Shown: positions 1 through 64,000 of the stretch, one piece after another | Position numbering within the stretch: the first letter of the stretch is position 1 | Layout of the letters: every line of letters begins with the position of its first letter | NCBI RefSeq assembly: GCF_900143545.1 | Contig: NZ_FREV01000004.1 | Coordinates: 372,001-436,000, forward strand | Direction: 5' to 3' | Source of the DNA: Loktanella sp. Alg231-35 | GTDB lineage: Bacteria; Pseudomonadota; Alphaproteobacteria; Rhodobacterales; Rhodobacteraceae | DNA: 64,000 nt | The notes under the pieces: generated by a model | Seen by the model: the letters and a program-made list of their open reading frames with translations, nothing else | The model's database searches: none | What the model was told of the DNA's origin: nothing | Program-made: the position numbers and the translations under genes

Positions 1-338
1 CGGGCCGCTTTGAACTGCGCCTGCCCGACGGTGCCGCAAACCCTTATCTGTTGCAGGCGGTGATCATCGCGGCGGGTCTGTCCGGCATCCGCTCTAAGGC
101 GGACCCCGGCAAACGCCACGACATCGATATGTATGCCGAAGGTCACAAGGTCAAAGGTGCACCAAAGTTGCCGCTGAACATGCTGGATGCCTTGCGCGAA
201 TATGACAAAGACAAGGGCCTGAAAGCTGCAATGGGCGATGAGTTTTCCGCCGCCTACCTGAAGATGAAAATGCAGGAATGGAACGATTTTTGCGGTCACT
301 TCTCGGATTGGGAAAAGGCAAACACGCTGGATATCTGA
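1..338 (+). CDS. Glutamine synthetase-family protein, C-terminal part (probable gamma-glutamylmethylamide synthetase)
   Basis: Only the last 111 residues are in the window; the gene enters from the left in the frame starting at base 3. The visible part contains ELRLPDGAANPYL and the AAGLSGI stretch typical of the C-terminal catalytic domain of glutamine synthetases of the GlnT/GmaS type. GmaS ligates methylamine to glutamate in the N-methylglutamate pathway; GlnT would ligate ammonia. The gene lies 51 bases upstream of tmm on the same strand, and GmaS is commonly clustered with tmm and tdm in Roseobacters, so GmaS is the more likely identity. The sequence alone cannot separate GmaS from GlnT because the N-terminal part is missing. 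No start can be given. Confidence 0.8.
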   Translation, partial: GRFELRLPDGAANPYLLQAVIIAAGLSGIRSKADPGKRHDIDMYAEGHKVKGAPKLPLNMLDALREYDKDKGLKAAMGDEFSAAYLKMKMQEWNDFCGHFSDWEKANTLDI

Positions 339-389
339 TGGGCACAGCCCTTCACCGAAACATTCACGCAAACGGAGAATGATCAAAAC

Positions 390-1724
390 ATGACCAAGCG
401 CATAGCAGTCATTGGTGCCGGGCCATCCGGCCTCGCGCAACTTCGCGCGTTTCAATCTGCCGCCGCCAAGGGCGCAGAAATCCCCGAGATTGTTTGCTTT
501 GAAAAACAGTCGGATTGGGGCGGCTTGTGGAACTACACGTGGCGCACCGGACTGGATCAATATGGCGAACCCGTGCACGGTTCGATGTATCGCTATCTAT
601 GGTCAAATGGCCCCAAGGAAGGGCTAGAGTTCGCCGACTATTCATTCGAGGAACATTTCGGCAAGCAAATCGCGAGTTACCCGCCGCGTGCAGTGCTTTT
701 TGACTATATCCAGGGGCGCGTTGCAAAAGCAGGTGTGCGTGATTGGATCCGGTTTGAGACAGCAGTGCGTTGGGTCGAGAAGGCTGGAGACACATTCAGC
801 GTCACAGTTTGCAACCTGCCCGAAGATCACACCTACACCGAAGAATTCGACCATGTGATCGTCTGCTCGGGCCATTTCAGCACGCCCAATGTACCGCAGT
901 TTGATGGGTTCGAGAGCTTCAAGGGACGCGTGTTGCACGCCCATGATTTTCGTGACGCGATGGAGTTCAAGGATAAGGATATCCTGATTGTTGGCACCAG
1001 CTATTCCGCCGAGGACATCGGTAGCCAGTGCTGGAAATACGGCGCAAAGTCGATCACCGTCAGCCACCGCACGGCTGCGATGGGCTATGACTGGCCGGAC
1101 AACTGGGCCGAGGTGCCGCTGCTGACCCAAGTAGATGGCAATACCGCGCATTTCAAAGACGGCAGCAGCCGTGATGTGGATGCTGTGATCCTGTGTACCG
1201 GATACAAGCACCACTTCCCCTTCTTGCCCGACAGCCTGCGTCTGAAAACGGCAAACCGGCTGGCGGCTGCGGACCTCTACAAGGGTGTTGCTTTTGTGAA
1301 TGAGCCCGATCTTTTCTATATCGGCATGCAGGACCAGTGGTTCACCTTCAACATGTTTGACGCCCAAGCCTGGTGGGTGCGCGACGTAATCATGGACCGG
1401 ATCGCAATGCCCGGCAAAGCCGCGATGAAGGCAGATGTTGCTGACCGTGTCGCGCGCGAAGACGCGGGCAAAGACGACTATGACGCGATCTGGTATCAGG
1501 GTGACTACATCAAGGAGCTGATCGCCGAAACTGACTATCCCACCTTTGATGTCGAAGGGGCCTGCAAGGCGTTTAAGGCATGGAAAGGCCATAAGAAGGC
1601 CGGGATCATGACCTTCCGCGACAATGGCTATAAGTCGGTCATCACCGGCACCATGGCACCCAAGCACCACACGCCGTGGAAGGATGCGCTGGATGACAGT
1701 CTTGAGGTGTATTTGCAAAACTGA
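390..1724 (+). CDS. tmm: Trimethylamine monooxygenase Tmm (flavin-containing monooxygenase)
   Basis: A 444-residue bacterial flavin monooxygenase that oxidises trimethylamine to trimethylamine N-oxide with NADPH and O2 in the cytoplasm. Visible motifs are the FAD-binding GAGPSG near residue 9, the FMO signature region [11 protein letters not shown] near residue 183, and the NADPH-binding [10 protein letters not shown] near residue 205. The length and the W-rich N-terminal part ([10 protein letters not shown]) match the Tmm family. It follows the GmaS/GlnT-type gene after 51 bases and probably shares its transcript. It converges on the tdm operon, with the two stop codons directly abutting at 1724/1725. 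Tmm supplies the TMAO that Tdm (2916-5285) uses. The family assignment is strong; TMA as substrate is inferred from similarity and context. Confidence 0.93.
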
Positions 1725-2147
1725 TCAGGGGGCCGTGCGGGCAGTCCTTAGGAAAACATAAGTCTGACGCAGGGCGGCTTTGTCTTTCAGTGACACGGCC
1801 GTTTCCTGCCCTTCTGCTTGATACAGCCGCAGATCATAGAAGTCGGGGTGATTGACGCTTTGATCATGGCTTGCCGTTGCGGTTGGACCAAGGCATGCCG
1901 CGACCGCCTCATTCAACCGTTCGAAGGCCGCTGTTGCCTCATCAGCGCGGTAGGCAAAGGGCCAACCACATTGGACCTGCGTGCCACCGCCAAGGATCAA
2001 GGATGTTGTGCATTCGGCTGACAGGCCTGTTCCCGGTAAATTCAGTATTCCCCCGCCTGTGGCAACCCTGTCCATATCTTCGCAAAACGCGTGGGCGAGC
2101 CCAGCGCAAAGGATAAGGGCCGAAGTGGTGCCAAACCGCCCTATCAT
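1725..2147 (-). CDS. Exported hypothetical protein, last gene of the tdm operon
   Basis: A 140-residue protein that I do not recognise. The N-terminus (GRFGTTSALILCAGLAHAF) looks like a signal peptide cleaved after the AHA, so the protein is probably periplasmic. The mature part has four cysteines (in AFCEDM, SAECTT, QVQCGW and VAACLG), enough for two disulfides. Its start overlaps the stop of the truncated haemoglobin gene by four bases (ATGA), so the two are translationally coupled. It is the fourth and last gene of the tdm operon. No function can be assigned; a role linked to TMAO or haem is only suggested by position. Confidence 0.7.
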   Translation of the reverse strand: MIGRFGTTSALILCAGLAHAFCEDMDRVATGGGILNLPGTGLSAECTTSLILGGGTQVQCGWPFAYRADEATAAFERLNEAVAACLGPTATASHDQSVNHPDFYDLRLYQAEGQETAVSLKDKAALRQTYVFLRTARTAP

Positions 2148-2557
2148 TCGATTTTTTCCATATCACTTTCCCAATCAGCGACGTCATTCACGAGGATCAG
2201 CGCGACCCGCCGAAACACCTGCCGCAGTTTGTCGATATGCGGTCCCGCGTGGCCTTCATCATCCAAAGCCCGCTGCATGCACGTCAGCCAATTCTCCGCG
2301 TCTTCCTGACGGATCGGCACATGAGCATGCATCAGTTTGACATCCATATGCCCGTGCTTCTCTTTGTAATAACTGCGCCCTCCGAGGAAACCCGACAGAA
2401 AGTTGAATTGCTCAACACGGGCATGAGGCACGCCGTGTCCGCGCGCATGGAGACGTCGCAGGTTTGATCCTTCAGGCAGCGTTTCGACAAGGTCATAAAA
2501 GGTCTCGACCAGATCATGCAGGCGCCCCTCTCCGCCGATATCGTCCAGCGCGGTCAT
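2144..2557 (-). CDS. Group II truncated haemoglobin
   Basis: A 137-residue 2-on-2 globin. The stretch VEQFNFLSGFLGG, then EKHGHMDVKLMHAHVPI and ENWLTCMQRAL, matches the group II (trHb2/GlbO) pattern; the proximal histidine is probably the first His of LMHAHVPI and the tryptophan of ENWL is the G8 tryptophan typical of the group. Proteins of this type bind O2 or NO at haem, and their physiological role varies. The gene overlaps both neighbours by four bases (ATGA) in the run tdm, 121-residue exported protein, this gene, 140-residue exported protein. Its place in a TMAO-demethylase operon is unusual and suggests a role in oxygen supply, NO removal or redox protection of the pathway (inference). 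Confidence 0.85.
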   Translation of the reverse strand: MTALDDIGGEGRLHDLVETFYDLVETLPEGSNLRRLHARGHGVPHARVEQFNFLSGFLGGRSYYKEKHGHMDVKLMHAHVPIRQEDAENWLTCMQRALDDEGHAGPHIDKLRQVFRRVALILVNDVADWESDMEKIE

Positions 2558-2919
2558 TGTGCGACCAATTGCTGCCCTTCGAGCACGTCAAAGGGGGTGG
2601 GCGGTGTGGTCTTGCTGACCCAGAACCATTGGCCTGCATATTCCATCACGAACCAGCCTTCCCAATCAGTATCATTGGGCCAGATGCTCTGATATTCGTC
2701 GTTCTCAACACGCCATTCTCCACGGGTCGAACGTGCGCCATTTTGTGCATAAATCGTCACCCCATCCGCACCAAAGAACTGGCGATAGCTTGCCCCGCCC
2801 CAAACACCCACGGCAGTATTGCCCGTCAGCAGGACACTGATTTCGTCACCCTCCAGCTTGACTGATTGCGCCTGTGCGACGCTGGCCATTAGTGAAAAGG
2901 CGATTGCGTGGCGGATCAT
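2554..2919 (-). CDS. Exported hypothetical protein coupled to tdm
   Basis: A 121-residue protein with a likely signal peptide (MIRHAIAFSLMASVAQAQ, cut near AQA-QS), hence periplasmic. The mature part is acidic and rich in tryptophan, including EWRVENDEY and DTDWEGWFVMEYAGQWFWV, and has no cysteine; it looks like a small beta-rich domain. Start ATG overlaps the tdm stop (2916-2919) by four bases, and its own stop overlaps the truncated haemoglobin start, so it is made from the tdm transcript. I do not recognise the family. Confidence 0.72.
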   Translation of the reverse strand: MIRHAIAFSLMASVAQAQSVKLEGDEISVLLTGNTAVGVWGGASYRQFFGADGVTIYAQNGARSTRGEWRVENDEYQSIWPNDTDWEGWFVMEYAGQWFWVSKTTPPTPFDVLEGQQLVAQ

Positions 2920-5285
2920 GCGCGTGGTCGCTGTTTCTTGGGATCGTATGCCGCAAGTGTTTCGGCGATCCGGGCGGGCAACCTCATCTGGTGGCCGTCC
3001 AATTTGCCAATTTCAACTTCCGTGCCTATGTCCGCGTGGGCCACGTCAATCCGGGCCAGCGCGATGTTCTTTTTCAACAGCGGCGAGCGCATGGAAGACG
3101 TGACCTCGCCAATCTGCGCACGACCGATGTGAATGCAATCCCCGTGACCCACGGTGACGTTGCCATCAATCTCTAGCCCTACCAGCTTGCGCATGGGGTG
3201 TTCTTTGCGCCGGATCAGCGCGTCGCGGCCCACAAAATCATCCGTCTTGGATTTCAACGGGCAGGTAAAGCCGATGCCAGCTTCAAACGGGTCGGTTTGG
3301 TCGCTGAAGTCATACCCCGCAAAGATCAGCCCTGCTTCGATCCGCACCATATCCAACGCCTCTAGCCCCATGGGTTTGAGCCCGTGATCCTGACCCGCCT
3401 CCCAGATCGCGTCAAAGATCTCGGCACAATCCTTAGGGTGGCACATAACCTCATAACCCAGCTCACCGGTATAGCCGGTGCGACTGACCACAAACGGCGT
3501 GCCACTTTCGTTGCGCAGGCGCGCGGGAGTGAAACGGAACCAGTCCAGCTGGTCAAACTCAGGATTATGTGGGGCGGTCCAGACCAGTTTACGCAGCAGA
3601 TCACGGCTTTCTGGGCCTTGCACGGCGACATTGTGCATCTGATCCGTTGATGAGCGCACAAGCACCTTCAGCCCATGTTTCTCTGCCAGTTCCCGCAGCC
3701 ATTCGCCCCCATAGTCCGCCCCGCCAATCCAACGAAAGTTATCCTTGTCCAGCCGAAAGACAGTGCCGTCGTCGATCATGCCGCCATGTTCATAGCACAT
3801 CGCGGTATAGACAACGCCGCCCACGGCAAGGGTCTTCATGTTGCGGGTAAAGGCGTATTGGCAAAGCGCCTCTGCATCCGGGCCGGTGATCTCAAACTTG
3901 CGCAGGGGGGACAGGTCCATGATCACGCATCTTTCGCGGCAGGCGTGGTATTCCTCGATCGGGCCGGCAGCGGCATAGCAATTCGCCAGCCAATAGCCGT
4001 TGTATTCAATGAAGTTCCGCGTGTGCTTGGCAAAGCTGTCGTGGAAACCGGTTTGCTTGGTCATTTTCGGCTCCGAATCTGGGGTCGCGCGGGTCGCGAT
4101 GGCCCGCTGAAAGGTCTCTTTGCCGCTATAGGTGCGGACGTGAATATCGGTAGGGTTCCAACCATTGGCGGCCGTCGTGTCATCGGGGCACGCGCTTGAG
4201 ACACAGACAATGTCGGTAAGCGCACGTAGCAGGACGAAATCACCCGGACGGCTCCATGGTTCATCAGCGTACATCACGCCATGTTCATCCAGGAAGGTGT
4301 TGAAGAAGAAATTGATCGCCATCCAACCGGGGCGGCCCGTGACATTGAATTCCGACAATGCCCCATTGAAGTTCTCAGAACAGTTCACGTGGCCCAGATA
4401 GCCGATGTCGTCATAATACTTGGCCGAACAAGCCAGCGCAAAAGCATCATGACGCCCGCAGGTGTCCTGCACAACTTCGACCAGCGGGACCATTTCCTGA
4501 TCATAGTATTTCGCGTGAAGACCCGGCATTGGATAGGCATGCCCCATTAGCGTTCGGGTCGTCGTCACATCCAGCGCATGTTCGATCCCCTTGTCCAGTT
4601 TTCGGGCCGAAAAGCACTCAAAATCCGTACATTGGCGGCCATCCACATCGATGATTTGAATGTAATCACCCGCTTTGACAAAGAATGCCTCTGCGGTTTG
4701 CGCATGCACGCGGATATCGGACGTAGGGTCCGCCAATGGATCAGGCAGCGCAAAGCGTGCGTGGGTTTTCAGCACCGCACGTTTGATCGTCACTGTCAGG
4801 GGGGTGGCCGTATCTTGTGTCTCAAAGTCCATCGCACCGCCCGGAGCGGCAACGATCACAACACCGTCGCGGCCAACGGTGAAACGGGCTTCGGTCTTGG
4901 CCGGGGTTGTTGCCTCAAAAAGATGAACCGCCGCTGCCTGCGCCAGATCAATACCACGGGCGTCCAACCCCATCCGCAAGCCGCGCAAGGACCGGTTGTC
5001 ACCGGTCAGAAGCGCCTGAAGCCCCTTGGCAATACCGTCCGCCGTGGCTCCGATGACCCCAGCATCCGCTGTTCCCTTGGCATCACAGGCAACGACCTCG
5101 CATCGTTGACCGCCCTCATCGTTGGTAATGGTGATCTGATCACCCGCCTCAATTGGGATCAGGACGGCGCCCTGCCCCGCCACAACATATCGCTCTGTTC
5201 CGGGCGGCAGCGAAAAAATCTGCGGCTTGATGATCGTGCTGGGTTTCGGCGGGCCCGGTTGCACCTTAGGGTAGCTATCTAACAT
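2916..5285 (-). CDS. tdm: Trimethylamine N-oxide demethylase Tdm
   Basis: A 789-residue protein that cleaves TMAO to dimethylamine and formaldehyde, the latter captured on tetrahydrofolate. The N-terminal half carries DUF1989-like sequence (two IxxGDxIxIxD-type stretches, then VDGRQCTDFECF and GHVNCSENFNGAL, with Cys and His/Asp candidates for the zinc site known in Tdm). The C-terminal half is a GcvT-like aminomethyltransferase domain (GYTGELGYEV, KPMGLEALDMVRIEAG). The frame stays open further upstream, but the ATG at 5285 has GGGGAG six bases before it and gives the expected N-terminus (MLDSYPKVQPG). It heads a four-gene coupled operon ending at 1725 and diverges from the small membrane protein and EamA genes. 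Tmm and FolD are close by, so the window holds the TMA-to-DMA route plus C1 oxidation. Confidence 0.92.
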   Translation of the reverse strand: MLDSYPKVQPGPPKPSTIIKPQIFSLPPGTERYVVAGQGAVLIPIEAGDQITITNDEGGQRCEVVACDAKGTADAGVIGATADGIAKGLQALLTGDNRSLRGLRMGLDARGIDLAQAAAVHLFEATTPAKTEARFTVGRDGVVIVAAPGGAMDFETQDTATPLTVTIKRAVLKTHARFALPDPLADPTSDIRVHAQTAEAFFVKAGDYIQIIDVDGRQCTDFECFSARKLDKGIEHALDVTTTRTLMGHAYPMPGLHAKYYDQEMVPLVEVVQDTCGRHDAFALACSAKYYDDIGYLGHVNCSENFNGALSEFNVTGRPGWMAINFFFNTFLDEHGVMYADEPWSRPGDFVLLRALTDIVCVSSACPDDTTAANGWNPTDIHVRTYSGKETFQRAIATRATPDSEPKMTKQTGFHDSFAKHTRNFIEYNGYWLANCYAAAGPIEEYHACRERCVIMDLSPLRKFEITGPDAEALCQYAFTRNMKTLAVGGVVYTAMCYEHGGMIDDGTVFRLDKDNFRWIGGADYGGEWLRELAEKHGLKVLVRSSTDQMHNVAVQGPESRDLLRKLVWTAPHNPEFDQLDWFRFTPARLRNESGTPFVVSRTGYTGELGYEVMCHPKDCAEIFDAIWEAGQDHGLKPMGLEALDMVRIEAGLIFAGYDFSDQTDPFEAGIGFTCPLKSKTDDFVGRDALIRRKEHPMRKLVGLEIDGNVTVGHGDCIHIGRAQIGEVTSSMRSPLLKKNIALARIDVAHADIGTEVEIGKLDGHQMRLPARIAETLAAYDPKKQRPRA

Positions 5286-5377
5286 TGGCATCTCCCCGCA
5301 TGTGTTGCATGTGCGGAATATTTGTTTAACCATAAGAATACAGGCCTCAGGCTTTACAGCAAACAAAATCGGACTTC

Positions 5378-5542
5378 ATGAACAATAGACAGATCACTTT
5401 TATCGGATGGGTCCTGTTTGTCATCTCGGCCATCGGTTTTTGCATCGCCTCCATTGGTGATTTCTGGGCGATGTTCGGCTCTGTCTTCTTCTTGCTCGCT
5501 TGCATTGTTTTTATGATTCCCTACTTTCGGGATGGCAGATGA
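5378..5542 (+). CDS. 54-residue membrane protein coupled to the EamA transporter
   Basis: A small gene from ATG 5378 to TGA 5540-5542. The product is mostly hydrophobic: one helix runs about residues 8-27 (FIGWVLFVISAIGFCIASIG) and a second about 29-48, followed by a short charged tail YFRDGR. The stop overlaps the start of the EamA transporter by four bases (ATGA), which also fixes the transporter start. It is read divergently from tdm across a 92-base gap. No family is recognised; it may be a subunit, assembly factor or regulator of the transporter (inference). Confidence 0.7.
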   Translation: MNNRQITFIGWVLFVISAIGFCIASIGDFWAMFGSVFFLLACIVFMIPYFRDGR

Positions 5543-6384
5543 GCGCGCTTGGACTGGGGCTGATTGCAGCGCTTTGCTGGGGATTTCATGACATCTGCAT
5601 TCGCTTTCTCAGTCAGAAAGTGCCGATCAGTGCAGCCCTGTTCACCGTTCTGGTGGCGGGTCTGGTCTTTCACACCACCCTGACCATCGCGCGCGGTGAT
5701 TTTCATGCGCTTCCAGCGGGCGCGATCTGGCTTTCGCTGGGTGCCGGCGTGTTCTTCGTGATTGCGAGCTATGGTTTGTACTATGCATTTCAGCGCGGGC
5801 CGGTTCGGCTTGTCGCGCCGTTGATTGCGAGTTTTCCAATTCTGTCGGTTGGTGTGGCGATGGTCCAGGGGCAACCCGTCGGGCTGTATCAGTGGATCGC
5901 CGTTCTTGGGATCGTCTGCGGCGTGGGGATTGTCGCGACGCTTTCGGATACGGATGACGATGCCAGCCCACCAAAGGGGCGCACAATTCTTTACGCCCTG
6001 ATCGCCGCTGTCGGATTTGCGGGAACCTTTGCCATGGGGCAGGCCGCCGCAGACATCAGTCATGAGATGTCGACGATATTGGTGACCCGTGTGCTGGCGC
6101 TCACTTTGGTGTTTGGTGTCACGTTGATCATGAAACAGACGTTTTGGCCCGGCCGAGCAGCATTGCCTTGGCTGATGGCGATGGGCGTTGCCGATGGGAT
6201 CGCCTTGCTCTGCGTCTTGTCGGCGGGCAACCTGCCCAACCCGCAATACGCCGCTGTCACATCTTCGATGTTCGGGTTGCTGACGATTGTGCTGGCTTGG
6301 GTATTCTTGCGAGAACGGATGTCCGCGTATCAGTGGGGCGGCTGTGTGATTGCCTTTGGCGGGGTTGGCTATCTGGCGCTATAG
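5539..6384 (+). CDS. DMT-superfamily transporter (EamA family)
   Basis: A 281-residue integral membrane protein with ten predicted helices arranged as two EamA repeats, the usual length for the family; the second repeat ends with VFLRERMSAYQWGGCVIAFGGVGY, a typical EamA C-terminus. EamA proteins export or import metabolites; substrate cannot be read from sequence. The open frame extends upstream of 5539, but the ATG there overlaps the stop of the 54-residue membrane protein (ATGA), so I take 5539 (N-terminus MSALGLGLIAAL). It converges on folD with a six-base overlap at the 3-prime ends. Position between tdm and folD suggests a link to methylated-amine metabolism, for example exchange of an amine or C1-derived product, but this is inference. 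Confidence 0.82.
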   Translation: MSALGLGLIAALCWGFHDICIRFLSQKVPISAALFTVLVAGLVFHTTLTIARGDFHALPAGAIWLSLGAGVFFVIASYGLYYAFQRGPVRLVAPLIASFPILSVGVAMVQGQPVGLYQWIAVLGIVCGVGIVATLSDTDDDASPPKGRTILYALIAAVGFAGTFAMGQAAADISHEMSTILVTRVLALTLVFGVTLIMKQTFWPGRAALPWLMAMGVADGIALLCVLSAGNLPNPQYAAVTSSMFGLLTIVLAWVFLRERMSAYQWGGCVIAFGGVGYLAL

Positions 6385-7263
6385 CCAGCCCGCTGCGATC
6401 TGGCGCTGATGCGCCACCATTGCATTACGCATCAAGATCGCCACCGTCACCGGTCCCACACCACCCGGAACTGGTGTGATCCACCCGGCCACATCCAACA
6501 CAGCGTCCGTATCAACGTCGCCCACGATTCTGGAGCCATCTTCCGTTTCGACCTGATTGATCCCGATGTCGATCACAGCAGCACCGGGTTTGATCATGTC
6601 GGGACCCACCAGATGCGCCTTGCCCACTGCGACCACGACAACATCCGCACGACGTGAATGCATCGCGACCGATCGTGTCATATGGTGGCAGACGGTCACC
6701 GTACAGCCTTCGGCCATCAGCATCATCGCAGCAGGTTTGCCCACAATCTCGGAGTGCCCGATCATCACCACCTCAAGCCCTTCAAGCGGCAAACCTGTCT
6801 CCTTGATCAAGGCCACGCTCGCCGCTGCCGTGCAAGGGGTCAGCGCCACATCGGAATAGACAATATTGCCAATAGAGGCCGGGTTCATCCCCTCGACGTC
6901 CTTAAGCGGGTGAATAGCCGATTGCAGTGACCGCACATTGATATGGTCCGGCACAGGGCGCTGCAGAATGATCCCAAGAACCGTTGGATCGTCATTCATC
7001 GCCAGAATGCGCGCCTTGCAGTCGTCCTGCGTGATGTCACCGGACCAGTTGAGCTGCTCAAAGGGCAATCCGGCCTGCTCCGCCCCCCGCACCTGATTGC
7101 GCACGTAAACGGCTGCTTCGGGTACGTCACCGATCAGGATCGAGACGAGGCGCGGCATGGTGCTGTGCTGATTGGTGTACTGCCGAACGTCACCAATGAT
7201 CCGCTGCTTGACCTCTACTCCGTTGATCATGCGGTGATCGAGTGGGCGTAATGTGTCCGGCAT
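6379..7263 (-). CDS. folD: Bifunctional methylenetetrahydrofolate dehydrogenase/methenyltetrahydrofolate cyclohydrolase FolD
   Basis: A 294-residue cytoplasmic enzyme that oxidises 5,10-methylene-THF with NADP and hydrolyses the methenyl form to 10-formyl-THF. Visible are the catalytic region VYVRNQVRGAEQAG (Y and K/R positions of the family), the substrate loop GIILQRPVPDH, the conserved KDVEGMNP, and the nucleotide-binding GHSEIVGKPAA, ending with TPVPGGVGPVTVAIL. FolD usually has Lys where this protein has Gln in YVRNQ; that deviation is visible and is seen in some FolD paralogues. The ATG at 7263 is preferred to an upstream in-frame start at 7299 because homology begins near MPDTLRPLDHR. 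Beside tdm, it would oxidise the methylene-THF made from formaldehyde released by Tdm. Confidence 0.88.
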   Translation of the reverse strand: MPDTLRPLDHRMINGVEVKQRIIGDVRQYTNQHSTMPRLVSILIGDVPEAAVYVRNQVRGAEQAGLPFEQLNWSGDITQDDCKARILAMNDDPTVLGIILQRPVPDHINVRSLQSAIHPLKDVEGMNPASIGNIVYSDVALTPCTAAASVALIKETGLPLEGLEVVMIGHSEIVGKPAAMMLMAEGCTVTVCHHMTRSVAMHSRRADVVVVAVGKAHLVGPDMIKPGAAVIDIGINQVETEDGSRIVGDVDTDAVLDVAGWITPVPGGVGPVTVAILMRNAMVAHQRQIAAGWL

Positions 7264-7401
7264 TGTGATATGTCCTGTGTTTACATCGGCACATATCAAA
7301 AGCGTATTCTGTTAGCGGTCAATGGGATCTGCGACAGGGTAGCTGCCGTTTTCGCCGCCCGGCCGTGCAAGAAAGACAAAATGCCCATGCGGGGCGGCCG
7401 G

Positions 7402-7881
7402 TTAATGCAGTGTGTGATGGCTGAAAGAAGTCTGCGCCATAGCGCGGGGCGCGGCCAGGTTCATTTGTTTGAGTGCGACGCCGAAGTCGGCGGCAAGTCC
7501 CGTGATGATGGACGCCATGTCGGGGCGCACAAGCAAGATCGCAATCAGCATCGCATCTTCACGCTCTCCCTCTGCCGCGGTGGCAATGAAGTGGCCAAAG
7601 CTGGCCTCATCCGCGCCCACGCATTTGCAATGCAAGCCATGACGCGTAAGCGGCCTGCGCCCATGACGGGCACAAATGCTGCAAAGTTCCGCGAAAGCCT
7701 CGACCGCTTTGTGGCCGCGCCCGATGCCAAGCGTGCCGGTCAGGTCAGTGACGAAACCCGCCTGCGTCTCGGGACTGTCACACCACATCCGCAAGTAGAT
7801 GACCGCCGCCGCGGTGACTGCGTCATAGTCATGCAGGTGGCCGACGGTGGCACCGCCCCGGTGATCATTCGGTGCGTTCAT
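7402..7881 (-). CDS. Conserved hypothetical protein with Cys/His cluster, hemP operon
   Basis: A 159-residue soluble protein that I cannot name. It contains a compact cluster of possible metal ligands: C67 and C70 (CSIC), H73, H81, H84, C85 and C87 (HGLHCKC). There is no signal peptide or membrane segment. The start overlaps the hemP stop by four bases (ATGA), so it is the last gene of the three-gene operon that begins near 8209. The iron-box-like sites upstream of that operon suggest expression under iron limitation. The Cys/His pattern is seen directly; metal or haem binding is inference. Confidence 0.72.
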   Translation of the reverse strand: MNAPNDHRGGATVGHLHDYDAVTAAAVIYLRMWCDSPETQAGFVTDLTGTLGIGRGHKAVEAFAELCSICARHGRRPLTRHGLHCKCVGADEASFGHFIATAAEGEREDAMLIAILLVRPDMASIITGLAADFGVALKQMNLAAPRAMAQTSFSHHTLH

Positions 7882-8045
7882 TTTGTTAGGATCAGCTTGC
7901 CGGCCCGCGTAATCCGCAAGACATAGATCTGATCATCTAGAATAATTTGGGCCTGCACGCCATTTTTGACCAGATCGCGGGCATCATGGCAGGGCAGTTC
8001 GCGCAGGGATTGGCCATCCGTTGTGATTGCCCTTTGGAGCCCCAT
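7878..8045 (-). CDS. hemP: Hemin uptake protein HemP family
   Basis: A 55-residue protein whose C-terminal half (residues 29-55, including DDQIYVLRITRAGKLILTK) matches the HemP family, which ends in almost the same YxLRxTRxGKLILTK pattern. HemP genes are small and iron-regulated and lie beside haem or iron transport genes; in some bacteria HemP activates haem-uptake gene expression. The ATG at 8045 overlaps the stop of the upstream 54-residue gene by one base, and the stop overlaps the next gene (ATGA). Context is an iron-box-like region and a divergent ferric-iron binding protein. Confidence 0.88.
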   Translation of the reverse strand: MGLQRAITTDGQSLRELPCHDARDLVKNGVQAQIILDDQIYVLRITRAGKLILTK

Positions 8046-8209
8046 CACATCTGTCCTTCGCGCTTGTTGCAGTGATCCAGTACGTACTCCAACTGCAGTC
8101 CGGCGCGACTGCCATCTTGTTGCAAGACGTCAAGAATTTCTGCCTTTGTCGGGACTTGCAAGCGGTCGTCCTGCATCCTGACATTCGAAGGTTCACGCTG
8201 TTGTCGCAT
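8045..8209 (-). CDS. Small hypothetical protein, first gene of the hemP operon
   Basis: A 54-residue charged, soluble protein (from ATG 8209) with no recognised domain; it includes KAEILDVLQQDGSRAGLQLEYVLDHC. I chose 8209 because AAAGGA lies nine bases before it; an in-frame ATG at 8227 (60 residues) is possible but has no visible ribosome site. Its TGA overlaps the hemP ATG by one base (TGATG), so it is co-translated with hemP. Two TGA-N9-TCA-like boxes lie 80-121 bases upstream. Confidence 0.6.
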   Translation of the reverse strand: MRQQREPSNVRMQDDRLQVPTKAEILDVLQQDGSRAGLQLEYVLDHCNKREGQM

Positions 8210-8288
8210 CTCAACCAGTCCTTTCATCTGACTAAATGTCGGGCTCCCCAAGCGAGAATCGCGGGTGGCTGGAACGTGAATATTAATC

Positions 8289-8303
8289 TGAGTAATTTTA
8301 TCA
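8289..8303. promoter_or_regulatory. Candidate iron-responsive operator, copy 1 (TGA-N9-TCA)
   Basis: A 15-base TGA-N9-TCA element (TGAGTAATTTTATCA) in the region between the divergent hemP operon and the ferric-iron binding protein gene. TGA-N9-TCA is the form of the RirA/iron-Rhodo box of alphaproteobacteria. The match and symmetry are seen; the regulator is inferred. Confidence 0.5.
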
Positions 8304-8315
8304 GGTATGTCAATC

Positions 8316-8330
8316 CGACAATTTTTATCA
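8316..8330. promoter_or_regulatory. Candidate iron-responsive operator, copy 2 (imperfect)
   Basis: A second AT-rich element, CGACAATTTTTATCA, with one mismatch to TGA-N9-TCA. It begins 27 bases after copy 1. The shared core AATTTTTATCA/TAATTTTATCA makes the two look like tandem sites for one regulator. Confidence 0.4.
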
Positions 8331-8402
8331 GGATATCTGGACAAGCGAGAAAACGACGTTAGAAACATTCCCGAGCAAAAGACTCACCAAAGGATTCTGA
8401 TC

Positions 8403-9428
8403 ATGAAAAAAGCAACCATCGCATTTCTTGCCTGCGCGACCGCGACAACCACCATCGCATCCACGGCTGTGGCCGAGGGCGAATTGAACCTCTATTCTTC
8501 ACGCCATTACGATACGGACGAACGTCTGTACTCTGACTTTACCGAGCAAACCGGCATCACCATCAACCGCATCGAAGGCAAAGCGGATGAGCTGATTGCC
8601 CGGATGCAGGCCGAGGGAGCAAACTCTCCTGCTGATATCCTTCTGACAGTTGATACATCACGCCTTGAACGCGCCAAGAATGCCGGTGTGCTGCAATCCA
8701 TTGACAGCGATGTACTAGAGGCCCGCATCCCCGAAAGCCTGCAAGACGCAGACAACCAGTGGTTCGGCCTTAGCCAGCGCGCACGCATCATCTTTTACGA
8801 TAAGACAGATGTGACAACTCCACCCCTCTCGTACCTTGATCTGGCTGATCCAGCTTATGAAGGCATGATCTGCCATCGGTCTTCGACCAATGTTTATTCG
8901 CAAACACTGCTGTCTGCCGTGATCGAAAACCACGGAACAGAGGCTGCGACCGAATGGGCGCAGGGCTTTGTGAACAACTTTGCTCGTGACCCGCAGGGCG
9001 GTGACACCGACCAACTGCGCGGTCTGGTGTCAGGCGAGTGCGATATCTCGATCTCGAATACCTATTACTTTGCCCGTGCGCTGCGCAAAGATGTAGATGG
9101 GCTGAATGCCGAAGCGATGGCGAACATCGGGTGGATCTTCCCTGCGCAAAACGCCGAAGGTGCGCATATGAACCTATCAGGTGGCGGCGTCGCCGCAAAT
9201 GCGCCGAACCGCGACAATGCGGTCAAGTTTCTTGAATACCTCGCCTCGGATCAGGCGCAACAGTACTTCAGCGCCGGAAATGACGAATACCCAGCCGTGC
9301 CCGGTGTCGGACTGTCGCCATCTGTGGCTGCCCTTGGCCTGTTCCGGCCCGACGCGATTGATCTGACCGAGGTCGCCAAAAACGTGCCAGAGGCACAGGT
9401 GATCTTCAATCAGGTTGGTTGGGAATAA
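8403..9428 (+). CDS. Ferric-iron ABC transporter substrate-binding protein (FbpA/FutA type)
   Basis: A 341-residue periplasmic binding protein. Residues 1-24 form a signal peptide ending ...STAVAEG. Then comes NLYSSRHYDTDERLYSDF, typical of the FbpA/FutA/IdiA group, and SNTYYFARAL, which holds the paired tyrosines that bind Fe(III) in this group. The ATG at 8403 is preceded by AAGGA. The gene is read away from the hemP operon, with two TGA-N9-TCA-like boxes between them, and is followed by a strong terminator at 9452-9483, so it is monocistronic. Its permease and ATPase are not adjacent; a ferric-type permease at 44527-46185 is a possible partner. Confidence 0.88.
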   Translation: MKKATIAFLACATATTTIASTAVAEGELNLYSSRHYDTDERLYSDFTEQTGITINRIEGKADELIARMQAEGANSPADILLTVDTSRLERAKNAGVLQSIDSDVLEARIPESLQDADNQWFGLSQRARIIFYDKTDVTTPPLSYLDLADPAYEGMICHRSSTNVYSQTLLSAVIENHGTEAATEWAQGFVNNFARDPQGGDTDQLRGLVSGECDISISNTYYFARALRKDVDGLNAEAMANIGWIFPAQNAEGAHMNLSGGGVAANAPNRDNAVKFLEYLASDQAQQYFSAGNDEYPAVPGVGLSPSVAALGLFRPDAIDLTEVAKNVPEAQVIFNQVGWE

Positions 9429-9451
9429 CCCCACCCCACATTCCTGACCTG

Positions 9452-9483
9452 AAGGGGCGTTGCGCAGGCAGCGCCCCTTTTTT
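9452..9483 (+). terminator. Rho-independent terminator after the iron-binding protein gene
   Basis: Stem AAGGGGCG (9452-9459) pairs with CGCCCCTT (9472-9479) around a 12-base loop that can pair further, followed by a T run to 9483. It lies 24 bases after the stop codon at 9428. The rest of the gap to 9659 (about 175 bases) holds only the presumed mrp promoter and shows no gene. Confidence 0.85.
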
Positions 9484-9658
9484 CATGCTCGCCAGGCAGT
9501 TTCCAAGAGGCATCAGGCTGCTTTGGACGCCTTAATGACATCACCTGTGGTTCACAGCCGCAAAAAAATGTTAGACAATCCAACGAAACGCGCTCCAAGT
9601 TTTGCAAATCTGGTGAAATACTGCGCAAGCTACAGAAACGAGCAGATCAGGAGTTTCC

Positions 9659-12532
9659 GTGTCCCTCTTTTTTATTGTCGCCTTGCCTTTCTTTGGCGCT
9701 TTACTGCCAGGGCTGATGAATGCTGCGGGCCGGTCTGCCTGTGCTGGTGTCACATTCACCGTCACATTGACCGCGTTCATCGGCCTATTGACCAATCTGC
9801 CATCTGTTTTGGCCGGCGATGTGGTGATGGCACGGGTCGACTGGATGCCTGCGCTTGGCCTCAACTTCACCTTGATGCTGGATGGTTTGGGTTTTTTCTT
9901 CGCGCTGCTTATTCTGGGCATCGGCCTTTTGATTATCGCCTATGCGCGCCAATACCTAAGCCGCGCCGACCATATGGGCGAATTCTTTACTTATCTGTTG
10001 CTGTTTCAGGGGGCGATGGTTGGCATTGTCCTAAGTGACAATGTCCTGCTCTTGCTCATCTTCTGGGAACTTACTTCGCTCTCATCCTTCTTGCTTATCG
10101 GCTATTGGAAACATCTGCCTGCCGGACGCCAAGGCGCCAGAATGGCACTGACCGTCACCGGCATGGGCGGGCTGGCGATGATTGGCGGCATGCTTATTCT
10201 GGGTCAGATCGTTGGCAGCTATGACCTGAGCGTCATTTTGCAAAACCGTGACCTTATTCAGGCTGATCCGCTGTATTTGCCAGCGTTGATTCTGATCCTG
10301 CTGGGCTGTTTCACGAAGTCCGCGCAATTCCCGTTCCACTTCTGGCTGCCGCATGCCATGGCGGCACCCACACCGGTGTCGGCCTATCTGCACTCTGCGA
10401 CCATGGTGAAGGCCGGTATTTTCCTTATGGCACGAATGTGGCCGGTTTTGTCGGGCACGACGGAATGGTTCGTGATCGTCACGACCGCAGGACTGATCAC
10501 CATGGTGTTGGGTGCAGTCATTGCCCTGTTCAAACACGACCTCAAAGCCTTGCTCGCCTTCTCTACCGTCAGCCACCTTGGCCTGATCACAATGCTGCTT
10601 GGCACCGGGACTGCCTTTGGCGCGATGGCGGCTGTGTTTCACATTCTTAACCACGCGACCTTTAAGGCGGCGCTGTTCATGTCGGCAGGCATCATCGATC
10701 ACGAAGCGCATACGCGTGATATCAGACGGCTGGGCGGATTGCGCACATTGATGCCTGTGACATTCATGATCGTTTCGCTGGCCGCTTTGTCGATGGCGGG
10801 CATTCCCCTGCTCAACGGTTTCCTGTCCAAGGAAATGATGCTGGAAGAGGCCAACCACACAGTTCTGTTCAACAGCCCATGGCTGGTGCCGGTTCTGGCG
10901 ACCATCGGCTCGCTTTTCTCTGCGGCCTACTGCTTTCGGCTTATCTCGCATGTGTTCTTCGGCCCCGTCAGGGATGACTATCCCGCCAAGCCCCATGATC
11001 CCGGTGCAGGGATGTGGCTGCCACCTGCATTGCTGATTGTCCCTGTTGTGGGGATCGGTGTCGCCCCGTTCCTGGCTGAACCATTCGTTAAGCTGGTCAC
11101 CGCCGCTGTTCTTGGCAATGCCGCAGATATGCCCTCGGCTCACCTGAAAATCTGGCACGGGCTGGTGCCTGCACTTTATATGTCGATCATCGCGGTTGTG
11201 GGTGGTCTGGCGATGCTCGCGATCTTCAAGCCCGCCTTGCGCCTATGGGAAGGCACCCCACGGCCAGAGGCCAAGGTGATCTTTGAGGCGATCGTCGAAG
11301 GTGCCGCCCGATTGGCCCAACTTCTGATCCTGCCGCTGCACAACGGCGCCTTCACGCGCTATGCGGCTGTAGGTACTGTCACCATCGTCTTTGCTGGCTA
11401 TTATGCCTGGACCACTGGCACGCTGGGCGCGCCAACCTATGCGCCGCAAGCGGTTGATCCGGTTCTGGTTTCTGGCTGGGGCATGCTGGTTGCCGCAACT
11501 GTCGGGATGGTGTTCCTGCATCGCAATCGCTTCCTGTCGCTCATTCTGATGGGGATCGTTGGGCTGATGGTCTCTATCGGGTTTGTGTTCTTTAGTGCGC
11601 CGGACCTTGCCATGACCCAGTTCACCGTCGAAGTTGTGACGATCATCCTGATGTTGCTGGCGCTGAACTTTCTGCCCAACCGCACACCTATCGAAAGCAC
11701 AGTTCTGCGCCGCCTGCGCGACGTTGCCGTTGCCATCGCGGGCGGCCTGGCGAGTTTCGCTTTGGCTTATCACTATATTCTGCGCGATCCGGTTGCCGCG
11801 TCGATCTCTGAGTTCCATCTGGCGAATTCCTACAAAGGCGGCGGTGGCACCAATGTGGTCAACGTGATCCTTGTGGACTTCCGTGGCTTTGACACCTTTG
11901 GCGAGATTATCGTGCTGAGCATTGCCGCGCTGTTGATCTATGCGCTGACCGAAACACTGCTCAAGGGGCCGGTCGGGGCGAAACTTTTGAACCGCAAGCC
12001 CGATCAACTGCAAGCGGGCGGCGTGCACCCGATGATGATGGTCGTATTGACCCGCGGCATGATGCCCGTTGTGATGATGGTCGGATTTTTCATCTTCCTT
12101 AGCGGTCACAACGAACCGGGCGGCGGCTTTATCGCCGGTCTGATCGTGTCGATTGGTGTTGTGATGCAATATATGGCCAGCGGCTTTGCCTGGACATCGG
12201 CACGGCTGAAGTATCCCTATCACGGGGTGATTGGCGCAGGTGTGCTTGTGGCCGGGCTCACCGGGATTGGGTCATGGTTTGTTGCCAAACCATTCCTGAC
12301 CTCTGATTTTACTTACGTGCGCATTCCACCGTTTGAAAAATTCGAACTGGCAACAGCGGCACTTTTCGATGTGGGCGTGTTCCTGTCGGTGGTGGGTGCG
12401 GTCATGCTGTCACTTGAAAGTTTCTCGCGTCTGGCACGGCGTGCTGGCACCACTGAAAGCCTCCATCCTATGGATATCGATCCTTCGCGCGGCGATGCCG
12501 CGTCGCTCTCGACCATGAAGGAGGGTGTGTAG
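9659..12532 (+). CDS. mrpA: Monovalent cation/H+ antiporter subunit A fused to subunit B (MrpAB)
   Basis: A 957-residue integral membrane protein, the largest subunit of the Mrp (Mnh/Pha) Na+/H+ antiporter. In order it holds an NADH-dehydrogenase-like antiporter core (about 60-430, with FWELTSLSSFLLIGYW and the HATMVKAG-type region LHSATMVKAGIFLMAR), further helices of the MrpA C-terminal domain, and an MrpB/MnhB domain from about 790 (SGHNEPGGGFIAGLI). Separate MrpA is about 800 residues, so this is the fused A-B form seen in group 2 Mrp systems. The start is a GTG with AGGAG five bases upstream. It heads the operon mrpAB-C-D-E-F-G, which is complete and tightly spaced. Confidence 0.93.
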   Translation: MSLFFIVALPFFGALLPGLMNAAGRSACAGVTFTVTLTAFIGLLTNLPSVLAGDVVMARVDWMPALGLNFTLMLDGLGFFFALLILGIGLLIIAYARQYLSRADHMGEFFTYLLLFQGAMVGIVLSDNVLLLLIFWELTSLSSFLLIGYWKHLPAGRQGARMALTVTGMGGLAMIGGMLILGQIVGSYDLSVILQNRDLIQADPLYLPALILILLGCFTKSAQFPFHFWLPHAMAAPTPVSAYLHSATMVKAGIFLMARMWPVLSGTTEWFVIVTTAGLITMVLGAVIALFKHDLKALLAFSTVSHLGLITMLLGTGTAFGAMAAVFHILNHATFKAALFMSAGIIDHEAHTRDIRRLGGLRTLMPVTFMIVSLAALSMAGIPLLNGFLSKEMMLEEANHTVLFNSPWLVPVLATIGSLFSAAYCFRLISHVFFGPVRDDYPAKPHDPGAGMWLPPALLIVPVVGIGVAPFLAEPFVKLVTAAVLGNAADMPSAHLKIWHGLVPALYMSIIAVVGGLAMLAIFKPALRLWEGTPRPEAKVIFEAIVEGAARLAQLLILPLHNGAFTRYAAVGTVTIVFAGYYAWTTGTLGAPTYAPQAVDPVLVSGWGMLVAATVGMVFLHRNRFLSLILMGIVGLMVSIGFVFFSAPDLAMTQFTVEVVTIILMLLALNFLPNRTPIESTVLRRLRDVAVAIAGGLASFALAYHYILRDPVAASISEFHLANSYKGGGGTNVVNVILVDFRGFDTFGEIIVLSIAALLIYALTETLLKGPVGAKLLNRKPDQLQAGGVHPMMMVVLTRGMMPVVMMVGFFIFLSGHNEPGGGFIAGLIVSIGVVMQYMASGFAWTSARLKYPYHGVIGAGVLVAGLTGIGSWFVAKPFLTSDFTYVRIPPFEKFELATAALFDVGVFLSVVGAVMLSLESFSRLARRAGTTESLHPMDIDPSRGDAASLSTMKEGV

Positions 12533-12533
12533 A

Positions 12534-12890
12534 ATGGAACTTCTGATCGCATCAGCCATTGGTATCCTCACCGCTGCGGGCATCTATCTTGTTCTACGGC
12601 TGCGGACGTTTCCGGTGATACTCGGCATTTCGCTGCTCACCTATGCTGTGAACGTATTTTTGTTCACATCAGGGCGGGTGACTGTTGGCGCACCTCCAGT
12701 GTTGCGCGACGATATCACAACCTATACGGACCCGTTGCCACAAGCCTTGGTACTGACAGCAATCGTGATTTCGTTTGGCATGACCGCCGTTGTGGTGATG
12801 ATTGGCCTTGGCGCGTTTCTGGGCTCTGACGATGACCATGTCGATGATCGCCCGGCCCTGCCCGATGATGGATCGGAGGGCACATCATGA
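12534..12890 (+). CDS. mrpC: Monovalent cation/H+ antiporter subunit C
   Basis: A 118-residue membrane protein of the NuoK-like MrpC family with three helices; PLPQALVLTAIVISFGMTAVVV matches the conserved NuoK/MnhC segment. The frame has a GTG nine bases earlier, but ATG 12534 is better placed behind GAAGGAGG at the end of mrpAB. It lies one base after the mrpAB stop, and its TGA overlaps mrpD by four bases. Confidence 0.93.
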   Translation: MELLIASAIGILTAAGIYLVLRLRTFPVILGISLLTYAVNVFLFTSGRVTVGAPPVLRDDITTYTDPLPQALVLTAIVISFGMTAVVVMIGLGAFLGSDDDHVDDRPALPDDGSEGTS

Positions 12891-14431
12891 CCCATTGGTT
12901 GGTTGCCCCCGTCGTTCTGCCCGCAATTTTGGCACCGTTCATCCTGCTGGCTGCCCGGTATCATATCGGCATCCAGCGGGTCTTTTCGGTTGTAGGCGTG
13001 CTGATCCTGATCATGATTTCGGCGGGGCTGGTCTGGACCACCGCGGACGGTACTATCATGCTTTACCAACTGGGCGATTGGGCTGCCCCCTTTGGAATCG
13101 TTCTAGTGGGCGACAGGCTCTCTACCATGATGGTGTTGCTGACGGTTGTTCTGGCGCTCTTTGTGCTGCTCTATGCCATCAGTTCGGGCTGGGATGAACG
13201 CGGGAACCACTTTCATGCGCTGTTTCAGTTCCAGCTAATGGGGATACTCGGGGCCTTTCTGACGGGCGACCTTTTCAACCTCTTCGTGTTCTTCGAGGTG
13301 CTTCTGATCGCATCCTATGGCCTGATGATCCATGCGGGCGGCAACGCGCGATTGCAAGCTGGCGTGCAATACGTCCTGTTTAACCTTATCGGCTCGACCC
13401 TGTTTCTGTTTGCACTTGGTGCCATCTATGCCGAAACCGGCACGCTCAACATGGCGGATCTGGCAAACCGGGTGACGCTGATCGGACCAGAGGAAACTGT
13501 TGGCATCCGGGTCGCTGCCGTGCTTTTGCTCTTGGTCTTCGCAATCAAGGCCGCGTTGGTGCCGTTGCATTTCTGGCTACCATCAAGCTATGCCGAAGCG
13601 CCCGCGCCCGTCGCTGCCCTCTTTGCGATTATGACAAAGGTTGGAGCCTATGCGATCATCCGGGTCTACACGATGATCTTTCCGCCGGAACTAGCGGTGA
13701 CATCGGGCCTGCATACAACGTGGCTGCTGCCAACAGCACTGCTGTCACTGACCATCGGGATGACCGGCGTGCTTGCAGCAAAGAAACTGGATCGTCTGGT
13801 GGCCTTCTCGATCATTGGATCAATGGGAATGGTGATCGTGTCCATCGCATTGTTCACCCCTGAAGGGATTGCAGCAGCGCTTTATTATATCGTGCATTCA
13901 ACATTGGCCGGGGCGGCGCTGTTTTTGATTGCTGATCTTGTGCGCGCGGGGCGCAAGAACCTTGAACTCACGCCACAGCCACCGATAGCAGGAGCCACAA
14001 TCACAGCGGGGCTTTATTTTACCGGCGCCATCGCAATGGCAGGCCTGCCACCGCTCTCGGGGTTTCTGGGCAAGCTGTTGGTGCTGGATGCAGCGTACGA
14101 CACAAACCTGATGGTCTGGATTTGGGTCATCGTGCTGGGGTCCAGCCTGATCAGCATTGTGGGTTTTGCCCGCGCAGGCAGCGTTCTGTTCTGGAAAGCG
14201 GCAAGCGTAGAACCACCAGAGGATGCAGCAGCGGCACCCGCCCCTGCGACTTTGTCCTACGTTGCGGTCGGCGGGTTGGTGACATTGTTGGCAGCACATA
14301 CGGTTTTTGCCGGGCAGGTTCACGGCTATACCACGCAGGTTGCGGCACAGCTTTTTGAACCGGCGCCCTATATCTCGACCGTGGTTGAGACGCCGGGCAA
14401 GCTGAGCAAGCCATCGACGGAGGATCACTGA
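12887..14431 (+). CDS. mrpD: Monovalent cation/H+ antiporter subunit D
   Basis: A 514-residue membrane protein of the NuoM/N-like proton-pumping family, about 14 helices. Family features visible are GDLFNLFVFFEVLLIASYGL near residue 125, FAIKAALVPLHFWLPSSYAEAP near 220 with the conserved lysine and histidine, and the MAGLPPLSGFLGK region near 385. It is the second antiporter-like subunit of the complex. The start overlaps mrpC (ATGA) and mrpE follows after one base. Confidence 0.94.
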   Translation: MTHWLVAPVVLPAILAPFILLAARYHIGIQRVFSVVGVLILIMISAGLVWTTADGTIMLYQLGDWAAPFGIVLVGDRLSTMMVLLTVVLALFVLLYAISSGWDERGNHFHALFQFQLMGILGAFLTGDLFNLFVFFEVLLIASYGLMIHAGGNARLQAGVQYVLFNLIGSTLFLFALGAIYAETGTLNMADLANRVTLIGPEETVGIRVAAVLLLLVFAIKAALVPLHFWLPSSYAEAPAPVAALFAIMTKVGAYAIIRVYTMIFPPELAVTSGLHTTWLLPTALLSLTIGMTGVLAAKKLDRLVAFSIIGSMGMVIVSIALFTPEGIAAALYYIVHSTLAGAALFLIADLVRAGRKNLELTPQPPIAGATITAGLYFTGAIAMAGLPPLSGFLGKLLVLDAAYDTNLMVWIWVIVLGSSLISIVGFARAGSVLFWKAASVEPPEDAAAAPAPATLSYVAVGGLVTLLAAHTVFAGQVHGYTTQVAAQLFEPAPYISTVVETPGKLSKPSTEDH

Positions 14432-14432
14432 C

Positions 14433-14933
14433 ATGGTGCGCGCATTCAATTGGCTGATACCTCACCCGCTTTTGACGCTGATCCTGACGATTGTCTGGAT
14501 GCTGCTGCAAAATGAGCTGTCAGCGGGCATGGTGGTATTTGGCTTCATTTTGGGGGTGATCATCCCATGGGGAACCTCTGTCTGGTGGCCTGACACGCCG
14601 CAAGGGTTTCGGCTGGGCAAGATGATCCGCTACAGTTTTATCGTGATCGGGGACATTATCGTTGCCAACGTGCAGGTGGCATGGATCGTGCTGACGGTGC
14701 CGACGTCAAAGCTCAAACCCTCATGGATCGTCGTGCCGCTGAAACTACGTGAACCCGAAGCCATCACCTTGCTGGCGGGGACAATCACGCTGACCCCGGG
14801 CACGGTTTCGGCTGACCTGTCCGATCAGGGGCACAGCCTTTTGGTGCATGTGCTGCACACCGATAACCCCGATAGCGTGCTTGCCGATATCAAGACCCGC
14901 TATGAGGCCCGCTTGTTGGAGATTTTCTCATGA
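14433..14933 (+). CDS. mrpE: Monovalent cation/H+ antiporter subunit E
   Basis: A 166-residue protein with two or three N-terminal helices and a cytoplasmic C-terminal domain carrying the family stretch LLAGTITLTPGTVSADLS near residue 113. Its length is normal for MrpE. ATG 14433 follows the mrpD stop by one base, and its own stop overlaps mrpF by four bases. MrpE is an accessory subunit of the Mrp complex. Confidence 0.92.
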   Translation: MVRAFNWLIPHPLLTLILTIVWMLLQNELSAGMVVFGFILGVIIPWGTSVWWPDTPQGFRLGKMIRYSFIVIGDIIVANVQVAWIVLTVPTSKLKPSWIVVPLKLREPEAITLLAGTITLTPGTVSADLSDQGHSLLVHVLHTDNPDSVLADIKTRYEARLLEIFS

Positions 14934-15217
14934 TACTTGCAACGCAATTCCTAAACGTCGCACTGGCGATTACATTCATTGCATTGGCACTTGGGCAGAT
15001 CATGTCGATGGTGCGGCTCGTTCTGGGGCCAACTTCAGGCGACCGGATCCTTGCCTTGGACACAATGGTGATCAACGCGCTGGGGCTGGTGATCGTTTTG
15101 GGTATCCACCAAGGCGTGCAGATCTACTTTGAGGTCGCATTGCTGATCGCCATGCTTGGCTTTGTCTCGACCGTGGCCATGGCCCGGTTCATCCTGCGGG
15201 GGGACATCATCGAATGA
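14930..15217 (+). CDS. mrpF: Monovalent cation/H+ antiporter subunit F
   Basis: A 95-residue, three-helix membrane protein. The segment VRLVLGPTSGDRILALDTM is the MrpF/MnhF signature with its conserved aspartate. It overlaps both neighbours by four bases (ATGA) in the mrp operon. Confidence 0.92.
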   Translation: MILATQFLNVALAITFIALALGQIMSMVRLVLGPTSGDRILALDTMVINALGLVIVLGIHQGVQIYFEVALLIAMLGFVSTVAMARFILRGDIIE

Positions 15218-15597
15218 CCGCACAGATCATCGGCACCTATTTCGTTTGTCTGTCTTTGATCATCGGATCAGGCTTTGTTCTGGTCGGTGTTATCGGCCTG
15301 TTGAAATTCAACGATCCCATGACACGGCTGCACGCCCCAACAAAGGTGGGCACTGTGGGCATCGGCATGTTGCTGATCGCATCGATCATCCACTCCTATG
15401 GCATGGGCGAGCCATCCACCCATGAGTTGCTGATCATGGCCTTTTTGTTTGTGACAGCGCCCATTTCGGCAAACTTCATTGCCAAAGTGAACATCCATCG
15501 CCGGGCCTGCGAAACGCCGCCAGCCCCACCCGAAGATGATACCTGGTCCACGTTGAACGTGCCCGAGGGCGACGTCACACCAGAAGAGACGACCTAA
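15214..15597 (+). CDS. mrpG: Monovalent cation/H+ antiporter subunit G
   Basis: A 127-residue, three-helix membrane protein with the MrpG/PhaG motif GVIGLLKFNDPMTRLHAPTK. The hydrophilic tail after about residue 90 is rich in Pro, Glu and Thr. It is the last gene of the operon; the stop at 15597 faces the end of the GT39 gene seven bases away. No separate terminator is visible in the gap. Confidence 0.92.
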   Translation: MTAQIIGTYFVCLSLIIGSGFVLVGVIGLLKFNDPMTRLHAPTKVGTVGIGMLLIASIIHSYGMGEPSTHELLIMAFLFVTAPISANFIAKVNIHRRACETPPAPPEDDTWSTLNVPEGDVTPEETT

Positions 15598-15604
15598 GTT
15601 TGCC

Positions 15605-17326
15605 CTAGTTGGCGCAGTCAAAGACCTGCACGGTACGTTCCAGTAGCAACGTCTTGGTTGCCTCAAACTGCTGTGTTGGCGTGCAGGCGTCGTTCACCTC
15701 ACGATAGAAATCCCTTTGGATCTCAAGATAGGCGTCGCTGATCACGTTGGGAAAGTCCCTGACAACAAAGACGGTAAAGCCCGCGTCCAGCCAGTAATCC
15801 AACGTCCATTCCTCTGATTGCAGCGGCCAGGCATGCGGCTGGACCTCATAGGTGACGTCGTCTTCTTCGACATTCTCCAGACCATAAAATGCGAGAGGCA
15901 TATTGACGTAGAAAAGGGCATCGGGCGCGGACACCTGAATAATGCCCTGTGCCGCACGGGGTGGCATTTCGACGTTGTATTTCGCAGCAAGCCGGTCGGT
16001 ACGTGCGATGCCACGTTGCTGCGCTTCTTTTCGCTGGTTTTCGACCAAGGGCACAGACGTCACGATCCGACGATCCGCAAAACTGCCCTGCAGATAAGCC
16101 CCGACAGCCTGATGCACGGGTACAGCGCGCGCCTGACGGATGGTCTCGGCTGTGCCATAGACGCTCATCACCATCGCTCCGGCAAACAAACCCAAGGCAG
16201 CGACCCTCATCATGGCCTGACTGGCGCGGCTCAGGTCCGCCAGCGCCAACCCTGCAAGCAACAGAAATCCGGCAAAGTTTGCGATCCAAAGATGCTCTGG
16301 TTGGCGTGGTCCGACCAGTAGTGTCACCACGAAGGTGCCAAAGGCCAGTGAAAGCCAGATGAACACCAACAATGTCTTGTGCGGGATCTCGCTGCCTTTG
16401 CGCAGCAGCAACAGCGGTGTCAGCAAGACCAAAACCGTCATGACGGGATTGATCCCGAAATGGATCTCAAACGATCGCAAGAAAAGTGTCGTGGGGCCGA
16501 CAAATGTTGCGCCGCCCTCTGGCTGAACTGACATGACTGACTGGATTTCCTGATAAGCCAGAAAACCTTTGAGATCCAAGAACAGGCCGATGTTGAAGAG
16601 GGGGACCAACACGACAATCACAAGCACCGCAGTGCCCAACGACGCAAATGAAGACCGCAGATTCTCTTGCCTCGTGATCGCAACAAACAAGACAACAGCA
16701 AGCGGGAAGAGAATGAAGATCGCAGAATGCTTAAAGCTCAGACACAGCACAACACAGACACCAACCAACAGGTCGATGCGCCATGAAGGTCCGGCTTGCA
16801 CACGCCAGATGATGGCCCAAATCAACGCCACAACCGACGTCGCCAGCCCCGTATCACCCTTGGCGATCGTGGCCATGAAAACGGCCAGAGGAAAAAACGC
16901 ACCAATCATCGCGATGCCGAAACTGCGCAGATGGTCAAACTGCAATCGCCGCGCCACCAAATAGAAAATCGGGGCCATCAGTGCCCCGGTCAGAGCCGTC
17001 ATCAAACGCGCGGCAATGTAAAACGCGGTCGGGTCCGCGAAATACTGGTCCCGGAATGTGCCTGTGTCGTTCCACCACCCTGCTATCAGTCCGAAAGCAA
17101 AGAGCACAAGCAATGCAACAGCGTTCAGGTAGTTGACGAAAGGTGGATAGAAATGCTGGCCGGGCACCAGTTCTCCGGCCAGCGCCCTTGCTGCGGAGTT
17201 GATCCGCTCATCACCATGAAAGATGCCATGATCGGCACCCCATGCCCTGACAAAAAGTGCGATCAAAAACGTAATCAGGAAAAACGCGATTGTTGTCCAT
17301 TTGGACCGTACGAAAGACTGCATCAT
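15605..17326 (-). CDS. GT39-type membrane glycosyltransferase
   Basis: A 573-residue protein with about 10-12 helices and a C-terminal soluble domain from about residue 420. The first loop after helix 1 has HGDERINSAARAL, resembling the acidic loop motif of ArnT/PMT-type (GT-C fold) enzymes that use a lipid-phosphate sugar on the periplasmic side. The open frame runs upstream to 17638 and would overlap the divergent HAD-UbiA gene; homology and helix 1 (SKWTTIAFFLITFLIALFV) begin after the double ATG at 17326/17323, so I start there. It diverges from the HAD-UbiA and SMR-like genes across a 154-base gap. Acceptor and sugar are unknown. Confidence 0.78.
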   Translation of the reverse strand: MMQSFVRSKWTTIAFFLITFLIALFVRAWGADHGIFHGDERINSAARALAGELVPGQHFYPPFVNYLNAVALLVLFAFGLIAGWWNDTGTFRDQYFADPTAFYIAARLMTALTGALMAPIFYLVARRLQFDHLRSFGIAMIGAFFPLAVFMATIAKGDTGLATSVVALIWAIIWRVQAGPSWRIDLLVGVCVVLCLSFKHSAIFILFPLAVVLFVAITRQENLRSSFASLGTAVLVIVVLVPLFNIGLFLDLKGFLAYQEIQSVMSVQPEGGATFVGPTTLFLRSFEIHFGINPVMTVLVLLTPLLLLRKGSEIPHKTLLVFIWLSLAFGTFVVTLLVGPRQPEHLWIANFAGFLLLAGLALADLSRASQAMMRVAALGLFAGAMVMSVYGTAETIRQARAVPVHQAVGAYLQGSFADRRIVTSVPLVENQRKEAQQRGIARTDRLAAKYNVEMPPRAAQGIIQVSAPDALFYVNMPLAFYGLENVEEDDVTYEVQPHAWPLQSEEWTLDYWLDAGFTVFVVRDFPNVISDAYLEIQRDFYREVNDACTPTQQFEATKTLLLERTVQVFDCAN

Positions 17327-17480
17327 AAACTCACTAAATTCTTTAACCTGACGAAAGCACAATCTGTCAGGAATTTCACTAGCGATATTGACCTGAGCGG
17401 GAGAAGTCGAAAGGTTGACCCGTGGTGTTTTCATGCCCGATAGAGTGAATGCGCATTTGAGATGATTTAGAGAGTTGGCC

Positions 17481-18950
17481 ATGTCTTCCGATCCACACAA
17501 ACCGATATCGCAAGATGTGCCGCTTTTTGTCGATCTTGATGGCACGCTTCTCAAGACCGACCTCGCTGAGGAAATGCTGGCGCGCGGCTTCCGGTCCGCC
17601 ACTGCGCTATTTGCGGCCTTCAAGGCCTTTTTGGCCACTGGATTGGGTGGGCTGAAACGCAGTCTGGTTGAAAACGTGGGCTTTACCGCTGAATTGTTGC
17701 CCTACAATCAATCGGTCCGCGACTACATCGCTCAAGCCAAATCCGACGGCCGCCATGTTGTCTTGATGACAGCCGCGGATGAGATCGCAGCACAAGAGAT
17801 CGCAGATTTCTCTGGTGGATTTGACGAGGTGATCGGGTCCGCCCCGGATCGCAACCTCAAGGGGCAGCGCAAGCTGCAAGCCATTAAGGAAATCGTCGGC
17901 AACGGCCCCTTTGAATATCTAGGCGACTCGCAGGCGGATATCCCGATCTGGGAGGCTGCAACCTATCGCGGTTTTGCAAAGGTTCCTGCTGCGGCCAAGG
18001 CACTTGCCGCGCAAGACAGCCATGTCACGTTGACGCCAGAACCATCCAAATCAAAACTCAGATCCCTGATCAAAGCGATGCGCCCACATCAATGGGCGAA
18101 GAATGCGCTGGTGCTTGCCCCGCTTTTGTTTGCACATGATTATGATGATCCGGTCAATCTGCTACGCTCCGCCATGGCATTTGCTGTCTTTTCGATCTGC
18201 GCCTCATCGGTTTATTTGTTCAATGATGTGCTCGATATCGAGGCCGATCGCGCACACCCGACCAAGTCACGTCGGCCCTTCGCGGCGGGCGAGCTTTCAC
18301 CACGGTTTGGTTTTGCGACTTCTGCCGTTCTGCTTGTTTTGTCTTTCCTGTTTGCCTTTGGCACGCTGGGCCCAGCTTTTGGGGCGGTGATGGTCCTCTA
18401 TTTCGCAATGACCACAGCCTACTCGCTCTTTCTCAAGAGCTACTCAACAATCGACGTTGTGGTGCTATCACTGCTCTACACTGTGCGCATCCTTGCTGGA
18501 TCGGCCGCACTGCTGTTCTACCCCAGTTCGTGGTTGCTGATTTTCTCGCTCTTCTTCTTTCTCAGCCTCGCGTACCTCAAACGCTATACCGAGCTTTTGA
18601 AAGCCAAGGGCACTGACAGCCTGCCGTCGCGCAACTACTGGAAAGAGGACCTTTCCATCGTGCAGACCTTCGGCATCACAAGCGGTGGGTTGTCACTTTT
18701 GACGATGGCGCAATACATCCAGAATGAAGCGATCAGCGGGGTCTACCGGACGCCTGCGCTGCTTTGGGCCATCATACCGCTGATGATGTTCTGGATCTAT
18801 CGGGCTTGGATGTGGGCAAGCCGTGGGAAACTCGGCGACGATCCGGTCGTCTTTGCTATTACGGACCGCATCAGCCAAATCTCAGGTGTCATCATCGTCG
18901 GTATCATCCTGTTGGCCTATCGCCTTGATCTACATTGGATGGCACTATGA
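17481..18950 (+). CDS. HAD phosphatase-UbiA prenyltransferase fusion (polyprenyl-phosphate phosphoribosyltransferase-like)
   Basis: A 489-residue two-domain protein. Residues 1-190 form a HAD-like hydrolase with motif I FVDLDGTLLKTD and a later YLGDSQADIPIW acidic motif. Residues 195-489 form a UbiA-type membrane domain with seven to nine helices, starting MRPHQWAKN and carrying NDVLDIEADRAHPTKSRRP, the form found in decaprenyl-phosphate phosphoribosyltransferases. Such enzymes join phosphoribose to polyprenyl phosphate; the fused HAD could remove the 5-phosphate. ATG 17481 is used; an in-frame TTG lies six bases upstream. The SMR-like gene overlaps its stop by four bases, and the GT39 gene is divergent, which suggests a pathway making, flipping and using a lipid-linked pentose (inference). 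Confidence 0.85.
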   Translation: MSSDPHKPISQDVPLFVDLDGTLLKTDLAEEMLARGFRSATALFAAFKAFLATGLGGLKRSLVENVGFTAELLPYNQSVRDYIAQAKSDGRHVVLMTAADEIAAQEIADFSGGFDEVIGSAPDRNLKGQRKLQAIKEIVGNGPFEYLGDSQADIPIWEAATYRGFAKVPAAAKALAAQDSHVTLTPEPSKSKLRSLIKAMRPHQWAKNALVLAPLLFAHDYDDPVNLLRSAMAFAVFSICASSVYLFNDVLDIEADRAHPTKSRRPFAAGELSPRFGFATSAVLLVLSFLFAFGTLGPAFGAVMVLYFAMTTAYSLFLKSYSTIDVVVLSLLYTVRILAGSAALLFYPSSWLLIFSLFFFLSLAYLKRYTELLKAKGTDSLPSRNYWKEDLSIVQTFGITSGGLSLLTMAQYIQNEAISGVYRTPALLWAIIPLMMFWIYRAWMWASRGKLGDDPVVFAITDRISQISGVIIVGIILLAYRLDLHWMAL

Positions 18951-19315
18951 CACTTGGGTTATTTGGCATTGTCTTTGCGAGCGTCACACTGTCAGCATTG
19001 GGGCAAACGGCCTTCAAACTGGGTGTTTCAAAGATCGATATTCCTGATGCGGCCTCTGTTCTGGCGAAAGCCATGGCCTTCGTTTTCTCACCTTTCGTGC
19101 TTTTGGGGCTGACGCTATATGCCGTGGGCACAGTACTGTGGCTTTTCGCCCTGCGGCAGCTTGATCTGTCGGTGGCCTATCCCTTTGTCGCGATGAGCTT
19201 TGTGATGGTTGCACTTTCAAGCGTTGTGTTCCTTGGGGAAACGCTTGATCCCATGCGGATCGTGGGGCTGTCGCTCATTATTCTGGGAATATTGGTCATC
19301 GCACGGACGGCGTAA
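18947..19315 (+). CDS. SMR/EamA-like small membrane transporter (possible lipid-linked sugar flippase)
   Basis: A 122-residue protein with four helices in the EmrE/ArnE arrangement (SALGQTAFKLGVS near residue 14, ALRQLDLSVAYPFVAMSFV near 66, GLSLIILGILVIA at the end). The ATG at 18947 overlaps the HAD-UbiA stop (ATGA), so the two are coupled; an upstream in-frame start at 18935 is less likely. Four-helix proteins of this type flip undecaprenyl-phospho-aminoarabinose in the ArnE/F system, and coupling to a polyprenyl-phosphate prenyltransferase supports a flippase role here. The gap 19316-19408 to frcA holds no gene. Confidence 0.75.
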   Translation: MTLGLFGIVFASVTLSALGQTAFKLGVSKIDIPDAASVLAKAMAFVFSPFVLLGLTLYAVGTVLWLFALRQLDLSVAYPFVAMSFVMVALSSVVFLGETLDPMRIVGLSLIILGILVIARTA

Positions 19316-19408
19316 CATCAGTGGTTGCCATTGCGCAGCCGGTCTCGTCGAACAGCTTCACTGGGACGCCGTCTCCTTTGACGCCCCGATACCCGATCAA
19401 CTGGCCCT

Positions 19409-20173
19409 CTATTGCACCGGCGCTTCCTTCGCACCGGTCATGAAGGCCACCGCGTCAGACATTGTGTAATCTTTGGGATCAACCACACACAGCCGCTTGC
19501 CAAGGCGATGGACGTGAATACGGTCGGCGACCTCGAAGACATGCGGCATGTTGTGGCTGATCAGGATGATCGGAATACCACGCGACCGGACATCAAGGAT
19601 CAGTTCCAGTACCCGACGCGACTCTTTCACACCAAGGGCCGCGGTGGGTTCGTCCAAGATGATTACCTTGGATCCAAAGGCCGCAGCCCGCGCCACCGCA
19701 ACACCCTGACGTTGGCCACCAGAGAGAGTTTCGACCGCTTGGTTGATGTTCTGGATTGTCATCAACCCAAGCTCTGACAGCTTGTCGCGCGCCAACTTTT
19801 CCATACGTGGTCGGTCCAACTGGCGCAGCCACTTGCCCCGAAACCCCGGTTTGCGCAACTCGCGCCCCATAAACATATTATCCGCAATGGACAGTGCCGG
19901 TGACATCGCAAGGGTCTGATAGACGGTTTCTATCCCTTCCTCGCGGGCATCGGTTGGTGACGTGAACCGCACCTGACGCCCGTCGAGGAACACCTCCCCT
20001 TCATCGGGGACAACCGCACCAGAGACTGCCTTGATCAGTGAAGACTTGCCGGCGCCGTTGTCGCCAATGACGGCCAGAATTTCGCCGGGGTAAAGATCAA
20101 AATCGCAGCGGTCGAGTGCGGTGACCTTGCCATAGCGTTTGACCAAGCCGCGCCCTTTTAAAATTGGTTCCAT
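19409..20173 (-). CDS. frcA: Sugar ABC transporter ATP-binding protein (FrcA type)
   Basis: A 254-residue single-domain ATPase of the sugar type that pairs with RbsC-like permeases. Walker A GDNGAGKSS, signature LSGGQRQGVAVARA and Walker B VIILDEPTAAL are intact. The short single-domain form is typical of FrcA, unlike the double-domain RbsA. ATG 20173 overlaps the frcC stop by one base (TAATG). It is the last gene of frcBCA; I see no kinase gene next to it. Confidence 0.85.
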   Translation of the reverse strand: MEPILKGRGLVKRYGKVTALDRCDFDLYPGEILAVIGDNGAGKSSLIKAVSGAVVPDEGEVFLDGRQVRFTSPTDAREEGIETVYQTLAMSPALSIADNMFMGRELRKPGFRGKWLRQLDRPRMEKLARDKLSELGLMTIQNINQAVETLSGGQRQGVAVARAAAFGSKVIILDEPTAALGVKESRRVLELILDVRSRGIPIILISHNMPHVFEVADRIHVHRLGKRLCVVDPKDYTMSDAVAFMTGAKEAPVQ

Positions 20174-21261
20174 TATGCCGATACCTTTCTGATCCACTGG
20201 TCCACGGTGACAGCGCCGATGATCAGCACGCCGATAAGAAGGAAAGTCCATTGCGCGTCGGCCCCGGCAAGGCGCAATCCTAGGGTAAAGACCCCAACAA
20301 TTAGCGCCCCGAACAGAGGTCCCATAATGGACCCCCGCCCACCAAAGAGCGAGATGCCGCCAATCACAACAGCGGTGATGCTTTCGATATTCAAGAGTTG
20401 GCCAGAGGTTGGGCTGACTGAGCCGATCCGCCCGATCAGCGCCCAGCCTGCAATCGCGCAGATGAACCCAGTGACCGCATAGACCGAAATCAGCGTGTAG
20501 CGGACGTTGACACCTGACAACTGCGCCGCCTCAGGGTCATCACCCACAGCATAGACGTGTCGACCCCAGGCGGTCTGGCTGAGCACATAGCCAAGGACCG
20601 CAAAGATCAGCACCATCGCGATCACACCATAGGTAAAGGTCGCACCTCCGCGCCCATCGGCATCCGCACCAATCTTAAACGTCGTCCCCAACAGTTGCAG
20701 CAGCGGTGCTTCGGCCTCAATATCCTGACTGCGGATGGTTTCATTGGCCGAATAAAGGAAATTGGCCGCCAGAACGATCTGCCACATACCAAGCGTCACA
20801 ATAAACGGGGGCAGCTTCATCACGGCCACGAGCCAACCATTGATCGACCCGATCAATGTACCAAAGGCCAGACCAAAGGCGACGGCCACTTCAACTGGGA
20901 CGCCATAGCGGAACGTGAATTGTCCCATAATCACACTTGAAAGCACGGCAATGGCACCGACGCTAAGATCAATGCCCGCAGTGAGGATCACAAGGCTTTG
21001 GGCCGCTGCGACGATGCCCACGATCTGCACCTGTTGCAGGATCAGGGTCAGTGCAAATGGTGAAAAGAATTTCGATCCGAGCAGCAACCCGAAAACAACA
21101 ATCGAGGCAACTAGGACAAAGAGCGGCACAAGGGCCGGATTAACGTGAAGCGCATGCTGCAGATGGGCCAGAAACCCTTTGCGGTCATCGGCAAACTCGG
21201 CCACCTGCTCGGTGCGGTTCGCTTTGACGACAGCTTCATAACTCTCAGAATCGTTTGGCAT
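20173..21261 (-). CDS. frcC: Sugar ABC transporter permease (FrcC type)
   Basis: A 362-residue permease of the RbsC/XylH family with about ten helices; AGIDLSVGAIAVLSSVIMG and GGRGSIMGPLFGALIVGVF are typical family stretches. A hydrophilic N-terminus of about 40 residues precedes helix 1. The ATG at 21261 is preceded by AAGGGG. It follows frcB after a 103-base gap that holds a hairpin. Confidence 0.87.
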   Translation of the reverse strand: MPNDSESYEAVVKANRTEQVAEFADDRKGFLAHLQHALHVNPALVPLFVLVASIVVFGLLLGSKFFSPFALTLILQQVQIVGIVAAAQSLVILTAGIDLSVGAIAVLSSVIMGQFTFRYGVPVEVAVAFGLAFGTLIGSINGWLVAVMKLPPFIVTLGMWQIVLAANFLYSANETIRSQDIEAEAPLLQLLGTTFKIGADADGRGGATFTYGVIAMVLIFAVLGYVLSQTAWGRHVYAVGDDPEAAQLSGVNVRYTLISVYAVTGFICAIAGWALIGRIGSVSPTSGQLLNIESITAVVIGGISLFGGRGSIMGPLFGALIVGVFTLGLRLAGADAQWTFLLIGVLIIGAVTVDQWIRKVSA

Positions 21262-21310
21262 TTGGCGGCCCCTTGCTCGTCACGTGATCAGGCTAACACA
21301 GCCTGCGGTG

Positions 21311-21333
21311 AAAAAGGGCAACTTGCGCTGCCC
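21311..21333 (-). terminator. Attenuator hairpin between frcB and frcC
   Basis: On the minus strand, GGGCAGC and GTTGCCC can pair (one G-T) around a GCAA loop, followed by TTTTT. This is a weak intrinsic terminator placed right after the binding-protein gene, where it would lower expression of permease and ATPase relative to the binding protein. Confidence 0.6.
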
Positions 21334-21364
21334 TCTTTCCTGTCAATCGGGAGAATTTGTGGGA

Positions 21365-22384
21365 TTAGCCCCAGCAGAGGTCCGTGCCGTCGGCAACAGA
21401 GATGCTGTCGACACCATCTGCAGGTTGGTCGGTGACCAAGGCAACGCCAGTGTCAAAGAAATCTTTGCCCGGCGTGTTCTCGGGCAATGTGCCGTCGACC
21501 GCAAAAGCTGCAATCGCTTCGATGCCTTTGGAGGCCATCAACAGTGGATACTGCTGCGAGGTTGCGCCGATTACGCCATCTGCGACGTTCTGCACACCTG
21601 GGCAGCCGCCATCAACCGACACGATCAGCACGTCATTTTCACGGCCAATCGACTTGAGCGCCTCATAGGCACCTGCCGCGGCAGGCTCGTTGATCGTGTA
21701 GACCACGTTGATCTCTGGATCGACGGCAAGGAGGTTTTCCATCGCGCGGCGTCCGCCTTCTTCGTTGCCGGCGGTGACGTCGTTGCCTACGATACGTGCA
21801 TCATCTTCGTCGCCGTTCACATTCGGATCAGCAAGGTCGATGCCAAAGCCCTGCAAGAAGCCCTGATCGCGCAGCACGCCAACAGTTGGCTGGCTCACGG
21901 AAAGGTCGAGCATCGCGATCTTCGCGTTTGCTGCATCATCACCAAGCGTTGCCGCGGCCCATTCACCGATAAGTTCACCGGCAAGGAAGTTGTCCGTGGC
22001 AAAGGTCGCGTCAGCGGCGTCGATTGGATCAAGCGGCGTGTCGAGCGCAATCACCAACAGGCCAGCGTCGCGGGCTTGTGTTACGGCACCCACGATGGAT
22101 GATGTATCAGAGGCGGTCAGCAGGATACCTGATGCGCCGTCCGCGATGCAGGTCTCAATCGCAGCTACTTGTGTTTCGTGATCGCCGTCCACCTTACCTG
22201 CGTATGAACGCAGCGTCATGCCAGCGGCTTCGGCAGCGGCTTCAGCACCTTCACGCATTTTCACAAAGAACGGGTTGGTGTCAGTTTTTGTGATCAGACA
22301 CGCAGAGGGGCCGTGGCCATCCGCCATTGCCGTGCCAGCCGATGTGACCGCAACCAGCGCTGTACCAATTAGTAGTTTTTTCAT
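21365..22384 (-). CDS. frcB: Fructose-type sugar ABC transporter substrate-binding protein (FrcB type)
   Basis: A 339-residue periplasmic binding protein of the RbsB family. Residues 1-22 form the signal peptide ([20 protein letters not shown]...). The mature protein opens with [19 protein letters not shown], close to FrcB of rhizobia, and has [20 protein letters not shown]. The ATG at 22384 has GGGAGG four to nine bases upstream; a further upstream start at 22420 is rejected because it precedes the signal peptide without a ribosome site. Fructose is inferred from the family; ribose or mannose are possible. Confidence 0.85.
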
Positions 22385-22493
22385 GTTTTCCTCCCAGAAA
22401 ATCAAAGGTCCGAGGGCCACTCACCCCCAAGGTCGTCATGCTCACCCAACGGAAGCAGATGACCCTAAGGAAACCGATTCTCGTGGGGCTGTC

Positions 22494-22507
22494 AATTAAT
22501 TAATTAA
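22494..22507. promoter_or_regulatory. AT-rich palindrome between frcB and frcR
   Basis: The stretch AATTAATTAATTAA lies in the 173-base gap between the divergent frcB and frcR genes, followed by TTTCTTTATTAATTTTC. ROK repressors commonly bind AT-rich palindromes, so this is the best operator candidate for FrcR. Confidence 0.4.
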
Positions 22508-22557
22508 CTTTCTTTATTAATTTTCTTCGGCTAGACTTTTCTGCACGGGAGGTGCTT

Positions 22558-23772
22558 ATGGGCGCTGGTATGCCAGAAACAGTTGTCAGATCGATCAGCG
22601 CCGGGCTGAGCCAGAAAGGCGTAAGCAACCACAATGAGCGGTTGCTTCTGACGCTATTGCAAAGGCATGGAAATATGCCCGCAAGCGACCTCGCCAGACT
22701 GTCAGGCCTGTCGGCCCCTGCCGTCTCTGCCATTCTTAAAAGATTGGAAAGCAACGGGTTGTTGATTCGCGGCGTGCCCGTGCGCGGCAAGGTCGGCAAG
22801 CCCTCTGTCCCGATGATGCTGTCACCAGATGGTGTCTTGGCGTTTGGGCTCAAGATCGGGCGACGCTCTGCGGACCTTCTTTTGATGGATATAACCGGTG
22901 CTGTGCGTCAGCAGTTGCAGCTCAAATACAACGCACCCATCGCCGCCGAGGTTTTCGCCTTCGTATCTGACGGCATGGCTACTATCACCGAAGGTTTGGC
23001 GCCCGAATTAACTGATCGAATTTGCGGCATCGGCGTCGCTGCCCCATTCGAGATGTGGAACTGGACCGAGCCCACCGCTGCCATCACGCAGGAATTCGCA
23101 GCCTGGCAAGACGTCAACATCGCACAGGAAATAGCAAGGTTCAGCGCGCTGCCCGTGTCCCTTGTCAATGACGCCACTGCGGCCTGCAAGGCCGAACATG
23201 TCTTTGGACGTGGCAAAGCATTCCGTGACTATGCCTATTTCTTTGTGGGTGCTTTTATTGGCGGCGGCATTGTCTTGAACCACTCTGTGTTTGAGGGGCG
23301 GCAGGGAAACGCGGGCGCGCTCGGCTCTTTGCCAAGCGTCAGTCCTTTGGGGGAGAGCAAGCAGCTAGTCGATCTCGCCTCGATCCACCTGCTTGAGGCG
23401 CGTCTGGCAGAAGTTGATATCGACCCCGCGATCATCTGGAAGACACCGCAAGATTGGAGCGGGATCGCCCGATACGTCGATCTGTGGTTGGGTCAAACTG
23501 CACAGGAATTGGCCAAGGCCTGCTTGGCGACATGCTCTGTAATTGATTTTGAGGCAATCCTGATCGACGGGGCCTTCCCTGAAGATATCCGGCAGGATCT
23601 GGTGGCACGGGTGCAGCGTTACATGGTCAATCAAGACACACGTGGCCTGCTGCCGCCACCCATCGAAAGCGGCAGCATCGGCGGCAATGCCAGAGCGGTT
23701 GGCGCTGCCTGTGGGCCGATCTTGTCGGGGTATTTGCTGAACACCAATGCGGGTTTGGCTGTCGCCTCTTAG
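22558..23772 (+). CDS. ROK-family transcriptional regulator (FrcR-like)
   Basis: A 404-residue regulator with an N-terminal winged helix-turn-helix (about residues 20-75, HGNMPASDLARLSGLSAPAVSAILKRL) and a C-terminal ROK domain. The ROK zinc motif CxCGxxGC is absent, as in several rhizobial FrcR-like proteins. ATG 22558 is chosen because GGGAGG lies five bases upstream; an in-frame GTG at 22552 is inside that ribosome site. It is divergent from frcBCA, so it most likely represses that operon in response to sugar. It converges on phnF. Confidence 0.85.
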   Translation: MGAGMPETVVRSISAGLSQKGVSNHNERLLLTLLQRHGNMPASDLARLSGLSAPAVSAILKRLESNGLLIRGVPVRGKVGKPSVPMMLSPDGVLAFGLKIGRRSADLLLMDITGAVRQQLQLKYNAPIAAEVFAFVSDGMATITEGLAPELTDRICGIGVAAPFEMWNWTEPTAAITQEFAAWQDVNIAQEIARFSALPVSLVNDATAACKAEHVFGRGKAFRDYAYFFVGAFIGGGIVLNHSVFEGRQGNAGALGSLPSVSPLGESKQLVDLASIHLLEARLAEVDIDPAIIWKTPQDWSGIARYVDLWLGQTAQELAKACLATCSVIDFEAILIDGAFPEDIRQDLVARVQRYMVNQDTRGLLPPPIESGSIGGNARAVGAACGPILSGYLLNTNAGLAVAS

Positions 23773-23790
23773 GGTTGGAAGCCGCTCAAT

Positions 23791-24528
23791 CTATGCCGAT
23801 GGGCCGTCAAGCGTGAGCGTGACACGATCACCGGCAAAAAATGTGCGCCCATACTCCACGGGAATCTGCGCGGCATCCACGTTGACACCCGTCGATTTCA
23901 GTACCGGGTCACCTTCGCGCAGATGCAAATGAAGCGCATGTGTCGGTGTCGCAAGCACTGCCGTCAGGCGGGTAGAGGCGCGCGTGTAATCCGTAATCCC
24001 AACCAGCCTGAGGGCCTCTGTCACGCTGCTGTGGGTTTGCAGAGCCGCAGCAAGGCCGGGCAATCGCTCTAACGGGAAAACACTCTCGAACACCGCGATG
24101 GGCCGACCATCGCCCAGCGACAAACCGTGGTAGGCGCACACCTGGGCGCGCTGGGAAATTTGCAGTGCCTGTGCCTCGCCTGCGGCTGCCGCACGCACCT
24201 CGATCTGCAGAACGCGCTTTTCCGGGCGGCGTCCTGTCGCCAGCAGGTTTTCATGGAACCGAACCCTTTGCCCGATGGGGTAATCGGTTGGTTGTCCCGC
24301 AACATAGGCCCCTGCCCCGCGCCGTGTACGCACCAAACCTTCGTCGATCAATTGCGCAAGCGCATGGCGCACCGTGTGCCGGTTCACACCAAAACGCGCG
24401 GCCAGTGCCGCCTCGGTCGGCAGCTTGTCACCGGGCACATAGCGGCGCTCGGCAATGCTGCCACGCAGGTCTGCGGCAATGGAACGCCAGATGGGCGTGC
24501 TGCGGGGTTTGGTTGGGTCGTTAGACAA
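23791..24528 (-). CDS. phnF: GntR-family regulator, PhnF type
   Basis: A 245-residue GntR/HutC regulator: N-terminal winged helix (PGDKLPTEAALAARFGVNRHTVRHAL, about 33-58) and a C-terminal UTRA ligand domain (about 95-240). The length and the VNRHTVRHALAQLIDEGLV helix match phosphonate regulators named PhnF. The next gene upstream on the same strand is DUF1045, and phnM is divergent from that, which supports a phosphonate role. A TCTA-N6-TAGA element 49 bases upstream is a candidate autoregulatory site. Confidence 0.82.
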   Translation of the reverse strand: MSNDPTKPRSTPIWRSIAADLRGSIAERRYVPGDKLPTEAALAARFGVNRHTVRHALAQLIDEGLVRTRRGAGAYVAGQPTDYPIGQRVRFHENLLATGRRPEKRVLQIEVRAAAAGEAQALQISQRAQVCAYHGLSLGDGRPIAVFESVFPLERLPGLAAALQTHSSVTEALRLVGITDYTRASTRLTAVLATPTHALHLHLREGDPVLKSTGVNVDAAQIPVEYGRTFFAGDRVTLTLDGPSA

Positions 24529-24576
24529 AGTTCACAAAATTCCTCTGGGGAAATGGATCGAATCTGATAGAATATG

Positions 24577-24590
24577 TCTAGTTGTATAGA
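24577..24590. promoter_or_regulatory. Candidate PhnF operator
   Basis: TCTAGTTGTATAGA has inverted ends (TCTA/TAGA) and also reads as a direct repeat TGTCTAGT-TGTATAGA with an eight-base period. It resembles the GTMTAKAC-type sites of HutC-class GntR regulators and lies 49 bases before phnF. The rest of the gap, 24591-24723, holds no intact gene. Confidence 0.45.
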
Positions 24591-24723
24591 TGCTATGAAA
24601 GTTGTCGAGATGAAAGATCACGCACACGACGCGGCAGATCGCAAGGCATCCAGACGCAGGTGCTGTCGCCGCTTGCGCAAACGCGAATTAGAATGCGACG
24701 GTCAATGTCGCCGTCAACGCCCT

Positions 24724-25395
24724 TCACCCGGTGAGCGAATAGCGATGGATCACCTCAAACTGCCCATCCGCACGCTCACCCACCAGCGCAAGCTCGGTTA
24801 CGATAAATGGATGGGCCAGCGATGGCAGATTTGCCGACAGGACCGCCTGCCAATGGGCAATCTCCTCAGAGGCAAGCGAACCGGTGAGTGTCAGGTGAAA
24901 GCGAAATGCGTCCAAAACATTAGGATAGCCCCATTGGGTCAGGTTCGCGTCTTGCACTGCATCCAGATTGGTCGCGCGGCGGCGCGCCAGCTCTTCCTCA
25001 CTAGCGGGTGCGCGAAAGCTGTCCAATTCTATCACGCAAGCCGCTGCCAATTTGGCCAGATCGTCAGTCGGCGCGGCGGGCACGAGAGCCAGAAAGCGAC
25101 CCAATTTCGTCAACCCCAGCGGACCGCAAGTTGCGGGGCCAAGGCGACTGGCCAAATCCGCCACAGCGTCTTGCAAATCGGCCAAGCGGCACCCTTCGGC
25201 CAGTCGAAAAGGTGGTTTCAACGTGCCGTGGAACCCGTATTTGCGCGGTGTCTCGGTGACGCCATCAAGACCCGCGATGTCCAGCTGATCTGCTGGGCAT
25301 CCACGGGCAACATCCCACCCCAACCAGACGGCACCGAAATCAGCCATCGCACCTTCGGGCGGGACAAAGTAAACTGCAAAGCGAGAGTATGACAT
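24724..25395 (-). CDS. DUF1045 phosphonate-metabolism protein (2H phosphoesterase-like)
   Basis: A 223-residue protein of the DUF1045 family that is found in C-P lyase loci. It has two HxT/S-type sites expected for a 2H phosphoesterase fold: FHGTLKPPF near residue 55 and FRFHLTLTGSL near 166. This makes a cyclic-phosphate esterase role plausible but unproven. ATG 25395 is preceded by AAGGTG, five bases away. Its start codon shares the CATG at 25393-25396 with an in-frame ATG on the opposite strand for phnM. Confidence 0.8.
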   Translation of the reverse strand: MSYSRFAVYFVPPEGAMADFGAVWLGWDVARGCPADQLDIAGLDGVTETPRKYGFHGTLKPPFRLAEGCRLADLQDAVADLASRLGPATCGPLGLTKLGRFLALVPAAPTDDLAKLAAACVIELDSFRAPASEEELARRRATNLDAVQDANLTQWGYPNVLDAFRFHLTLTGSLASEEIAHWQAVLSANLPSLAHPFIVTELALVGERADGQFEVIHRYSLTG

Positions 25396-25444
25396 GAATT
25401 CACCTTTCGATCCCGATGGTCTTACGGACTTTCACGACAGTCAG

Positions 25445-26587
25445 ATGTCAGCTTCGCTTTGTCTTGCCAATGCGGAACTGGTCTTGCCAGACGCGGTGGT
25501 GCGGGGGCGGATCACAATTCAGGACGGTGTAATCGCAGGTGTGACCGAAGGGGGCGAGGTCCCTGCCGGCGCTGTGGATTGTCAGGGCGACTATGTCATC
25601 CCCGGATTGGTCGAACTGCACACCGACAACCTGGAACGCCATATTGAACCCCGCCCCGAAGTGGACTGGCCGCGCCTGCCCGGCTTGATCGCCCATGACG
25701 CTGAATTAGCATCAACCGGCATCACGACAGTCTTTGATGCATTGCGGGTTGGATCGCTGCATAACAGCAAGGGACGCTACAAAGCCTATGCGCGTGAGCT
25801 TGCGAATGAGCTTTTGGCAGCCCGTGCGGCAGGGCTATTCAAGATCAGCCACTTTCTACACCTGCGCGCTGAAGTCTGCTCGGAAACCCTATTGGAAGAA
25901 TTTGCGGAATTCAGTGCTGAAGATCGCGTCGGCATCGTTAGCCTGATGGATCACACGCCGGGCCAGCGGCAGTTCCGCGACCTTGCAGCGCTCAAAACCT
26001 ATGTGGCCAAGAAACGCGGCTTGACGGACGACGAATTCAAAGATCATGTCGCCAATCTGATTGCCCTGCAAAAACGCGTCGGCGCAAAACACGAGGCCGG
26101 CGCCGTGAAAGAGGCGCGCAGACTGAACGCTGCACTGGCCAGCCACGACGACACAACCGCCAAGCATGTTGCGACATCGCGTGACAACGGTGTCAGTTTC
26201 GCAGAGTTCCCAACCACATTAGAGGCGGCGCAATCCTGCCATGACAACGGCATTAAGGTTATGATGGGCGCGCCCAACATTGTGCGTGGCGGCTCGCATT
26301 CCGGCAATGTATCTGCGTCGGAACTGGCAGAGCACGGCTTGCTCGACATGATCTCATCTGACTACGTGCCGTCGGCGCTTCTGTTGTCCGCATTTCACCT
26401 CTCGCGCTTGTGGAACGATCTGCCGCGCGCCATCGCCTGCGTGACGGGATGCCCGGCGAAGGCAACTGGCCTGACGGACCGTGGGGCGCTGGCAACAGGT
26501 TTGCGCGGCGATGTTGTCCGCGTAGCTGTCAGCAACGAAACACCCATCACCAAAAGCGTCTGGAGCCGCGGCGCGCGCGTCAGCTAG
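25445..26587 (+). CDS. phnM: Alpha-D-ribose 1-methylphosphonate 5-triphosphate diphosphatase PhnM
   Basis: A 380-residue amidohydrolase-fold enzyme. In the C-P lyase pathway PhnM removes pyrophosphate from ribose 1-methylphosphonate 5-triphosphate. Visible metal-site motifs are GLVELHTDNLERH (HxD), the MDHTPGQRQF stretch, ASHDDTTAKH and a final SSDYVPSALL aspartate. I start at 25445 (MSASLCLANAELVLPD) where homology begins; an earlier ATG at 25394 would add 17 residues and overlap the divergent gene. No phnGHIJKL gene is present in the window, so PhnM here is separated from the C-P lyase core. Confidence 0.87.
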   Translation: MSASLCLANAELVLPDAVVRGRITIQDGVIAGVTEGGEVPAGAVDCQGDYVIPGLVELHTDNLERHIEPRPEVDWPRLPGLIAHDAELASTGITTVFDALRVGSLHNSKGRYKAYARELANELLAARAAGLFKISHFLHLRAEVCSETLLEEFAEFSAEDRVGIVSLMDHTPGQRQFRDLAALKTYVAKKRGLTDDEFKDHVANLIALQKRVGAKHEAGAVKEARRLNAALASHDDTTAKHVATSRDNGVSFAEFPTTLEAAQSCHDNGIKVMMGAPNIVRGGSHSGNVSASELAEHGLLDMISSDYVPSALLLSAFHLSRLWNDLPRAIACVTGCPAKATGLTDRGALATGLRGDVVRVAVSNETPITKSVWSRGARVS

Positions 26588-26596
26588 CGCCCGGAC

Positions 26597-28378
26597 TTAT
26601 CCCAGCCACATGCGGCCTTGTTGGTCCAACCCATAATGGGTTGTCAGATCAAGGAAGTGATCCTGCGCTGGCGGTTGTTCTTGCCATGCCATCGCACTCA
26701 CACCAAGGATGCGGGGCATCAGCATCGGCCAAAGCTGTTCATCTTGCGTCGTAAACTCTGACCAGAACGCGCCCTGCACGCCGATGATCCGATCCGCCAG
26801 TGCTGGATCCGGCACCGGGTCCCAGTTGACGGTATCGGCGGTGTCGACAAATGCAGCCCAGCTTGCCCCCCAATCGTCAGGATCGTCCGTATGCGCCATG
26901 TCCATGTAGACATGCTGCGCCGGGGTCATCACAACATCATAGCCTGCGCGGGCCGCATCAAGGCCGGGGCCCTGTCCGGTCCAGCTAAAGAGGATCGCAT
27001 CGTGGCCGATGCCACCCCCTGCCCCTTGGGCGGCTTCCTCCCACGCAGCGGGCCGCTGTCCGTTGGCCTGCGCAATGGCCGCAAGCCGCGATATTGTCCA
27101 ACTTTGCAGGTCCTTGGTTGTCTCTAATCCATGTTCAGCCATCAGCGCCCGCGCCATGGGGCTGCCCATCCACGTGTCTTCTGGCAATTCATCACAACCG
27201 AGATGTAGATGGTTGAAGGGGAAAAGGTCGCCCACTTCGCGCGTGACTGCCTCTAGAATCTTCCATGTCTTGGGCTGGGCAGGGTTGAGCGCGTTACCAC
27301 GATAGCCTTGCACCGACTGTTCAGCGCCATTGTCAGCGGGGTCGCGCGTTTCAGGGAATATTGTGGTGATGGCCAGCGCATGCGCCGGCGCTTCGATCTC
27401 TGGCATCACTTCGATATTCAACGCTTTGGCGTGGGCGATGACCTGTCGCGCGTCTTCCTTGGAATAACTGCCCCCCTCAACGGGTTGCCCGTTGAACATG
27501 CCGGGCAACGTCTGACCTTCGCCGCGCAATGCCGTTTTCTGCCAAAGCTCCGGGACAGAAGTGATCTCAAGCCGGAACGCCTCATCATCGGCGAAATGCC
27601 AGTGAAACCGGTTGAGCTTGAGCATCGCCATCAGATCGAGAAGCAACAGGATCGTCGGCATCTGATAGAAGTGGCGCGCGGTATCAAGGTGCTGGCCCCG
27701 CCAATCAAAACGCGGGGCGTCAGTGATGCACCCCTTGGGCAGGGGCCCGTGTTGCAGCAAGGTCAGTAACGTGATCCCGGCGTAAAAGCGGCCACCGTAA
27801 GAACCAGCAGCGATGCGCACACCATCATCAGAGATATCAATCTCATAAGCATCTTCAGGCAGATCTGCCGCCACGGTCGTAACGCGATGCGACCCACGGA
27901 ACGCCATCCCCTGCCGGTCCGCAAGATCAGCAACCGTCGCCAGCGCCGGATCGTCAGAACTGAAACCGTCCGCGGCCAATGACCCGCCTGAAGGTATCCA
28001 GCTTGTCGGCTGCGGCACCAGCGCCAAACCTTCAACAGCCACTGGTTTTGCCTTTGATGCCAGATGACGACCCGCAGGCGTTGGCGGCAATGAAATAACC
28101 TCTTTGTCGCAGCGCAGATAGGGGCCCAGCGGCATCCAAGCCCTGTTCGCTGGTTTGAAGCCCCCGCTGTATTTGATGACAACCTCATGCACCTGCCCGG
28201 CTTTCAGATCAGGCAGTGCTATTTCAACGTAGCTTCCTAGAGAGCGGATACTATCGCCGCCGGAAACAGGCTCCAGCGGTGCCATGCCAGAGCAGCACAG
28301 GACGGGCAGGTGCAGATCGCGGTCGGGCGTGATTGCGCACAGCATCTCCATGCCCACGATACGGCAAGTGTATTGCAT
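26597..28378 (-). CDS. Beta-N-acetylhexosaminidase (GH20)
   Basis: A 593-residue glycoside hydrolase of family 20 that releases terminal GlcNAc or GalNAc. The catalytic barrel starts near residue 220 (DWRGQHLDTARHFY), and the HLGCDELPEDTW motif carries the Asp-Glu pair of the substrate-assisted mechanism. WTGQG and WAAFVDT stretches add the aromatic site residues. There is no signal peptide, so it probably works in the cytoplasm on imported oligosaccharides. It follows the GntR regulator gene by one base on the same strand and is divergent from the ABC importer operon. Confidence 0.9.
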   Translation of the reverse strand: MQYTCRIVGMEMLCAITPDRDLHLPVLCCSGMAPLEPVSGGDSIRSLGSYVEIALPDLKAGQVHEVVIKYSGGFKPANRAWMPLGPYLRCDKEVISLPPTPAGRHLASKAKPVAVEGLALVPQPTSWIPSGGSLAADGFSSDDPALATVADLADRQGMAFRGSHRVTTVAADLPEDAYEIDISDDGVRIAAGSYGGRFYAGITLLTLLQHGPLPKGCITDAPRFDWRGQHLDTARHFYQMPTILLLLDLMAMLKLNRFHWHFADDEAFRLEITSVPELWQKTALRGEGQTLPGMFNGQPVEGGSYSKEDARQVIAHAKALNIEVMPEIEAPAHALAITTIFPETRDPADNGAEQSVQGYRGNALNPAQPKTWKILEAVTREVGDLFPFNHLHLGCDELPEDTWMGSPMARALMAEHGLETTKDLQSWTISRLAAIAQANGQRPAAWEEAAQGAGGGIGHDAILFSWTGQGPGLDAARAGYDVVMTPAQHVYMDMAHTDDPDDWGASWAAFVDTADTVNWDPVPDPALADRIIGVQGAFWSEFTTQDEQLWPMLMPRILGVSAMAWQEQPPAQDHFLDLTTHYGLDQQGRMWLG

Positions 28379-28379
28379 G

Positions 28380-29135
28380 TCAGTCCAGCCTTAATTCGGA
28401 GACGAAATCATAGATTTCAGAGCGATAAAAACCGCTGGTGAATTCAATCGGACGGCCCGTGGACAGATACCCGGTCCGGTCGATCTGCAGAATGGCAGCG
28501 CCTTGCGCCAAGCCAAGCATCTCTGCCACTGACGCGGTCGCATTCACCGCCCTGACCCGCTGAATAGCGCGCGTCGGTGCCGCGTTTCGCACTCGCAGAA
28601 GATCATATAGCGATGTACCAACCTTGTCGGGGCGCGGCAGGATGTCTTCGGGAAGGGATGAATACTCTAACGCCATAGGCACGCCGTCACCACTGCGCAG
28701 CCGGTGGATGCGCGCCACCTGATGATGTGATGCAAGCCCCAGCACCGTCGTCTCGGCCGGTGTCGGCCGGAACAATCCGTTGAGCAGAACGCGGCTTGAG
28801 GATGCAATGCCGCGCGCTTGCAGGTTTTCGGTGAAAGACACCAGCGACGACAATGATTGCTCAAACCGTTCGCCTTGACCGCGTACAAAAGATCCGGCCC
28901 CGTGCCGCTGTTCTATCATACCTGCCGAGACAAGCTCACCAATCGCCTTGCGCACAGTGACGCGGCTGATCTGGGCAATTTCCGCGATTTCACGCTCAGA
29001 AGGCAGTTGATCATCCGGGGCCAATTCGCCCGATGTGATCAGCCCGACAATGTGGCGGTATAGCTGCTTGTAGCGCGGCCCGCGGCCTTCGCGAAACCAC
29101 TGGGCAGCACCGAGTGCGGCGGTGAAATCAGTCAT
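28380..29135 (-). CDS. GntR-family regulator of amino-sugar genes (NagR/DasR-like)
   Basis: A 251-residue HutC-type GntR regulator: winged helix near 40-75 (PSEREIAEIAQISRVTVRKAI) and a C-terminal UTRA domain. Its place between the hexosaminidase and the divergent ABC/catabolic operon indicates control of both by an amino-sugar phosphate (inference from NagR/DasR). The 205-base gap upstream holds several GGTAT-type half sites. Confidence 0.83.
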   Translation of the reverse strand: MTDFTAALGAAQWFREGRGPRYKQLYRHIVGLITSGELAPDDQLPSEREIAEIAQISRVTVRKAIGELVSAGMIEQRHGAGSFVRGQGERFEQSLSSLVSFTENLQARGIASSSRVLLNGLFRPTPAETTVLGLASHHQVARIHRLRSGDGVPMALEYSSLPEDILPRPDKVGTSLYDLLRVRNAAPTRAIQRVRAVNATASVAEMLGLAQGAAILQIDRTGYLSTGRPIEFTSGFYRSEIYDFVSELRLD

Positions 29136-29152
29136 TTTGCGCCTCTTCTTCC

Positions 29153-29278
29153 GGTATCAGTAAATAATACCAATTTCGCAACTTGATACCACCTATAGCA
29201 CCAATGTCTTAACAAATACTTATATATTATTGGTATTTGGGCAAGAGTATAATTTTGGTATTAAAGTGGTAGTAATAC
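29153..29278. promoter_or_regulatory. Cluster of GGTAT/ATACC half sites between the GntR gene and the ABC operon
   Basis: Repeated elements: GGTATC at 29153, AATACCAA at 29166-29173, GATACCAC at 29185-29192, TTGGTATT at 29230-29237 and 29255-29262, TGGTAGT at 29267-29273; GTATTA/TAATAC also forms an inverted pair (29258-29278). The divergent promoter region is AT-rich. These are the most likely binding sites of the adjacent GntR regulator. Confidence 0.5.
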
Positions 29279-29340
29279 TGTACACTTGGTTTAGGCTGAA
29301 TGAAAGCGGTTGATTCGACACCGCATCTCCGGGGGGAAAC

Positions 29341-30279
29341 ATGGCGGACACGTCCCAAGCAGCAACGCAGACCTTTGAAGCACGGCAAGGCCGTACGCTT
29401 CCTGAAAGTGTCTTTGCATGGATGCTGATCGGCCCGGCGATGCTTTTCATCGCGGTCATCGTTGCCTGGCCTTTGGCCGAAACGGTGCGCCTGTCCTTTA
29501 TGGAGGCTGACCTTGGTGGTGAGCAATACGTTGGCTTTGCCAACTACGCAGACTTGATGGACAGCCGGAAATTTCATCAGACCATCGTACGGACCTTCTA
29601 TTGGATGTTCCTTTCGGTTGGCCTGAAACTAATCCTTGGCCTGATCGGTGCCACGCTGCTGAACGCGGCAGTGCCCGGTCGCGGCTTGTTTCGAGTTTTG
29701 GTCATGCCGCCGTGGGTCATTCCGATTGCGATCGGCTGTATTGGCTGGCTTTGGCTTTACAATGGCTATTTCGGTGTACTGTCAGGCACGATGATGCAGC
29801 TAGGTATCACGGACGGACCGTTTGAATTCCTCGCCCATAAGCAATCGGCTTTCTACTCTGCTGTGGTCACAGACGTCTGGGTCGGTACACCGATGGTGAC
29901 ACTGTTCTTTCTTGCGGCCATGCAGGGTGTGCCAAGGGACCTGTATGAAGCCGCCTATGTTGATGGAGCGAGCCGTTGGTACCGCTTTCGCCGCATCACG
30001 ATCCCGCAAATCATGCCGGTGATCGTCTCGATGTCGCTGCTTTCTGCAATCTTCACCTTCAACAGCTTTGAGATCATCTGGATCCTGACCGAAGGCGGCC
30101 CACGCAGTGCCACAACAACCCTGATCGTGGACACCTATAAGACCGCCATCAGCAACTTCAAATTCGGCGAAGGGTCGGCGCGCGCGGTGGTCATTGTGAT
30201 CCTGCTGGGCACATTCAGCCTGATCTACCTGTTCTTCCTGAACAAGGTGAACAAATACTACGGGAGCGGCAAGAAATGA
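29341..30279 (+). CDS. Amino-sugar ABC transporter permease 1 (MalF type)
   Basis: A 312-residue permease of the carbohydrate-uptake-1 family with about six helices. The cytoplasmic EAA loop EAAYVDGASRWYRFRRITIPQI is clear near residue 203. It is the first gene of the operon that runs to cutC at 40684, and its start lies 61 bases after the regulatory cluster, with GGGGGGAAAC upstream of ATG. Substrate is inferred as an amino sugar or chito-oligosaccharide from the downstream genes. Confidence 0.88.
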   Translation: MADTSQAATQTFEARQGRTLPESVFAWMLIGPAMLFIAVIVAWPLAETVRLSFMEADLGGEQYVGFANYADLMDSRKFHQTIVRTFYWMFLSVGLKLILGLIGATLLNAAVPGRGLFRVLVMPPWVIPIAIGCIGWLWLYNGYFGVLSGTMMQLGITDGPFEFLAHKQSAFYSAVVTDVWVGTPMVTLFFLAAMQGVPRDLYEAAYVDGASRWYRFRRITIPQIMPVIVSMSLLSAIFTFNSFEIIWILTEGGPRSATTTLIVDTYKTAISNFKFGEGSARAVVIVILLGTFSLIYLFFLNKVNKYYGSGKK

Positions 30280-31118
30280 TGGACCGTTACACTAAGCTGC
30301 AAATGGTCGGCATCTACGCAGCGATCACGATATTTCTGATTTTCATCCTGCTACCGTTCTTTGAAATGTTCATGGCATCACTGCGCCCGCTCGAGCACCT
30401 GTTCCGCAGCCCATACCAATTCTGGTCGGATGATTTTTCGTTCCAGGCCTACCGGGACATGTGGGTCACGGTGCCTTTGCTGGGCCGCTATATCCTGAAC
30501 TCGATCTTCATCGCGTCGATGGTGACAGGGATCACAATGGTCTTTGTCGTGCCAGCCGCCTATGCCTATGCCAGGCTGCAATTTCCTTTCAAGAACCTCA
30601 CACTTGGCATCTTTCTGGGCGTGAACATGTTCACCGGTGCCGTGTTGCTGATCCCGCTTTACCGCGTGCTGCGCACAATGGGTCTGCTGAATACCTATTG
30701 GGCCATGATCGTGCCCGGTGTGGCTTTCCTCATTCCAACCGGTATCTGGCTGCTGCGCTCTTACCTTGAGAAAATCCCGCGCGAGCTGGAGGAAGCGGCC
30801 TTTGTCGATGGCGCCAGCCGTATGTACACCCTGCGCCGCGTCGTGCTGCCACTGGCCGTGCCCGGTCTGATCGTTGTGGGTGTTGCAGTGTTCATTGGCG
30901 CTTATGCCCAACAGTTTCTATTTGCGATCACGTTCAACCAACAACGTGAGCTGCAACCCCTGCCAGCCGGTCTGTTCGAATTTATCGGTTATCAGGATGT
31001 CACCTGGAACCAGATGATGGCCGCTGCCTTGGTCGGCGTGCTGCCGGTCATGGTCATCTTCTTGTTCCTGCAAAAGTATCTCGTCGCGGGTCTGACCGCT
31101 GGCGCGGTTAAAGAATAA
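30276..31118 (+). CDS. Amino-sugar ABC transporter permease 2 (MalG type)
   Basis: A 280-residue permease with six helices and the EAA loop LEEAAFVDGASRMYTLRRVV near residue 171. It overlaps permease 1 by four bases (ATGA) and begins with two consecutive ATG codons. It forms the heteromeric membrane part of the importer with permease 1. Confidence 0.89.
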   Translation: MMDRYTKLQMVGIYAAITIFLIFILLPFFEMFMASLRPLEHLFRSPYQFWSDDFSFQAYRDMWVTVPLLGRYILNSIFIASMVTGITMVFVVPAAYAYARLQFPFKNLTLGIFLGVNMFTGAVLLIPLYRVLRTMGLLNTYWAMIVPGVAFLIPTGIWLLRSYLEKIPRELEEAAFVDGASRMYTLRRVVLPLAVPGLIVVGVAVFIGAYAQQFLFAITFNQQRELQPLPAGLFEFIGYQDVTWNQMMAAALVGVLPVMVIFLFLQKYLVAGLTAGAVKE

Positions 31119-31145
31119 CCAATCAGTCAACTAGGGAGACTAAAT

Positions 31146-32357
31146 ATGAGACGAATGACAATGACTTTGGGGGCGGTGTTGCTATCCAGTGGGGCCTCAA
31201 TGGCCGTGGCTGACAGCCACGCGGCAGAGCTGCACTTTATCATGTGCGGCGGCGAAGTACGTGAAGCGGATCAGGCAGTTGTCGATCAGTTCATCGCGGA
31301 CAACGAAGGCGTGACCGTCAATCTGGAAGCCGTGCCATGGGGCACATGCCAGGACAAATCCCTGACACTGGCGGCTGCCGGTGATCCACCATCCATCGCC
31401 TACATGGGCAGCCGCACATTGCGTCAGTTGGCCAACAACGACCTGATCGTACCCGCTCAGATCAGCGGCGACGTGATGTATCAGGAAGGTGTGCTGAACA
31501 CTGTGACTATCGAAGGACAGGAGTGGGGTTACCCACATGCGTTCTCAACCAAGGCGCTATACATCAACTGCGATATCGTCGAAGCCTCTGGTCAGGAATG
31601 TGCCGCACCAGCAACATGGGACGACATGTATGCCATGGCGCAGGGCGTTGTGGACAACACAGACAGTGCCGGTGTCGGTCTTGCTGGCAAAGACTTTGAC
31701 AACACAATGCACCAGTTCATGAACTACCTTTATTCCAACGGTGGTGTGGTGATCGATCCGGCAACGGGCGAAAACATGCTTGACAGCCAGCAGACACGCG
31801 AGACGCTGGAATTCTATGGCAAGCTGGTTGATGTGGCACAAGAAGGCCCAACCGCTTGGGAGCGGGATCAGCTTAAGGATCTGTTCAACGACGGTCAGAT
31901 CGCGATGTATGTCCAAGGCCCTTGGGGTTATGGCCAGCACAACGAAGACATCAACCAGTTGGTTGCACCTGTGCCTGCCGGCCCATCCGGTGAAAGCGGT
32001 ACAATCCTGATCACCGACAGCATTGTTGTGTTCAAAGGCTCTGGCCACGAAGAACTGGCCCACGATCTGGCCCAGCGTATCACATCGGGCGACAGCCAGT
32101 ATGACCTGGACAGCAGCTGGGGTCTGACACCGATCCTTGATTACGCTGCCATGGGCAAAACCGACCTCTATTATGAGACCGGCATCTGGCCAAACTTCAC
32201 AGCGACAATTTCGACAGGCGGCCCAGAGCCAATCGTCGAAGACTTCAAATCGCTGCAGTCGGTCTTCACCAACATGGTGCAAGGCATCATCCTCAAGGAT
32301 GACACTATCGACAATCTGGTGACGATCGCCGGTGAAGAGCTCGACGACGCACTTTAA
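31146..32357 (+). CDS. Amino-sugar ABC transporter substrate-binding protein
   Basis: A 403-residue periplasmic binding protein of family 1. Residues 1-24 are a signal peptide (...SSGASMAVADSHA). The mature protein has three or four cysteines and a WGTCQDKSLTLAAAGDPPSIAY stretch typical of sugar-binding members. AGGGAG precedes ATG 31146. A strong hairpin follows the stop, so this gene is probably expressed above the rest of the operon. Confidence 0.88.
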   Translation: MRRMTMTLGAVLLSSGASMAVADSHAAELHFIMCGGEVREADQAVVDQFIADNEGVTVNLEAVPWGTCQDKSLTLAAAGDPPSIAYMGSRTLRQLANNDLIVPAQISGDVMYQEGVLNTVTIEGQEWGYPHAFSTKALYINCDIVEASGQECAAPATWDDMYAMAQGVVDNTDSAGVGLAGKDFDNTMHQFMNYLYSNGGVVIDPATGENMLDSQQTRETLEFYGKLVDVAQEGPTAWERDQLKDLFNDGQIAMYVQGPWGYGQHNEDINQLVAPVPAGPSGESGTILITDSIVVFKGSGHEELAHDLAQRITSGDSQYDLDSSWGLTPILDYAAMGKTDLYYETGIWPNFTATISTGGPEPIVEDFKSLQSVFTNMVQGIILKDDTIDNLVTIAGEELDDAL

Positions 32358-32372
32358 GGGTTTCTCCCTGCG

Positions 32373-32407
32373 CCGGGTGGCGGTTCGCTGCCGCCCGGTT
32401 CTTTTCT
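32373..32407 (+). terminator. UUCG hairpin attenuator after the binding-protein gene
   Basis: An 11-base stem (32373-32383 with 32388-32398, two G-T pairs) closes a TTCG tetraloop and is followed by TTCTTTTCT. The tetraloop and T-rich tail fit an intrinsic terminator, but the operon continues, so it probably acts as a partial terminator or RNA end stabiliser. Confidence 0.7.
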
Positions 32408-32434
32408 CAGAATTTCAAACGGAAGCACGGCATC

Positions 32435-33535
32435 ATGGCTACTCTTGATCTCCTCTCCATCAGCAAATCATTCGGCGCCGCCAAGGTGCTGCATGACATC
32501 AGCCTCGCGATTGAGGACAAGGAATTTGTTGTTTTCGTTGGGCCCTCTGGCTGCGGCAAGTCGACATTGCTGCGGATCATCGCAGGGCTCGAAGAAGCTA
32601 CCGCCGGTCACATCATGATTGGCGGCGATGATGTCAGCACGGCACACCCAGTGGATCGCGGCATCTCGATGGTGTTTCAATCCTACGCGCTTTATCCGCA
32701 CCTCAGCGTCTATGAAAACATCGCCTTCCCGCTGCGTGTGCAGAAAATGGATCAGGCTGGCATGGACAAACTGGTGCATCGCGCCGCTGATATTTTGCAA
32801 CTGACGGATAAGCTGCAACTCAAGCCCGGTCAGTTATCTGGTGGTCAGCGTCAGCGTGTGGCGATTGGCCGATCAATCGTGCGAAACCCCAAGGTGTTCC
32901 TCTTTGATGAGCCGCTTTCGAACCTCGACGCGGCCCTGCGCGGCGACATGCGCGTTGAACTCAGCCAGTTGCACCGCAGCCTTGACGCCACGATGGTCTA
33001 TGTGACGCACGATCAGGTGGAAGCCATGACCATGGCCGACCGCATCGTTGTGTTGAACGGTGGCCGGGTTGAACAATTCGGCACGCCGATGGAACTTTAC
33101 CACCACCCCAAGACCAAATTCGTGGCTTCTTTTATTGGCCAACCCAACATGAACCTTGTCCCGGCCACGGTTGAAGGCGCCGATGCAAGCAGCATCAAGG
33201 TTGCCCTTTCCGGCGATCACCAGATGGCGCTACCTGTCGATGGCAGCACGGTGTCCAAAGGTGACAAGGTTGAAGTCGGCATCCGCCCCGAGCATGTCGC
33301 GCTTGGTAGCGATGGGCTAGATATCTCGGTCAACGTGCTGGAACGTCTTGGCGGCGTCTCCATCACATACGGCACGGTTGGCGATGGAACACGTTTCTGC
33401 GCCTCGTTGCCCGGTGACGCGCAAATTATCGAAGGCAGCACGATCAGCCTTGGCGTTGCACCAGAGGATTGCCACGTTTTTGATGCCGCAGGCGATGTTC
33501 TGCGACGCAAATCGGCACCGGCGCTGGTTGCATGA
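32435..33535 (+). CDS. Amino-sugar ABC transporter ATP-binding protein (UgpC/MsmK type)
   Basis: A 366-residue ATPase with the C-terminal TOBE/OB regulatory domain of the MalK group. Walker A GPSGCGKST, Q-loop MVFQSYALYPHLSV, signature LSGGQRQRVAIGRS and Walker B VFLFDEPLSNLDA are intact. It supplies energy to the two permeases upstream. The stop overlaps the oxidoreductase start by four bases (ATGA). Confidence 0.92.
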   Translation: MATLDLLSISKSFGAAKVLHDISLAIEDKEFVVFVGPSGCGKSTLLRIIAGLEEATAGHIMIGGDDVSTAHPVDRGISMVFQSYALYPHLSVYENIAFPLRVQKMDQAGMDKLVHRAADILQLTDKLQLKPGQLSGGQRQRVAIGRSIVRNPKVFLFDEPLSNLDAALRGDMRVELSQLHRSLDATMVYVTHDQVEAMTMADRIVVLNGGRVEQFGTPMELYHHPKTKFVASFIGQPNMNLVPATVEGADASSIKVALSGDHQMALPVDGSTVSKGDKVEVGIRPEHVALGSDGLDISVNVLERLGGVSITYGTVGDGTRFCASLPGDAQIIEGSTISLGVAPEDCHVFDAAGDVLRRKSAPALVA

Positions 33536-34668
33536 AGGTCGTCACCGCAGGGATCGGCCTGCGGGCCGGGCATGTCCTGTCGATTTTGAAAGAGGCCATG
33601 CCAGAGGTCGCATTCGTCGGCTACTATGATCCCCAGCCCACATATCTAGAGATGATCGGCACGCAGACGCCACGGTTTGACGATGTCGAGGCAATGTTGG
33701 CAGAGACCAAACCGGACCTTTTCTTTGTTGGCTCGCCCAACAGCTTTCACCTTGAGCATATCAAAATTGGCCTCAAGGCAGGCGTCCGCATCTTTACCGA
33801 AAAGCCGGTTGTGACAACCAAACAAGACACAATGGAGCTTGCGGCGCTTTTGGCGGAACACAGCACCAACAGCGTGATGGTCGGCCTGGTTCTGCGGTAT
33901 TCGCAGCACATGGTGGATCTGCGCACTGTGCTGGATCAGTTGGGGCCCGTCGTATCGCTGGAAGCCAACGAACATATCGGCCCTTACCATGGCGCATTCT
34001 TCATGCGCGACTGGCGACGCATGATAAAATGGTCCGGCGGCTTTATGCTCGAAAAATGCTGCCATGACATCGACATTTACAACATGGTGACCGGATCACG
34101 GCCCAGTAAAGTGGCCAGCTTTGGTGGGCGCAAATCATTCGTGCCAGAGTTTTCACCGACATCGAACACCGAAAACGAAATCATGCACCGCAAGAAAAGC
34201 GTGTGGGAAAATGTCGACGATCCCTTCCGCTCTGACGGCGATATCATCGACCACCAGACCGCTATTCTACACTACGAAAATGGTGCCTCTTTGGCATTCC
34301 ACACCAACCTAAACGTGCCGGATGAGCATCGCCGTTTTTGTGTGATGGGAGCTTTGGGCATGGCTGAGGGCGATTTTGTGCGCGGCCATCTGAAGGCGAC
34401 CGCTCGGGACGGGACTGTGCTGGCTAACCACGACTACACGCAGATGGATGCCGCACGCGCCTCGGCGCATTACGGTGCGGATCACATGATGGTGGACGAT
34501 ATCGTGGCCTTCCTGACCGGAAAAACCGACAGCCTGCCGGTGGGCGTCGTTGACGCACTCGAAGCAGGGCTTGCCGCGATGGCCATAGATGAGGCGCGAA
34601 TTACGGGTCAGATCGTCGATCTGACCGACACTTGGACAGAATTTGACAGTTACGGGCTAAGAACATGA
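33532..34668 (+). CDS. Gfo/Idh/MocA-family oxidoreductase or GH109-like enzyme
   Basis: A 378-residue NAD(P)-binding protein of the Gfo/Idh/MocA fold. The N-terminus is unusual: VVTAGIGLRAGHVL in place of the common GxGxxG loop, but the family TEKPVVTTKQD motif and the GGFMLEKCCHDIDIYN segment are clear. Members oxidise sugars; some relatives (GH109) are NAD-dependent alpha-N-acetylgalactosaminidases. In this operon a role on a GlcNAc or GalNAc derivative is likely, but the reaction cannot be read from the sequence. It is coupled by ATGA to both neighbours. Confidence 0.78.
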   Translation: MKVVTAGIGLRAGHVLSILKEAMPEVAFVGYYDPQPTYLEMIGTQTPRFDDVEAMLAETKPDLFFVGSPNSFHLEHIKIGLKAGVRIFTEKPVVTTKQDTMELAALLAEHSTNSVMVGLVLRYSQHMVDLRTVLDQLGPVVSLEANEHIGPYHGAFFMRDWRRMIKWSGGFMLEKCCHDIDIYNMVTGSRPSKVASFGGRKSFVPEFSPTSNTENEIMHRKKSVWENVDDPFRSDGDIIDHQTAILHYENGASLAFHTNLNVPDEHRRFCVMGALGMAEGDFVRGHLKATARDGTVLANHDYTQMDAARASAHYGADHMMVDDIVAFLTGKTDSLPVGVVDALEAGLAAMAIDEARITGQIVDLTDTWTEFDSYGLRT

Positions 34669-35669
34669 CATGCGCAGACACCTACCCCGGCCGCCTGATG
34701 GCGTCGGAATCCGCAGAAGCGCTTGGCGTCTTTTGCAAAGCCGTTCAGCAATCCGTTGACGGAGCGGCGATCGCCCTGCCCAAGGCGATCTATACAATTG
34801 CGCGTGGATCATCGGATGCAGCAGCCAATATCCTGTCCTATGAATTCATGCGCGAGTTGCACGTACCGATGACGTCTTTGCCGCCGTCGGTCTTTTCGCT
34901 TGGCAAGGGGGTAAAACTTGACGGTGCCGCGGCCCTCGTGATCAGCCAATCGGGCGCAAGCGACGATCTGGTCCGTTCTGCCAAGGGCGCGCAGGCCGCA
35001 GGCGCGCAAGTTCTTGCCGTCACAAACCAGCCCGACAGCCCGGTTGAGGCGCAGGCCGGGATCACCGTGCCCATTGATGCCGGCGCCGAACTGGCTGTGC
35101 CGGCAACCAAGACCGTGATCGGCTCGGTTGCTGCTGGCATGGCGCTGCTTTCCGCAATGAAACCAGCCTATCGGGCCAAGGCCGCCGGGGCCGCAGAACT
35201 GCTTGCCAATTGTAACCCACAGCACCCGAAAGCGATGTCATTGCAGTCCGCATTGCTGCGCGCGCAGCACGTCTATGTCATCGGGCGCGACACCGGATAT
35301 GGCGCCGCCCAAGAGGTGGCTTTGAAACTGAAAGAATGCTGCGCAATCCATGCAGAGGCTTATTCAAGCTCCGAAGTGCTGCACGGGCCGCTGCAACTGG
35401 CCACCAACCCGTTGATGGTTCTTATGCTTGATACCGGCGACGCCACCATTCAGGACAGCCTTGATCAGGCCGAGGCGCGTTTCCGCAGCACTGATTGCGA
35501 TGTGCATCGGATCAGCCCCCGTGATCTGGGTATTTACAGCCTTGTTCCCGGCGCTGCAGCGGCCCTTTTGCTGGCCATTATGTATCCGATCATCCTAAAC
35601 ACCGCACTTGCACTGGGTCTTGATCCCGATGCACCACAAACACTTTCGAAAGTAACAAAGACCACATGA
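34665..35669 (+). CDS. SIS-domain glucosamine-6-phosphate deaminase (NagB-II type)
   Basis: A 334-residue protein with two SIS domains and no glutaminase domain, the plan of NagB-II. ARGSSDAAANILSYEFM near residue 45 and VISQSGASDDLV near 87 form the first sugar-phosphate site; VIGRDTGYGAAQEVALKLKECC near 205 with EVLHGPLQL forms the second. The expected reaction is glucosamine 6-phosphate to fructose 6-phosphate plus ammonia. It overlaps the next SIS gene by four bases; the pair suggests that two different amino-sugar phosphates are handled. Confidence 0.83.
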   Translation: MTCADTYPGRLMASESAEALGVFCKAVQQSVDGAAIALPKAIYTIARGSSDAAANILSYEFMRELHVPMTSLPPSVFSLGKGVKLDGAAALVISQSGASDDLVRSAKGAQAAGAQVLAVTNQPDSPVEAQAGITVPIDAGAELAVPATKTVIGSVAAGMALLSAMKPAYRAKAAGAAELLANCNPQHPKAMSLQSALLRAQHVYVIGRDTGYGAAQEVALKLKECCAIHAEAYSSSEVLHGPLQLATNPLMVLMLDTGDATIQDSLDQAEARFRSTDCDVHRISPRDLGIYSLVPGAAAALLLAIMYPIILNTALALGLDPDAPQTLSKVTKTT

Positions 35670-36718
35670 CACAGACGCTATCACAATGGGCAACCTGGCA
35701 AGAGCTGCAACGCCAACCTGAGATCTGGAGGCACTGGGGTGCAACGCTGGACGTCGCCGGGCTTCGCGCCTGGATCGCTGATCAGGACTATGACGAGGTC
35801 TGGTTCTGTGGTGCAGGCACAAGCGCCTATATCGGCGACATCATCGCAGCGGCGCTGAAGGGCACGCGGTCCGTTCCGACGACAGATATTGTGGCCAACC
35901 CAAAGCATATTCTGGCTGGCGTGCGCCCGCTGGTGGTCAGCTTTGGCCGTTCTGGCAACAGCACCGAAACCATCGGCACGCTTGATGCGCTGGACGCCTA
36001 CGCGCCAGACGCCCCCCGCCTGAATATCACCTGCAACAAAGACAGCGCCTTGGCCACGCGAACCTCTGCCGCACCCACCAAGGTAATCATCCTGCCCGAC
36101 GCAACCCATGACGCGGGCTTTGCGATGACTTCCAGCTTCTCGACCATGCTGCTCACGGCCTTGGCGTTGTTTGATGCGCCTTGTGACCTGCCTGCACGTC
36201 TTTCTGCCCTCGCCGATCAGCTTCAAGCGCTATTGCCGCAGTTCGAAGGCCAACCCAAACCTGAACGCGCCGTCTACGTCGGCGCTGGCCCGCTCACCTA
36301 TGCGGCGCGCGAGGCTGCTTTGAAAGTCATGGAACTGTCCGCTGGACAAATCCCCGCCCTTTGGGACAGCTCGCTTGGCTTTCGCCATGGCCCCAAATCA
36401 TTTGTAACAGACAACACTGCCATTACTGTATTCGCCAGCCCAGACCACCCCACTCACAACTACGACACGGACTTGGCACGGGAACTGCACGACCAATTCC
36501 CACTTGCAACCACGCAGACCATTGGCCCCGGCGGAGATATTGAACTGCCGATGCCCTTTGGCTCTGCGTGGGCTGCGCCCCTTTGCGTGGCCGCAGCACA
36601 GGTTAGCGGTGTTCAGTGGTCGGATGCATTGGGTCTGAACGTCGATGACCCCTTCAGCGGGCAGAACACCCTGAGCCGCGTTGTCTCTGGCGTCAAACTC
36701 TATCCGGCCGTCGCATGA
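35666..36718 (+). CDS. agaS: SIS-domain galactosamine-6-phosphate deaminase/isomerase (AgaS type)
   Basis: A 350-residue two-SIS-domain protein that fits AgaS better than NagB-II: CGAGTSAYIGD near residue 49, FGRSGNSTETI near 93 and DATHDAGFAMTSSFSTML near 147 are AgaS-like stretches. AgaS deaminates galactosamine 6-phosphate to tagatose 6-phosphate. Together with AgaZ downstream it points to GalNAc use in addition to GlcNAc. Coupled by ATGA to both neighbours. Confidence 0.85.
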   Translation: MTQTLSQWATWQELQRQPEIWRHWGATLDVAGLRAWIADQDYDEVWFCGAGTSAYIGDIIAAALKGTRSVPTTDIVANPKHILAGVRPLVVSFGRSGNSTETIGTLDALDAYAPDAPRLNITCNKDSALATRTSAAPTKVIILPDATHDAGFAMTSSFSTMLLTALALFDAPCDLPARLSALADQLQALLPQFEGQPKPERAVYVGAGPLTYAAREAALKVMELSAGQIPALWDSSLGFRHGPKSFVTDNTAITVFASPDHPTHNYDTDLARELHDQFPLATTQTIGPGGDIELPMPFGSAWAAPLCVAAAQVSGVQWSDALGLNVDDPFSGQNTLSRVVSGVKLYPAVA

Positions 36719-37620
36719 GGACGGCAGGCATTGATATCGGCGGCACCAAGATCGAGGTGCAGCTTTTTGACGAAGACTGGTCAGAGGTTGGGCGGCGGCG
36801 CATTGCGACACCAGCCAGTTACGATGATCTGGTCAGTGCCGTCGTCGCACAGATCAAATGGGCCGAAGAACAGGCCGGTCGGCCCATCGCGGTTGGAATC
36901 GGGGCCGCCGGCCTTGTGAACCCGCGTTCCGGCCTTGCCTTGACGGCGAACCTGCCTGCCACCGGTCAACCGTTCCCGACTGATATTACAGAAGGTGCCG
37001 GACGCCCGATTACCTACGTGAACGACTGCCGCGCGCTGGCGTTATCCGAGGCTGTCTTTGGGGCCGGTCAGGACAAACGAACCGTCATGTCCCTGATCCT
37101 TGGCACCGGTGTTGGTGGCGGGATCGCCGTTGATAAGTCCATCTTGCAGGGCCCAACGGCCATGGGCGGTGAATTCGGCCATACAGCAGCGGCAGCCCAT
37201 GTCGTGAACGCCCATAATCTACCACTTTGGCAATGTGGCTGCGGACGAACGGGCTGCATCGAGACCTTTATCGCCGGGCCGGGCCTTGCGCGATTGGCCA
37301 AACACCTGACGGGTCAGGATGTTACCCCCGCTGAGATCGCAGCCCAGCGCAAAGGCGCGATGGCGCAGGTCTGGTCGATCTGGTGCGCCTTCGTGGGCGA
37401 ATTCATTCACATGCTGACGCTAACGGCAGACCCTGATGTGATCGTCCTTGGTGGCGGGTTGAGCAAAATCGAAGGGATCACCGCCGATATGATGCAAGCT
37501 GCCAAAGCAGCACAGATCGGCGATTTTGATGTTCCGCAAATCGTTTTAGCCAAAGGCGGCGACGCCAGCGGCGCGCGTGGTGCGGCCTATGCAGCGTGGC
37601 AGGCGCAATCCAATGAGTAG
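36715..37620 (+). CDS. ROK-family amino-sugar kinase (NagK/AgaK type)
   Basis: A 301-residue sugar kinase with ATP motif DIGGTKIEVQLF at residue 6, catalytic-region VNDCRALALSEA, GTGVGGGI and the ROK zinc site CGCGRTGCIE near residue 178. It has no DNA-binding domain, so it is an enzyme and not a repressor. In this operon it would phosphorylate GlcNAc or GalNAc after import by the ABC system. The gene overlaps agaZ by eight bases. Confidence 0.87.
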   Translation: MRTAGIDIGGTKIEVQLFDEDWSEVGRRRIATPASYDDLVSAVVAQIKWAEEQAGRPIAVGIGAAGLVNPRSGLALTANLPATGQPFPTDITEGAGRPITYVNDCRALALSEAVFGAGQDKRTVMSLILGTGVGGGIAVDKSILQGPTAMGGEFGHTAAAAHVVNAHNLPLWQCGCGRTGCIETFIAGPGLARLAKHLTGQDVTPAEIAAQRKGAMAQVWSIWCAFVGEFIHMLTLTADPDVIVLGGGLSKIEGITADMMQAAKAAQIGDFDVPQIVLAKGGDASGARGAAYAAWQAQSNE

Positions 37621-38842
37621 TGTTCTGCGCGATATCATCCAACGCAACCGCGCAGGTGCGGCGGTTGCAATCCCCTCGGTTTGCTCTGCTCAACCCGATG
37701 TCCTGCGCGCGTCTCTCGGATTGGCCCAGCGGCTTGGGCGGCAGGTCGTGATCGAGGCGACCTCAAATCAGGTCAATCAGGATGGCGGTTATACCGGCAT
37801 GACGCCGCGCGGCTTTATCGATTTTGTCCATGGCATCGCGGATTCGGCTGCTGTGGATCGCGACCTGATCATCTTTGGCGGCGACCATCTGGGACCGCAA
37901 GCATGGCGCTCTCATGATGTTGGTCATGCAATGGACAAGGCCGAAACCATGCTGCGCGACTATGTCGCCGCTGGCTTTGGCAAGATCCATCTGGATTGCT
38001 CGGAAGGTTGCGCAGGTGAACCCGCTCAACTTGGCGATGCACAAACCGCCATGAGGTCCGCCCAGCTGGCGCGTATCTGCACAGAAGTCGCCGATGATCT
38101 GCTTTTTGTTGTTGGCACCGAAGTCCCGCCACCCGGTGGCGCACGCGCTGACGAGGAAGGGGATATCCCTCCAACTGATCCGGCTGCTGCCCGTGCCACG
38201 CTGGATGCGCATGATCAGGCCTTTGGCGATATGGCCCCCCTGATTGGTGGCCTTGTCGTGCAGCCCGGCGTCGAATTCAGCCCCACAGCCGTGCATCACA
38301 TGCCGCTTGATCGCGATCCGGGGTTGATTGACAGCATCGCTGACCGTCCCGGTGTCTGCCTTGAGGCGCATTCGACTGACTATCAAAACCCCGCCGTCTT
38401 TCCTAGATTAGCAGAGCTTGGATTTGCTTTTCAAAAGGTAGGTCCCGCGCTCACTTTCGCCTATCGCGAGGCGCTTTATGGGTTGGACCAGTTGCGTGAT
38501 CCCTTGGGCGGGCTCCAATCCGCAATGGAGGCGGTGATGCTGGCAGATCCGTCAAAGTGGCAGAACCACTATGAAGGATCTGACGCAGCGCTTTATCAGC
38601 AACGCCATTTCGGGCTGGCCGACCGCATTCGCTATTATTGGCCGACAGTGGAGGCCCAATCGGCGGTCACGGATCTGTTGTCTTCCTTCAGCGTCGCAAT
38701 TCCGGACGCCAAGTTGCAAACCGTGTTTGGTGCAGACCTGCTGGATCGCGCCGCAAACGGGTCCGGCGATCAGATCACCCGCCTGATTGATGCGCATATC
38801 AGCCTTGCTCTGGAACCCTATTTCTTTGAGGACGCCACATGA
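37613..38842 (+). CDS. agaZ: AgaZ/GatZ/KbaZ-family protein
   Basis: A 409-residue protein of the family usually called the non-catalytic subunit of tagatose-1,6-bisphosphate aldolase. SNQVNQDGGYTGM near residue 51, FGGDHLGPQAW near 88 and CLEAHSTDYQ near 255 are family stretches. The catalytic aldolase subunit (KbaY/GatY) is not in the operon. Comparative work has proposed that AgaZ proteins in GalNAc pathways act as tagatose-6-phosphate kinase; either role fits here. ATG 37613 lies inside the end of the kinase gene; a GTG at 37577 is a less likely start. Confidence 0.83.
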   Translation: MSSVLRDIIQRNRAGAAVAIPSVCSAQPDVLRASLGLAQRLGRQVVIEATSNQVNQDGGYTGMTPRGFIDFVHGIADSAAVDRDLIIFGGDHLGPQAWRSHDVGHAMDKAETMLRDYVAAGFGKIHLDCSEGCAGEPAQLGDAQTAMRSAQLARICTEVADDLLFVVGTEVPPPGGARADEEGDIPPTDPAAARATLDAHDQAFGDMAPLIGGLVVQPGVEFSPTAVHHMPLDRDPGLIDSIADRPGVCLEAHSTDYQNPAVFPRLAELGFAFQKVGPALTFAYREALYGLDQLRDPLGGLQSAMEAVMLADPSKWQNHYEGSDAALYQQRHFGLADRIRYYWPTVEAQSAVTDLLSSFSVAIPDAKLQTVFGADLLDRAANGSGDQITRLIDAHISLALEPYFFEDAT

Positions 38843-39978
38843 CCGAACATTGGATTTGTCCCGACCGCTTGTTTGACGGCAAACAGATTATCTCTGGCGT
38901 GTCGCTCCGTCTTCAGGACGGCAAGGTCACGGCACTATCCACGGATGCGCAGGACGGTAACCGCCTGCCCGGATGCCTCTCGCCGGGGTTTGTTGATCTG
39001 CAAGTCAACGGCGGCGGTGGCGTTCTTTTGAACGCCGCGCCGACGCGGGCCACAATGGCCACAATCGCAGCGGCGCATCGCCAATTCGGGACCGTGGCAA
39101 TCTTGCCCACGGTAATCACGGATCAACCAGAGGTGCTCGAACAGGCCGCGGATGCGGTTCTCGCAGCAATGGGCGATACTGGCATCATCGGCCTGCATAT
39201 CGAGGGGCCCCATATCTCGGTTGAGCGGCGTGGCACACATGAGGCTTCGTTTGTGCGCCCTATGGATGATCACACAATGGCGATCGTCGCGCGTCTGCGC
39301 GCGGCCGATGTACCAGTGATGATCACGCTTGCCCCCGAGGCCGCGACGGTTGCGCAAGTCGCTGCACTTTCCGCCATGGGTGCTGTCGTCTCGATCGGTC
39401 ATACCAATGGAACCGCCGAACAGATTGAAGAGACCATTGCGGCAGGGGCGTCCTGCGGCACCCACTTGTTCAATGCCATGTCGACGATGCAAAGCCGTGC
39501 GCCGGGGGCCATTGGAGCGATCCTTAATGCTGGTGTGCATTTCGGGGTCATCTGCGATGGGCACCATGTTGACTATCGCATGATCCAGCTTGCCTTGCGG
39601 GCCGCTGCCAAACCTGACCGGGCGTTTCTAGTATCTGATGCCATGGCGACCATCGGCGGCGCTGATCAGTTTGATCTGTATGGCCGCGCTGTCCACCTTG
39701 AAGACGGACGGTTGATCAATGCCGAGGGAAATCTGGCAGGTGCCCATGTCACCCAAGCCGAAGGTGTGCAACGCCTTGTGGCGCACGTCGGCACATCTTT
39801 GGACGAGGCCCTGCGTATGGCTGTGACCATCCCAGCCAATCTGATGGGTCAATCCCAGCTTTCCGAAGTGATCAATCGAGAGGTGTCGGATCTGATCGTG
39901 CTGTCAGATGACCTCAGCACCACCAGTCTGGCCGGGCGTCTGACCGGATCACGTGGCGCCCTGAATGCCGCCGAGTAG
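38839..39978 (+). CDS. nagA: N-acetylglucosamine/N-acetylgalactosamine-6-phosphate deacetylase
   Basis: A 379-residue amidohydrolase-fold enzyme. The metal and catalytic motifs of NagA are present: GFVDLQVNGGGG near 51, HIEGPHIS near 121, SIGHTNGTAEQ near 193, GTHLFNAMS near 211 and the catalytic aspartate of LVSDAMAT near 268. It makes the amino-sugar 6-phosphate for the two SIS deaminases encoded upstream. Whether GlcNAc-6-P or GalNAc-6-P (AgaA) is preferred cannot be read. Coupled to agaZ by ATGA. Confidence 0.88.
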   Translation: MTEHWICPDRLFDGKQIISGVSLRLQDGKVTALSTDAQDGNRLPGCLSPGFVDLQVNGGGGVLLNAAPTRATMATIAAAHRQFGTVAILPTVITDQPEVLEQAADAVLAAMGDTGIIGLHIEGPHISVERRGTHEASFVRPMDDHTMAIVARLRAADVPVMITLAPEAATVAQVAALSAMGAVVSIGHTNGTAEQIEETIAAGASCGTHLFNAMSTMQSRAPGAIGAILNAGVHFGVICDGHHVDYRMIQLALRAAAKPDRAFLVSDAMATIGGADQFDLYGRAVHLEDGRLINAEGNLAGAHVTQAEGVQRLVAHVGTSLDEALRMAVTIPANLMGQSQLSEVINREVSDLIVLSDDLSTTSLAGRLTGSRGALNAAE

Positions 39979-39982
39979 ACCC

Positions 39983-40684
39983 ATGTTGCTTGAAGTTTGT
40001 GTAGAGTCCGCTGCCGCCCTTGCTGTTTGCGAGGGTGTTGCCGATCGCATTGAACTCTGCAGCGGCCTTGATATCGGAGGGCTGACACCCAGCCACGGAT
40101 TGATGCAGCAGGCCAGGGCGTCAGGGCTGGAAACACATGTCTTGGTCAGGCCGCAGATTGGGGACTTCGCATTTGACGCGGTTACGCTTGAGATGGCGGT
40201 TGAGGACATCAAACACACCAAGGCGCTTGGCCTGCATGGTGTCGTCATTGGCGCGACGGCGAAAGGCGCATTGGATCAAGATGCACTGCATAAAATGCTG
40301 CAAGCCGCCGATGGTCTGACAAAAACACTGCATCGCGCCTTTGACGTTGTGGATGATCAGTTTGCAACACTGGACACGGCCATTGCGATGGGGTTCGACC
40401 GTATCCTCACGTCGGGCGGGGCCACAACAGCCTTTGCAGGGCGTGCGCAGCTTGCAAAATTGCAAGACCACGCCAATGGCCGGATCGAGATCATGGCAGG
40501 TTCAGGCGTCAACAGCGCCAACGTGGCCGAGATCGCGCGCGATACGGGGCTGACGTCGTTTCATGCGTCTTGCACGGCCAAAACCGCGATGCCGCCCAAA
40601 ACCGTCGAATTGGGGTTTGGGCCGCACCGACGCACCATCGACAAAGCGGAATTGCTATCGCTCAAAGCAGCGCTCAGTAGCTGA
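39983..40684 (+). CDS. cutC: CutC-family protein
   Basis: A 233-residue TIM-barrel protein of the CutC family: LLEVCVESAAALAVCEGVADRIELC at the N-terminus and TLHRAFDVVDD near residue 117 are diagnostic. The family was named for copper homeostasis, but the biochemical role is uncertain. Here it is the last gene of the amino-sugar operon, four bases after nagA, while the copper genes next door are on the other strand and transcribed separately. I take ATG 39983 (MLLEV); an ATG at 39965 inside nagA is possible. Confidence 0.85.
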   Translation: MLLEVCVESAAALAVCEGVADRIELCSGLDIGGLTPSHGLMQQARASGLETHVLVRPQIGDFAFDAVTLEMAVEDIKHTKALGLHGVVIGATAKGALDQDALHKMLQAADGLTKTLHRAFDVVDDQFATLDTAIAMGFDRILTSGGATTAFAGRAQLAKLQDHANGRIEIMAGSGVNSANVAEIARDTGLTSFHASCTAKTAMPPKTVELGFGPHRRTIDKAELLSLKAALSS

Positions 40685-40687
40685 CGG

Positions 40688-41077
40688 TTAACCCAACGTA
40701 CCCAGCTTACTTAGAATGGGGCAGTCCGGGCGGGCGTCTCCGGCACAATCGCGCACCAGATCACCCAGCGTATCACGCATGCCACTGAGGTCGGCAATCT
40801 TGGCATCGATCTGCGCCAGATGTGCCTTTGCAATCGCGCGAACATCGGCGCTGGCACGCCCTTTGTCCTCCCAAAGGGCCAGCAGATTGCGGCAATCCTC
40901 AATCGAAAACCCCAAGGCGCGGGCCCGCCCGACAAAGTTCAGCTTATGCACGTCCTGATCACGAAACACGCGATAACCATTCACGTCGCGCTGGGGTTTG
41001 ATCAACCCGATATCCTCGTAATACCGGATCGTCTTTGTGGGCAGGTTTGCCTTCTGTGCGGCAGTGCCGATGTTCAT
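40688..41077 (-). CDS. cueR: Cu(I)-responsive MerR-family regulator CueR/HmrR
   Basis: A 129-residue MerR regulator. The N-terminal helix-turn-helix ([24 protein letters not shown]) is typical, and the C-terminal metal loop has C111 and C119 (CAGDARPDC), the two-cysteine Cu(I)/Ag(I) site of CueR. The start overlaps the copA stop by four bases (ATGA), so it is made from the copA promoter. It would activate that promoter at 43589-43619. Confidence 0.92.
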
Positions 41078-43560
41078 GAAAGGGCCTCCTTGCTTACGGG
41101 CGTGCGCGGTGCATCCGCTGGCACTGTCCCATTGTTGACCCAGCGCAAGCGCAAGGCGTTGGACAACACAAACACGCTCGACAGTGCCATTGCGCCTGCA
41201 GCAAGCATCGGCGACAACTGCGGTCCGCCAAATGGCACCAAGACGCCTGCGGCAACAGGGATAAGTGCCACATTATAGGCAAAGGCCCAGAACAAATTTT
41301 GCCGAATGTTGACCATCGTTGCGCGGCTGATGGCAAAGGCATTCAGGACACCGCCCAAACTACCAGACATCAGCACGACATCCGCGCTTTCAATGGCCAC
41401 ATCCGTGCCGGTACCAATCGCAATACCAACATCAACAGAGGCCAAAGCAGGCGCATCATTGATGCCGTCACCCACAAAGGCAATCTTCTGGTCACCGCCC
41501 AATCCCTGAAGTGCGGCGACTTTGCCCTGAGGCAGCACATCAGCCGCAATCTGATCGATACCAAGTTCAGCCGCGATCACTTGCGCCGTATGCTTGCTGT
41601 CGCCGGTGATCATGGCGACCTGCTTGCCCATCGCGCGCAGCGCATCAACCACTTCATGCGCGTCGGGTTTGATCGGGTCAGAAACAGCTATCAGGCCTGC
41701 TATGCGGCCATCTATTGCCACAAAGACAGGCGTGCGCCCCAAATGCGCAAGCGCATTAGCTTGTGTATCCCAATCTTGCAGGTCGACTTTCGCGCGCGCC
41801 ATGAAACGGGCCGCGCCGATCAAAACATCTTGCCCACTGATCTGGCCGCGCACTCCAAATCCGGCGGGGCTTTCAAACCCGCTGACTTGGGCAAGTGCAA
41901 TCCCTTGCGACTGCGCTTTGCGCACAATCGCTTCGCCGATGGGGTGTTCTGATCCCGCCTCGAGGCTGGCGGCCGCACGCAATAACACGCCCACCTCAAC
42001 ACCCTGTGCTGTGACGACATCAGTCACAGTTGGCTGGCCAAGCGTCAATGTACCCGTCTTGTCAAAAGCTACGATCTGCGCGTCCTGCAAGGTCTGCAAC
42101 GCATCACCTTTGCGAAAGAGCACCCCCATCTCGGCTGCACGCCCTGTGCCCACCATGATTGAGGTCGGCGTTGCCAACCCCATCGCGCAAGGACAGGCCA
42201 CGATCAGCACAGCAACACCAGCGACAAGCGCCAGCCCAAGTGCGGGATCAGGTCCAAAGATCAGCCAAGCAATGACAGTGATCACGGCAATCAACAGGAT
42301 CGCGGGCACAAACCACAAGGTGATACGATTGACGAGATCTTGAATAGGCAGTTTCGCCCCCTGCGCATGTTCGACCATGCGGATGATCTGTGCCAAAAGC
42401 GTGTCATTGCCTGTTTTTTGCACCCTGAACGTCAGGCCACCTGCCCCGTTCACAGTGCCGCCCGTCACGACATCACCCGGTGTCTTTTCCAATGGCACAG
42501 GTTCGCCGCTCAACATGCTTTCATCAACAAACGAACGGCCCTCAGTCACCTCACCGTCAAGTGCGATACGCTCGCCGGGGCGCACGCGCACCTCATCGCC
42601 GACCTTCAGCTGTGCTATGGGCATCTCAATTGGCTCGCCATCGCGCATCACGAGTGCGATTTGCGGCTGCAACCCGATCAGCCTGCGCACTGCCTCACCG
42701 GTGCGCCCTTTTGCGCGCGCCTCCAGCGTGCGGCCCAACAGGATCAAGGTGACGATGACGGCGGCCGCCTCAAAATAAACCGCGCGCGTTCCTGCAGGCA
42801 GCAGGTCAGGCAGAAAGGTGGCGATAGTGGAAAAGGTCCAGGCCGCGCCGGTGCCGATCGCCACCAGCGCGTTCATATCAGGGGCACCGCGGAACAGCGC
42901 AGGCAATCCTTTGGCAAAGAACATCCGGCCAGGCAGCACGAGCACCGCCGTGACCAGAACGAACTGGATCACCCAACTGGCCTGCCGTCCGACAGTTTGC
43001 TCGATCAACCCAGCGACGCCGGGAACAAAGTGGCTGCCCATTTCCATGACAAAAACAGGCAGCGTCAGGGCGGCGGCAACCCATGCCTTACGGCTAAGAT
43101 CCGACGCCTCGGCGGCTTTGCGGTTTTCGGGCGCAGCGTCTGGATCTTTGATCTGCGCGGCGTATCCCGCCTGTTTGATCGCTGCGACAAAAGCGGCAGC
43201 GTCACCCTGCCCTGCAAAATGCGTGACGCTGACCGTCTCTGCCGCGAGGTTGGCCGTTGCAACCAGCACACCGGGCACATCGCGCAGGGATGCCTCCACC
43301 CGACCCATGCAAGAGGCACATGTCATGCTGGCCACCGTCAGCACGGTTTGCTCGGTGCGGGCCGGATATCCGGCCTGTTTTAGGCAATCCACCACCTCTG
43401 GCAACCGGTCAGCCCTGTCGAGGCGCAGCGATGCTGTTTCGCTGGCCAAATTGACGCGGACATCATCAATACCCTGCACCCGCCCAAGCGCCTGCTCGGC
43501 GCGGCCAACACATGACCCACAGGATAATCCTGCGATTTGAAAGGAGATTTTGGTGCTCAT
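41074..43560 (-). CDS. copA: Copper-exporting P1B-type ATPase CopA
   Basis: An 828-residue copper pump. Two N-terminal metal-binding domains have CxxC sites at C14/C17 (SCGSC) and C81/C84 (TCASC). Eight helices follow, with the membrane CPC site (IVACPCAMG), phosphorylation motif DKTGTLT, HP motif in SEHPIGEA and the [10 protein letters not shown] hinge. It exports Cu(I) from the cytoplasm. It is the first gene of copA-cueR, driven by a MerR-type promoter 29-59 bases upstream. Confidence 0.95.
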
Positions 43561-43588
43561 TGAGACTGCTTCCTTGATAGATGCAGCC

Positions 43589-43619
43589 TATATGAGGGTT
43601 CCACTCACTGGAAGGTCAA
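43589..43619 (-). promoter_or_regulatory. CueR-type promoter of copA
   Basis: On the minus strand a -35 TTGACC (43619-43614) and a -10 CATATA (43594-43589) are separated by 19 bases, the long spacer of MerR-activated promoters. Inside the spacer TTCCA-GTGAG-TGGAA is an inverted repeat like known CueR/HmrR boxes. It lies just upstream of the copA ATG (43560). Confidence 0.8.
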
Positions 43620-43652
43620 GAGAATAGGTACAGGTATCTTTAGGTCCGTCGA

Positions 43653-44372
43653 TTATTCAGCCTGACGTGCATCTGCCACGTAACCTTGCAAGTCGGCCAG
43701 TGGAACCGCGCCGGGAACAAGCGCATTGCCAATCACATAGGCAGGCGTGCCAGTAAAGCCCAGCCCTTGGGCCAAGGCTTGGGTTGTCTCGATATGCGCC
43801 GCAACGTCCGGGGCCTCCATATCCACAACCAACTGATCGGTATCGATGCCAACCTCGCGTGCTGCCGCCAAAACTGACGCCTCGGTTGCACGTCCGCGCA
43901 ATTCCATCAGCGCCCAATGCAATTCTTCATACTTGCCCTGCGCGCGGGCGGCCAAAGCGGCCCGTGAGGCAAAAACCGAGCCCTCGCCCAAGATGGGCCA
44001 TTCGCGATAAACGACCTTTATGTCCCCGTCCTGCGCCAGCAATGCCTTCACATCTGCTGCGGCGCGTTTGCAATAGGGGCAGTTGTAGTCAAAGAACTCA
44101 ACAATCACTGCCTCGGCATCTGGATTGCCGATGACGGGCGCGTTGGGATCATTCTCAAGCAATGCACGCTGCTCTTGCAGTACATCCGCCTGCGCTGCGG
44201 CCTGGGCGGCGTTGCGCCGCTGCTCTAGGATCGCGACGGCTTCCATGATGACCTGTGGGTTTTCCAGAATCGCTTCGAGCGCCAGTTGTTTGATCTGCTC
44301 TTCGGTCAGGTCTTGCGCCATGGCACCAAATGGCAACAGCGCGAGAGCCGCCGCTGTGATAAATCTGCGCAT
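43653..44372 (-). CDS. DsbA-like periplasmic thiol-disulfide protein
   Basis: A 239-residue protein with a signal peptide (residues 1-19, ...LLPFGAMAQ), a helical N-terminal region (about 22-75) and a thioredoxin-fold domain with active site CPYC (C98-C101) and cis-proline in GFTGTPAYVIG. The helical N-terminus resembles ScsC/Com1-type DsbA proteins, some of which are trimeric and act in copper tolerance; this fits the neighbouring copA operon downstream on the same strand. The ATG at 44372 is preferred over 44384. Confidence 0.87.
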   Translation of the reverse strand: MRRFITAAALALLPFGAMAQDLTEEQIKQLALEAILENPQVIMEAVAILEQRRNAAQAAAQADVLQEQRALLENDPNAPVIGNPDAEAVIVEFFDYNCPYCKRAAADVKALLAQDGDIKVVYREWPILGEGSVFASRAALAARAQGKYEELHWALMELRGRATEASVLAAAREVGIDTDQLVVDMEAPDVAAHIETTQALAQGLGFTGTPAYVIGNALVPGAVPLADLQGYVADARQAE

Positions 44373-44526
44373 GTTGTATCCCATCGCTTTCAGCCGTTAA
44401 ATTTGATTTCGCGCGCATCAAATCACTTCGGGCCGGGATGTGCCAGACACAACTCTGTAAGCCGCCAAATGCCGCAGGGTGATTGCTGACTTGCCCCCAG
44501 CGTAGGCTTTGGATTACCTGCACCCC

Positions 44527-46185
44527 ATGGAACGGCTGCATCACAAAGATCGGGTGACACGCACCTTGCTCAGTAAAGGGTTCACGGTGATTGCAATCAT
44601 CGTGACCGCGATTTGCATTGTGCCTTATCTGGGTGTGCTGGCGGCTGCCTTTTCTGGCTCTTTTGAAACATTGGACCATTTGGCCGAGACCGTTTTGGGA
44701 CGCTACACGCTGACCACGATTGCATTGGTGGTGATGGTGATGTTTTGCAGCGCTGTCATCGGCGCGGGCGCTGCCTGGTTGGTGACAATGACTGATTTCC
44801 CCGGACGGCGCTGGATCGAAATTGCCCTTGCCTTGCCATTGGCCTTTCCCGCCTATGTGCTGGCCTATGGCTATACCCATGTGCTTGATCATCCCGGCAT
44901 AGTGCAATCGACGCTGCGCGATGTGACGGGTTGGGGACCACGCGATTATTGGTTTCCCGAAATCAGATCAATTGGTGGGGCGGCCATGATGCTGACGCTC
45001 GTGCTTTACCCTTACGTCTACCTGCTGGCGCGGGCAGCCTTCTCTGCACAAGGCGCGGGCACGTTTCTGGCGGCACGTGTGCTGGGCAAATCGCCGTTTC
45101 GCGCGTTCTTTCAGGTCTCTTTGCCGATGGCGCGTCCTGCCATCGCATCAGGTGTCATGTTGGTCGCAATGGAGACCATCGCGGATTTCGGCACCGTGGC
45201 CTATTTCGGCGTCCAGACCTTTGCCGTGGGTATCTACACAAGCTGGTTCACCATGGCGGACCGGGCAGCAGCGGCGCAACTGGCCTTGGGCCTTTTGGCA
45301 TTCGCACTGCTTTTGGCAATGCTCGAACGCTCTAGCCGAGGCCACGCGAAATACACTAACGGGCGGCGGAACATGCCGATGGAGCGACTGCGTCTAAGCC
45401 ACGCACAACAAACTGGCGCCATCGCCTTCTGCCTCGCGCCTGTAATCTTGGGGGTCATCCTGCCGGTTATTGCCCTCACCACAATGGCCTTGGGATCAGA
45501 GCAAAATTTGCTCAGCCCGCGTTATTTGGGCTTTATCCAGAATTCACTAACACTTGCCGGCATTGCCGCAGTGCTGGCAGTTCTCGCAGCATTGGTGCTG
45601 GGCACATTGCACAGAGTGCGCGCCACACGGCTGACCGGCACATCGCTTTATCTGGCCCGGATCGGTTATGCGGTACCCGGCGGGGTCATCGCGGTAGGCT
45701 TGCTGGTGCCATTTGCGGCCTTCGACAATGGGCTGGATGCCTGGATGCGCGCAAATTTTGACATATCGACGGGGCTTTTGTTCACCGGTTCGATCTGGCT
45801 GCTGATCTTTGCCTACCTGATCCGCTTTCTGGCAGCTGCAATTGGGGCCTATGAAGGGGGCATTGCTTCGGTCGGGGCAAATATGGACGCGGCAGCGCGG
45901 ACCTTGGGGCAAGACATGCCGGGCCTTGTGCGGCGTATCCACATGCCATTGCTGCGCACCAGCCTGCTGACGGCCGGGCTAATCGTCTTTGTTGACGTCA
46001 TGAAAGAGCTGCCTGCGACGTTAATCATGCGGCCATTCAACTATGACACTTTGGCGGTGCAAGCCTATCGGCTGGCCTCGGACGAGCGGCTGGAGGGGGC
46101 GGCAGTACCCAGCCTTGTTATTGCCGCCATCGGGCTGATCCCGGTGATCCTGCTTTGCCGTCGTATCGGTGCGGGTCGCGCCTGA
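44527..46185 (+). CDS. Iron(III)-type ABC transporter permease (two-domain, FbpB type)
   Basis: A 552-residue permease with about twelve helices in two homologous halves, the plan of FbpB/SfuB/ThiP permeases. Each half has an EAA-like loop: AARVLGKSPFRAFFQVSLPMARPA near residue 184 and AARTLGQDMPGLVRRIHMPLL near 457. ATG 44527 is used; an upstream TTG at 44509 adds six residues. No ATPase or binding protein is adjacent. The FbpA-like protein at 8403-9428 could be its partner; a thiamine or other cation role is not excluded. Confidence 0.83.
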   Translation: MERLHHKDRVTRTLLSKGFTVIAIIVTAICIVPYLGVLAAAFSGSFETLDHLAETVLGRYTLTTIALVVMVMFCSAVIGAGAAWLVTMTDFPGRRWIEIALALPLAFPAYVLAYGYTHVLDHPGIVQSTLRDVTGWGPRDYWFPEIRSIGGAAMMLTLVLYPYVYLLARAAFSAQGAGTFLAARVLGKSPFRAFFQVSLPMARPAIASGVMLVAMETIADFGTVAYFGVQTFAVGIYTSWFTMADRAAAAQLALGLLAFALLLAMLERSSRGHAKYTNGRRNMPMERLRLSHAQQTGAIAFCLAPVILGVILPVIALTTMALGSEQNLLSPRYLGFIQNSLTLAGIAAVLAVLAALVLGTLHRVRATRLTGTSLYLARIGYAVPGGVIAVGLLVPFAAFDNGLDAWMRANFDISTGLLFTGSIWLLIFAYLIRFLAAAIGAYEGGIASVGANMDAAARTLGQDMPGLVRRIHMPLLRTSLLTAGLIVFVDVMKELPATLIMRPFNYDTLAVQAYRLASDERLEGAAVPSLVIAAIGLIPVILLCRRIGAGRA

Positions 46186-46188
46186 ACG

Positions 46189-46974
46189 TTATTTGCCTTT
46201 CCACACCGGATCACGCTTTTCAGCAAAGGCACGGGCCCCTTCCAACTGGTCCTCAGAACGATAGAGCGTCTCTACCGTCTCAAACTGGCTTTTGGTGATC
46301 TTGTTCATCGCATCCTGAAACTTCATATCCTCGGCCTCGCGCACGACCTCTTTCAACGCCGCGTAAACCAGCGGTGGACCAGAGGCGATCAAGGCAGCGG
46401 TCTTGCGCGCCTCAGTCATCAGATCATCGGCGGACACCACACGGTTGATCAGGCCCCAGCGTGCGGCCTCTTCGGCATCGACCCACCGCCCGGTCAGCAG
46501 CATTTCCATCGCGATGTGATAGGGGATGCGCTTTGGCAGTTTGATTGATGCAGCATCGGCGACGGTGCCGGAACGGATTTCCGGCAAGGCAAAACTCGCG
46601 TGATCAGCGGCCAGCAGAATGTCACCGGACAGCGCCAGCTCCAGCCCGCCCCCACAGCAAATCCCGTTGATTGCCATGATCACGGGCTTGTTCATCGCGC
46701 GCAACTCTTGCAGGCCACCAAAACCGCCCCGGCCATAATCGCCATCAACGGCATCACCATCTGCGGCCGCCTTGAGGTCCCAGCCGGGGCAAAAGAACTT
46801 CTCTCCGGCGCCCGTCACAATGGCCACGCGCAAGTCAGGATCGTCGCGGAAATCGGCGAACACCTCGCCCATGATCTGGCTGGTGGCCAGATCAATGGCA
46901 TTGGCCTTGGGGCGATCCAGTGTCACCTCAAGGATATGCCCGTTGCGTTTGGTCTTGATGGGGTTCTCGGTCAT
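46189..46974 (-). CDS. Enoyl-CoA hydratase family protein, carnitinyl-CoA dehydratase-like (CaiD)
   Basis: A 261-residue crotonase-fold protein. The oxyanion-hole stretches are GEKFFCPGWDLKAAA and NGICCGGGLELALSGDILLAA, and the catalytic-region LPEIRSGTVADAASIKLPKRIP resembles CaiD. CaiD hydrates crotonobetainyl-CoA to carnitinyl-CoA. It overlaps the acyl-CoA ligase gene by four bases and is the last gene of a three-gene module (acyl-CoA dehydrogenase, ligase, hydratase). The exact acyl-CoA cannot be read. Confidence 0.83.
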   Translation of the reverse strand: MTENPIKTKRNGHILEVTLDRPKANAIDLATSQIMGEVFADFRDDPDLRVAIVTGAGEKFFCPGWDLKAAADGDAVDGDYGRGGFGGLQELRAMNKPVIMAINGICCGGGLELALSGDILLAADHASFALPEIRSGTVADAASIKLPKRIPYHIAMEMLLTGRWVDAEEAARWGLINRVVSADDLMTEARKTAALIASGPPLVYAALKEVVREAEDMKFQDAMNKITKSQFETVETLYRSEDQLEGARAFAEKRDPVWKGK

Positions 46975-49001
46975 GTCGGGTCTCCTGTGGTGATCAGTGC
47001 ATCAACGGCGATAGCCTGGGTCGGGCCGCAAAGCAGCGGATTAATTTCAACTTCGAAAGGGGTCTCCGCCAGCACATAGGATTGCACAGCCATGACCGCG
47101 TCAATGATCGCTTCGATATGTGCCGCCGGCCCGCCACGGTATCCTTGCAGTACGCGCCCAATGCGCAATCTGGTCAAAGTTGCGCGCGTCTCTTGGCGTT
47201 CGACGGGAACCGTCATATTGACGCTATCGGCCAAAAGTTCGGTCAGAACACCGCCCGCAGCAACGGTCAGAACGTAACCATGGGCGGGGTCCCGCACTAC
47301 GCCGATCAGTAGCTCGGCCACCGTGTCAGCGATCATTTCCTCTACCAGAAAAGCCTCAGTCGGCATGCTGCGCGCTGCATCGAGCAGGGCCGCCTCATCC
47401 TGCAGACCCACGGCCACAGCACCGGCTTCGGTCTTGTGGGCGATACCTTCACCCTTGAGCACAAGTGGATAGCTGAGATCACGCGCCACCTTGGCCAAAT
47501 CCTTCATCGCCACCCGTCGCGACAGCGGTACCACAACCCCATGTGCAGCGAGGGCCGCTTTGGACTCTGCCTCATTCAGCACATCGCCTGCCACGACATC
47601 GGGCGGAACAAAGACCGCAGGGGCCGCCGCACTGCGCACCCCAACGGTGGCCGCTACATTGATCGCCTCCAGCGCTTCGGGCATGCCGCACATAGGCAGC
47701 ACGCCCTTGGCCACCAATCCTTGCGCGACCGCTTCGGGCATTGTTTCGACAACGGAACTCAGCACTGCAATCGGGCGTCCTGATTGCACCTGCGCACGGC
47801 CCACTGCCTCTAACACCAGATCCCAATCCGGCGATGTGCATTTGTCCGGTCGGGGGAAGTCCAGCACAACAACGCCCAATGCGATCTCATCGGTCATCAT
47901 GGCGGCATAGGTCGCTGTCATCGCTTCCACATCGCCCCAGATGAAAGTGTGGTAGTCGAGCGGATTTGACAGCGCGACAAGTGGACCCAGAACAGCACGC
48001 AGCACGTCCCTTTGCGCTGGCTGCAACGGCGGGAATGAAACGGCGGTGCCTATGGCGGTATCGGCCATCAGGCTTGCCTCGCCCCCCGAACATGACAGCG
48101 ACGCGATTTGCGCAGAGGCAAGCGGACCGACCACATGCAACAGCTTGAGCGTTTCCAGCAACGCCGACAGCGACGTGGCGCGCCCAATCCCCAGGCGGGC
48201 CAGCAACGCATCCGCCCCGGCATCACTGCCCGCGATGGAGGCTGTATGCGAAATCGCGGCTTGCTGGGCCTGCTCTGACCGGCCCACCTTGAGCGCGACA
48301 ATCGGCTTGCCCATCGTCTGCGCCACCTTGGCCAGATCAACAAAAGCGGCCAGATCATCGATGCCTTCCACATAAAGACCAAGTGCGGTAACCTTTGGAT
48401 TGGCCAACAGAGCCTGACCAATTTCCGACAACCCGGTCTGCGCCTGATTGCCCACCGTGGCCACAAAAGCCACCGGCAAGCCGCGCATCTGCATCGTCAT
48501 GTTGATCGCCACATTCGAGGATTGCATGACAAGGGCCACACCGCTTTCCACGCGTTCGCCACCATGCTGATCCGGCCACAGGGCGACGCCATCCAGATAA
48601 TTCAGAAAGCCATAGCAGTTTGGACCAAGCACCGGCATGTCACCCGCAGCCGCCAAAAGGGCAGTTTGCAAATCATCTCCATCTGCCATCTCATGCGCGG
48701 CCTCGCGAAACCCCGAAGCAAAGCAGACAGCGCCACCCGCACCCATCCGGGCAAGCTGGCTCACAACCTCAATTGTCGCGTGACGGTTGACCCCGATAAA
48801 GACGGCATCGGGTGGTTGGGGCAGCTCTGCGACATCACGCAGTGGCGTGATCCCAGCGATGTCATCCCGACTGGGATGCACCGCATACATGGCCCCGGCA
48901 AAGCCCATCTTTTGACATTGCAGGATGACCTGCGCGCACCATGCGCCGCCGCCCACCACAGCGATGGATCGCGGTTGGAAAAGCCGTTGCAGCCGGTCCA
49001 T
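46971..49001 (-). CDS. NDP-forming acyl-CoA synthetase (acetate-CoA ligase family)
   Basis: A 676-residue single-chain ligase: CoA-binding domain (about 1-130, RSIAVVGGGAWCAQVILQC), succinyl-CoA-ligase-like domains (about 145-420) and an ATP-grasp domain (about 455-676, YPLVLKGEGIAHKTEAGAV). Such enzymes form acyl-CoA with ADP and phosphate release or the reverse. It overlaps the acyl-CoA dehydrogenase stop by one base (TGATG). With CaiD- and CaiA-like neighbours, activation of a carnitine-type or short-chain acid is likely. Confidence 0.87.
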   Translation of the reverse strand: MDRLQRLFQPRSIAVVGGGAWCAQVILQCQKMGFAGAMYAVHPSRDDIAGITPLRDVAELPQPPDAVFIGVNRHATIEVVSQLARMGAGGAVCFASGFREAAHEMADGDDLQTALLAAAGDMPVLGPNCYGFLNYLDGVALWPDQHGGERVESGVALVMQSSNVAINMTMQMRGLPVAFVATVGNQAQTGLSEIGQALLANPKVTALGLYVEGIDDLAAFVDLAKVAQTMGKPIVALKVGRSEQAQQAAISHTASIAGSDAGADALLARLGIGRATSLSALLETLKLLHVVGPLASAQIASLSCSGGEASLMADTAIGTAVSFPPLQPAQRDVLRAVLGPLVALSNPLDYHTFIWGDVEAMTATYAAMMTDEIALGVVVLDFPRPDKCTSPDWDLVLEAVGRAQVQSGRPIAVLSSVVETMPEAVAQGLVAKGVLPMCGMPEALEAINVAATVGVRSAAAPAVFVPPDVVAGDVLNEAESKAALAAHGVVVPLSRRVAMKDLAKVARDLSYPLVLKGEGIAHKTEAGAVAVGLQDEAALLDAARSMPTEAFLVEEMIADTVAELLIGVVRDPAHGYVLTVAAGGVLTELLADSVNMTVPVERQETRATLTRLRIGRVLQGYRGGPAAHIEAIIDAVMAVQSYVLAETPFEVEINPLLCGPTQAIAVDALITTGDPT

Positions 49002-50161
49002 CAGGCCCCCAGGGGGCGCAGCAATTCGCGGCTGATGATATGGCGTTGGATTTCCGAGGTGCCGTCCCAGATGCGTTCAACACGGGCGTCGCGCCAGAAC
49101 CGCTCGATCGGGAAATCATTCATTAGGCCCATACCACCGTAGATTTGCAGCGTCGCATCGGTGACGCGGGCCAGCATCTCGGTTGCGTAAACCTTGGCAG
49201 AGGCAATTTCGCGGTTTGCTGGCAGGCCTTCATCCAGTCGCCATGCCGCCGCCAACGTCATCAAGTCAGCCGCGTCAATCTCGGTGATCATGTCGGCGAT
49301 CTGAAAGCTGACGCCTTGAAACTTGCCAATCGGCTGGCCGAATTGCCGGCGCTCTGCGGCATAGCTGAGTGCGTAGTCAAAACACCGGCGCGCGCGTCCA
49401 ACAGACATCGTGGCAACCGTGATCCGCGTGGCATACAACCATTCGTTCATGACCGCAAAACCACCATCCACCTCGCCCAGCACCTGTGCGTCGGGTAAAC
49501 GGCAATTGTCGAAATCCAAAATGCAGTTTTTGTACCCCCGATGACTAACCGAGGCGTAGCCGTCGCGCACCTCAAACCCTGGCGTGTCGCGATCCACCAG
49601 AAATGTCGTGATCCGTTTCTTGGGACCGCGCGGGGTGTCATCCACGCCCGTCGCCACAAAAACGATGAAGAAATCGGCATGTTCAGCACCCGATATGAAG
49701 TGTTTGGAACCATTGAGCACCCAATCCCCCCCATCACGAACCGCCGAGCATTTCATGCCTCGCACATCTGACCCCGCATCAGGTTCTGTCATGGCCAGCG
49801 CATCCATGCGTTCACCACGTACAGCGGGCAACAGATAGCGGTCGCGTTGATCACCTTTGCAAGCCATGAGGATGTTTTGCGGACGGCCAAAGAAATGGTT
49901 AAGCGCCATCGACCCGCGGCCCAGCTCGCGTTCGACCAAGGCAAAATCCACGTGGCTCAGGCCCGCGCCGCCGACTTCTTGGGGGAAATTGCAGGCATAG
50001 AACCCCAATTCGATGGTCTTGCGCTTGATGTCATCCGCGATTTCCTTGGGAACCTCACCCGTGCGTTCCACCGCATCCTCATGGGGGTAGATTTCATGCT
50101 CCACAAATGTGCGGACCGTATCCACAATCATCTGCTGTTCTTGGGTAAGGCCAAACTGCAT
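49001..50161 (-). CDS. Acyl-CoA dehydrogenase (CaiA-like)
   Basis: A 386-residue FAD enzyme of the acyl-CoA dehydrogenase family. ALAMTEPDAGSDVRGMKC (FAD contacts) near 125, QIYGGMGLMNDFPIERFWRDAR near 343 and the final WDGTSEIQRHIISREL are clear; the catalytic glutamate is probably in the C-terminal WDGTSEIQ segment. ATG 50161 has GGAG seven bases upstream; two ATGs at 50173-50176 are alternatives. It starts the module that continues with the NDP-forming ligase and the CaiD-like hydratase. Confidence 0.87.
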   Translation of the reverse strand: MQFGLTQEQQMIVDTVRTFVEHEIYPHEDAVERTGEVPKEIADDIKRKTIELGFYACNFPQEVGGAGLSHVDFALVERELGRGSMALNHFFGRPQNILMACKGDQRDRYLLPAVRGERMDALAMTEPDAGSDVRGMKCSAVRDGGDWVLNGSKHFISGAEHADFFIVFVATGVDDTPRGPKKRITTFLVDRDTPGFEVRDGYASVSHRGYKNCILDFDNCRLPDAQVLGEVDGGFAVMNEWLYATRITVATMSVGRARRCFDYALSYAAERRQFGQPIGKFQGVSFQIADMITEIDAADLMTLAAAWRLDEGLPANREIASAKVYATEMLARVTDATLQIYGGMGLMNDFPIERFWRDARVERIWDGTSEIQRHIISRELLRPLGA

Positions 50162-50273
50162 GTGGGGCTCCATCACGATGTTCCGAAGGAAAGCCTAAGA
50201 AGGCCGCAGAAAAAAGTCATGCGAAATTCTGCACCTGCTTGTATAAATTTGTTGGGGCGAAAAGGAGTGATCC

Positions 50274-50534
50274 ATGTTTGGAACATGCTCAGAGACGGTC
50301 AGCGTTCTATATGCTGTCATCTTTGGCGCCGGCGATGCCTGCGTGCGGCTTGATCTGTGGTCGCTTGGGTCGGCCTTTGCTGCGTTCATCGTGCTTGTTG
50401 TGATTGCTCAGTTTGCGGCCCGCAAGCTGTGGTCACGCATCGCCCAACCACCTTTCGACCATGACGTCGCCGAACACCAGCAACCGCTGGGACGCGGTGA
50501 CCCCGAAAACCCGATCAAATCCAGCAGGTTCTAA
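50274..50534 (+). CDS. Small membrane protein, unknown
   Basis: An 86-residue protein with a single clear helix (about residues 29-48, LGSAFAAFIVLVVIAQFAA) and a hydrophilic C-terminal tail rich in Asp, Pro and Gln. AAAGGAG lies seven bases before ATG 50274, a strong ribosome site, and codon use looks normal, so I believe it is real. It is divergent from the acyl-CoA dehydrogenase gene and converges on bhcR with a four-base overlap. No family recognised. Confidence 0.65.
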   Translation: MFGTCSETVSVLYAVIFGAGDACVRLDLWSLGSAFAAFIVLVVIAQFAARKLWSRIAQPPFDHDVAEHQQPLGRGDPENPIKSSRF

Positions 50535-51358
50535 CCGGCGGGGCGATGGTTTCCACCTGTCGCTAGCGTCAATCGCTTGGCCGCGTCCATCACAGGTCCG
50601 GCAAGTGCCTCGATCCGTTCCAACGTGATCCGAGACGTCGGGCCAGAAACCGAGATCCCCGCGACCGCCTCACCAAAGACGTTGAAGACGGGGGCCGCGA
50701 TGCACCGCATGCCAAGGTTACGCTCTTCGCCATCAATCGCATATCCGCGCGCCTTGGTGGCCTTGATATCCGCAATCATCGCCTCGGGTTCGACCAATGT
50801 GAATTCCGTGAAGCGTTCCATCTGACCCGCAGCCAAAACCTGTCTTTGGCGTTCATCATCCATGCGGCTCAGCAACGCTTTGCCAATACCCGATGAATGC
50901 ATTGCAGACGCTGTGCCCGGCGGAAAGAACGCACGGATGGTTGCGTGGGTTTCCACTTGGCCCAGAAACAAGACCTTGCCGTCGCGCTCTATCCCCAGAT
51001 TGGCGGTTTCACCTGTGGCTTCCATCAAATCGCGCATGATCGGACGGGCGCGTTCGACCAAAGATGTGCGGCGCAGGAAGTGCGAGCCGGTCAAATAGGC
51101 CGCAGCACCTACATTCCACACCTGATTTTGTTCATCAAAATCGGTAAAACCGCGCGCCTGAAATGTCGACAGCACCCGGTAAACCGTGGCCGGGGATTGA
51201 TCCAGCGCACCTGCAATCTCTGACAAGGTGCCGCCTTGCATCTCGCCCAACTGCACCAAAATCTCTAACGCGCGATCAAGCGATTTGATCGTGTTCTGCG
51301 TGCCCTTATCATCCCAGGCTTTGGGGCGACCTCGCCCTCTTTTGGTGCTATCTGTCAT
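50531..51358 (-). CDS. bhcR: IclR-family regulator BhcR
   Basis: A 275-residue IclR regulator: N-terminal winged helix (about 22-80, GGTLSEIAGALDQSPATVYRVLS) and a C-terminal effector domain (about 100-265, with GIGKALLSRM and NLGMRCIAAPVFN). It is divergent from bhcABCD, the arrangement known for BhcR of Paracoccus, which senses glyoxylate. Two inverted repeats TGAAA-N5-TTTCA in the 163-base gap are its probable sites. The N-terminus KRGRGRPKAWD is basic and fits BhcR. Confidence 0.9.
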   Translation of the reverse strand: MTDSTKRGRGRPKAWDDKGTQNTIKSLDRALEILVQLGEMQGGTLSEIAGALDQSPATVYRVLSTFQARGFTDFDEQNQVWNVGAAAYLTGSHFLRRTSLVERARPIMRDLMEATGETANLGIERDGKVLFLGQVETHATIRAFFPPGTASAMHSSGIGKALLSRMDDERQRQVLAAGQMERFTEFTLVEPEAMIADIKATKARGYAIDGEERNLGMRCIAAPVFNVFGEAVAGISVSGPTSRITLERIEALAGPVMDAAKRLTLATGGNHRPAG

Positions 51359-51374
51359 GGATTTTTCCCGGTAT

Positions 51375-51389
51375 TGAAAAACGATTTCA
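51375..51389. promoter_or_regulatory. Candidate BhcR operator 1
   Basis: TGAAA-AACGA-TTTCA, a 15-base inverted repeat 17 bases upstream of bhcR. It shares arms with operator 2 (TGAAA/TTTCA, 5-base spacer), the symmetric form expected for an IclR dimer. Confidence 0.6.
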
Positions 51390-51443
51390 CATTATGAAAA
51401 AAATAACCCACTGACAACGCTTAATTTAATTCAACTGATGCGA

Positions 51444-51462
51444 TTTGAAAAATAATTTCAAA
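51444..51462. promoter_or_regulatory. Candidate BhcR operator 2
   Basis: TTTGAAA-AATAA-TTTCAAA, a perfect 7-5-7 inverted repeat 60 bases upstream of the bhcA start. Centre-to-centre distance to operator 1 is 71 bases, close to seven helical turns. Confidence 0.65.
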
Positions 51463-51521
51463 AAAATTGAGTAGCGGCAACATCGCTGACAAAACACGGT
51501 CAACCCAATGGAGGATTGGTC

Positions 51522-52712
51522 ATGAGTTTTCAAAACCCAGTGTTTATTCCCGGCCCGACGAATATGCCCGAAGCCATTCGCAAGGCCTGCGACATGCCAA
51601 CCATTGACCACCGCTCGCCACTGTTCGGGCAAATCTTGCACCCGGCCCGCGCGGGCGTTCAGGAGGTTCTGAAATCCGAAACGGCTGAGGTTTTTATATT
51701 CCCATCAACTGGCACCGGCGGTTGGGAAACAGCGCTGACGAACACATTGTCAGCGGGTGACACGGTCCTTGCTGCGCGCAACGGCATGTTCAGCCATCGG
51801 TGGATCGATATGTGCCAGCGTCATGAGCTGGACGTTCAGATTGTCGAAACACCCTGGGGCCATGGCCTGCCTGCGGATCGGTACGCCGAAATCCTGTCCG
51901 CCGACAAAGAACACAAAATCAAGGTTGTCCTTGCCACCCATAATGAAACTGCAACAGGCGTAAAGTCTGATATCGCCGCCGTGCGCAATGCGCTTAACGC
52001 AGCAGGCCACCCCGCGTTGCTGTTTGTGGATGGCGTGAGTTCCATCGGCTCCATGGATTTCCGATTTGACGAATGGGGCGTTGATGTTGCCGTAACTGGT
52101 TCGCAGAAGGGCTTTATGCTGCCCGCCGGTCTGGCCATTATTGGGTTCAGCCAAAGGGCGCTGGACGCAAGCAAAACAGCCGGCCTGCCGCGCACGTTCT
52201 TCGATATCGCGGATATGACCAAGGGCTATGCGGCGAACGCTTATCCCTACACACCTGCTGTTGGCCTGATGAATGGTCTGCTGCTGGCGACGGAAACACT
52301 GCTCAAAGAGGGTCTTGAGAACGTCTTTGCCCGGCACACCCGTATCGCGTCGGGTGTCCGTGCCGCCGTTGACGCCTGGGGGTTGGAACTTTGCGCGGCC
52401 TCGCCGGATGTGTATTCTGACACGGTCAGCGCCATCAAGACGCCTATTGGTTTCAACGCCACCGATATCGTCACTCATGCCGCCGACCACTATGGCGTAG
52501 CCTTTGGTGTGGGTCTGGGCGAGGTTGCAGGTAAGGTATTTCGCATCGGCCATCTGGGCAGCATGACCGACGTCATGGCGCTTTCGGGGATCGCCACAGC
52601 CGAGATGTGCATGGTTGATCTTGGCCTTGATATCAAATTGGGGTCCGGCGTTGCCGCGGCACAGGATTTCTACCGCGGGACGACCGGCTATTCATTGAAG
52701 AGCGCAGCGTGA
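51522..52712 (+). CDS. bhcA: L-aspartate-glyoxylate aminotransferase BhcA
   Basis: A 396-residue PLP aminotransferase of the serine-glyoxylate/alanine-glyoxylate class V family. The N-terminus NPVFIPGPTNMPEAIRKA and VTGSQKGFMLPAGL with the PLP lysine at K196 are clear. BhcA makes glycine from glyoxylate with aspartate as donor in the beta-hydroxyaspartate cycle. ATG 51522 has GGAGG seven bases upstream. The stop overlaps bhcB by one base (TGATG). Confidence 0.94.
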   Translation: MSFQNPVFIPGPTNMPEAIRKACDMPTIDHRSPLFGQILHPARAGVQEVLKSETAEVFIFPSTGTGGWETALTNTLSAGDTVLAARNGMFSHRWIDMCQRHELDVQIVETPWGHGLPADRYAEILSADKEHKIKVVLATHNETATGVKSDIAAVRNALNAAGHPALLFVDGVSSIGSMDFRFDEWGVDVAVTGSQKGFMLPAGLAIIGFSQRALDASKTAGLPRTFFDIADMTKGYAANAYPYTPAVGLMNGLLLATETLLKEGLENVFARHTRIASGVRAAVDAWGLELCAASPDVYSDTVSAIKTPIGFNATDIVTHAADHYGVAFGVGLGEVAGKVFRIGHLGSMTDVMALSGIATAEMCMVDLGLDIKLGSGVAAAQDFYRGTTGYSLKSAA

Positions 52713-53698
52713 TGAAAGATCAAAACGACATGTACATCCCCACCTACCAAGACGTGTTGGACGCCCACGAGCGGATCAAACCTTACATCCACCGCACCCC
52801 GGTTTTGACATCGGAGTACCTTAACGCACTCACCGGCGCTGAATTGTTCTTTAAGTGTGAGAACTTTCAGAAGGCTGGTGCGTTCAAAGTCAGAGGCGCG
52901 TCTAACGCCGTCTTTGGCCTGTCAGACGAAGCGGCACAGAACGGCGTCTGCACGCATTCATCAGGGAACCACGCACTATCGCTGTCTTATGCAGCAGGCC
53001 GCAGGGGTATTCCCTGCAATGTCGTAATGCCGCGTACAGCGCCGCAAGCAAAGAAAGATGCGGTAAAGGGTTATGGCGGGATCATCACAGAATGCGAGCC
53101 TTCTACAACCTCCCGCGAGGCAGTCTTTGCTGGCGTGCAAGCCGAAACAGGTGGCGATTTCGTCCATCCGTATAATGACCCGCGGGTAATCGCGGGTCAG
53201 GGCACTTGCAGTAAAGAACTGATCGAGCAGATGCACGAAGAACACGGTGGTGGTCTTGATATGGTCGTGGCCCCAATCGGCGGCGGAGGCATGATTTCGG
53301 GCACCTGCCTGACCTTGTCCAACATCGCGCCTGATGTACAGATCATTGCCTCAGAACCCGAGCAGGCAGATGATGCATACCGCAGTTTCAAGGCAGGCCA
53401 TATCATCGCTGATGATGCACCCGTGACTGTGGCGGATGGCCTCAAAGTACCGCTCAAAGATTTGACATGGCACTTTGTCAGCAATCACGTGTCCGAGATT
53501 TTCACGGCCTCCGAGCAGGAAATCATCGATGCGATGAAACTGACATGGCAGCGCATGAAGATCGTGATGGAGCCCAGCTGTGCTGTGCCACTGGCCACGA
53601 TCCTCAAGAACAAAGAATTTTTCAAAGGCAAGCGCGTCGGCGTTGTTGTGACCGGCGGAAATGTAGACCTCGACAAACTACCTTGGATGCAAGGCTGA
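52712..53698 (+). CDS. bhcB: Beta-hydroxyaspartate dehydratase BhcB
   Basis: A 328-residue PLP enzyme of the serine/threonine dehydratase fold. The PLP lysine is K59 in AFKVRG, the substrate loop is SSGNHALSL and the phosphate loop GGGGMISG. It removes water from (2R,3S)-beta-hydroxyaspartate to iminosuccinate. ATG 52712 is taken; a GTG one codon upstream is in frame. bhcC follows after 107 bases. Confidence 0.93.
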   Translation: MKDQNDMYIPTYQDVLDAHERIKPYIHRTPVLTSEYLNALTGAELFFKCENFQKAGAFKVRGASNAVFGLSDEAAQNGVCTHSSGNHALSLSYAAGRRGIPCNVVMPRTAPQAKKDAVKGYGGIITECEPSTTSREAVFAGVQAETGGDFVHPYNDPRVIAGQGTCSKELIEQMHEEHGGGLDMVVAPIGGGGMISGTCLTLSNIAPDVQIIASEPEQADDAYRSFKAGHIIADDAPVTVADGLKVPLKDLTWHFVSNHVSEIFTASEQEIIDAMKLTWQRMKIVMEPSCAVPLATILKNKEFFKGKRVGVVVTGGNVDLDKLPWMQG

Positions 53699-53713
53699 GT
53701 GTTGGTCTCCCAA

Positions 53714-53762
53714 TGCGCCACTATTCGCTGCCTCTCGCTTCGCTCGAACGCGATTGGCGGCA
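53714..53762 (+). other. Imperfect hairpin in the bhcB-bhcC gap
   Basis: The 107-base gap can fold: GCCA and TCGC on the left (53717-53727) pair with GCGA and TGGC on the right, separated by small bulges and a loop rich in TCGCT. No run of T follows. It may shape mRNA stability; no gene is seen in the gap. Confidence 0.35.
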
Positions 53763-53805
53763 CGTGACAAAAGATGAAATCCATACTCTCTGAGGGAGAA
53801 GAACC

Positions 53806-54969
53806 ATGAACGATATGAGTAACCTTAAAGACCTCGAAGTCGGCTACGACGTCCCCGCACTGCCCGGCATGGACGAGGCTGACATTCAAACACCCTGCCT
53901 TGTGCTGGATCTGGATGCGCTGGAGCGGAATATCAAAAAGATGGGCGACTTTGCAAAATCGCACGGCATGCGTCACCGCGTGCATGGAAAGATGCACAAA
54001 TCGGTCGATGTGGCCCTGTTGCAGGAAAAACTGGGCGGTTCTGTCGGTGTGTGCTGCCAGAAAGTGTCCGAGGCCGAGGTTTTCGCCCGTGGCGGCATCA
54101 AAGATGTGCTGGTGTCCAACCAAGTGCGTCAGCCAGAGAAAATCGACCGCTTGGCTCGTCTGCCAAAGCTGGGCGCGCGCGCGATCTGCTGTGTGGATGA
54201 TATCGACAACGTGGCGGATTTGTCAGCTGCCGCGATGAAGCATGGCACCGAAATCGAATGCCTCGTAGAAATCGACGTAGGCGCAGGCCGTTGCGGTGTG
54301 CAATATGGGCAGCCTGTTGTTGATCTGGCAAAAGCCATCGATGCGGCAGAAGGCCTCAAGTACGCGGGCATCCAAGCCTACCAAGGTGCAATGCAGCACC
54401 TCGATTCATACGAAGACCGTCAAGGCAAAACCCAGATCGCAATTGATCAGGTGGCAGAGACGCTTGAAATGCTGAAAGCTGAAGGTATCGAAAGTGATAT
54501 CGTCGGCGGCGGCGGCACAGGCTCTTACTACTTTGAAAGCGCCTCTGGTGTGTTCAATGAATTGCAGTGTGGGTCTTATGCGTTCATGGACGCGGATTAT
54601 GGCCGTATCCTCGACAAAGACGGCAACCGGATTGACCGGGGCGAGTGGGAGAACGCGCTGTTCATCCTGACCTCTGTGATGAGCCACGCCAAGGCCGACA
54701 AGGCCATCGTGGATGCTGGTCTGAAGGCGCAGTCCGTGGACAGTGGCCTGCCAACGATCTTTGGCCGCACTGACGTCGAGTACGTGAAGTGCTCTGACGA
54801 ACATGGCGTCGTGGCTGACCCGGATGGTGTGTTGAAGGTCAACGACAAGCTGAAACTGGTGCCTGGTCACTGTGACCCAACCTGCAACGTGCATGATTGG
54901 TACGTTGGCGTGCGTGATGGCAAGGTTGAAACGCTGTGGCCTGTCTCTGCTCGCGGTAAAGCCTACTAA
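53806..54969 (+). CDS. bhcC: Beta-hydroxyaspartate aldolase BhcC
   Basis: A 387-residue PLP and metal-dependent aldolase of the D-threonine aldolase/alanine racemase fold. The PLP lysine is probably K62 in RVHGKMHK, and GHCDPTCNVHDW near the C-terminus supplies metal ligands typical of the family. It condenses glycine with glyoxylate to beta-hydroxyaspartate. GAGGGAG precedes the ATG. Part of bhcABCD. Confidence 0.94.
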   Translation: MNDMSNLKDLEVGYDVPALPGMDEADIQTPCLVLDLDALERNIKKMGDFAKSHGMRHRVHGKMHKSVDVALLQEKLGGSVGVCCQKVSEAEVFARGGIKDVLVSNQVRQPEKIDRLARLPKLGARAICCVDDIDNVADLSAAAMKHGTEIECLVEIDVGAGRCGVQYGQPVVDLAKAIDAAEGLKYAGIQAYQGAMQHLDSYEDRQGKTQIAIDQVAETLEMLKAEGIESDIVGGGGTGSYYFESASGVFNELQCGSYAFMDADYGRILDKDGNRIDRGEWENALFILTSVMSHAKADKAIVDAGLKAQSVDSGLPTIFGRTDVEYVKCSDEHGVVADPDGVLKVNDKLKLVPGHCDPTCNVHDWYVGVRDGKVETLWPVSARGKAY

Positions 54970-54987
54970 GCGCGCATCCCTCCCTAA

Positions 54988-55034
54988 CGGCCGCTCATCG
55001 CGAAATGAACCACACGGGTCCGGATGAGCGGCCG
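54988..55034 (+). other. Perfect 12-base hairpin between bhcC and bhcD
   Basis: CGGCCGCTCATC (54988-54999) and GATGAGCGGCCG (55023-55034) pair perfectly around a 23-base loop. No T run follows and bhcD begins 20 bases later, so it is not a simple terminator; an mRNA processing or stability element is more likely. Confidence 0.6.
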
Positions 55035-55053
55035 CAAATGAAAGACCACACCC

Positions 55054-56019
55054 ATGATTATCGTTCCCGAACGCGAGATTGCAGACCTGATGACCCGAGA
55101 GGCGGCCTTTGATGCCGTCGAACAGGTCTTTGCCGCGATGGCATCAGGTGATGCCTATAACTTTCCCGTCGTCCGCGAGGCGATTGGTCACGAAGACGCG
55201 CTTTATGGCTTCAAGGGCGGGTTTGACCGGGCCGGTCTGACGCTGGGTCTCAAGGCTGGTGGCTACTGGCCCAACAACCTTGAAAAGCGTGATCTGATCA
55301 ATCACCAATCCACGGTATTTTTGTTCGATCCCGACACTGGCAAGGCCAAGGCGATGGTCGGCGGCAATCTTTTGACGGCACTACGCACGGCGGCGGCTTC
55401 CTCCGTCTCGATCAAGCATCTGGCACGGGATGATGCCAAGGTCATGGGCATGGTCGGCGCGGGCCATCAAGCCACCTTCCAACTGCGTGCCGCACTTGAG
55501 CAGCGCAAGTTCGAAAAGGTGATCGGCTGGAACTACCACCCCGAGATGCTGCCCAATATCGAAAAGGTTGCCAATGAAGCGGGCCTACCCTTTGAGGCTG
55601 TCGATCTGCCCGGCATGGCGCAGGCGGATGTCATCATCTCGATCACTTCTGCTTTTGCGCCATCGTTGATGGCCGATCACGTCAGCCCCGGCACACATAT
55701 CGCCTGCATGGGCACTGACACCAAAGGCAAGCAAGAGGTTGAAGCAGCACTCTTGCAACGCGCATCCGTCTTTACCGATGAGGTGGCGCAGTCCATTTCC
55801 ATCGGCGAGGCGCAGCATGCCGTGGCCGAAGGGTTGATTGCCGAAACGGATGTCCACCAGATTGGCGCGGTGATCAACGGCACACACCCAGGACGCAACG
55901 GTGCCGACGATATCACGCTCTTTGACGGCACTGGCGTCGGGCTTCAGGATCTGGCCGTCGCAGCGCGAGTTGTGGAGCTTGCTGTCGCAAAGGGCATCGC
56001 TATCGAAGTCGATTTTTAG
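55054..56019 (+). CDS. bhcD: Iminosuccinate reductase BhcD
   Basis: A 321-residue NAD(P)H enzyme of the ornithine cyclodeaminase/mu-crystallin family. GLKAGGYWPNN carries the substrate-binding lysine, and MGMVGAGHQATFQLRAAL is the Rossmann loop. It reduces iminosuccinate to aspartate, closing the cycle begun by BhcA. It is the last bhc gene and is followed by an inverted repeat at 56041. Confidence 0.93.
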   Translation: MIIVPEREIADLMTREAAFDAVEQVFAAMASGDAYNFPVVREAIGHEDALYGFKGGFDRAGLTLGLKAGGYWPNNLEKRDLINHQSTVFLFDPDTGKAKAMVGGNLLTALRTAAASSVSIKHLARDDAKVMGMVGAGHQATFQLRAALEQRKFEKVIGWNYHPEMLPNIEKVANEAGLPFEAVDLPGMAQADVIISITSAFAPSLMADHVSPGTHIACMGTDTKGKQEVEAALLQRASVFTDEVAQSISIGEAQHAVAEGLIAETDVHQIGAVINGTHPGRNGADDITLFDGTGVGLQDLAVAARVVELAVAKGIAIEVDF

Positions 56020-56040
56020 ACTATCCAACAGGAACGGCGC

Positions 56041-56066
56041 GTAAGGTGGGTTTCAACCCACCTTAC
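56041..56066. terminator. Inverted repeat after bhcD, probable terminator or REP-like element
   Basis: GTAAGGTGGGTT (56041-56052) and AACCCACCTTAC (56055-56066) are a perfect 12-base stem with a two-base loop. Elements with GGTGGGTTTCAACCCACC are widespread between bacterial operons. No T run follows, so termination is inferred from position. Confidence 0.6.
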
Positions 56067-56098
56067 CTGTCACTTTGCGCTTTCCCCCGCCCTCTGAT

Positions 56099-56114
56099 TT
56101 GTTAGCGTTAACAA
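56099..56114. promoter_or_regulatory. Candidate LacI-family operator before the alpha-glucosidase gene
   Basis: TTGTTAGCGTTAACAA has inverted ends TTGTTA/TAACAA with a central CG, the usual LacI-family design. It lies 18 bases before the start at 56133. No LacI-family gene is in the window, so the regulator would be encoded elsewhere. Confidence 0.6.
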
Positions 56115-56132
56115 AACGCAAGGAATGATGCG

Positions 56133-57749
56133 ATGCGCGAGTGGTGGCGGGATGCGGTAATCTATCAGATTTATCCGCGCTCTTTTCAGGACGACAATGG
56201 CGACGGGGTCGGTGACCTTGCAGGGATCACCCGGCGCTTGCCTCATGTGGCCTCGCTTGGGGTCGATTGTATCTGGCTGTCGCCGATTTTCACCTCTCCG
56301 CAAAAGGACATGGGCTATGACGTGTCTAACTACACGGATATTGACCCGCTCTTTGGCACACTTGCCGATTTTGATGCGCTGATTGCGCGAGCGCATGAAT
56401 TGGGCCTGAAGGTGATCACCGATCAGGTGCTGTCGCACACATCCGATCAGCACCCATGGTTCCGCGAAAGCCGGGTCAGCCGCGACAATCAGAAATCCGA
56501 TTGGTATGTCTGGGCCGATCCGCTGCCGGATGGGTCCCCCCCGACCAACTGGCACAGCCACTTTGGCGGCCCAGCGTGGGAATTCGACCCGCAGCGCGGT
56601 CAATACTATCTGCACAATTTCCTTGCTGCCCAACCTGACCTGAACTTCCACAATCCTGACGTCGTTGATGCAATTTTGGAAACCTGCCAGTTCTGGCTGG
56701 ATCGTGGTCTTGATGGCTTTCGCCTTGATACCGTGAACTACTATTTCCACGATCAAGATCTGCGGTCCAATCCGCCTGCACAAGCCAAACCACAGGTGAT
56801 GGCCACCGATCTTTATGGGATGCAGGATAATATCTACAACAAAACACGACCAGAGAACCTGGGCTTTCTCGAACAACTCCGCAATCTCACCGATCAATAT
56901 GAAGACATTATGATGGTTGGCGAAGTCGGTGAAATGGGTAACCGTTCGATCCAGATCATGGGTGAATACACGGCCGGGTCCAGCCGTCTGCATATGGCCT
57001 ATAGTTTTGCCATGCTCGGCCCCGATTTCTCGGTTGATCATTTTCGCAGCTGTATCGAAGGCTTTCAGACAGGCGCACCCGACGGCCACCCCAAGTGGTC
57101 TTTCAGCAACCATGATGTACCCCGTCACGTCACCCGCTGGGCCGCGCATGCCGTCGATGAGAACACGATCGCACATATGACCTGTGCCATGCTGATGAGC
57201 TTTGAAGGCACGGTCGGAATCTATCAAGGTGAGGAACTGGGCCAGACCGAAACAGAGCTTACCTATGACGAACTCACCGACCCACCAGCGCTACGCTATT
57301 GGCCGGCGGTTAAAGGGCGCGACGGATGCCGCACACCGATGGTTTGGGAAAAAGAAGCACCCCATGCGGGGTTCTCGGATGCGGCGCCTTGGCTGCCAGT
57401 CAAGGCACCTCAGGCGGCCAAGGCAGTTGATGCGCAAGAAGACAGCTCTGACAGCGTTCTTCAGTTCTACCGCAAGATGATCAGCTTTCGAAAATCCCAA
57501 TCTGCGCTGACGCGAGGAAAGACCGAGTTTGTACGGTTGGCAGAGCCTCTTTTGGCATTTCGCCGTGTGAATGGAGATCAGAACCTCATCTGCGTGTTCA
57601 ACCTGTCGAAAGATGAGCACCAGCTTAGCATAACCGGAAACGCCGCCATCATTGGGCCGCATCACGCCGTTCTGGACGCTGCTCGGCTGACGCTGCCCGG
57701 CAACGGTTTCGCCTTCCTGGAAAATGTGGATGATCTGGCGCGCGCCTAA
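56133..57749 (+). CDS. Alpha-glucosidase (GH13)
   Basis: A 538-residue enzyme of family GH13, subfamily like AglA/oligo-1,6-glucosidase. The conserved regions are DQVLSHTSDQHPWF, GFRLDTVNYYFHD (nucleophile aspartate), MVGEVGE (acid/base glutamate) and FSNHDVPR (third aspartate). No signal peptide is seen, so it acts in the cytoplasm on imported alpha-glucosides such as maltose, sucrose or trehalose-type sugars. It stands alone, without the aglEFGK transporter genes usually beside it, and converges on the histidine kinase gene with a four-base overlap. Confidence 0.9.
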   Translation: MREWWRDAVIYQIYPRSFQDDNGDGVGDLAGITRRLPHVASLGVDCIWLSPIFTSPQKDMGYDVSNYTDIDPLFGTLADFDALIARAHELGLKVITDQVLSHTSDQHPWFRESRVSRDNQKSDWYVWADPLPDGSPPTNWHSHFGGPAWEFDPQRGQYYLHNFLAAQPDLNFHNPDVVDAILETCQFWLDRGLDGFRLDTVNYYFHDQDLRSNPPAQAKPQVMATDLYGMQDNIYNKTRPENLGFLEQLRNLTDQYEDIMMVGEVGEMGNRSIQIMGEYTAGSSRLHMAYSFAMLGPDFSVDHFRSCIEGFQTGAPDGHPKWSFSNHDVPRHVTRWAAHAVDENTIAHMTCAMLMSFEGTVGIYQGEELGQTETELTYDELTDPPALRYWPAVKGRDGCRTPMVWEKEAPHAGFSDAAPWLPVKAPQAAKAVDAQEDSSDSVLQFYRKMISFRKSQSALTRGKTEFVRLAEPLLAFRRVNGDQNLICVFNLSKDEHQLSITGNAAIIGPHHAVLDAARLTLPGNGFAFLENVDDLARA

Positions 57750-58672
57750 AAACGGATCTCAAACACGGCGCCCGGCTGATCCAACAGCCGGATTTCAGCA
57801 CCCTGTGCCTGCAACATGCGTTGCACAATCGGCAGGCCCATGCCCGTGCCACCTTCCGCCCGGCGGGTGGTAAAGAACGGATCAAAGATGCGATCACGAT
57901 TGCCGGGGCTGATGCCAGAACCATCATCCGCGATCAGCAGGCGACCGGCTTGCCAATCAAATTGCACCGCAGTTGCGCCATGGGCCAGCGCGTTGCCAAT
58001 CAGATGGGTCACAACAAGGCGCATCACATCAGCCGAAAGCGGAATAGTCCCGTCTGTAACTACCTTTGAAGCAGAATGCTCGCGCAGGACGTCTGACAAC
58101 ACACATGTCCCACCCGGCATCGGTTCTTGCGCCTGCGCCAACGCCCGCTGCCCATCCAATAGCGCGTCCATCCGCGCAGTTGCATCGCTGATGCCGGACA
58201 GCAGTTTCGTCCGATCCTGCGGCGCGAGGTTGGGATCATCCAGCAATTCCGCCGCTCCTTGAATGATGGTCAACGGCGACTTCAGCTCATGAGTGACGTG
58301 GTCGGCATAGGAACGCAAAACAGCCTCGCGGCCACGCAACCGCGCTGTCATCTCGATCACCGCCTGTCCCAGTTGCGAAAACTCTGGCGTGCCGAAATGT
58401 ATGGGCGGTATGTCGGCCCCTTCCTGTTGCACAAATCCGGTCAGCTCACGGACGGGGCGCAGGACCAAGCGCCACAGCAGCCAGCCCAGCACAAGTGTCG
58501 CAATCAACGCCATCCATCCGATCAGCCACGTCGTCTCGGCCCAGCCAAGCACCCCACCGGCCACTCTGAAATAGCCCACACCAATGAGGGGCAACAAAAA
58601 CACCGTCGCAAGCGTTCCCCCCAGCACAAGTGCCAAAGGTGGGCGCCACTTTCGGATCACGCGCCGCGACAT
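57746..58672 (-). CDS. Sensor histidine kinase
   Basis: A 308-residue kinase. Two helices (about 13-36 and 47-69) enclose a periplasmic loop of only about ten residues, so there is no room for a sensor domain. HAMP-like sequence follows, then the phosphorylated histidine H128 in DHVTHELKSPLT, an N box with GNALAHG, and G boxes DDGSGISPGN and GGTGMGLPIV. It overlaps the response regulator gene by 16 bases and is the last gene of the three-gene operon with DUF4173. Sensing is probably through the membrane or the DUF4173 protein. Confidence 0.88.
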   Translation of the reverse strand: MSRRVIRKWRPPLALVLGGTLATVFLLPLIGVGYFRVAGGVLGWAETTWLIGWMALIATLVLGWLLWRLVLRPVRELTGFVQQEGADIPPIHFGTPEFSQLGQAVIEMTARLRGREAVLRSYADHVTHELKSPLTIIQGAAELLDDPNLAPQDRTKLLSGISDATARMDALLDGQRALAQAQEPMPGGTCVLSDVLREHSASKVVTDGTIPLSADVMRLVVTHLIGNALAHGATAVQFDWQAGRLLIADDGSGISPGNRDRIFDPFFTTRRAEGGTGMGLPIVQRMLQAQGAEIRLLDQPGAVFEIRF

Positions 58673-59337
58673 GCACCCATCCGAATCCCCACACCGTGGA
58701 CGGTATCAATGGCATCTGGGCAACCCGCCGCCGCCAACTTGCCACGCAAATTCCGCAGATGGCTGTCCATTGTGCGGTCGCTGACATGAATATTCGTGCC
58801 ATAGATCGCATCCACTAATTGCGGGCGCGACATCACGTGATCTGGCCGCGCAATCAAGCGTTCAAGCAAGTCCATCTCGCGCGCCGTCAATGTGACTTGC
58901 GCGTCGTTGACATGGCACAAATGGCGTGCGGGATCGACACTTAGCACACCGCGCCGCATGACCATTTGCGTCTGTGTACCACCTTGCGTCCGCTTAAGGA
59001 TGGCCCGGACCCGCGCCACCAGTTCACGCGGCGAAAAAGGTTTCGAGACATAATCATCCGCACCAAGTTCCAGCCCTACGATGCGGTCCACCTCATCGCT
59101 ATGAGCGGTCAGAAACAGGACTGGTACATCCGAGGTCTTGCGCAAGGTACGACATACCGCAAGCCCGTCCATCTCTGGCATTCCAATATCCAGCACGATC
59201 AGGTCCGGTTGCAAGCTCTGCGCTGTTTCCAGCGCTGCACGCCCGTCACCTGCTTCAGCCACGGCAAAGCCTGCCTGTCCCAAGGCAATCCGCACAACAT
59301 CGCGGATTTGGGCATCATCATCTGCGACCAGGATCAT
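58657..59337 (-). CDS. OmpR-family response regulator
   Basis: A 226-residue regulator. Receiver domain with acidic pocket D6-D8, phospho-acceptor D50 (LIVLDIGMPEMDG), T77 and K99 (VSKPF); C-terminal winged helix (about 125-226, TLTAREMDLLERLIARPDHVMSRPQL region). It would bind direct repeats with about 11-base spacing; such repeats (TGTGCAG) lie upstream of its operon. Coupled to the DUF4173 gene (four-base overlap) and to the kinase. Confidence 0.9.
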   Translation of the reverse strand: MILVADDDAQIRDVVRIALGQAGFAVAEAGDGRAALETAQSLQPDLIVLDIGMPEMDGLAVCRTLRKTSDVPVLFLTAHSDEVDRIVGLELGADDYVSKPFSPRELVARVRAILKRTQGGTQTQMVMRRGVLSVDPARHLCHVNDAQVTLTAREMDLLERLIARPDHVMSRPQLVDAIYGTNIHVSDRTMDSHLRNLRGKLAAAGCPDAIDTVHGVGIRMGACRGA

Positions 59338-60770
59338 TGCGTATCCTCCAATGCGGCCAAACTACGATGCAGCCGCGCGTTGCGGTAGCCCCATTCACGC
59401 CAATCGTTGCGCGTACTCAGATAGGGGCGCCAACTGCTACAAACTGCGTGGCCTGTGCGCAACTCATAGGCGCGAATGGCGGGCACCGCGCCCTCACTCA
59501 GACCGCACAGGTAGTGATCACCGGTGCGCAGGTCAGCCAGATTATTGCGTGCAATCAACCCGTCGATATTCACTAGATTGCAGCAGTAGATCGCAACAAG
59601 GCCCAGACCAAATGCGCGCTGCATGAACCACCCAACAGACTGCCGCCCTATCATCTGCATAAGGATCAGCAGCAGACCAAGGGCCACCACCACCATCCAG
59701 ACAAAAGCGGCAACGCGCAGGCGGGTCAGCCCATAGAAATCGACATAAAGGTCAAGCCGCAAGATGGATGAGATTACCAACAGCACTGTCTGCGCCACCC
59801 AAAGATAAAGTAAGCGACGCACCCAGTTTGCTTCACCCAGATGTGGCTGCGCCAACAACGCAAACAAACCGGCAAGGACCGCAGTGACAAGCAAGGGATA
59901 CGCTCCGCGATGAGCGTATTCGGCATAGGTCATCCCATCTGGCAGCGCCGCGCCGCCCCAGAGGTAACCGATATCCAATGTGGTCTGCGTCAGAAAGATG
60001 ATGTTGAACACTACCAATGCCCGCTGCACAGATCGCTGGTTCAGGAAGGCAGAGCGGAGCCTGCGCTGCTGTCTGGTTCTGGGACGTGTAAGATTGGGCA
60101 TCATAGGGGCCAGACGCAAAAGCGGCCAAAGCAAACCTGCAACCATGCTCCATAGCGTGACCCGCCCAATTTCTGGCAAGATATCCATGTCCAGCTGGCC
60201 AAGCACGGCCAGCCACTTGTCCGCAATCGGATTCGCCGCCGCAAACAGGATAAGAAATAAACCGCCCACGCCCACTGGCAGTGCCCAGTCGAACAGCGTT
60301 GATCTAACCGTTCCTTTTGATGGCTTCGGAACGCGCATGGCGAAAAGATCCCGCACCGTCTGGACCACACCAGCCCCCGGCAAACGACAAAGCGCGCGGA
60401 GCCAGTTGTCGGGCTGCCATTCTGGCGCGGCCAGGATGACAGCGGACGCTGTCAGCCCGATCATAGCAATGGCGAAGGTGCCGAATTGCACAACCTCTAG
60501 CAATGGTGCGGCGGCAATGAACAGGATCGTGGCAGCCAGCACCATGCGTCGCCGGTCGACGCCGCGGTAGACAGTCAGGACAATCGCAACATTGGCCAAC
60601 ACAAACCAAAGCGCTATGCCCGCTCCGGGTCGAAAACCCCACATCAGCAAATCCGCACAAGACAGTGCGAGGATCAGCAACGGCCATGCCCGCAACCCCT
60701 TTGGTGGGTCTTCATCATCTAGCCACCATGCATCATTCGCCAATCGTCTTGGCACGCCTCGCACAACCAT
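59334..60770 (-). CDS. DUF4173/DUF4153-family membrane protein
   Basis: A 478-residue protein with about ten to twelve helices. The family stretch YAEYAHRGAYPLLVTAVLAG is present near residue 284. The C-terminus (about 400-478) is soluble and contains CCNLVNIDGLIARNN, four or five cysteines and RNDWREWGYRNARL. Function of the family is unknown. It is first in an operon with the OmpR-type regulator and the kinase that lacks a sensor domain. AAGGGAC precedes the ATG. Confidence 0.82.
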   Translation of the reverse strand: MVVRGVPRRLANDAWWLDDEDPPKGLRAWPLLILALSCADLLMWGFRPGAGIALWFVLANVAIVLTVYRGVDRRRMVLAATILFIAAAPLLEVVQFGTFAIAMIGLTASAVILAAPEWQPDNWLRALCRLPGAGVVQTVRDLFAMRVPKPSKGTVRSTLFDWALPVGVGGLFLILFAAANPIADKWLAVLGQLDMDILPEIGRVTLWSMVAGLLWPLLRLAPMMPNLTRPRTRQQRRLRSAFLNQRSVQRALVVFNIIFLTQTTLDIGYLWGGAALPDGMTYAEYAHRGAYPLLVTAVLAGLFALLAQPHLGEANWVRRLLYLWVAQTVLLVISSILRLDLYVDFYGLTRLRVAAFVWMVVVALGLLLILMQMIGRQSVGWFMQRAFGLGLVAIYCCNLVNIDGLIARNNLADLRTGDHYLCGLSEGAVPAIRAYELRTGHAVCSSWRPYLSTRNDWREWGYRNARLHRSLAALEDTQ

Positions 60771-60815
60771 GTCTCGTCCCTTTCTGCTCTTGTCAGAAAC
60801 GAGTTAGACCCGCGC

Positions 60816-60855
60816 TGTGCAGGAGAGATCGCACAGATGTGCAGTTTTTGTGCAG
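60816..60855 (-). promoter_or_regulatory. Direct repeats upstream of the DUF4173-two-component operon
   Basis: TGTGCAG occurs at 60816-60822, 60838-60844 and 60849-60855 (plus-strand reading; CTGCACA in the direction of the operon). The last two are exactly 11 bases apart and the first is 22 bases from the second, the spacing used by OmpR/PhoB/CreB-type dimers. They lie 46-85 bases before the DUF4173 start. This is the only recognisable content of the 91-base gap. Confidence 0.55.
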
Positions 60856-60861
60856 AGCGGC

Positions 60862-61545
60862 TTAGCCTTCGGTCGACGCGCGAATGGCCCGAATGTTGGC
60901 GCCGTAAGGTGCCGGGTCTGACACCGATCCACCTTTGAAAACAGCCGAACCTGCGACCAAAACGTCGGCGCCCGCCGCTGCAACCAGTGGCGCAGTTGTG
61001 GGGTCAACACCGCCATCAATTTCGATATGGATTGGCCGATCACCGATCATCGCGCGTAATTCGCGCACTTTCTCTACCTGCGAATGGATGAACTTTTGAC
61101 CGCCAAAACCGGGGTTCACAGTCATGACACAGATCAAATCCACCATGTCCAACAGCATCTCAACCGATGACGCTGGCGTGCCGGGGTTGAGCGCGACACC
61201 GGCCTTGGCCCCTGCCCCGCGGATCGCCTGCAATGTGCGGTGGATATGCGGGCCAGCCTCAACATGGGCGGTAATGATGTCGGCACCGGCCTTGGCAAAG
61301 CCTTCGATGTAGGGGTCAACTGGGGCAATCATCAGATGTACGTCCATGACACCCTTGATATGCGGACGGATGGCTGCACAGGTGGCGGGTCCGAAGGTGA
61401 TATTAGGCACGAAATGCCCATCCATGACGTCAACATGCACCCAATCGGCACCTTGCGCCTCGATCGCTTCGCACTCAGCACCGAAGTTGGCGAAATCCGC
61501 CGAAAGAATGGAGGGGGCGATCTTGATAGAGCGGTCAAATGACAT
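60862..61545 (-). CDS. rpe: Ribulose-phosphate 3-epimerase
   Basis: A 227-residue TIM-barrel enzyme that interconverts ribulose 5-phosphate and xylulose 5-phosphate. [13 protein letters not shown] at the N-terminus, [34 protein letters not shown] and EIDGGVD (metal and phosphate sites) are all present. ATG 61545 is preceded by TGAGG and gives the conserved N-terminus; the open frame to 61686 is rejected. Confidence 0.94.
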
Positions 61546-61677
61546 GGCATACCTCATGGGATTACTGTGCTGCGGGATAGCCTCTGGCGGTGGGTTTGTC
61601 ACCCTTACACCAGTGGGATTTTGCCAAGGGCCGTTTTTCATGCTGCGACGCAGCAATAACTGTGCTAATTTGATATC

Positions 61678-62511
61678 ATGATCCAAAAACTACTGCATAA
61701 AGATATCCTGCAGAACGGCGCCCAGATACATCTAACGCGGGCCACTTTGCTGCCAACGCGCCCCCGTGCGCTGCATACGCATGACTTTTTCGAGCTGCTC
61801 TGGGTGCAGAATGGTAAGGTCCGGCATCACCTGCCCGACGGCATTGAGACGCTGACCGAAGGGGATGTTGTCTTTCTCCAGCCCGGCCATGCCCACGCCC
61901 TTCAAGGACGCGGTGAACATGCGCTGGTGGTCTCGCTTTGCGTTCACCCGGCTACAATCAAGGCTATGGTGAAACGCCACCCCGGCGTGCAAGATCATCT
62001 TTTTTGGGCAAAGGACGGTCCGGTACAGGCGTTCCGGGATATTCGGCAGCTGGCTGCATTGAACCACGCCGCCGTCCAATTGGAGCGGAGCCTGCTTGAC
62101 ACTTTGGCGGCCGAGGCATTTCTTCTGCCGCTCTGCGCGGAACTGGTTGCAGAGGCTACAGACCCTCAAATCCCCGCATGGCTGACGCAGGCCTGCAAGG
62201 CCGCAGCTGACCCGTCGGTGTTTCGTGAAGGGGCCGCCGGGCTGGTGGCGCAGACTGGCAAAGCCCATCCGCATGTCAGCCGGATGATGCGCAAACTCAT
62301 GGGACAGACGCCCTCGGATTACGTCAACACCATTCGCATGCGCCATGCGGCTCGTGCCCTGACCACCGACAGCGAGGCCATCAGTGCCATCGCCGAGGCC
62401 TGCGGCATCCCCAACATGTCACATTTTCACAAACTCTTCCGGGCGGCCTATGGCATGACACCGCTGCAATACCGCCAGCAGTTCCAGCGACAGATCGTAC
62501 AACCCGGCTGA
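61678..62511 (+). CDS. AraC-family transcriptional regulator
   Basis: A 277-residue regulator: N-terminal cupin ligand domain (about 15-110, [35 protein letters not shown]) and a C-terminal double helix-turn-helix (about 180-270, ending [32 protein letters not shown]). It lies between rpe and deoC; deoC is next on the same strand after 125 bases. It probably controls deoxyribose genes, by position only. A GCTGCG-A-CGCAGC palindrome at 61642-61654 lies 24 bases upstream. Confidence 0.85.
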
Positions 62512-62563
62512 CGCCTTGTGACGTAGTGCTTTGATGGTTCTTGAGGACCCAAATCAGATAGTA

Positions 62564-62581
62564 TTTGACCAAAAGGTCAAA
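62564..62581. promoter_or_regulatory. Perfect palindrome upstream of deoC
   Basis: TTTGACC-AAAA-GGTCAAA, a 7-4-7 inverted repeat, ends 55 bases before the deoC start. It has the shape of an operator for a dimeric repressor; which regulator binds is not visible. The rest of 62512-62636 shows no gene. Confidence 0.5.
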
Positions 62582-62636
62582 ACTTGCCAAGAGACGGGCG
62601 AAGTGCCACCCTATCCGAGCACCGCAGGAGGCTCCC

Positions 62637-63632
62637 TTGCAGACGACCCAATCCCCCACGCTCACCACCTCTCAATTGCCGCAGGTCCACACACCGCGCA
62701 ATGAAGGCATGCCGCTGGACCTAGATTGGGTCATGGCCGTGCAGGCGAATACATCCGCAATCGAGCGGCGCGCCAAGACGCTGCCCGGCCGGCGCAGCGT
62801 CAAGAAAGACTATCAGGCAGCCTGGCTGTGCAAGGCGATCAGCCTGATGGATTTGACGACGCTCAGTGGTGACGACAGCGAAGGCCGGGTGCGCAGGCTT
62901 TGCGCCAAGGCGCGCCAACCCGTCGCGCAGCCTTTGCTGGATGCGCTTGGCATGGACGGCCTGACCACCGGTGCGATTTGCGTCTACCACGACATGGTGC
63001 CAACGGCTGTCGATGCGCTGCAGGGGACGAATATTCCTGTTGCCGCAGTCTCGACCGGCTTTCCCGCTGGTCTGTCGCCGTTCCACCTGCGCATTGCCGA
63101 GATTGGCGAAAGCGTTGCCGCCGGCGCCGCAGAAATCGACATCGTCATCAGCCGCCGCCATGTGCTGACAGGCAATTGGCAGGCGCTTTACGATGAGATG
63201 AAGGAAATGCGGGCCGCCTGCGGCGATGCCCACGTCAAAGCGATCCTTGCCACCGGTGAACTTGGCACGCTGCGCAACGTCGCCCGCGCGTCACTGGTCT
63301 GCATGATGGCCGGTGCTGACTTTATCAAGACGTCCACCGGCAAAGAGCCTGTAAACGCCACCTTGCCCGTCACGCTGACAATGATCCGAGCAATCCGAGA
63401 CTACCAAGACCGCACCGGCGTCAGAGTGGGTTACAAACCCGCGGGCGGGATCAGCAAGGCCAAGGATGCGCTGGTCTATCTGGCGATGATCAAGGATGAA
63501 CTTGGCGACCGCTGGCTGCAGCCCGACCTTTTCCGTTTCGGCGCATCATCCCTTCTGGGCGACATAGAACGGCAACTCGAACATCACGTCACCGGGGCCT
63601 ATTCGGCCCAGTGGCGGCACGCGATTGGATAA
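62637..63632 (+). CDS. deoC: Deoxyribose-phosphate aldolase
   Basis: A 331-residue class I aldolase that splits 2-deoxyribose 5-phosphate into glyceraldehyde 3-phosphate and acetaldehyde. The Schiff-base region ADFIKTSTGK and GYKPAGGIS with its second lysine are intact. I start at the TTG at 62637 because AGGAGG lies five bases upstream; an in-frame ATG at 62565 lies inside the upstream palindrome and gives an unlikely N-terminus. It is longer than E. coli DeoC by an N-terminal extension of about 60 residues, as in the eukaryote-like DeoC group. An aldehyde dehydrogenase gene follows after three bases and could oxidise the acetaldehyde. Confidence 0.91.
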   Translation: MQTTQSPTLTTSQLPQVHTPRNEGMPLDLDWVMAVQANTSAIERRAKTLPGRRSVKKDYQAAWLCKAISLMDLTTLSGDDSEGRVRRLCAKARQPVAQPLLDALGMDGLTTGAICVYHDMVPTAVDALQGTNIPVAAVSTGFPAGLSPFHLRIAEIGESVAAGAAEIDIVISRRHVLTGNWQALYDEMKEMRAACGDAHVKAILATGELGTLRNVARASLVCMMAGADFIKTSTGKEPVNATLPVTLTMIRAIRDYQDRTGVRVGYKPAGGISKAKDALVYLAMIKDELGDRWLQPDLFRFGASSLLGDIERQLEHHVTGAYSAQWRHAIG

Positions 63633-63635
63633 GCC

Positions 63636-64000
63636 ATGACCATCAAAGAGATATTCGACACCATGGACTACGGACCCGCCCCCGAAAGCAGTGCCGAGGC
63701 CCTGAAATGGTTGGCAGATCGCGGCGCGGTGGCTGGCCACTACATCAATGGCAAATGGGGCCCGATCCGGGATGATTTCCCATCCAACAACCCGGCCACT
63801 GGCAAGAAACTGGCAGGCGTCACCAAAGGCACCGCCGAAGAAATTGAAACGGCGGTCGCCGCCGCACGCAAAGCGCAACCCGCTTGGGCCAAATCAGGGC
63901 ACAAACGCGCCCGTGTTCTTTATGCCATTGCCCGGCTGATGCAAAAGCACTCTCGTTTGCTGGCGGTGATGGAAACATTGGATAACGGCAAACCTATACG
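63636..64000 (+). CDS. Aldehyde dehydrogenase, N-terminal part
   Basis: The gene runs off the right end; 121 residues are visible. HYINGKWGP, NPATGKKLAGVTKGTAEEIETAVAAARKAQPAW and ARVLYAIARLMQKHSRLLAVMETLDNGKP are typical of the N-terminal cofactor domain of NAD(P) aldehyde dehydrogenases; the active site is outside the window. It begins three bases after deoC, so it is probably co-transcribed and oxidises acetaldehyde from DeoC or a related aldehyde. Confidence 0.9.
   Translation, partial: MTIKEIFDTMDYGPAPESSAEALKWLADRGAVAGHYINGKWGPIRDDFPSNNPATGKKLAGVTKGTAEEIETAVAAARKAQPAWAKSGHKRARVLYAIARLMQKHSRLLAVMETLDNGKPI

Follow-up and report, generated by a model that had tools for sequence, protein, structure and literature searches.

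Organization of the locus

The window, i.e., the whole stretch of 64,000 nucleotides of Loktanella sp. Alg231-35 that was analyzed, encodes on its reverse strand a membrane protein, a response regulator, and a histidine kinase (60770-59334, 59337-58657, and 58672-57746, respectively). The coordinates of the three ORFs bear out the overlaps of 4 and 16 bases described in a first-pass annotation of this DNA. The features of the locus are the following:

57746..58672, reverse strand: histidine kinase with a CreC-like catalytic part (308 aa; HisKA and HATPase_c)
58657..59337, reverse strand: CreB-like response regulator of the OmpR/PhoB type (226 aa; PF00072 and PF00486)
59334..60770, reverse strand: DUF4153 membrane protein (478 aa; PF13687), first gene of the operon
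60708..60770, reverse strand: N-terminal peptide MVVRGVPRRLANDAWWLDDED, codons 1-21 of the DUF4153 gene, which survives elsewhere as a free mini-ORF
60781..60799, reverse strand: possible hairpin TTTCTG-N7-CAGAAA of the 5' leader, adjoining the ribosome-binding stretch on its upstream side
60816..60822, reverse strand: putative operator box 3, CTGCACA, 22 bp from box 2 and 33 from box 1
60838..60844, reverse strand: putative operator box 2, CTGCACA, 11 bp from box 1
60849..60855, reverse strand: putative operator box 1, CTGCACA (includes TGCAC), a repeat conserved in the promoters of relatives
60862..61542, reverse strand: rpe (ribulose-phosphate 3-epimerase), context, adjoining the operon upstream on the same strand

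The product of the first gene had been labeled DUF4173. We reject this label, since the protein passes the gathering cut-off of the Pfam profile of DUF4153 (PF13687) with 204.2 bits against 27. It had rightly been kept apart from CreD: the comparison with E. coli CreD (PF06123) by hhalign gave a probability of 0.2%, and no homology between the two was detected. A relation to Cache domains was also discarded, as DUF4153 is dropped from the Cache clan as unrelated, with no function given, in the accessible part of PMC4822843, where this operon is not treated. No PDB fold was found for DUF4153 (best E 0.67), and its sequence profile had no match in the PDB. The structural model predicts around 10-12 long helices with a mean pLDDT of 79.7, and its first 20 residues are of low confidence (pLDDT 56-57). 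Residues W15, W16, Cys422, and Cys444 are unchanged throughout an alignment of 40 hand-picked homologs, from which L084, L092, and L112 were left out. In these selected homologs the membrane part has many invariant residues, among them the two cysteines, which we speculate could form a disulfide in the periplasm.

The regulator has a receiver domain (PF00072, 115.6 bits) and a winged-helix domain (Trans_reg_C, PF00486, 68 bits). Its best NCBIfam match, on top of 101 families, is CreB at 227.5 bits, which is below the cut-off of 273, and it is 41% identical to E. coli CreB. Similarly, the best NCBIfam match of the kinase is CreC, with 111.4 bits for a cut-off of 356 and coverage of profile positions 184-466 only. 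The hydropathy profile of the kinase has hydrophobic stretches at residues ~14-32 and ~48-71. The loop between them is short, as the first-pass annotation had it, and the figure of about ten periplasmic residues given there is slightly low (~13-20 residues). With two helices, a very short loop, and no other sensor domain, it has the traits that define intramembrane-sensing histidine kinases.

Conservation of the regulator-kinase pair

It had been proposed to check the gene order in relatives, and it is conserved: regulator and kinase are together in 39 of the 56 genomes of the genus. In all 39 a kinase match overlaps or abuts the regulator (found with E below 1e-100), including G031, whose regulator has an internal stop. 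Among the 17 genomes of the genus lacking a regulator ortholog, 15 have no match to DUF4153 and two (G030 and G034) have it in pieces. In G810, where the stretch examined contains no regulator, DUF4153 is in pieces too.

In a sample of 295 genomes of the family, around one per genus, the regulator was identified in 60 genomes (threshold E<=1e-64), 58 of which are outside the genus. The 58 loci of other genera comprise 32 with the DUF4153 domain, 6 with only a mini-ORF carrying the N-terminal motif (L085, L086, L091, L124, L125, and L132), 19 with neither, and one that is cut off (L113). Within the 32, L089 and L109 are cut at contig ends and L100, L101, and L123 are not intact. Since 19 of the 57 assessable loci of other genera have regulator and kinase without peptide or DUF4153, the peptide is dispensable. 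The reverse situation is rare, an asymmetry consistent with an accessory role in regulating the pair.

At the level of the class, in a sample of 240 genomes, three of the four strong DUF4153 matches outside the family adjoin such a regulator (L143, L144, and L145). L142, also outside the family, has an intact DUF4153 with neither the motif nor an adjacent regulator. The 21 weaker loci of the class-wide sample have no such regulator within flanks of 1.5 kb. In L102, L108, L119, and L129, DUF4153 has as its neighbor a longer kinase, of 510-519 residues, in which a large N-terminal region is retained.

The putative operator

Upstream of the first gene, the first-pass annotation had noticed three copies of TGTGCAG spaced by 11 and 22 bases. 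We found them at 60816, 60838, and 60849 (spacing of 22 and 11), which reads on the coding strand as CTGCACA-N4-CTGCACA with another CTGCACA 22 bp further. The heptamer by itself is not above chance in the window (17 occurrences for 14.5 expected). The exact double box is unique, both in the window and in the whole genome to which the window belongs, where four more sites have one mismatch.

The likeness to OmpR/CreB-type boxes was upheld when we searched 104 promoters (41 of the genus, 58 of other genera, and 5 of named loci). A perfect TGCAC-N6-TGCAC occurs in 62 of them, and allowing up to one mismatch raises the number to 78; the corresponding values for dinucleotide shuffles are 0 and 1.75. 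The arrangement with the third box recurs in relatives as well: the pair is accompanied by a third TGCAC (at most one mismatch) exactly at +33 in 64/104 promoters, vs 0.05 in shuffles. The 26 promoters without the pair include 7 of the genus, and in 6 of these box one is degraded and boxes two and three are intact. At the level of the sequence, the operon and its operator are thus conserved.

The Pho box bound by PhoB consists of 7-bp direct repeats with 4 bases between them, i.e., a period of 11 bp. This repeat geometry matches the one found here, whereas the half-site differs and the operon has an extra box at +22. The cre/blr tag, given as TTCAC-N6-TTCAC in the accessible part of PMC4689548, also has the geometry of TGCAC-N6-TGCAC and differs by one base in each half-site. 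Because the boxes are conserved in relatives and so close to this tag, autoregulation of the operon by its regulator at the TGCAC boxes, suggested in the first-pass annotation, is likely.

The leader between the boxes and the first gene may form a hairpin. Folded sequence by sequence, 41 leaders have a mean best stem of 6.7 pairs, vs 4.7 in single-base shuffles. The search for covariation gave no consensus pairs on the MAFFT alignment, and no Rfam match was found among the leaders.

Repeated loss of the membrane domain and retention of the N-terminal peptide

In 7 of the 39 loci of the genus the membrane domain is gone, and the short-loop kinase and the regulator are retained. A search of these seven whole genomes revealed no other copy of DUF4153, and the single match in each, of 22 to 44 residues, is at the very start of the protein. 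This region includes the motif RGVPxxLxxDAWWL, located within the first ~20 residues, where the alanine can also be a glycine (D[AG]WWL). Six of the seven loci have a 20-codon ORF (MVVRGIPKRLARDAWWLDDE, MIIRGIPRKLSKDAWWLDDE, and the like) that ends with a stop and is followed by the regulator 52 or 85 bases on. The seventh, G006, results from an independent in-frame internal deletion that left an ORF of 47 codons whose stop overlaps the start of the regulator. In G012 the gene has been split: a 20-codon peptide ORF ends with a stop, and the membrane ORF restarts in another frame with an overlap of 8 bases. The 52-base scars of G016 and G052 resemble one another. In L206 there is a weak second match to DUF4153, with 16 bits in all.

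In samples not selected for the motif, the peptide is retained in 7/7 loci of the genus and 6/25 loci of other genera where the membrane domain is lost. The N-terminal segment is kept in all 39 loci of the genus that have the regulator (with the variant DALWL in G050), and the motif is present in 27 of the 30 assessable DUF4153 proteins of other genera; L084 and L092 lack it and that of L112 is broken by a stop. The motif is also specific to the locus. Among the 295 genomes, 34 of the 36 matches with E<1e-4 are at the operon, including G178, where DUF4153 and the regulator are both frameshifted. The two others (G262 and G187) are on another contig, in genomes where the DUF4153 beside the regulator runs off the contig end. 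An order-wide search retrieved the motif in 94 of 390 genomes, with 23 matches in frames shorter than 170 codons. In 22 of these the regulator comes next, directly downstream. The remaining one (G101, E=0.00175), for which the 4.5 kb examined contain no regulator, is probably a chance match. Gene callers easily overlook ORFs as short as 20 codons, hence a control element may be unannotated in lineages lacking the membrane half.

These results suggest that the short N-terminal tail, rather than the membrane part, controls the kinase. The first-pass annotation proposed instead that the kinase, unable to sense a periplasmic ligand by itself, relies for sensing on the whole membrane protein, which it took for a DUF4173, in what could be an envelope-stress or metabolic system. 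Such an arrangement would be akin to LiaF/LiaS or SaePQ/SaeS. The conserved neighborhood and gene order, the many invariant residues of the membrane part in the 40 selected homologs, including the two cysteines, and the absence or fragmentation of DUF4153 in 17/17 genomes of the genus without the regulator speak for such a partnership. However, the claim is weakened by the repeated loss of the membrane domain beside a short-loop kinase and regulator that are kept, as in the 7/39 loci described above, and DUF4153 is also a neighbor of the 510-519-residue kinases, whose N-terminal region is large. We regard it as unlikely.

The mini-ORF lies between the putative operator and the regulator. In the free forms read, the peptide ORF stops at most 85 bases short of the regulator start or at most 20 bases past it, and several of these ORFs overlap the start, which suggests translational coupling. 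One could also conceive of a cis-acting leader, where translation or stalling on the two tryptophans would set the translation of the downstream regulator. The position of the peptide ORFs near the regulator start agrees with this idea, but in most species the motif is at the start of a long gene, ~1.4 kb upstream, where control by a nascent N-terminus is implausible, and the spacing between peptide and regulator varies widely. A cis-acting role thus seems quite unlikely. Neither a signal sequence nor a membrane helix is present in the free peptide, hence it is presumably cytoplasmic, and so would be the N-terminus of DUF4153. No PDB sequence matches the peptide.

Selection on the peptide

The N-terminal peptide is under purifying selection, as judged from substitution patterns. 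In the mini-ORFs of the genus, differences in codons 2-20 are mostly synonymous. The comparison of G016 with G052 revealed 7 synonymous differences for 11.75 sites and 2 nonsynonymous ones for 45.25 sites (Fisher p=9e-5 on rounded counts). The comparison of G004 or G005 with the split G012 is less clear, with a motif pN/pS around 0.4-0.5. In g44, a group of five species with a free peptide, pN/pS is 0-0.37 in the motif and 0.47-1.95 in the tail. In g146 these values are 0-0.04 and 0.40-0.51 for the three closest species, and 0.22-0.51 and 0.33-1.14 in comparisons with L085 or L209, so there the tail is constrained too. The one pair of g121 gave 0.27 for the motif vs 0.51 for the tail. Synonymous sites are near saturation in these comparisons and the segments are short. 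The data support a tighter apparent constraint on the motif of the mini-ORF than on its tail, clearly in g44 and more weakly in the other groups. The copies of G312/G586, which differ by a few bases, and G338, whose genus is represented by one genome, are uninformative on selection, and the peptides of L091, L124, L125, L201-L203, and L206 are single-genome cases.

To place the losses, we used a tree of regulator and kinase with 113 rows. The 27 peptide-only rows require 14 changes, at least 8 of which are forced by well-supported branches; since 14 of the 27 were included on account of their motif, the share of peptide-only rows in the tree is not a frequency. Hence, the membrane domain was lost repeatedly and the peptide was kept. 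G012 branches beside the peptide-only group of the genus with weak support, so the loss in G052 and G004/G016 counts as one event or two. G031, one MAG row, and the duplicate or cut loci L106, L113, and L139 were dropped before the tree was built, L115 was excluded by the program, and L126 and L116 are on long branches.

If DUF4153 were an output induced by the regulator to protect the envelope, i.e., a counterpart of CreD, the motif could be a membrane-targeting or stability tag. The gene does come first behind the operator, and expression of creD is the usual readout of CreBC activation in the accessible part of PMC4689548. This would not explain why the motif is still under selection where the membrane domain has disappeared, and we give it little credence. 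Finally, that the mini-ORFs are functionless, decaying remnants of DUF4153 would be compatible with the near-identical G312/G586 copies, silent on selection, and with the cases from single genomes, but is very improbable given the low pN/pS that the motif shows both within the genus and in g44, the freer tail in the latter, and losses beside a kept regulator that left the N-terminus, and no other stretch of DUF4153, as an ORF.

Comparison with known systems

We found no account of the peptide in the literature searched, and searches on CreBC in Rhodobacteraceae and Alphaproteobacteria gave no mention of CreBC among the matches listed. The closest system is CreBC-CreD of E. coli, Pseudomonas, and Stenotrophomonas (BlrAB in Aeromonas), where a multi-helix inner-membrane protein is also encoded with the pair. 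The regulator and kinase studied here score best as CreB and CreC, both below the cut-offs. In contrast to CreC, which has a periplasmic sensor, the kinase has a loop of 13-20 residues in its place; the membrane protein is a DUF4153 and is encoded first; and the operon has in addition the third box at +33 and the DAWW peptide.

A two-helix kinase with a short loop together with an accessory protein encoded in the operon is also found in SaePQRS. It is found as well in LiaFSR and GraXSR, as far as the accessible sources describe them. These three systems differ from the CreC-like kinase and OmpR/PhoB-type regulator of Alphaproteobacteria described here, and in the latter the accessory membrane domain is often lost while the peptide is kept in many cases. 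Among small proteins, MgrB, which belongs to the PhoPQ regulon, and ScrA tune the kinases PhoQ and SaeS, according to the accessible parts of PMC8404706 and PMC12239555. According to the same texts, the membrane is where ScrA acts and MgrB is itself a membrane protein, whereas the peptide found here has no membrane helix. It also differs from both in being, mostly, the tail of a large membrane protein.

A possible cytoplasmic control peptide

The reading we favor, to which we give about an even chance, is that of an autoregulated CreBC-like operon whose first gene provides a cytoplasmic control peptide, RGVPxxLxxD[AG]WWL, tethered to the membrane in most species. The phosphorylated regulator would bind the three TGCAC boxes (spacing of 11 and 22 bp) and upregulate its own operon together with a few further genes. 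The peptide made from the operon would then dock on the kinase (or the regulator) and adjust its output, a feedback that would resemble that of MgrB on PhoQ but act in the cytoplasm. In most species the peptide, as the tail of DUF4153, would be held at the membrane beside the kinase. The membrane part would be an optional tether, which could gate the peptide by whatever this part senses. In the other species, where the membrane part has been deleted, the peptide would be made free.

In this scheme we infer the translation of the mini-ORF, the binding of the regulator to the boxes, the docking partner, the sign of the effect, and the signal. Docking on the kinase or the regulator is suggested by the gene neighborhood. 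A W-[RK]-[PQ] stretch is conserved at the N-terminus of the kinase in 111/113 sequences, but it is present also where the peptide is absent and is therefore no evidence of docking.

More tentatively, and with somewhat less confidence than an even bet would require, RGVPxxLxxDAWWL may be a portable module that docks in the cytoplasm on CreC-like kinases or on their regulators, with interchangeable tail and free microprotein forms. The tail form would make control dependent on a membrane signal, and the free microprotein would provide feedback only. If so, the fission and the repeated losses of the membrane half amount to natural experiments in which a control peptide has been parted from its sensor. 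If the peptide reading is true, it offers a first handle on the DUF4153 family, a cytoplasmic microprotein is added to the known small-protein modulators of kinases, and pairs of species with and without the membrane half can show what this half adds.

Other sites with the box arrangement

Across the genomes of the genus, the double box (at most one mismatch) is more frequent than a reversed-pattern control in 43 of 56, equally frequent in 7, and less frequent in 6. Among the matches listed, a genome search with the triple box retrieved the operon's own promoter and a few other places, as well as a separate GTGCAC repeat in G002, G007, G014, G024, G029, and G038. Near frr there is a double box with no third box, which could reflect chance or inheritance within a clade. 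In G004, G005, G012, G025, and G039, the box arrangement lies 84-88 bases before the start of a gene of the endonuclease/exonuclease/phosphatase family with a hydrophobic N-terminus, truncated in G004. The third box upstream of this gene is exact in 2 of the 5 genomes. These five genomes belong to the split or peptide-only group of the genus. Lastly, an exosortase gene is likewise preceded by the arrangement in G040. Behind this gene come, read across two contigs that overlap, a VIT/vWA gene, a CreB-like regulator (55% identity), and a kinase of 516 residues.

Box-like sites outside the operon

A triple TGCAC operator like that of the DUF4153 operon was found upstream of the exosortase gene in genus genome G040 (box at 2051 in L070, one of two overlapping contig stretches of this locus). 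Across these two stretches (the other is L060, 16-5032), the exosortase gene is followed by a VIT/vWA-domain gene, and then by genes for a regulator resembling CreB and a kinase of 516 aa. The C-terminus of the VIT/vWA product is an anchor-like tail. As judged by eye, similar tails stop directly upstream of the regulator in three further loci (L131, L133, and L134).

The double box CTGCACA-N4-CTGCACA, exact or with one mismatch, precedes frr (the gene for ribosome recycling factor, assigned by eye) by 98-115 bases in six genus genomes (loci L063, L065, L068, L069, L072, and L081), where it lacks the third box. Loci L077 and L078 have a double box (one mismatch) located 168 bases before a DUF882/Peptidase_M15 gene, which may represent a target related to the cell wall.

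Among the matches listed in the triple-box search, GTGCAC repeated with an 11-base period (GTGCACNNNNC) occurs at many sites, with 6 to 33 matches per genome, in genomes G002, G007, G014, G024, G029, and G038, and is rare or absent in most remaining genus members. These repeats are apparently unrelated to the DUF4153-regulator-kinase operon.

Leaders and candidate hairpins

One short candidate hairpin lies in the window, and relatives have one at the equivalent position:

60781-60799, minus strand: short candidate hairpin directly upstream of the start codon

Its 3' arm contains or adjoins the ribosome-binding stretch. The arms vary in sequence among species, with complementarity kept in many. 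In four peptide-less relatives (L104, L105, L110, and L111), the leaders 5' of the regulator resemble each other, with GGCACGCA, then GTCCCCTCGC, and CCCGGC-like arms, and this common leader may fold. Comparison of the leaders, including these four, with Rfam gave no match.

Features of the DUF4153 protein

Cys 422 and Cys 444 of the window protein are invariant across 40 aligned homologs and are located beyond the last long predicted helix, making the pair a candidate disulfide. In the DUF4153 gene of one relative (L112, about 1104-1160), the N-terminal motif is broken by an in-frame stop codon in place of its first Trp, in a frame that is otherwise open; this reflects either a sequencing error or a real interruption.
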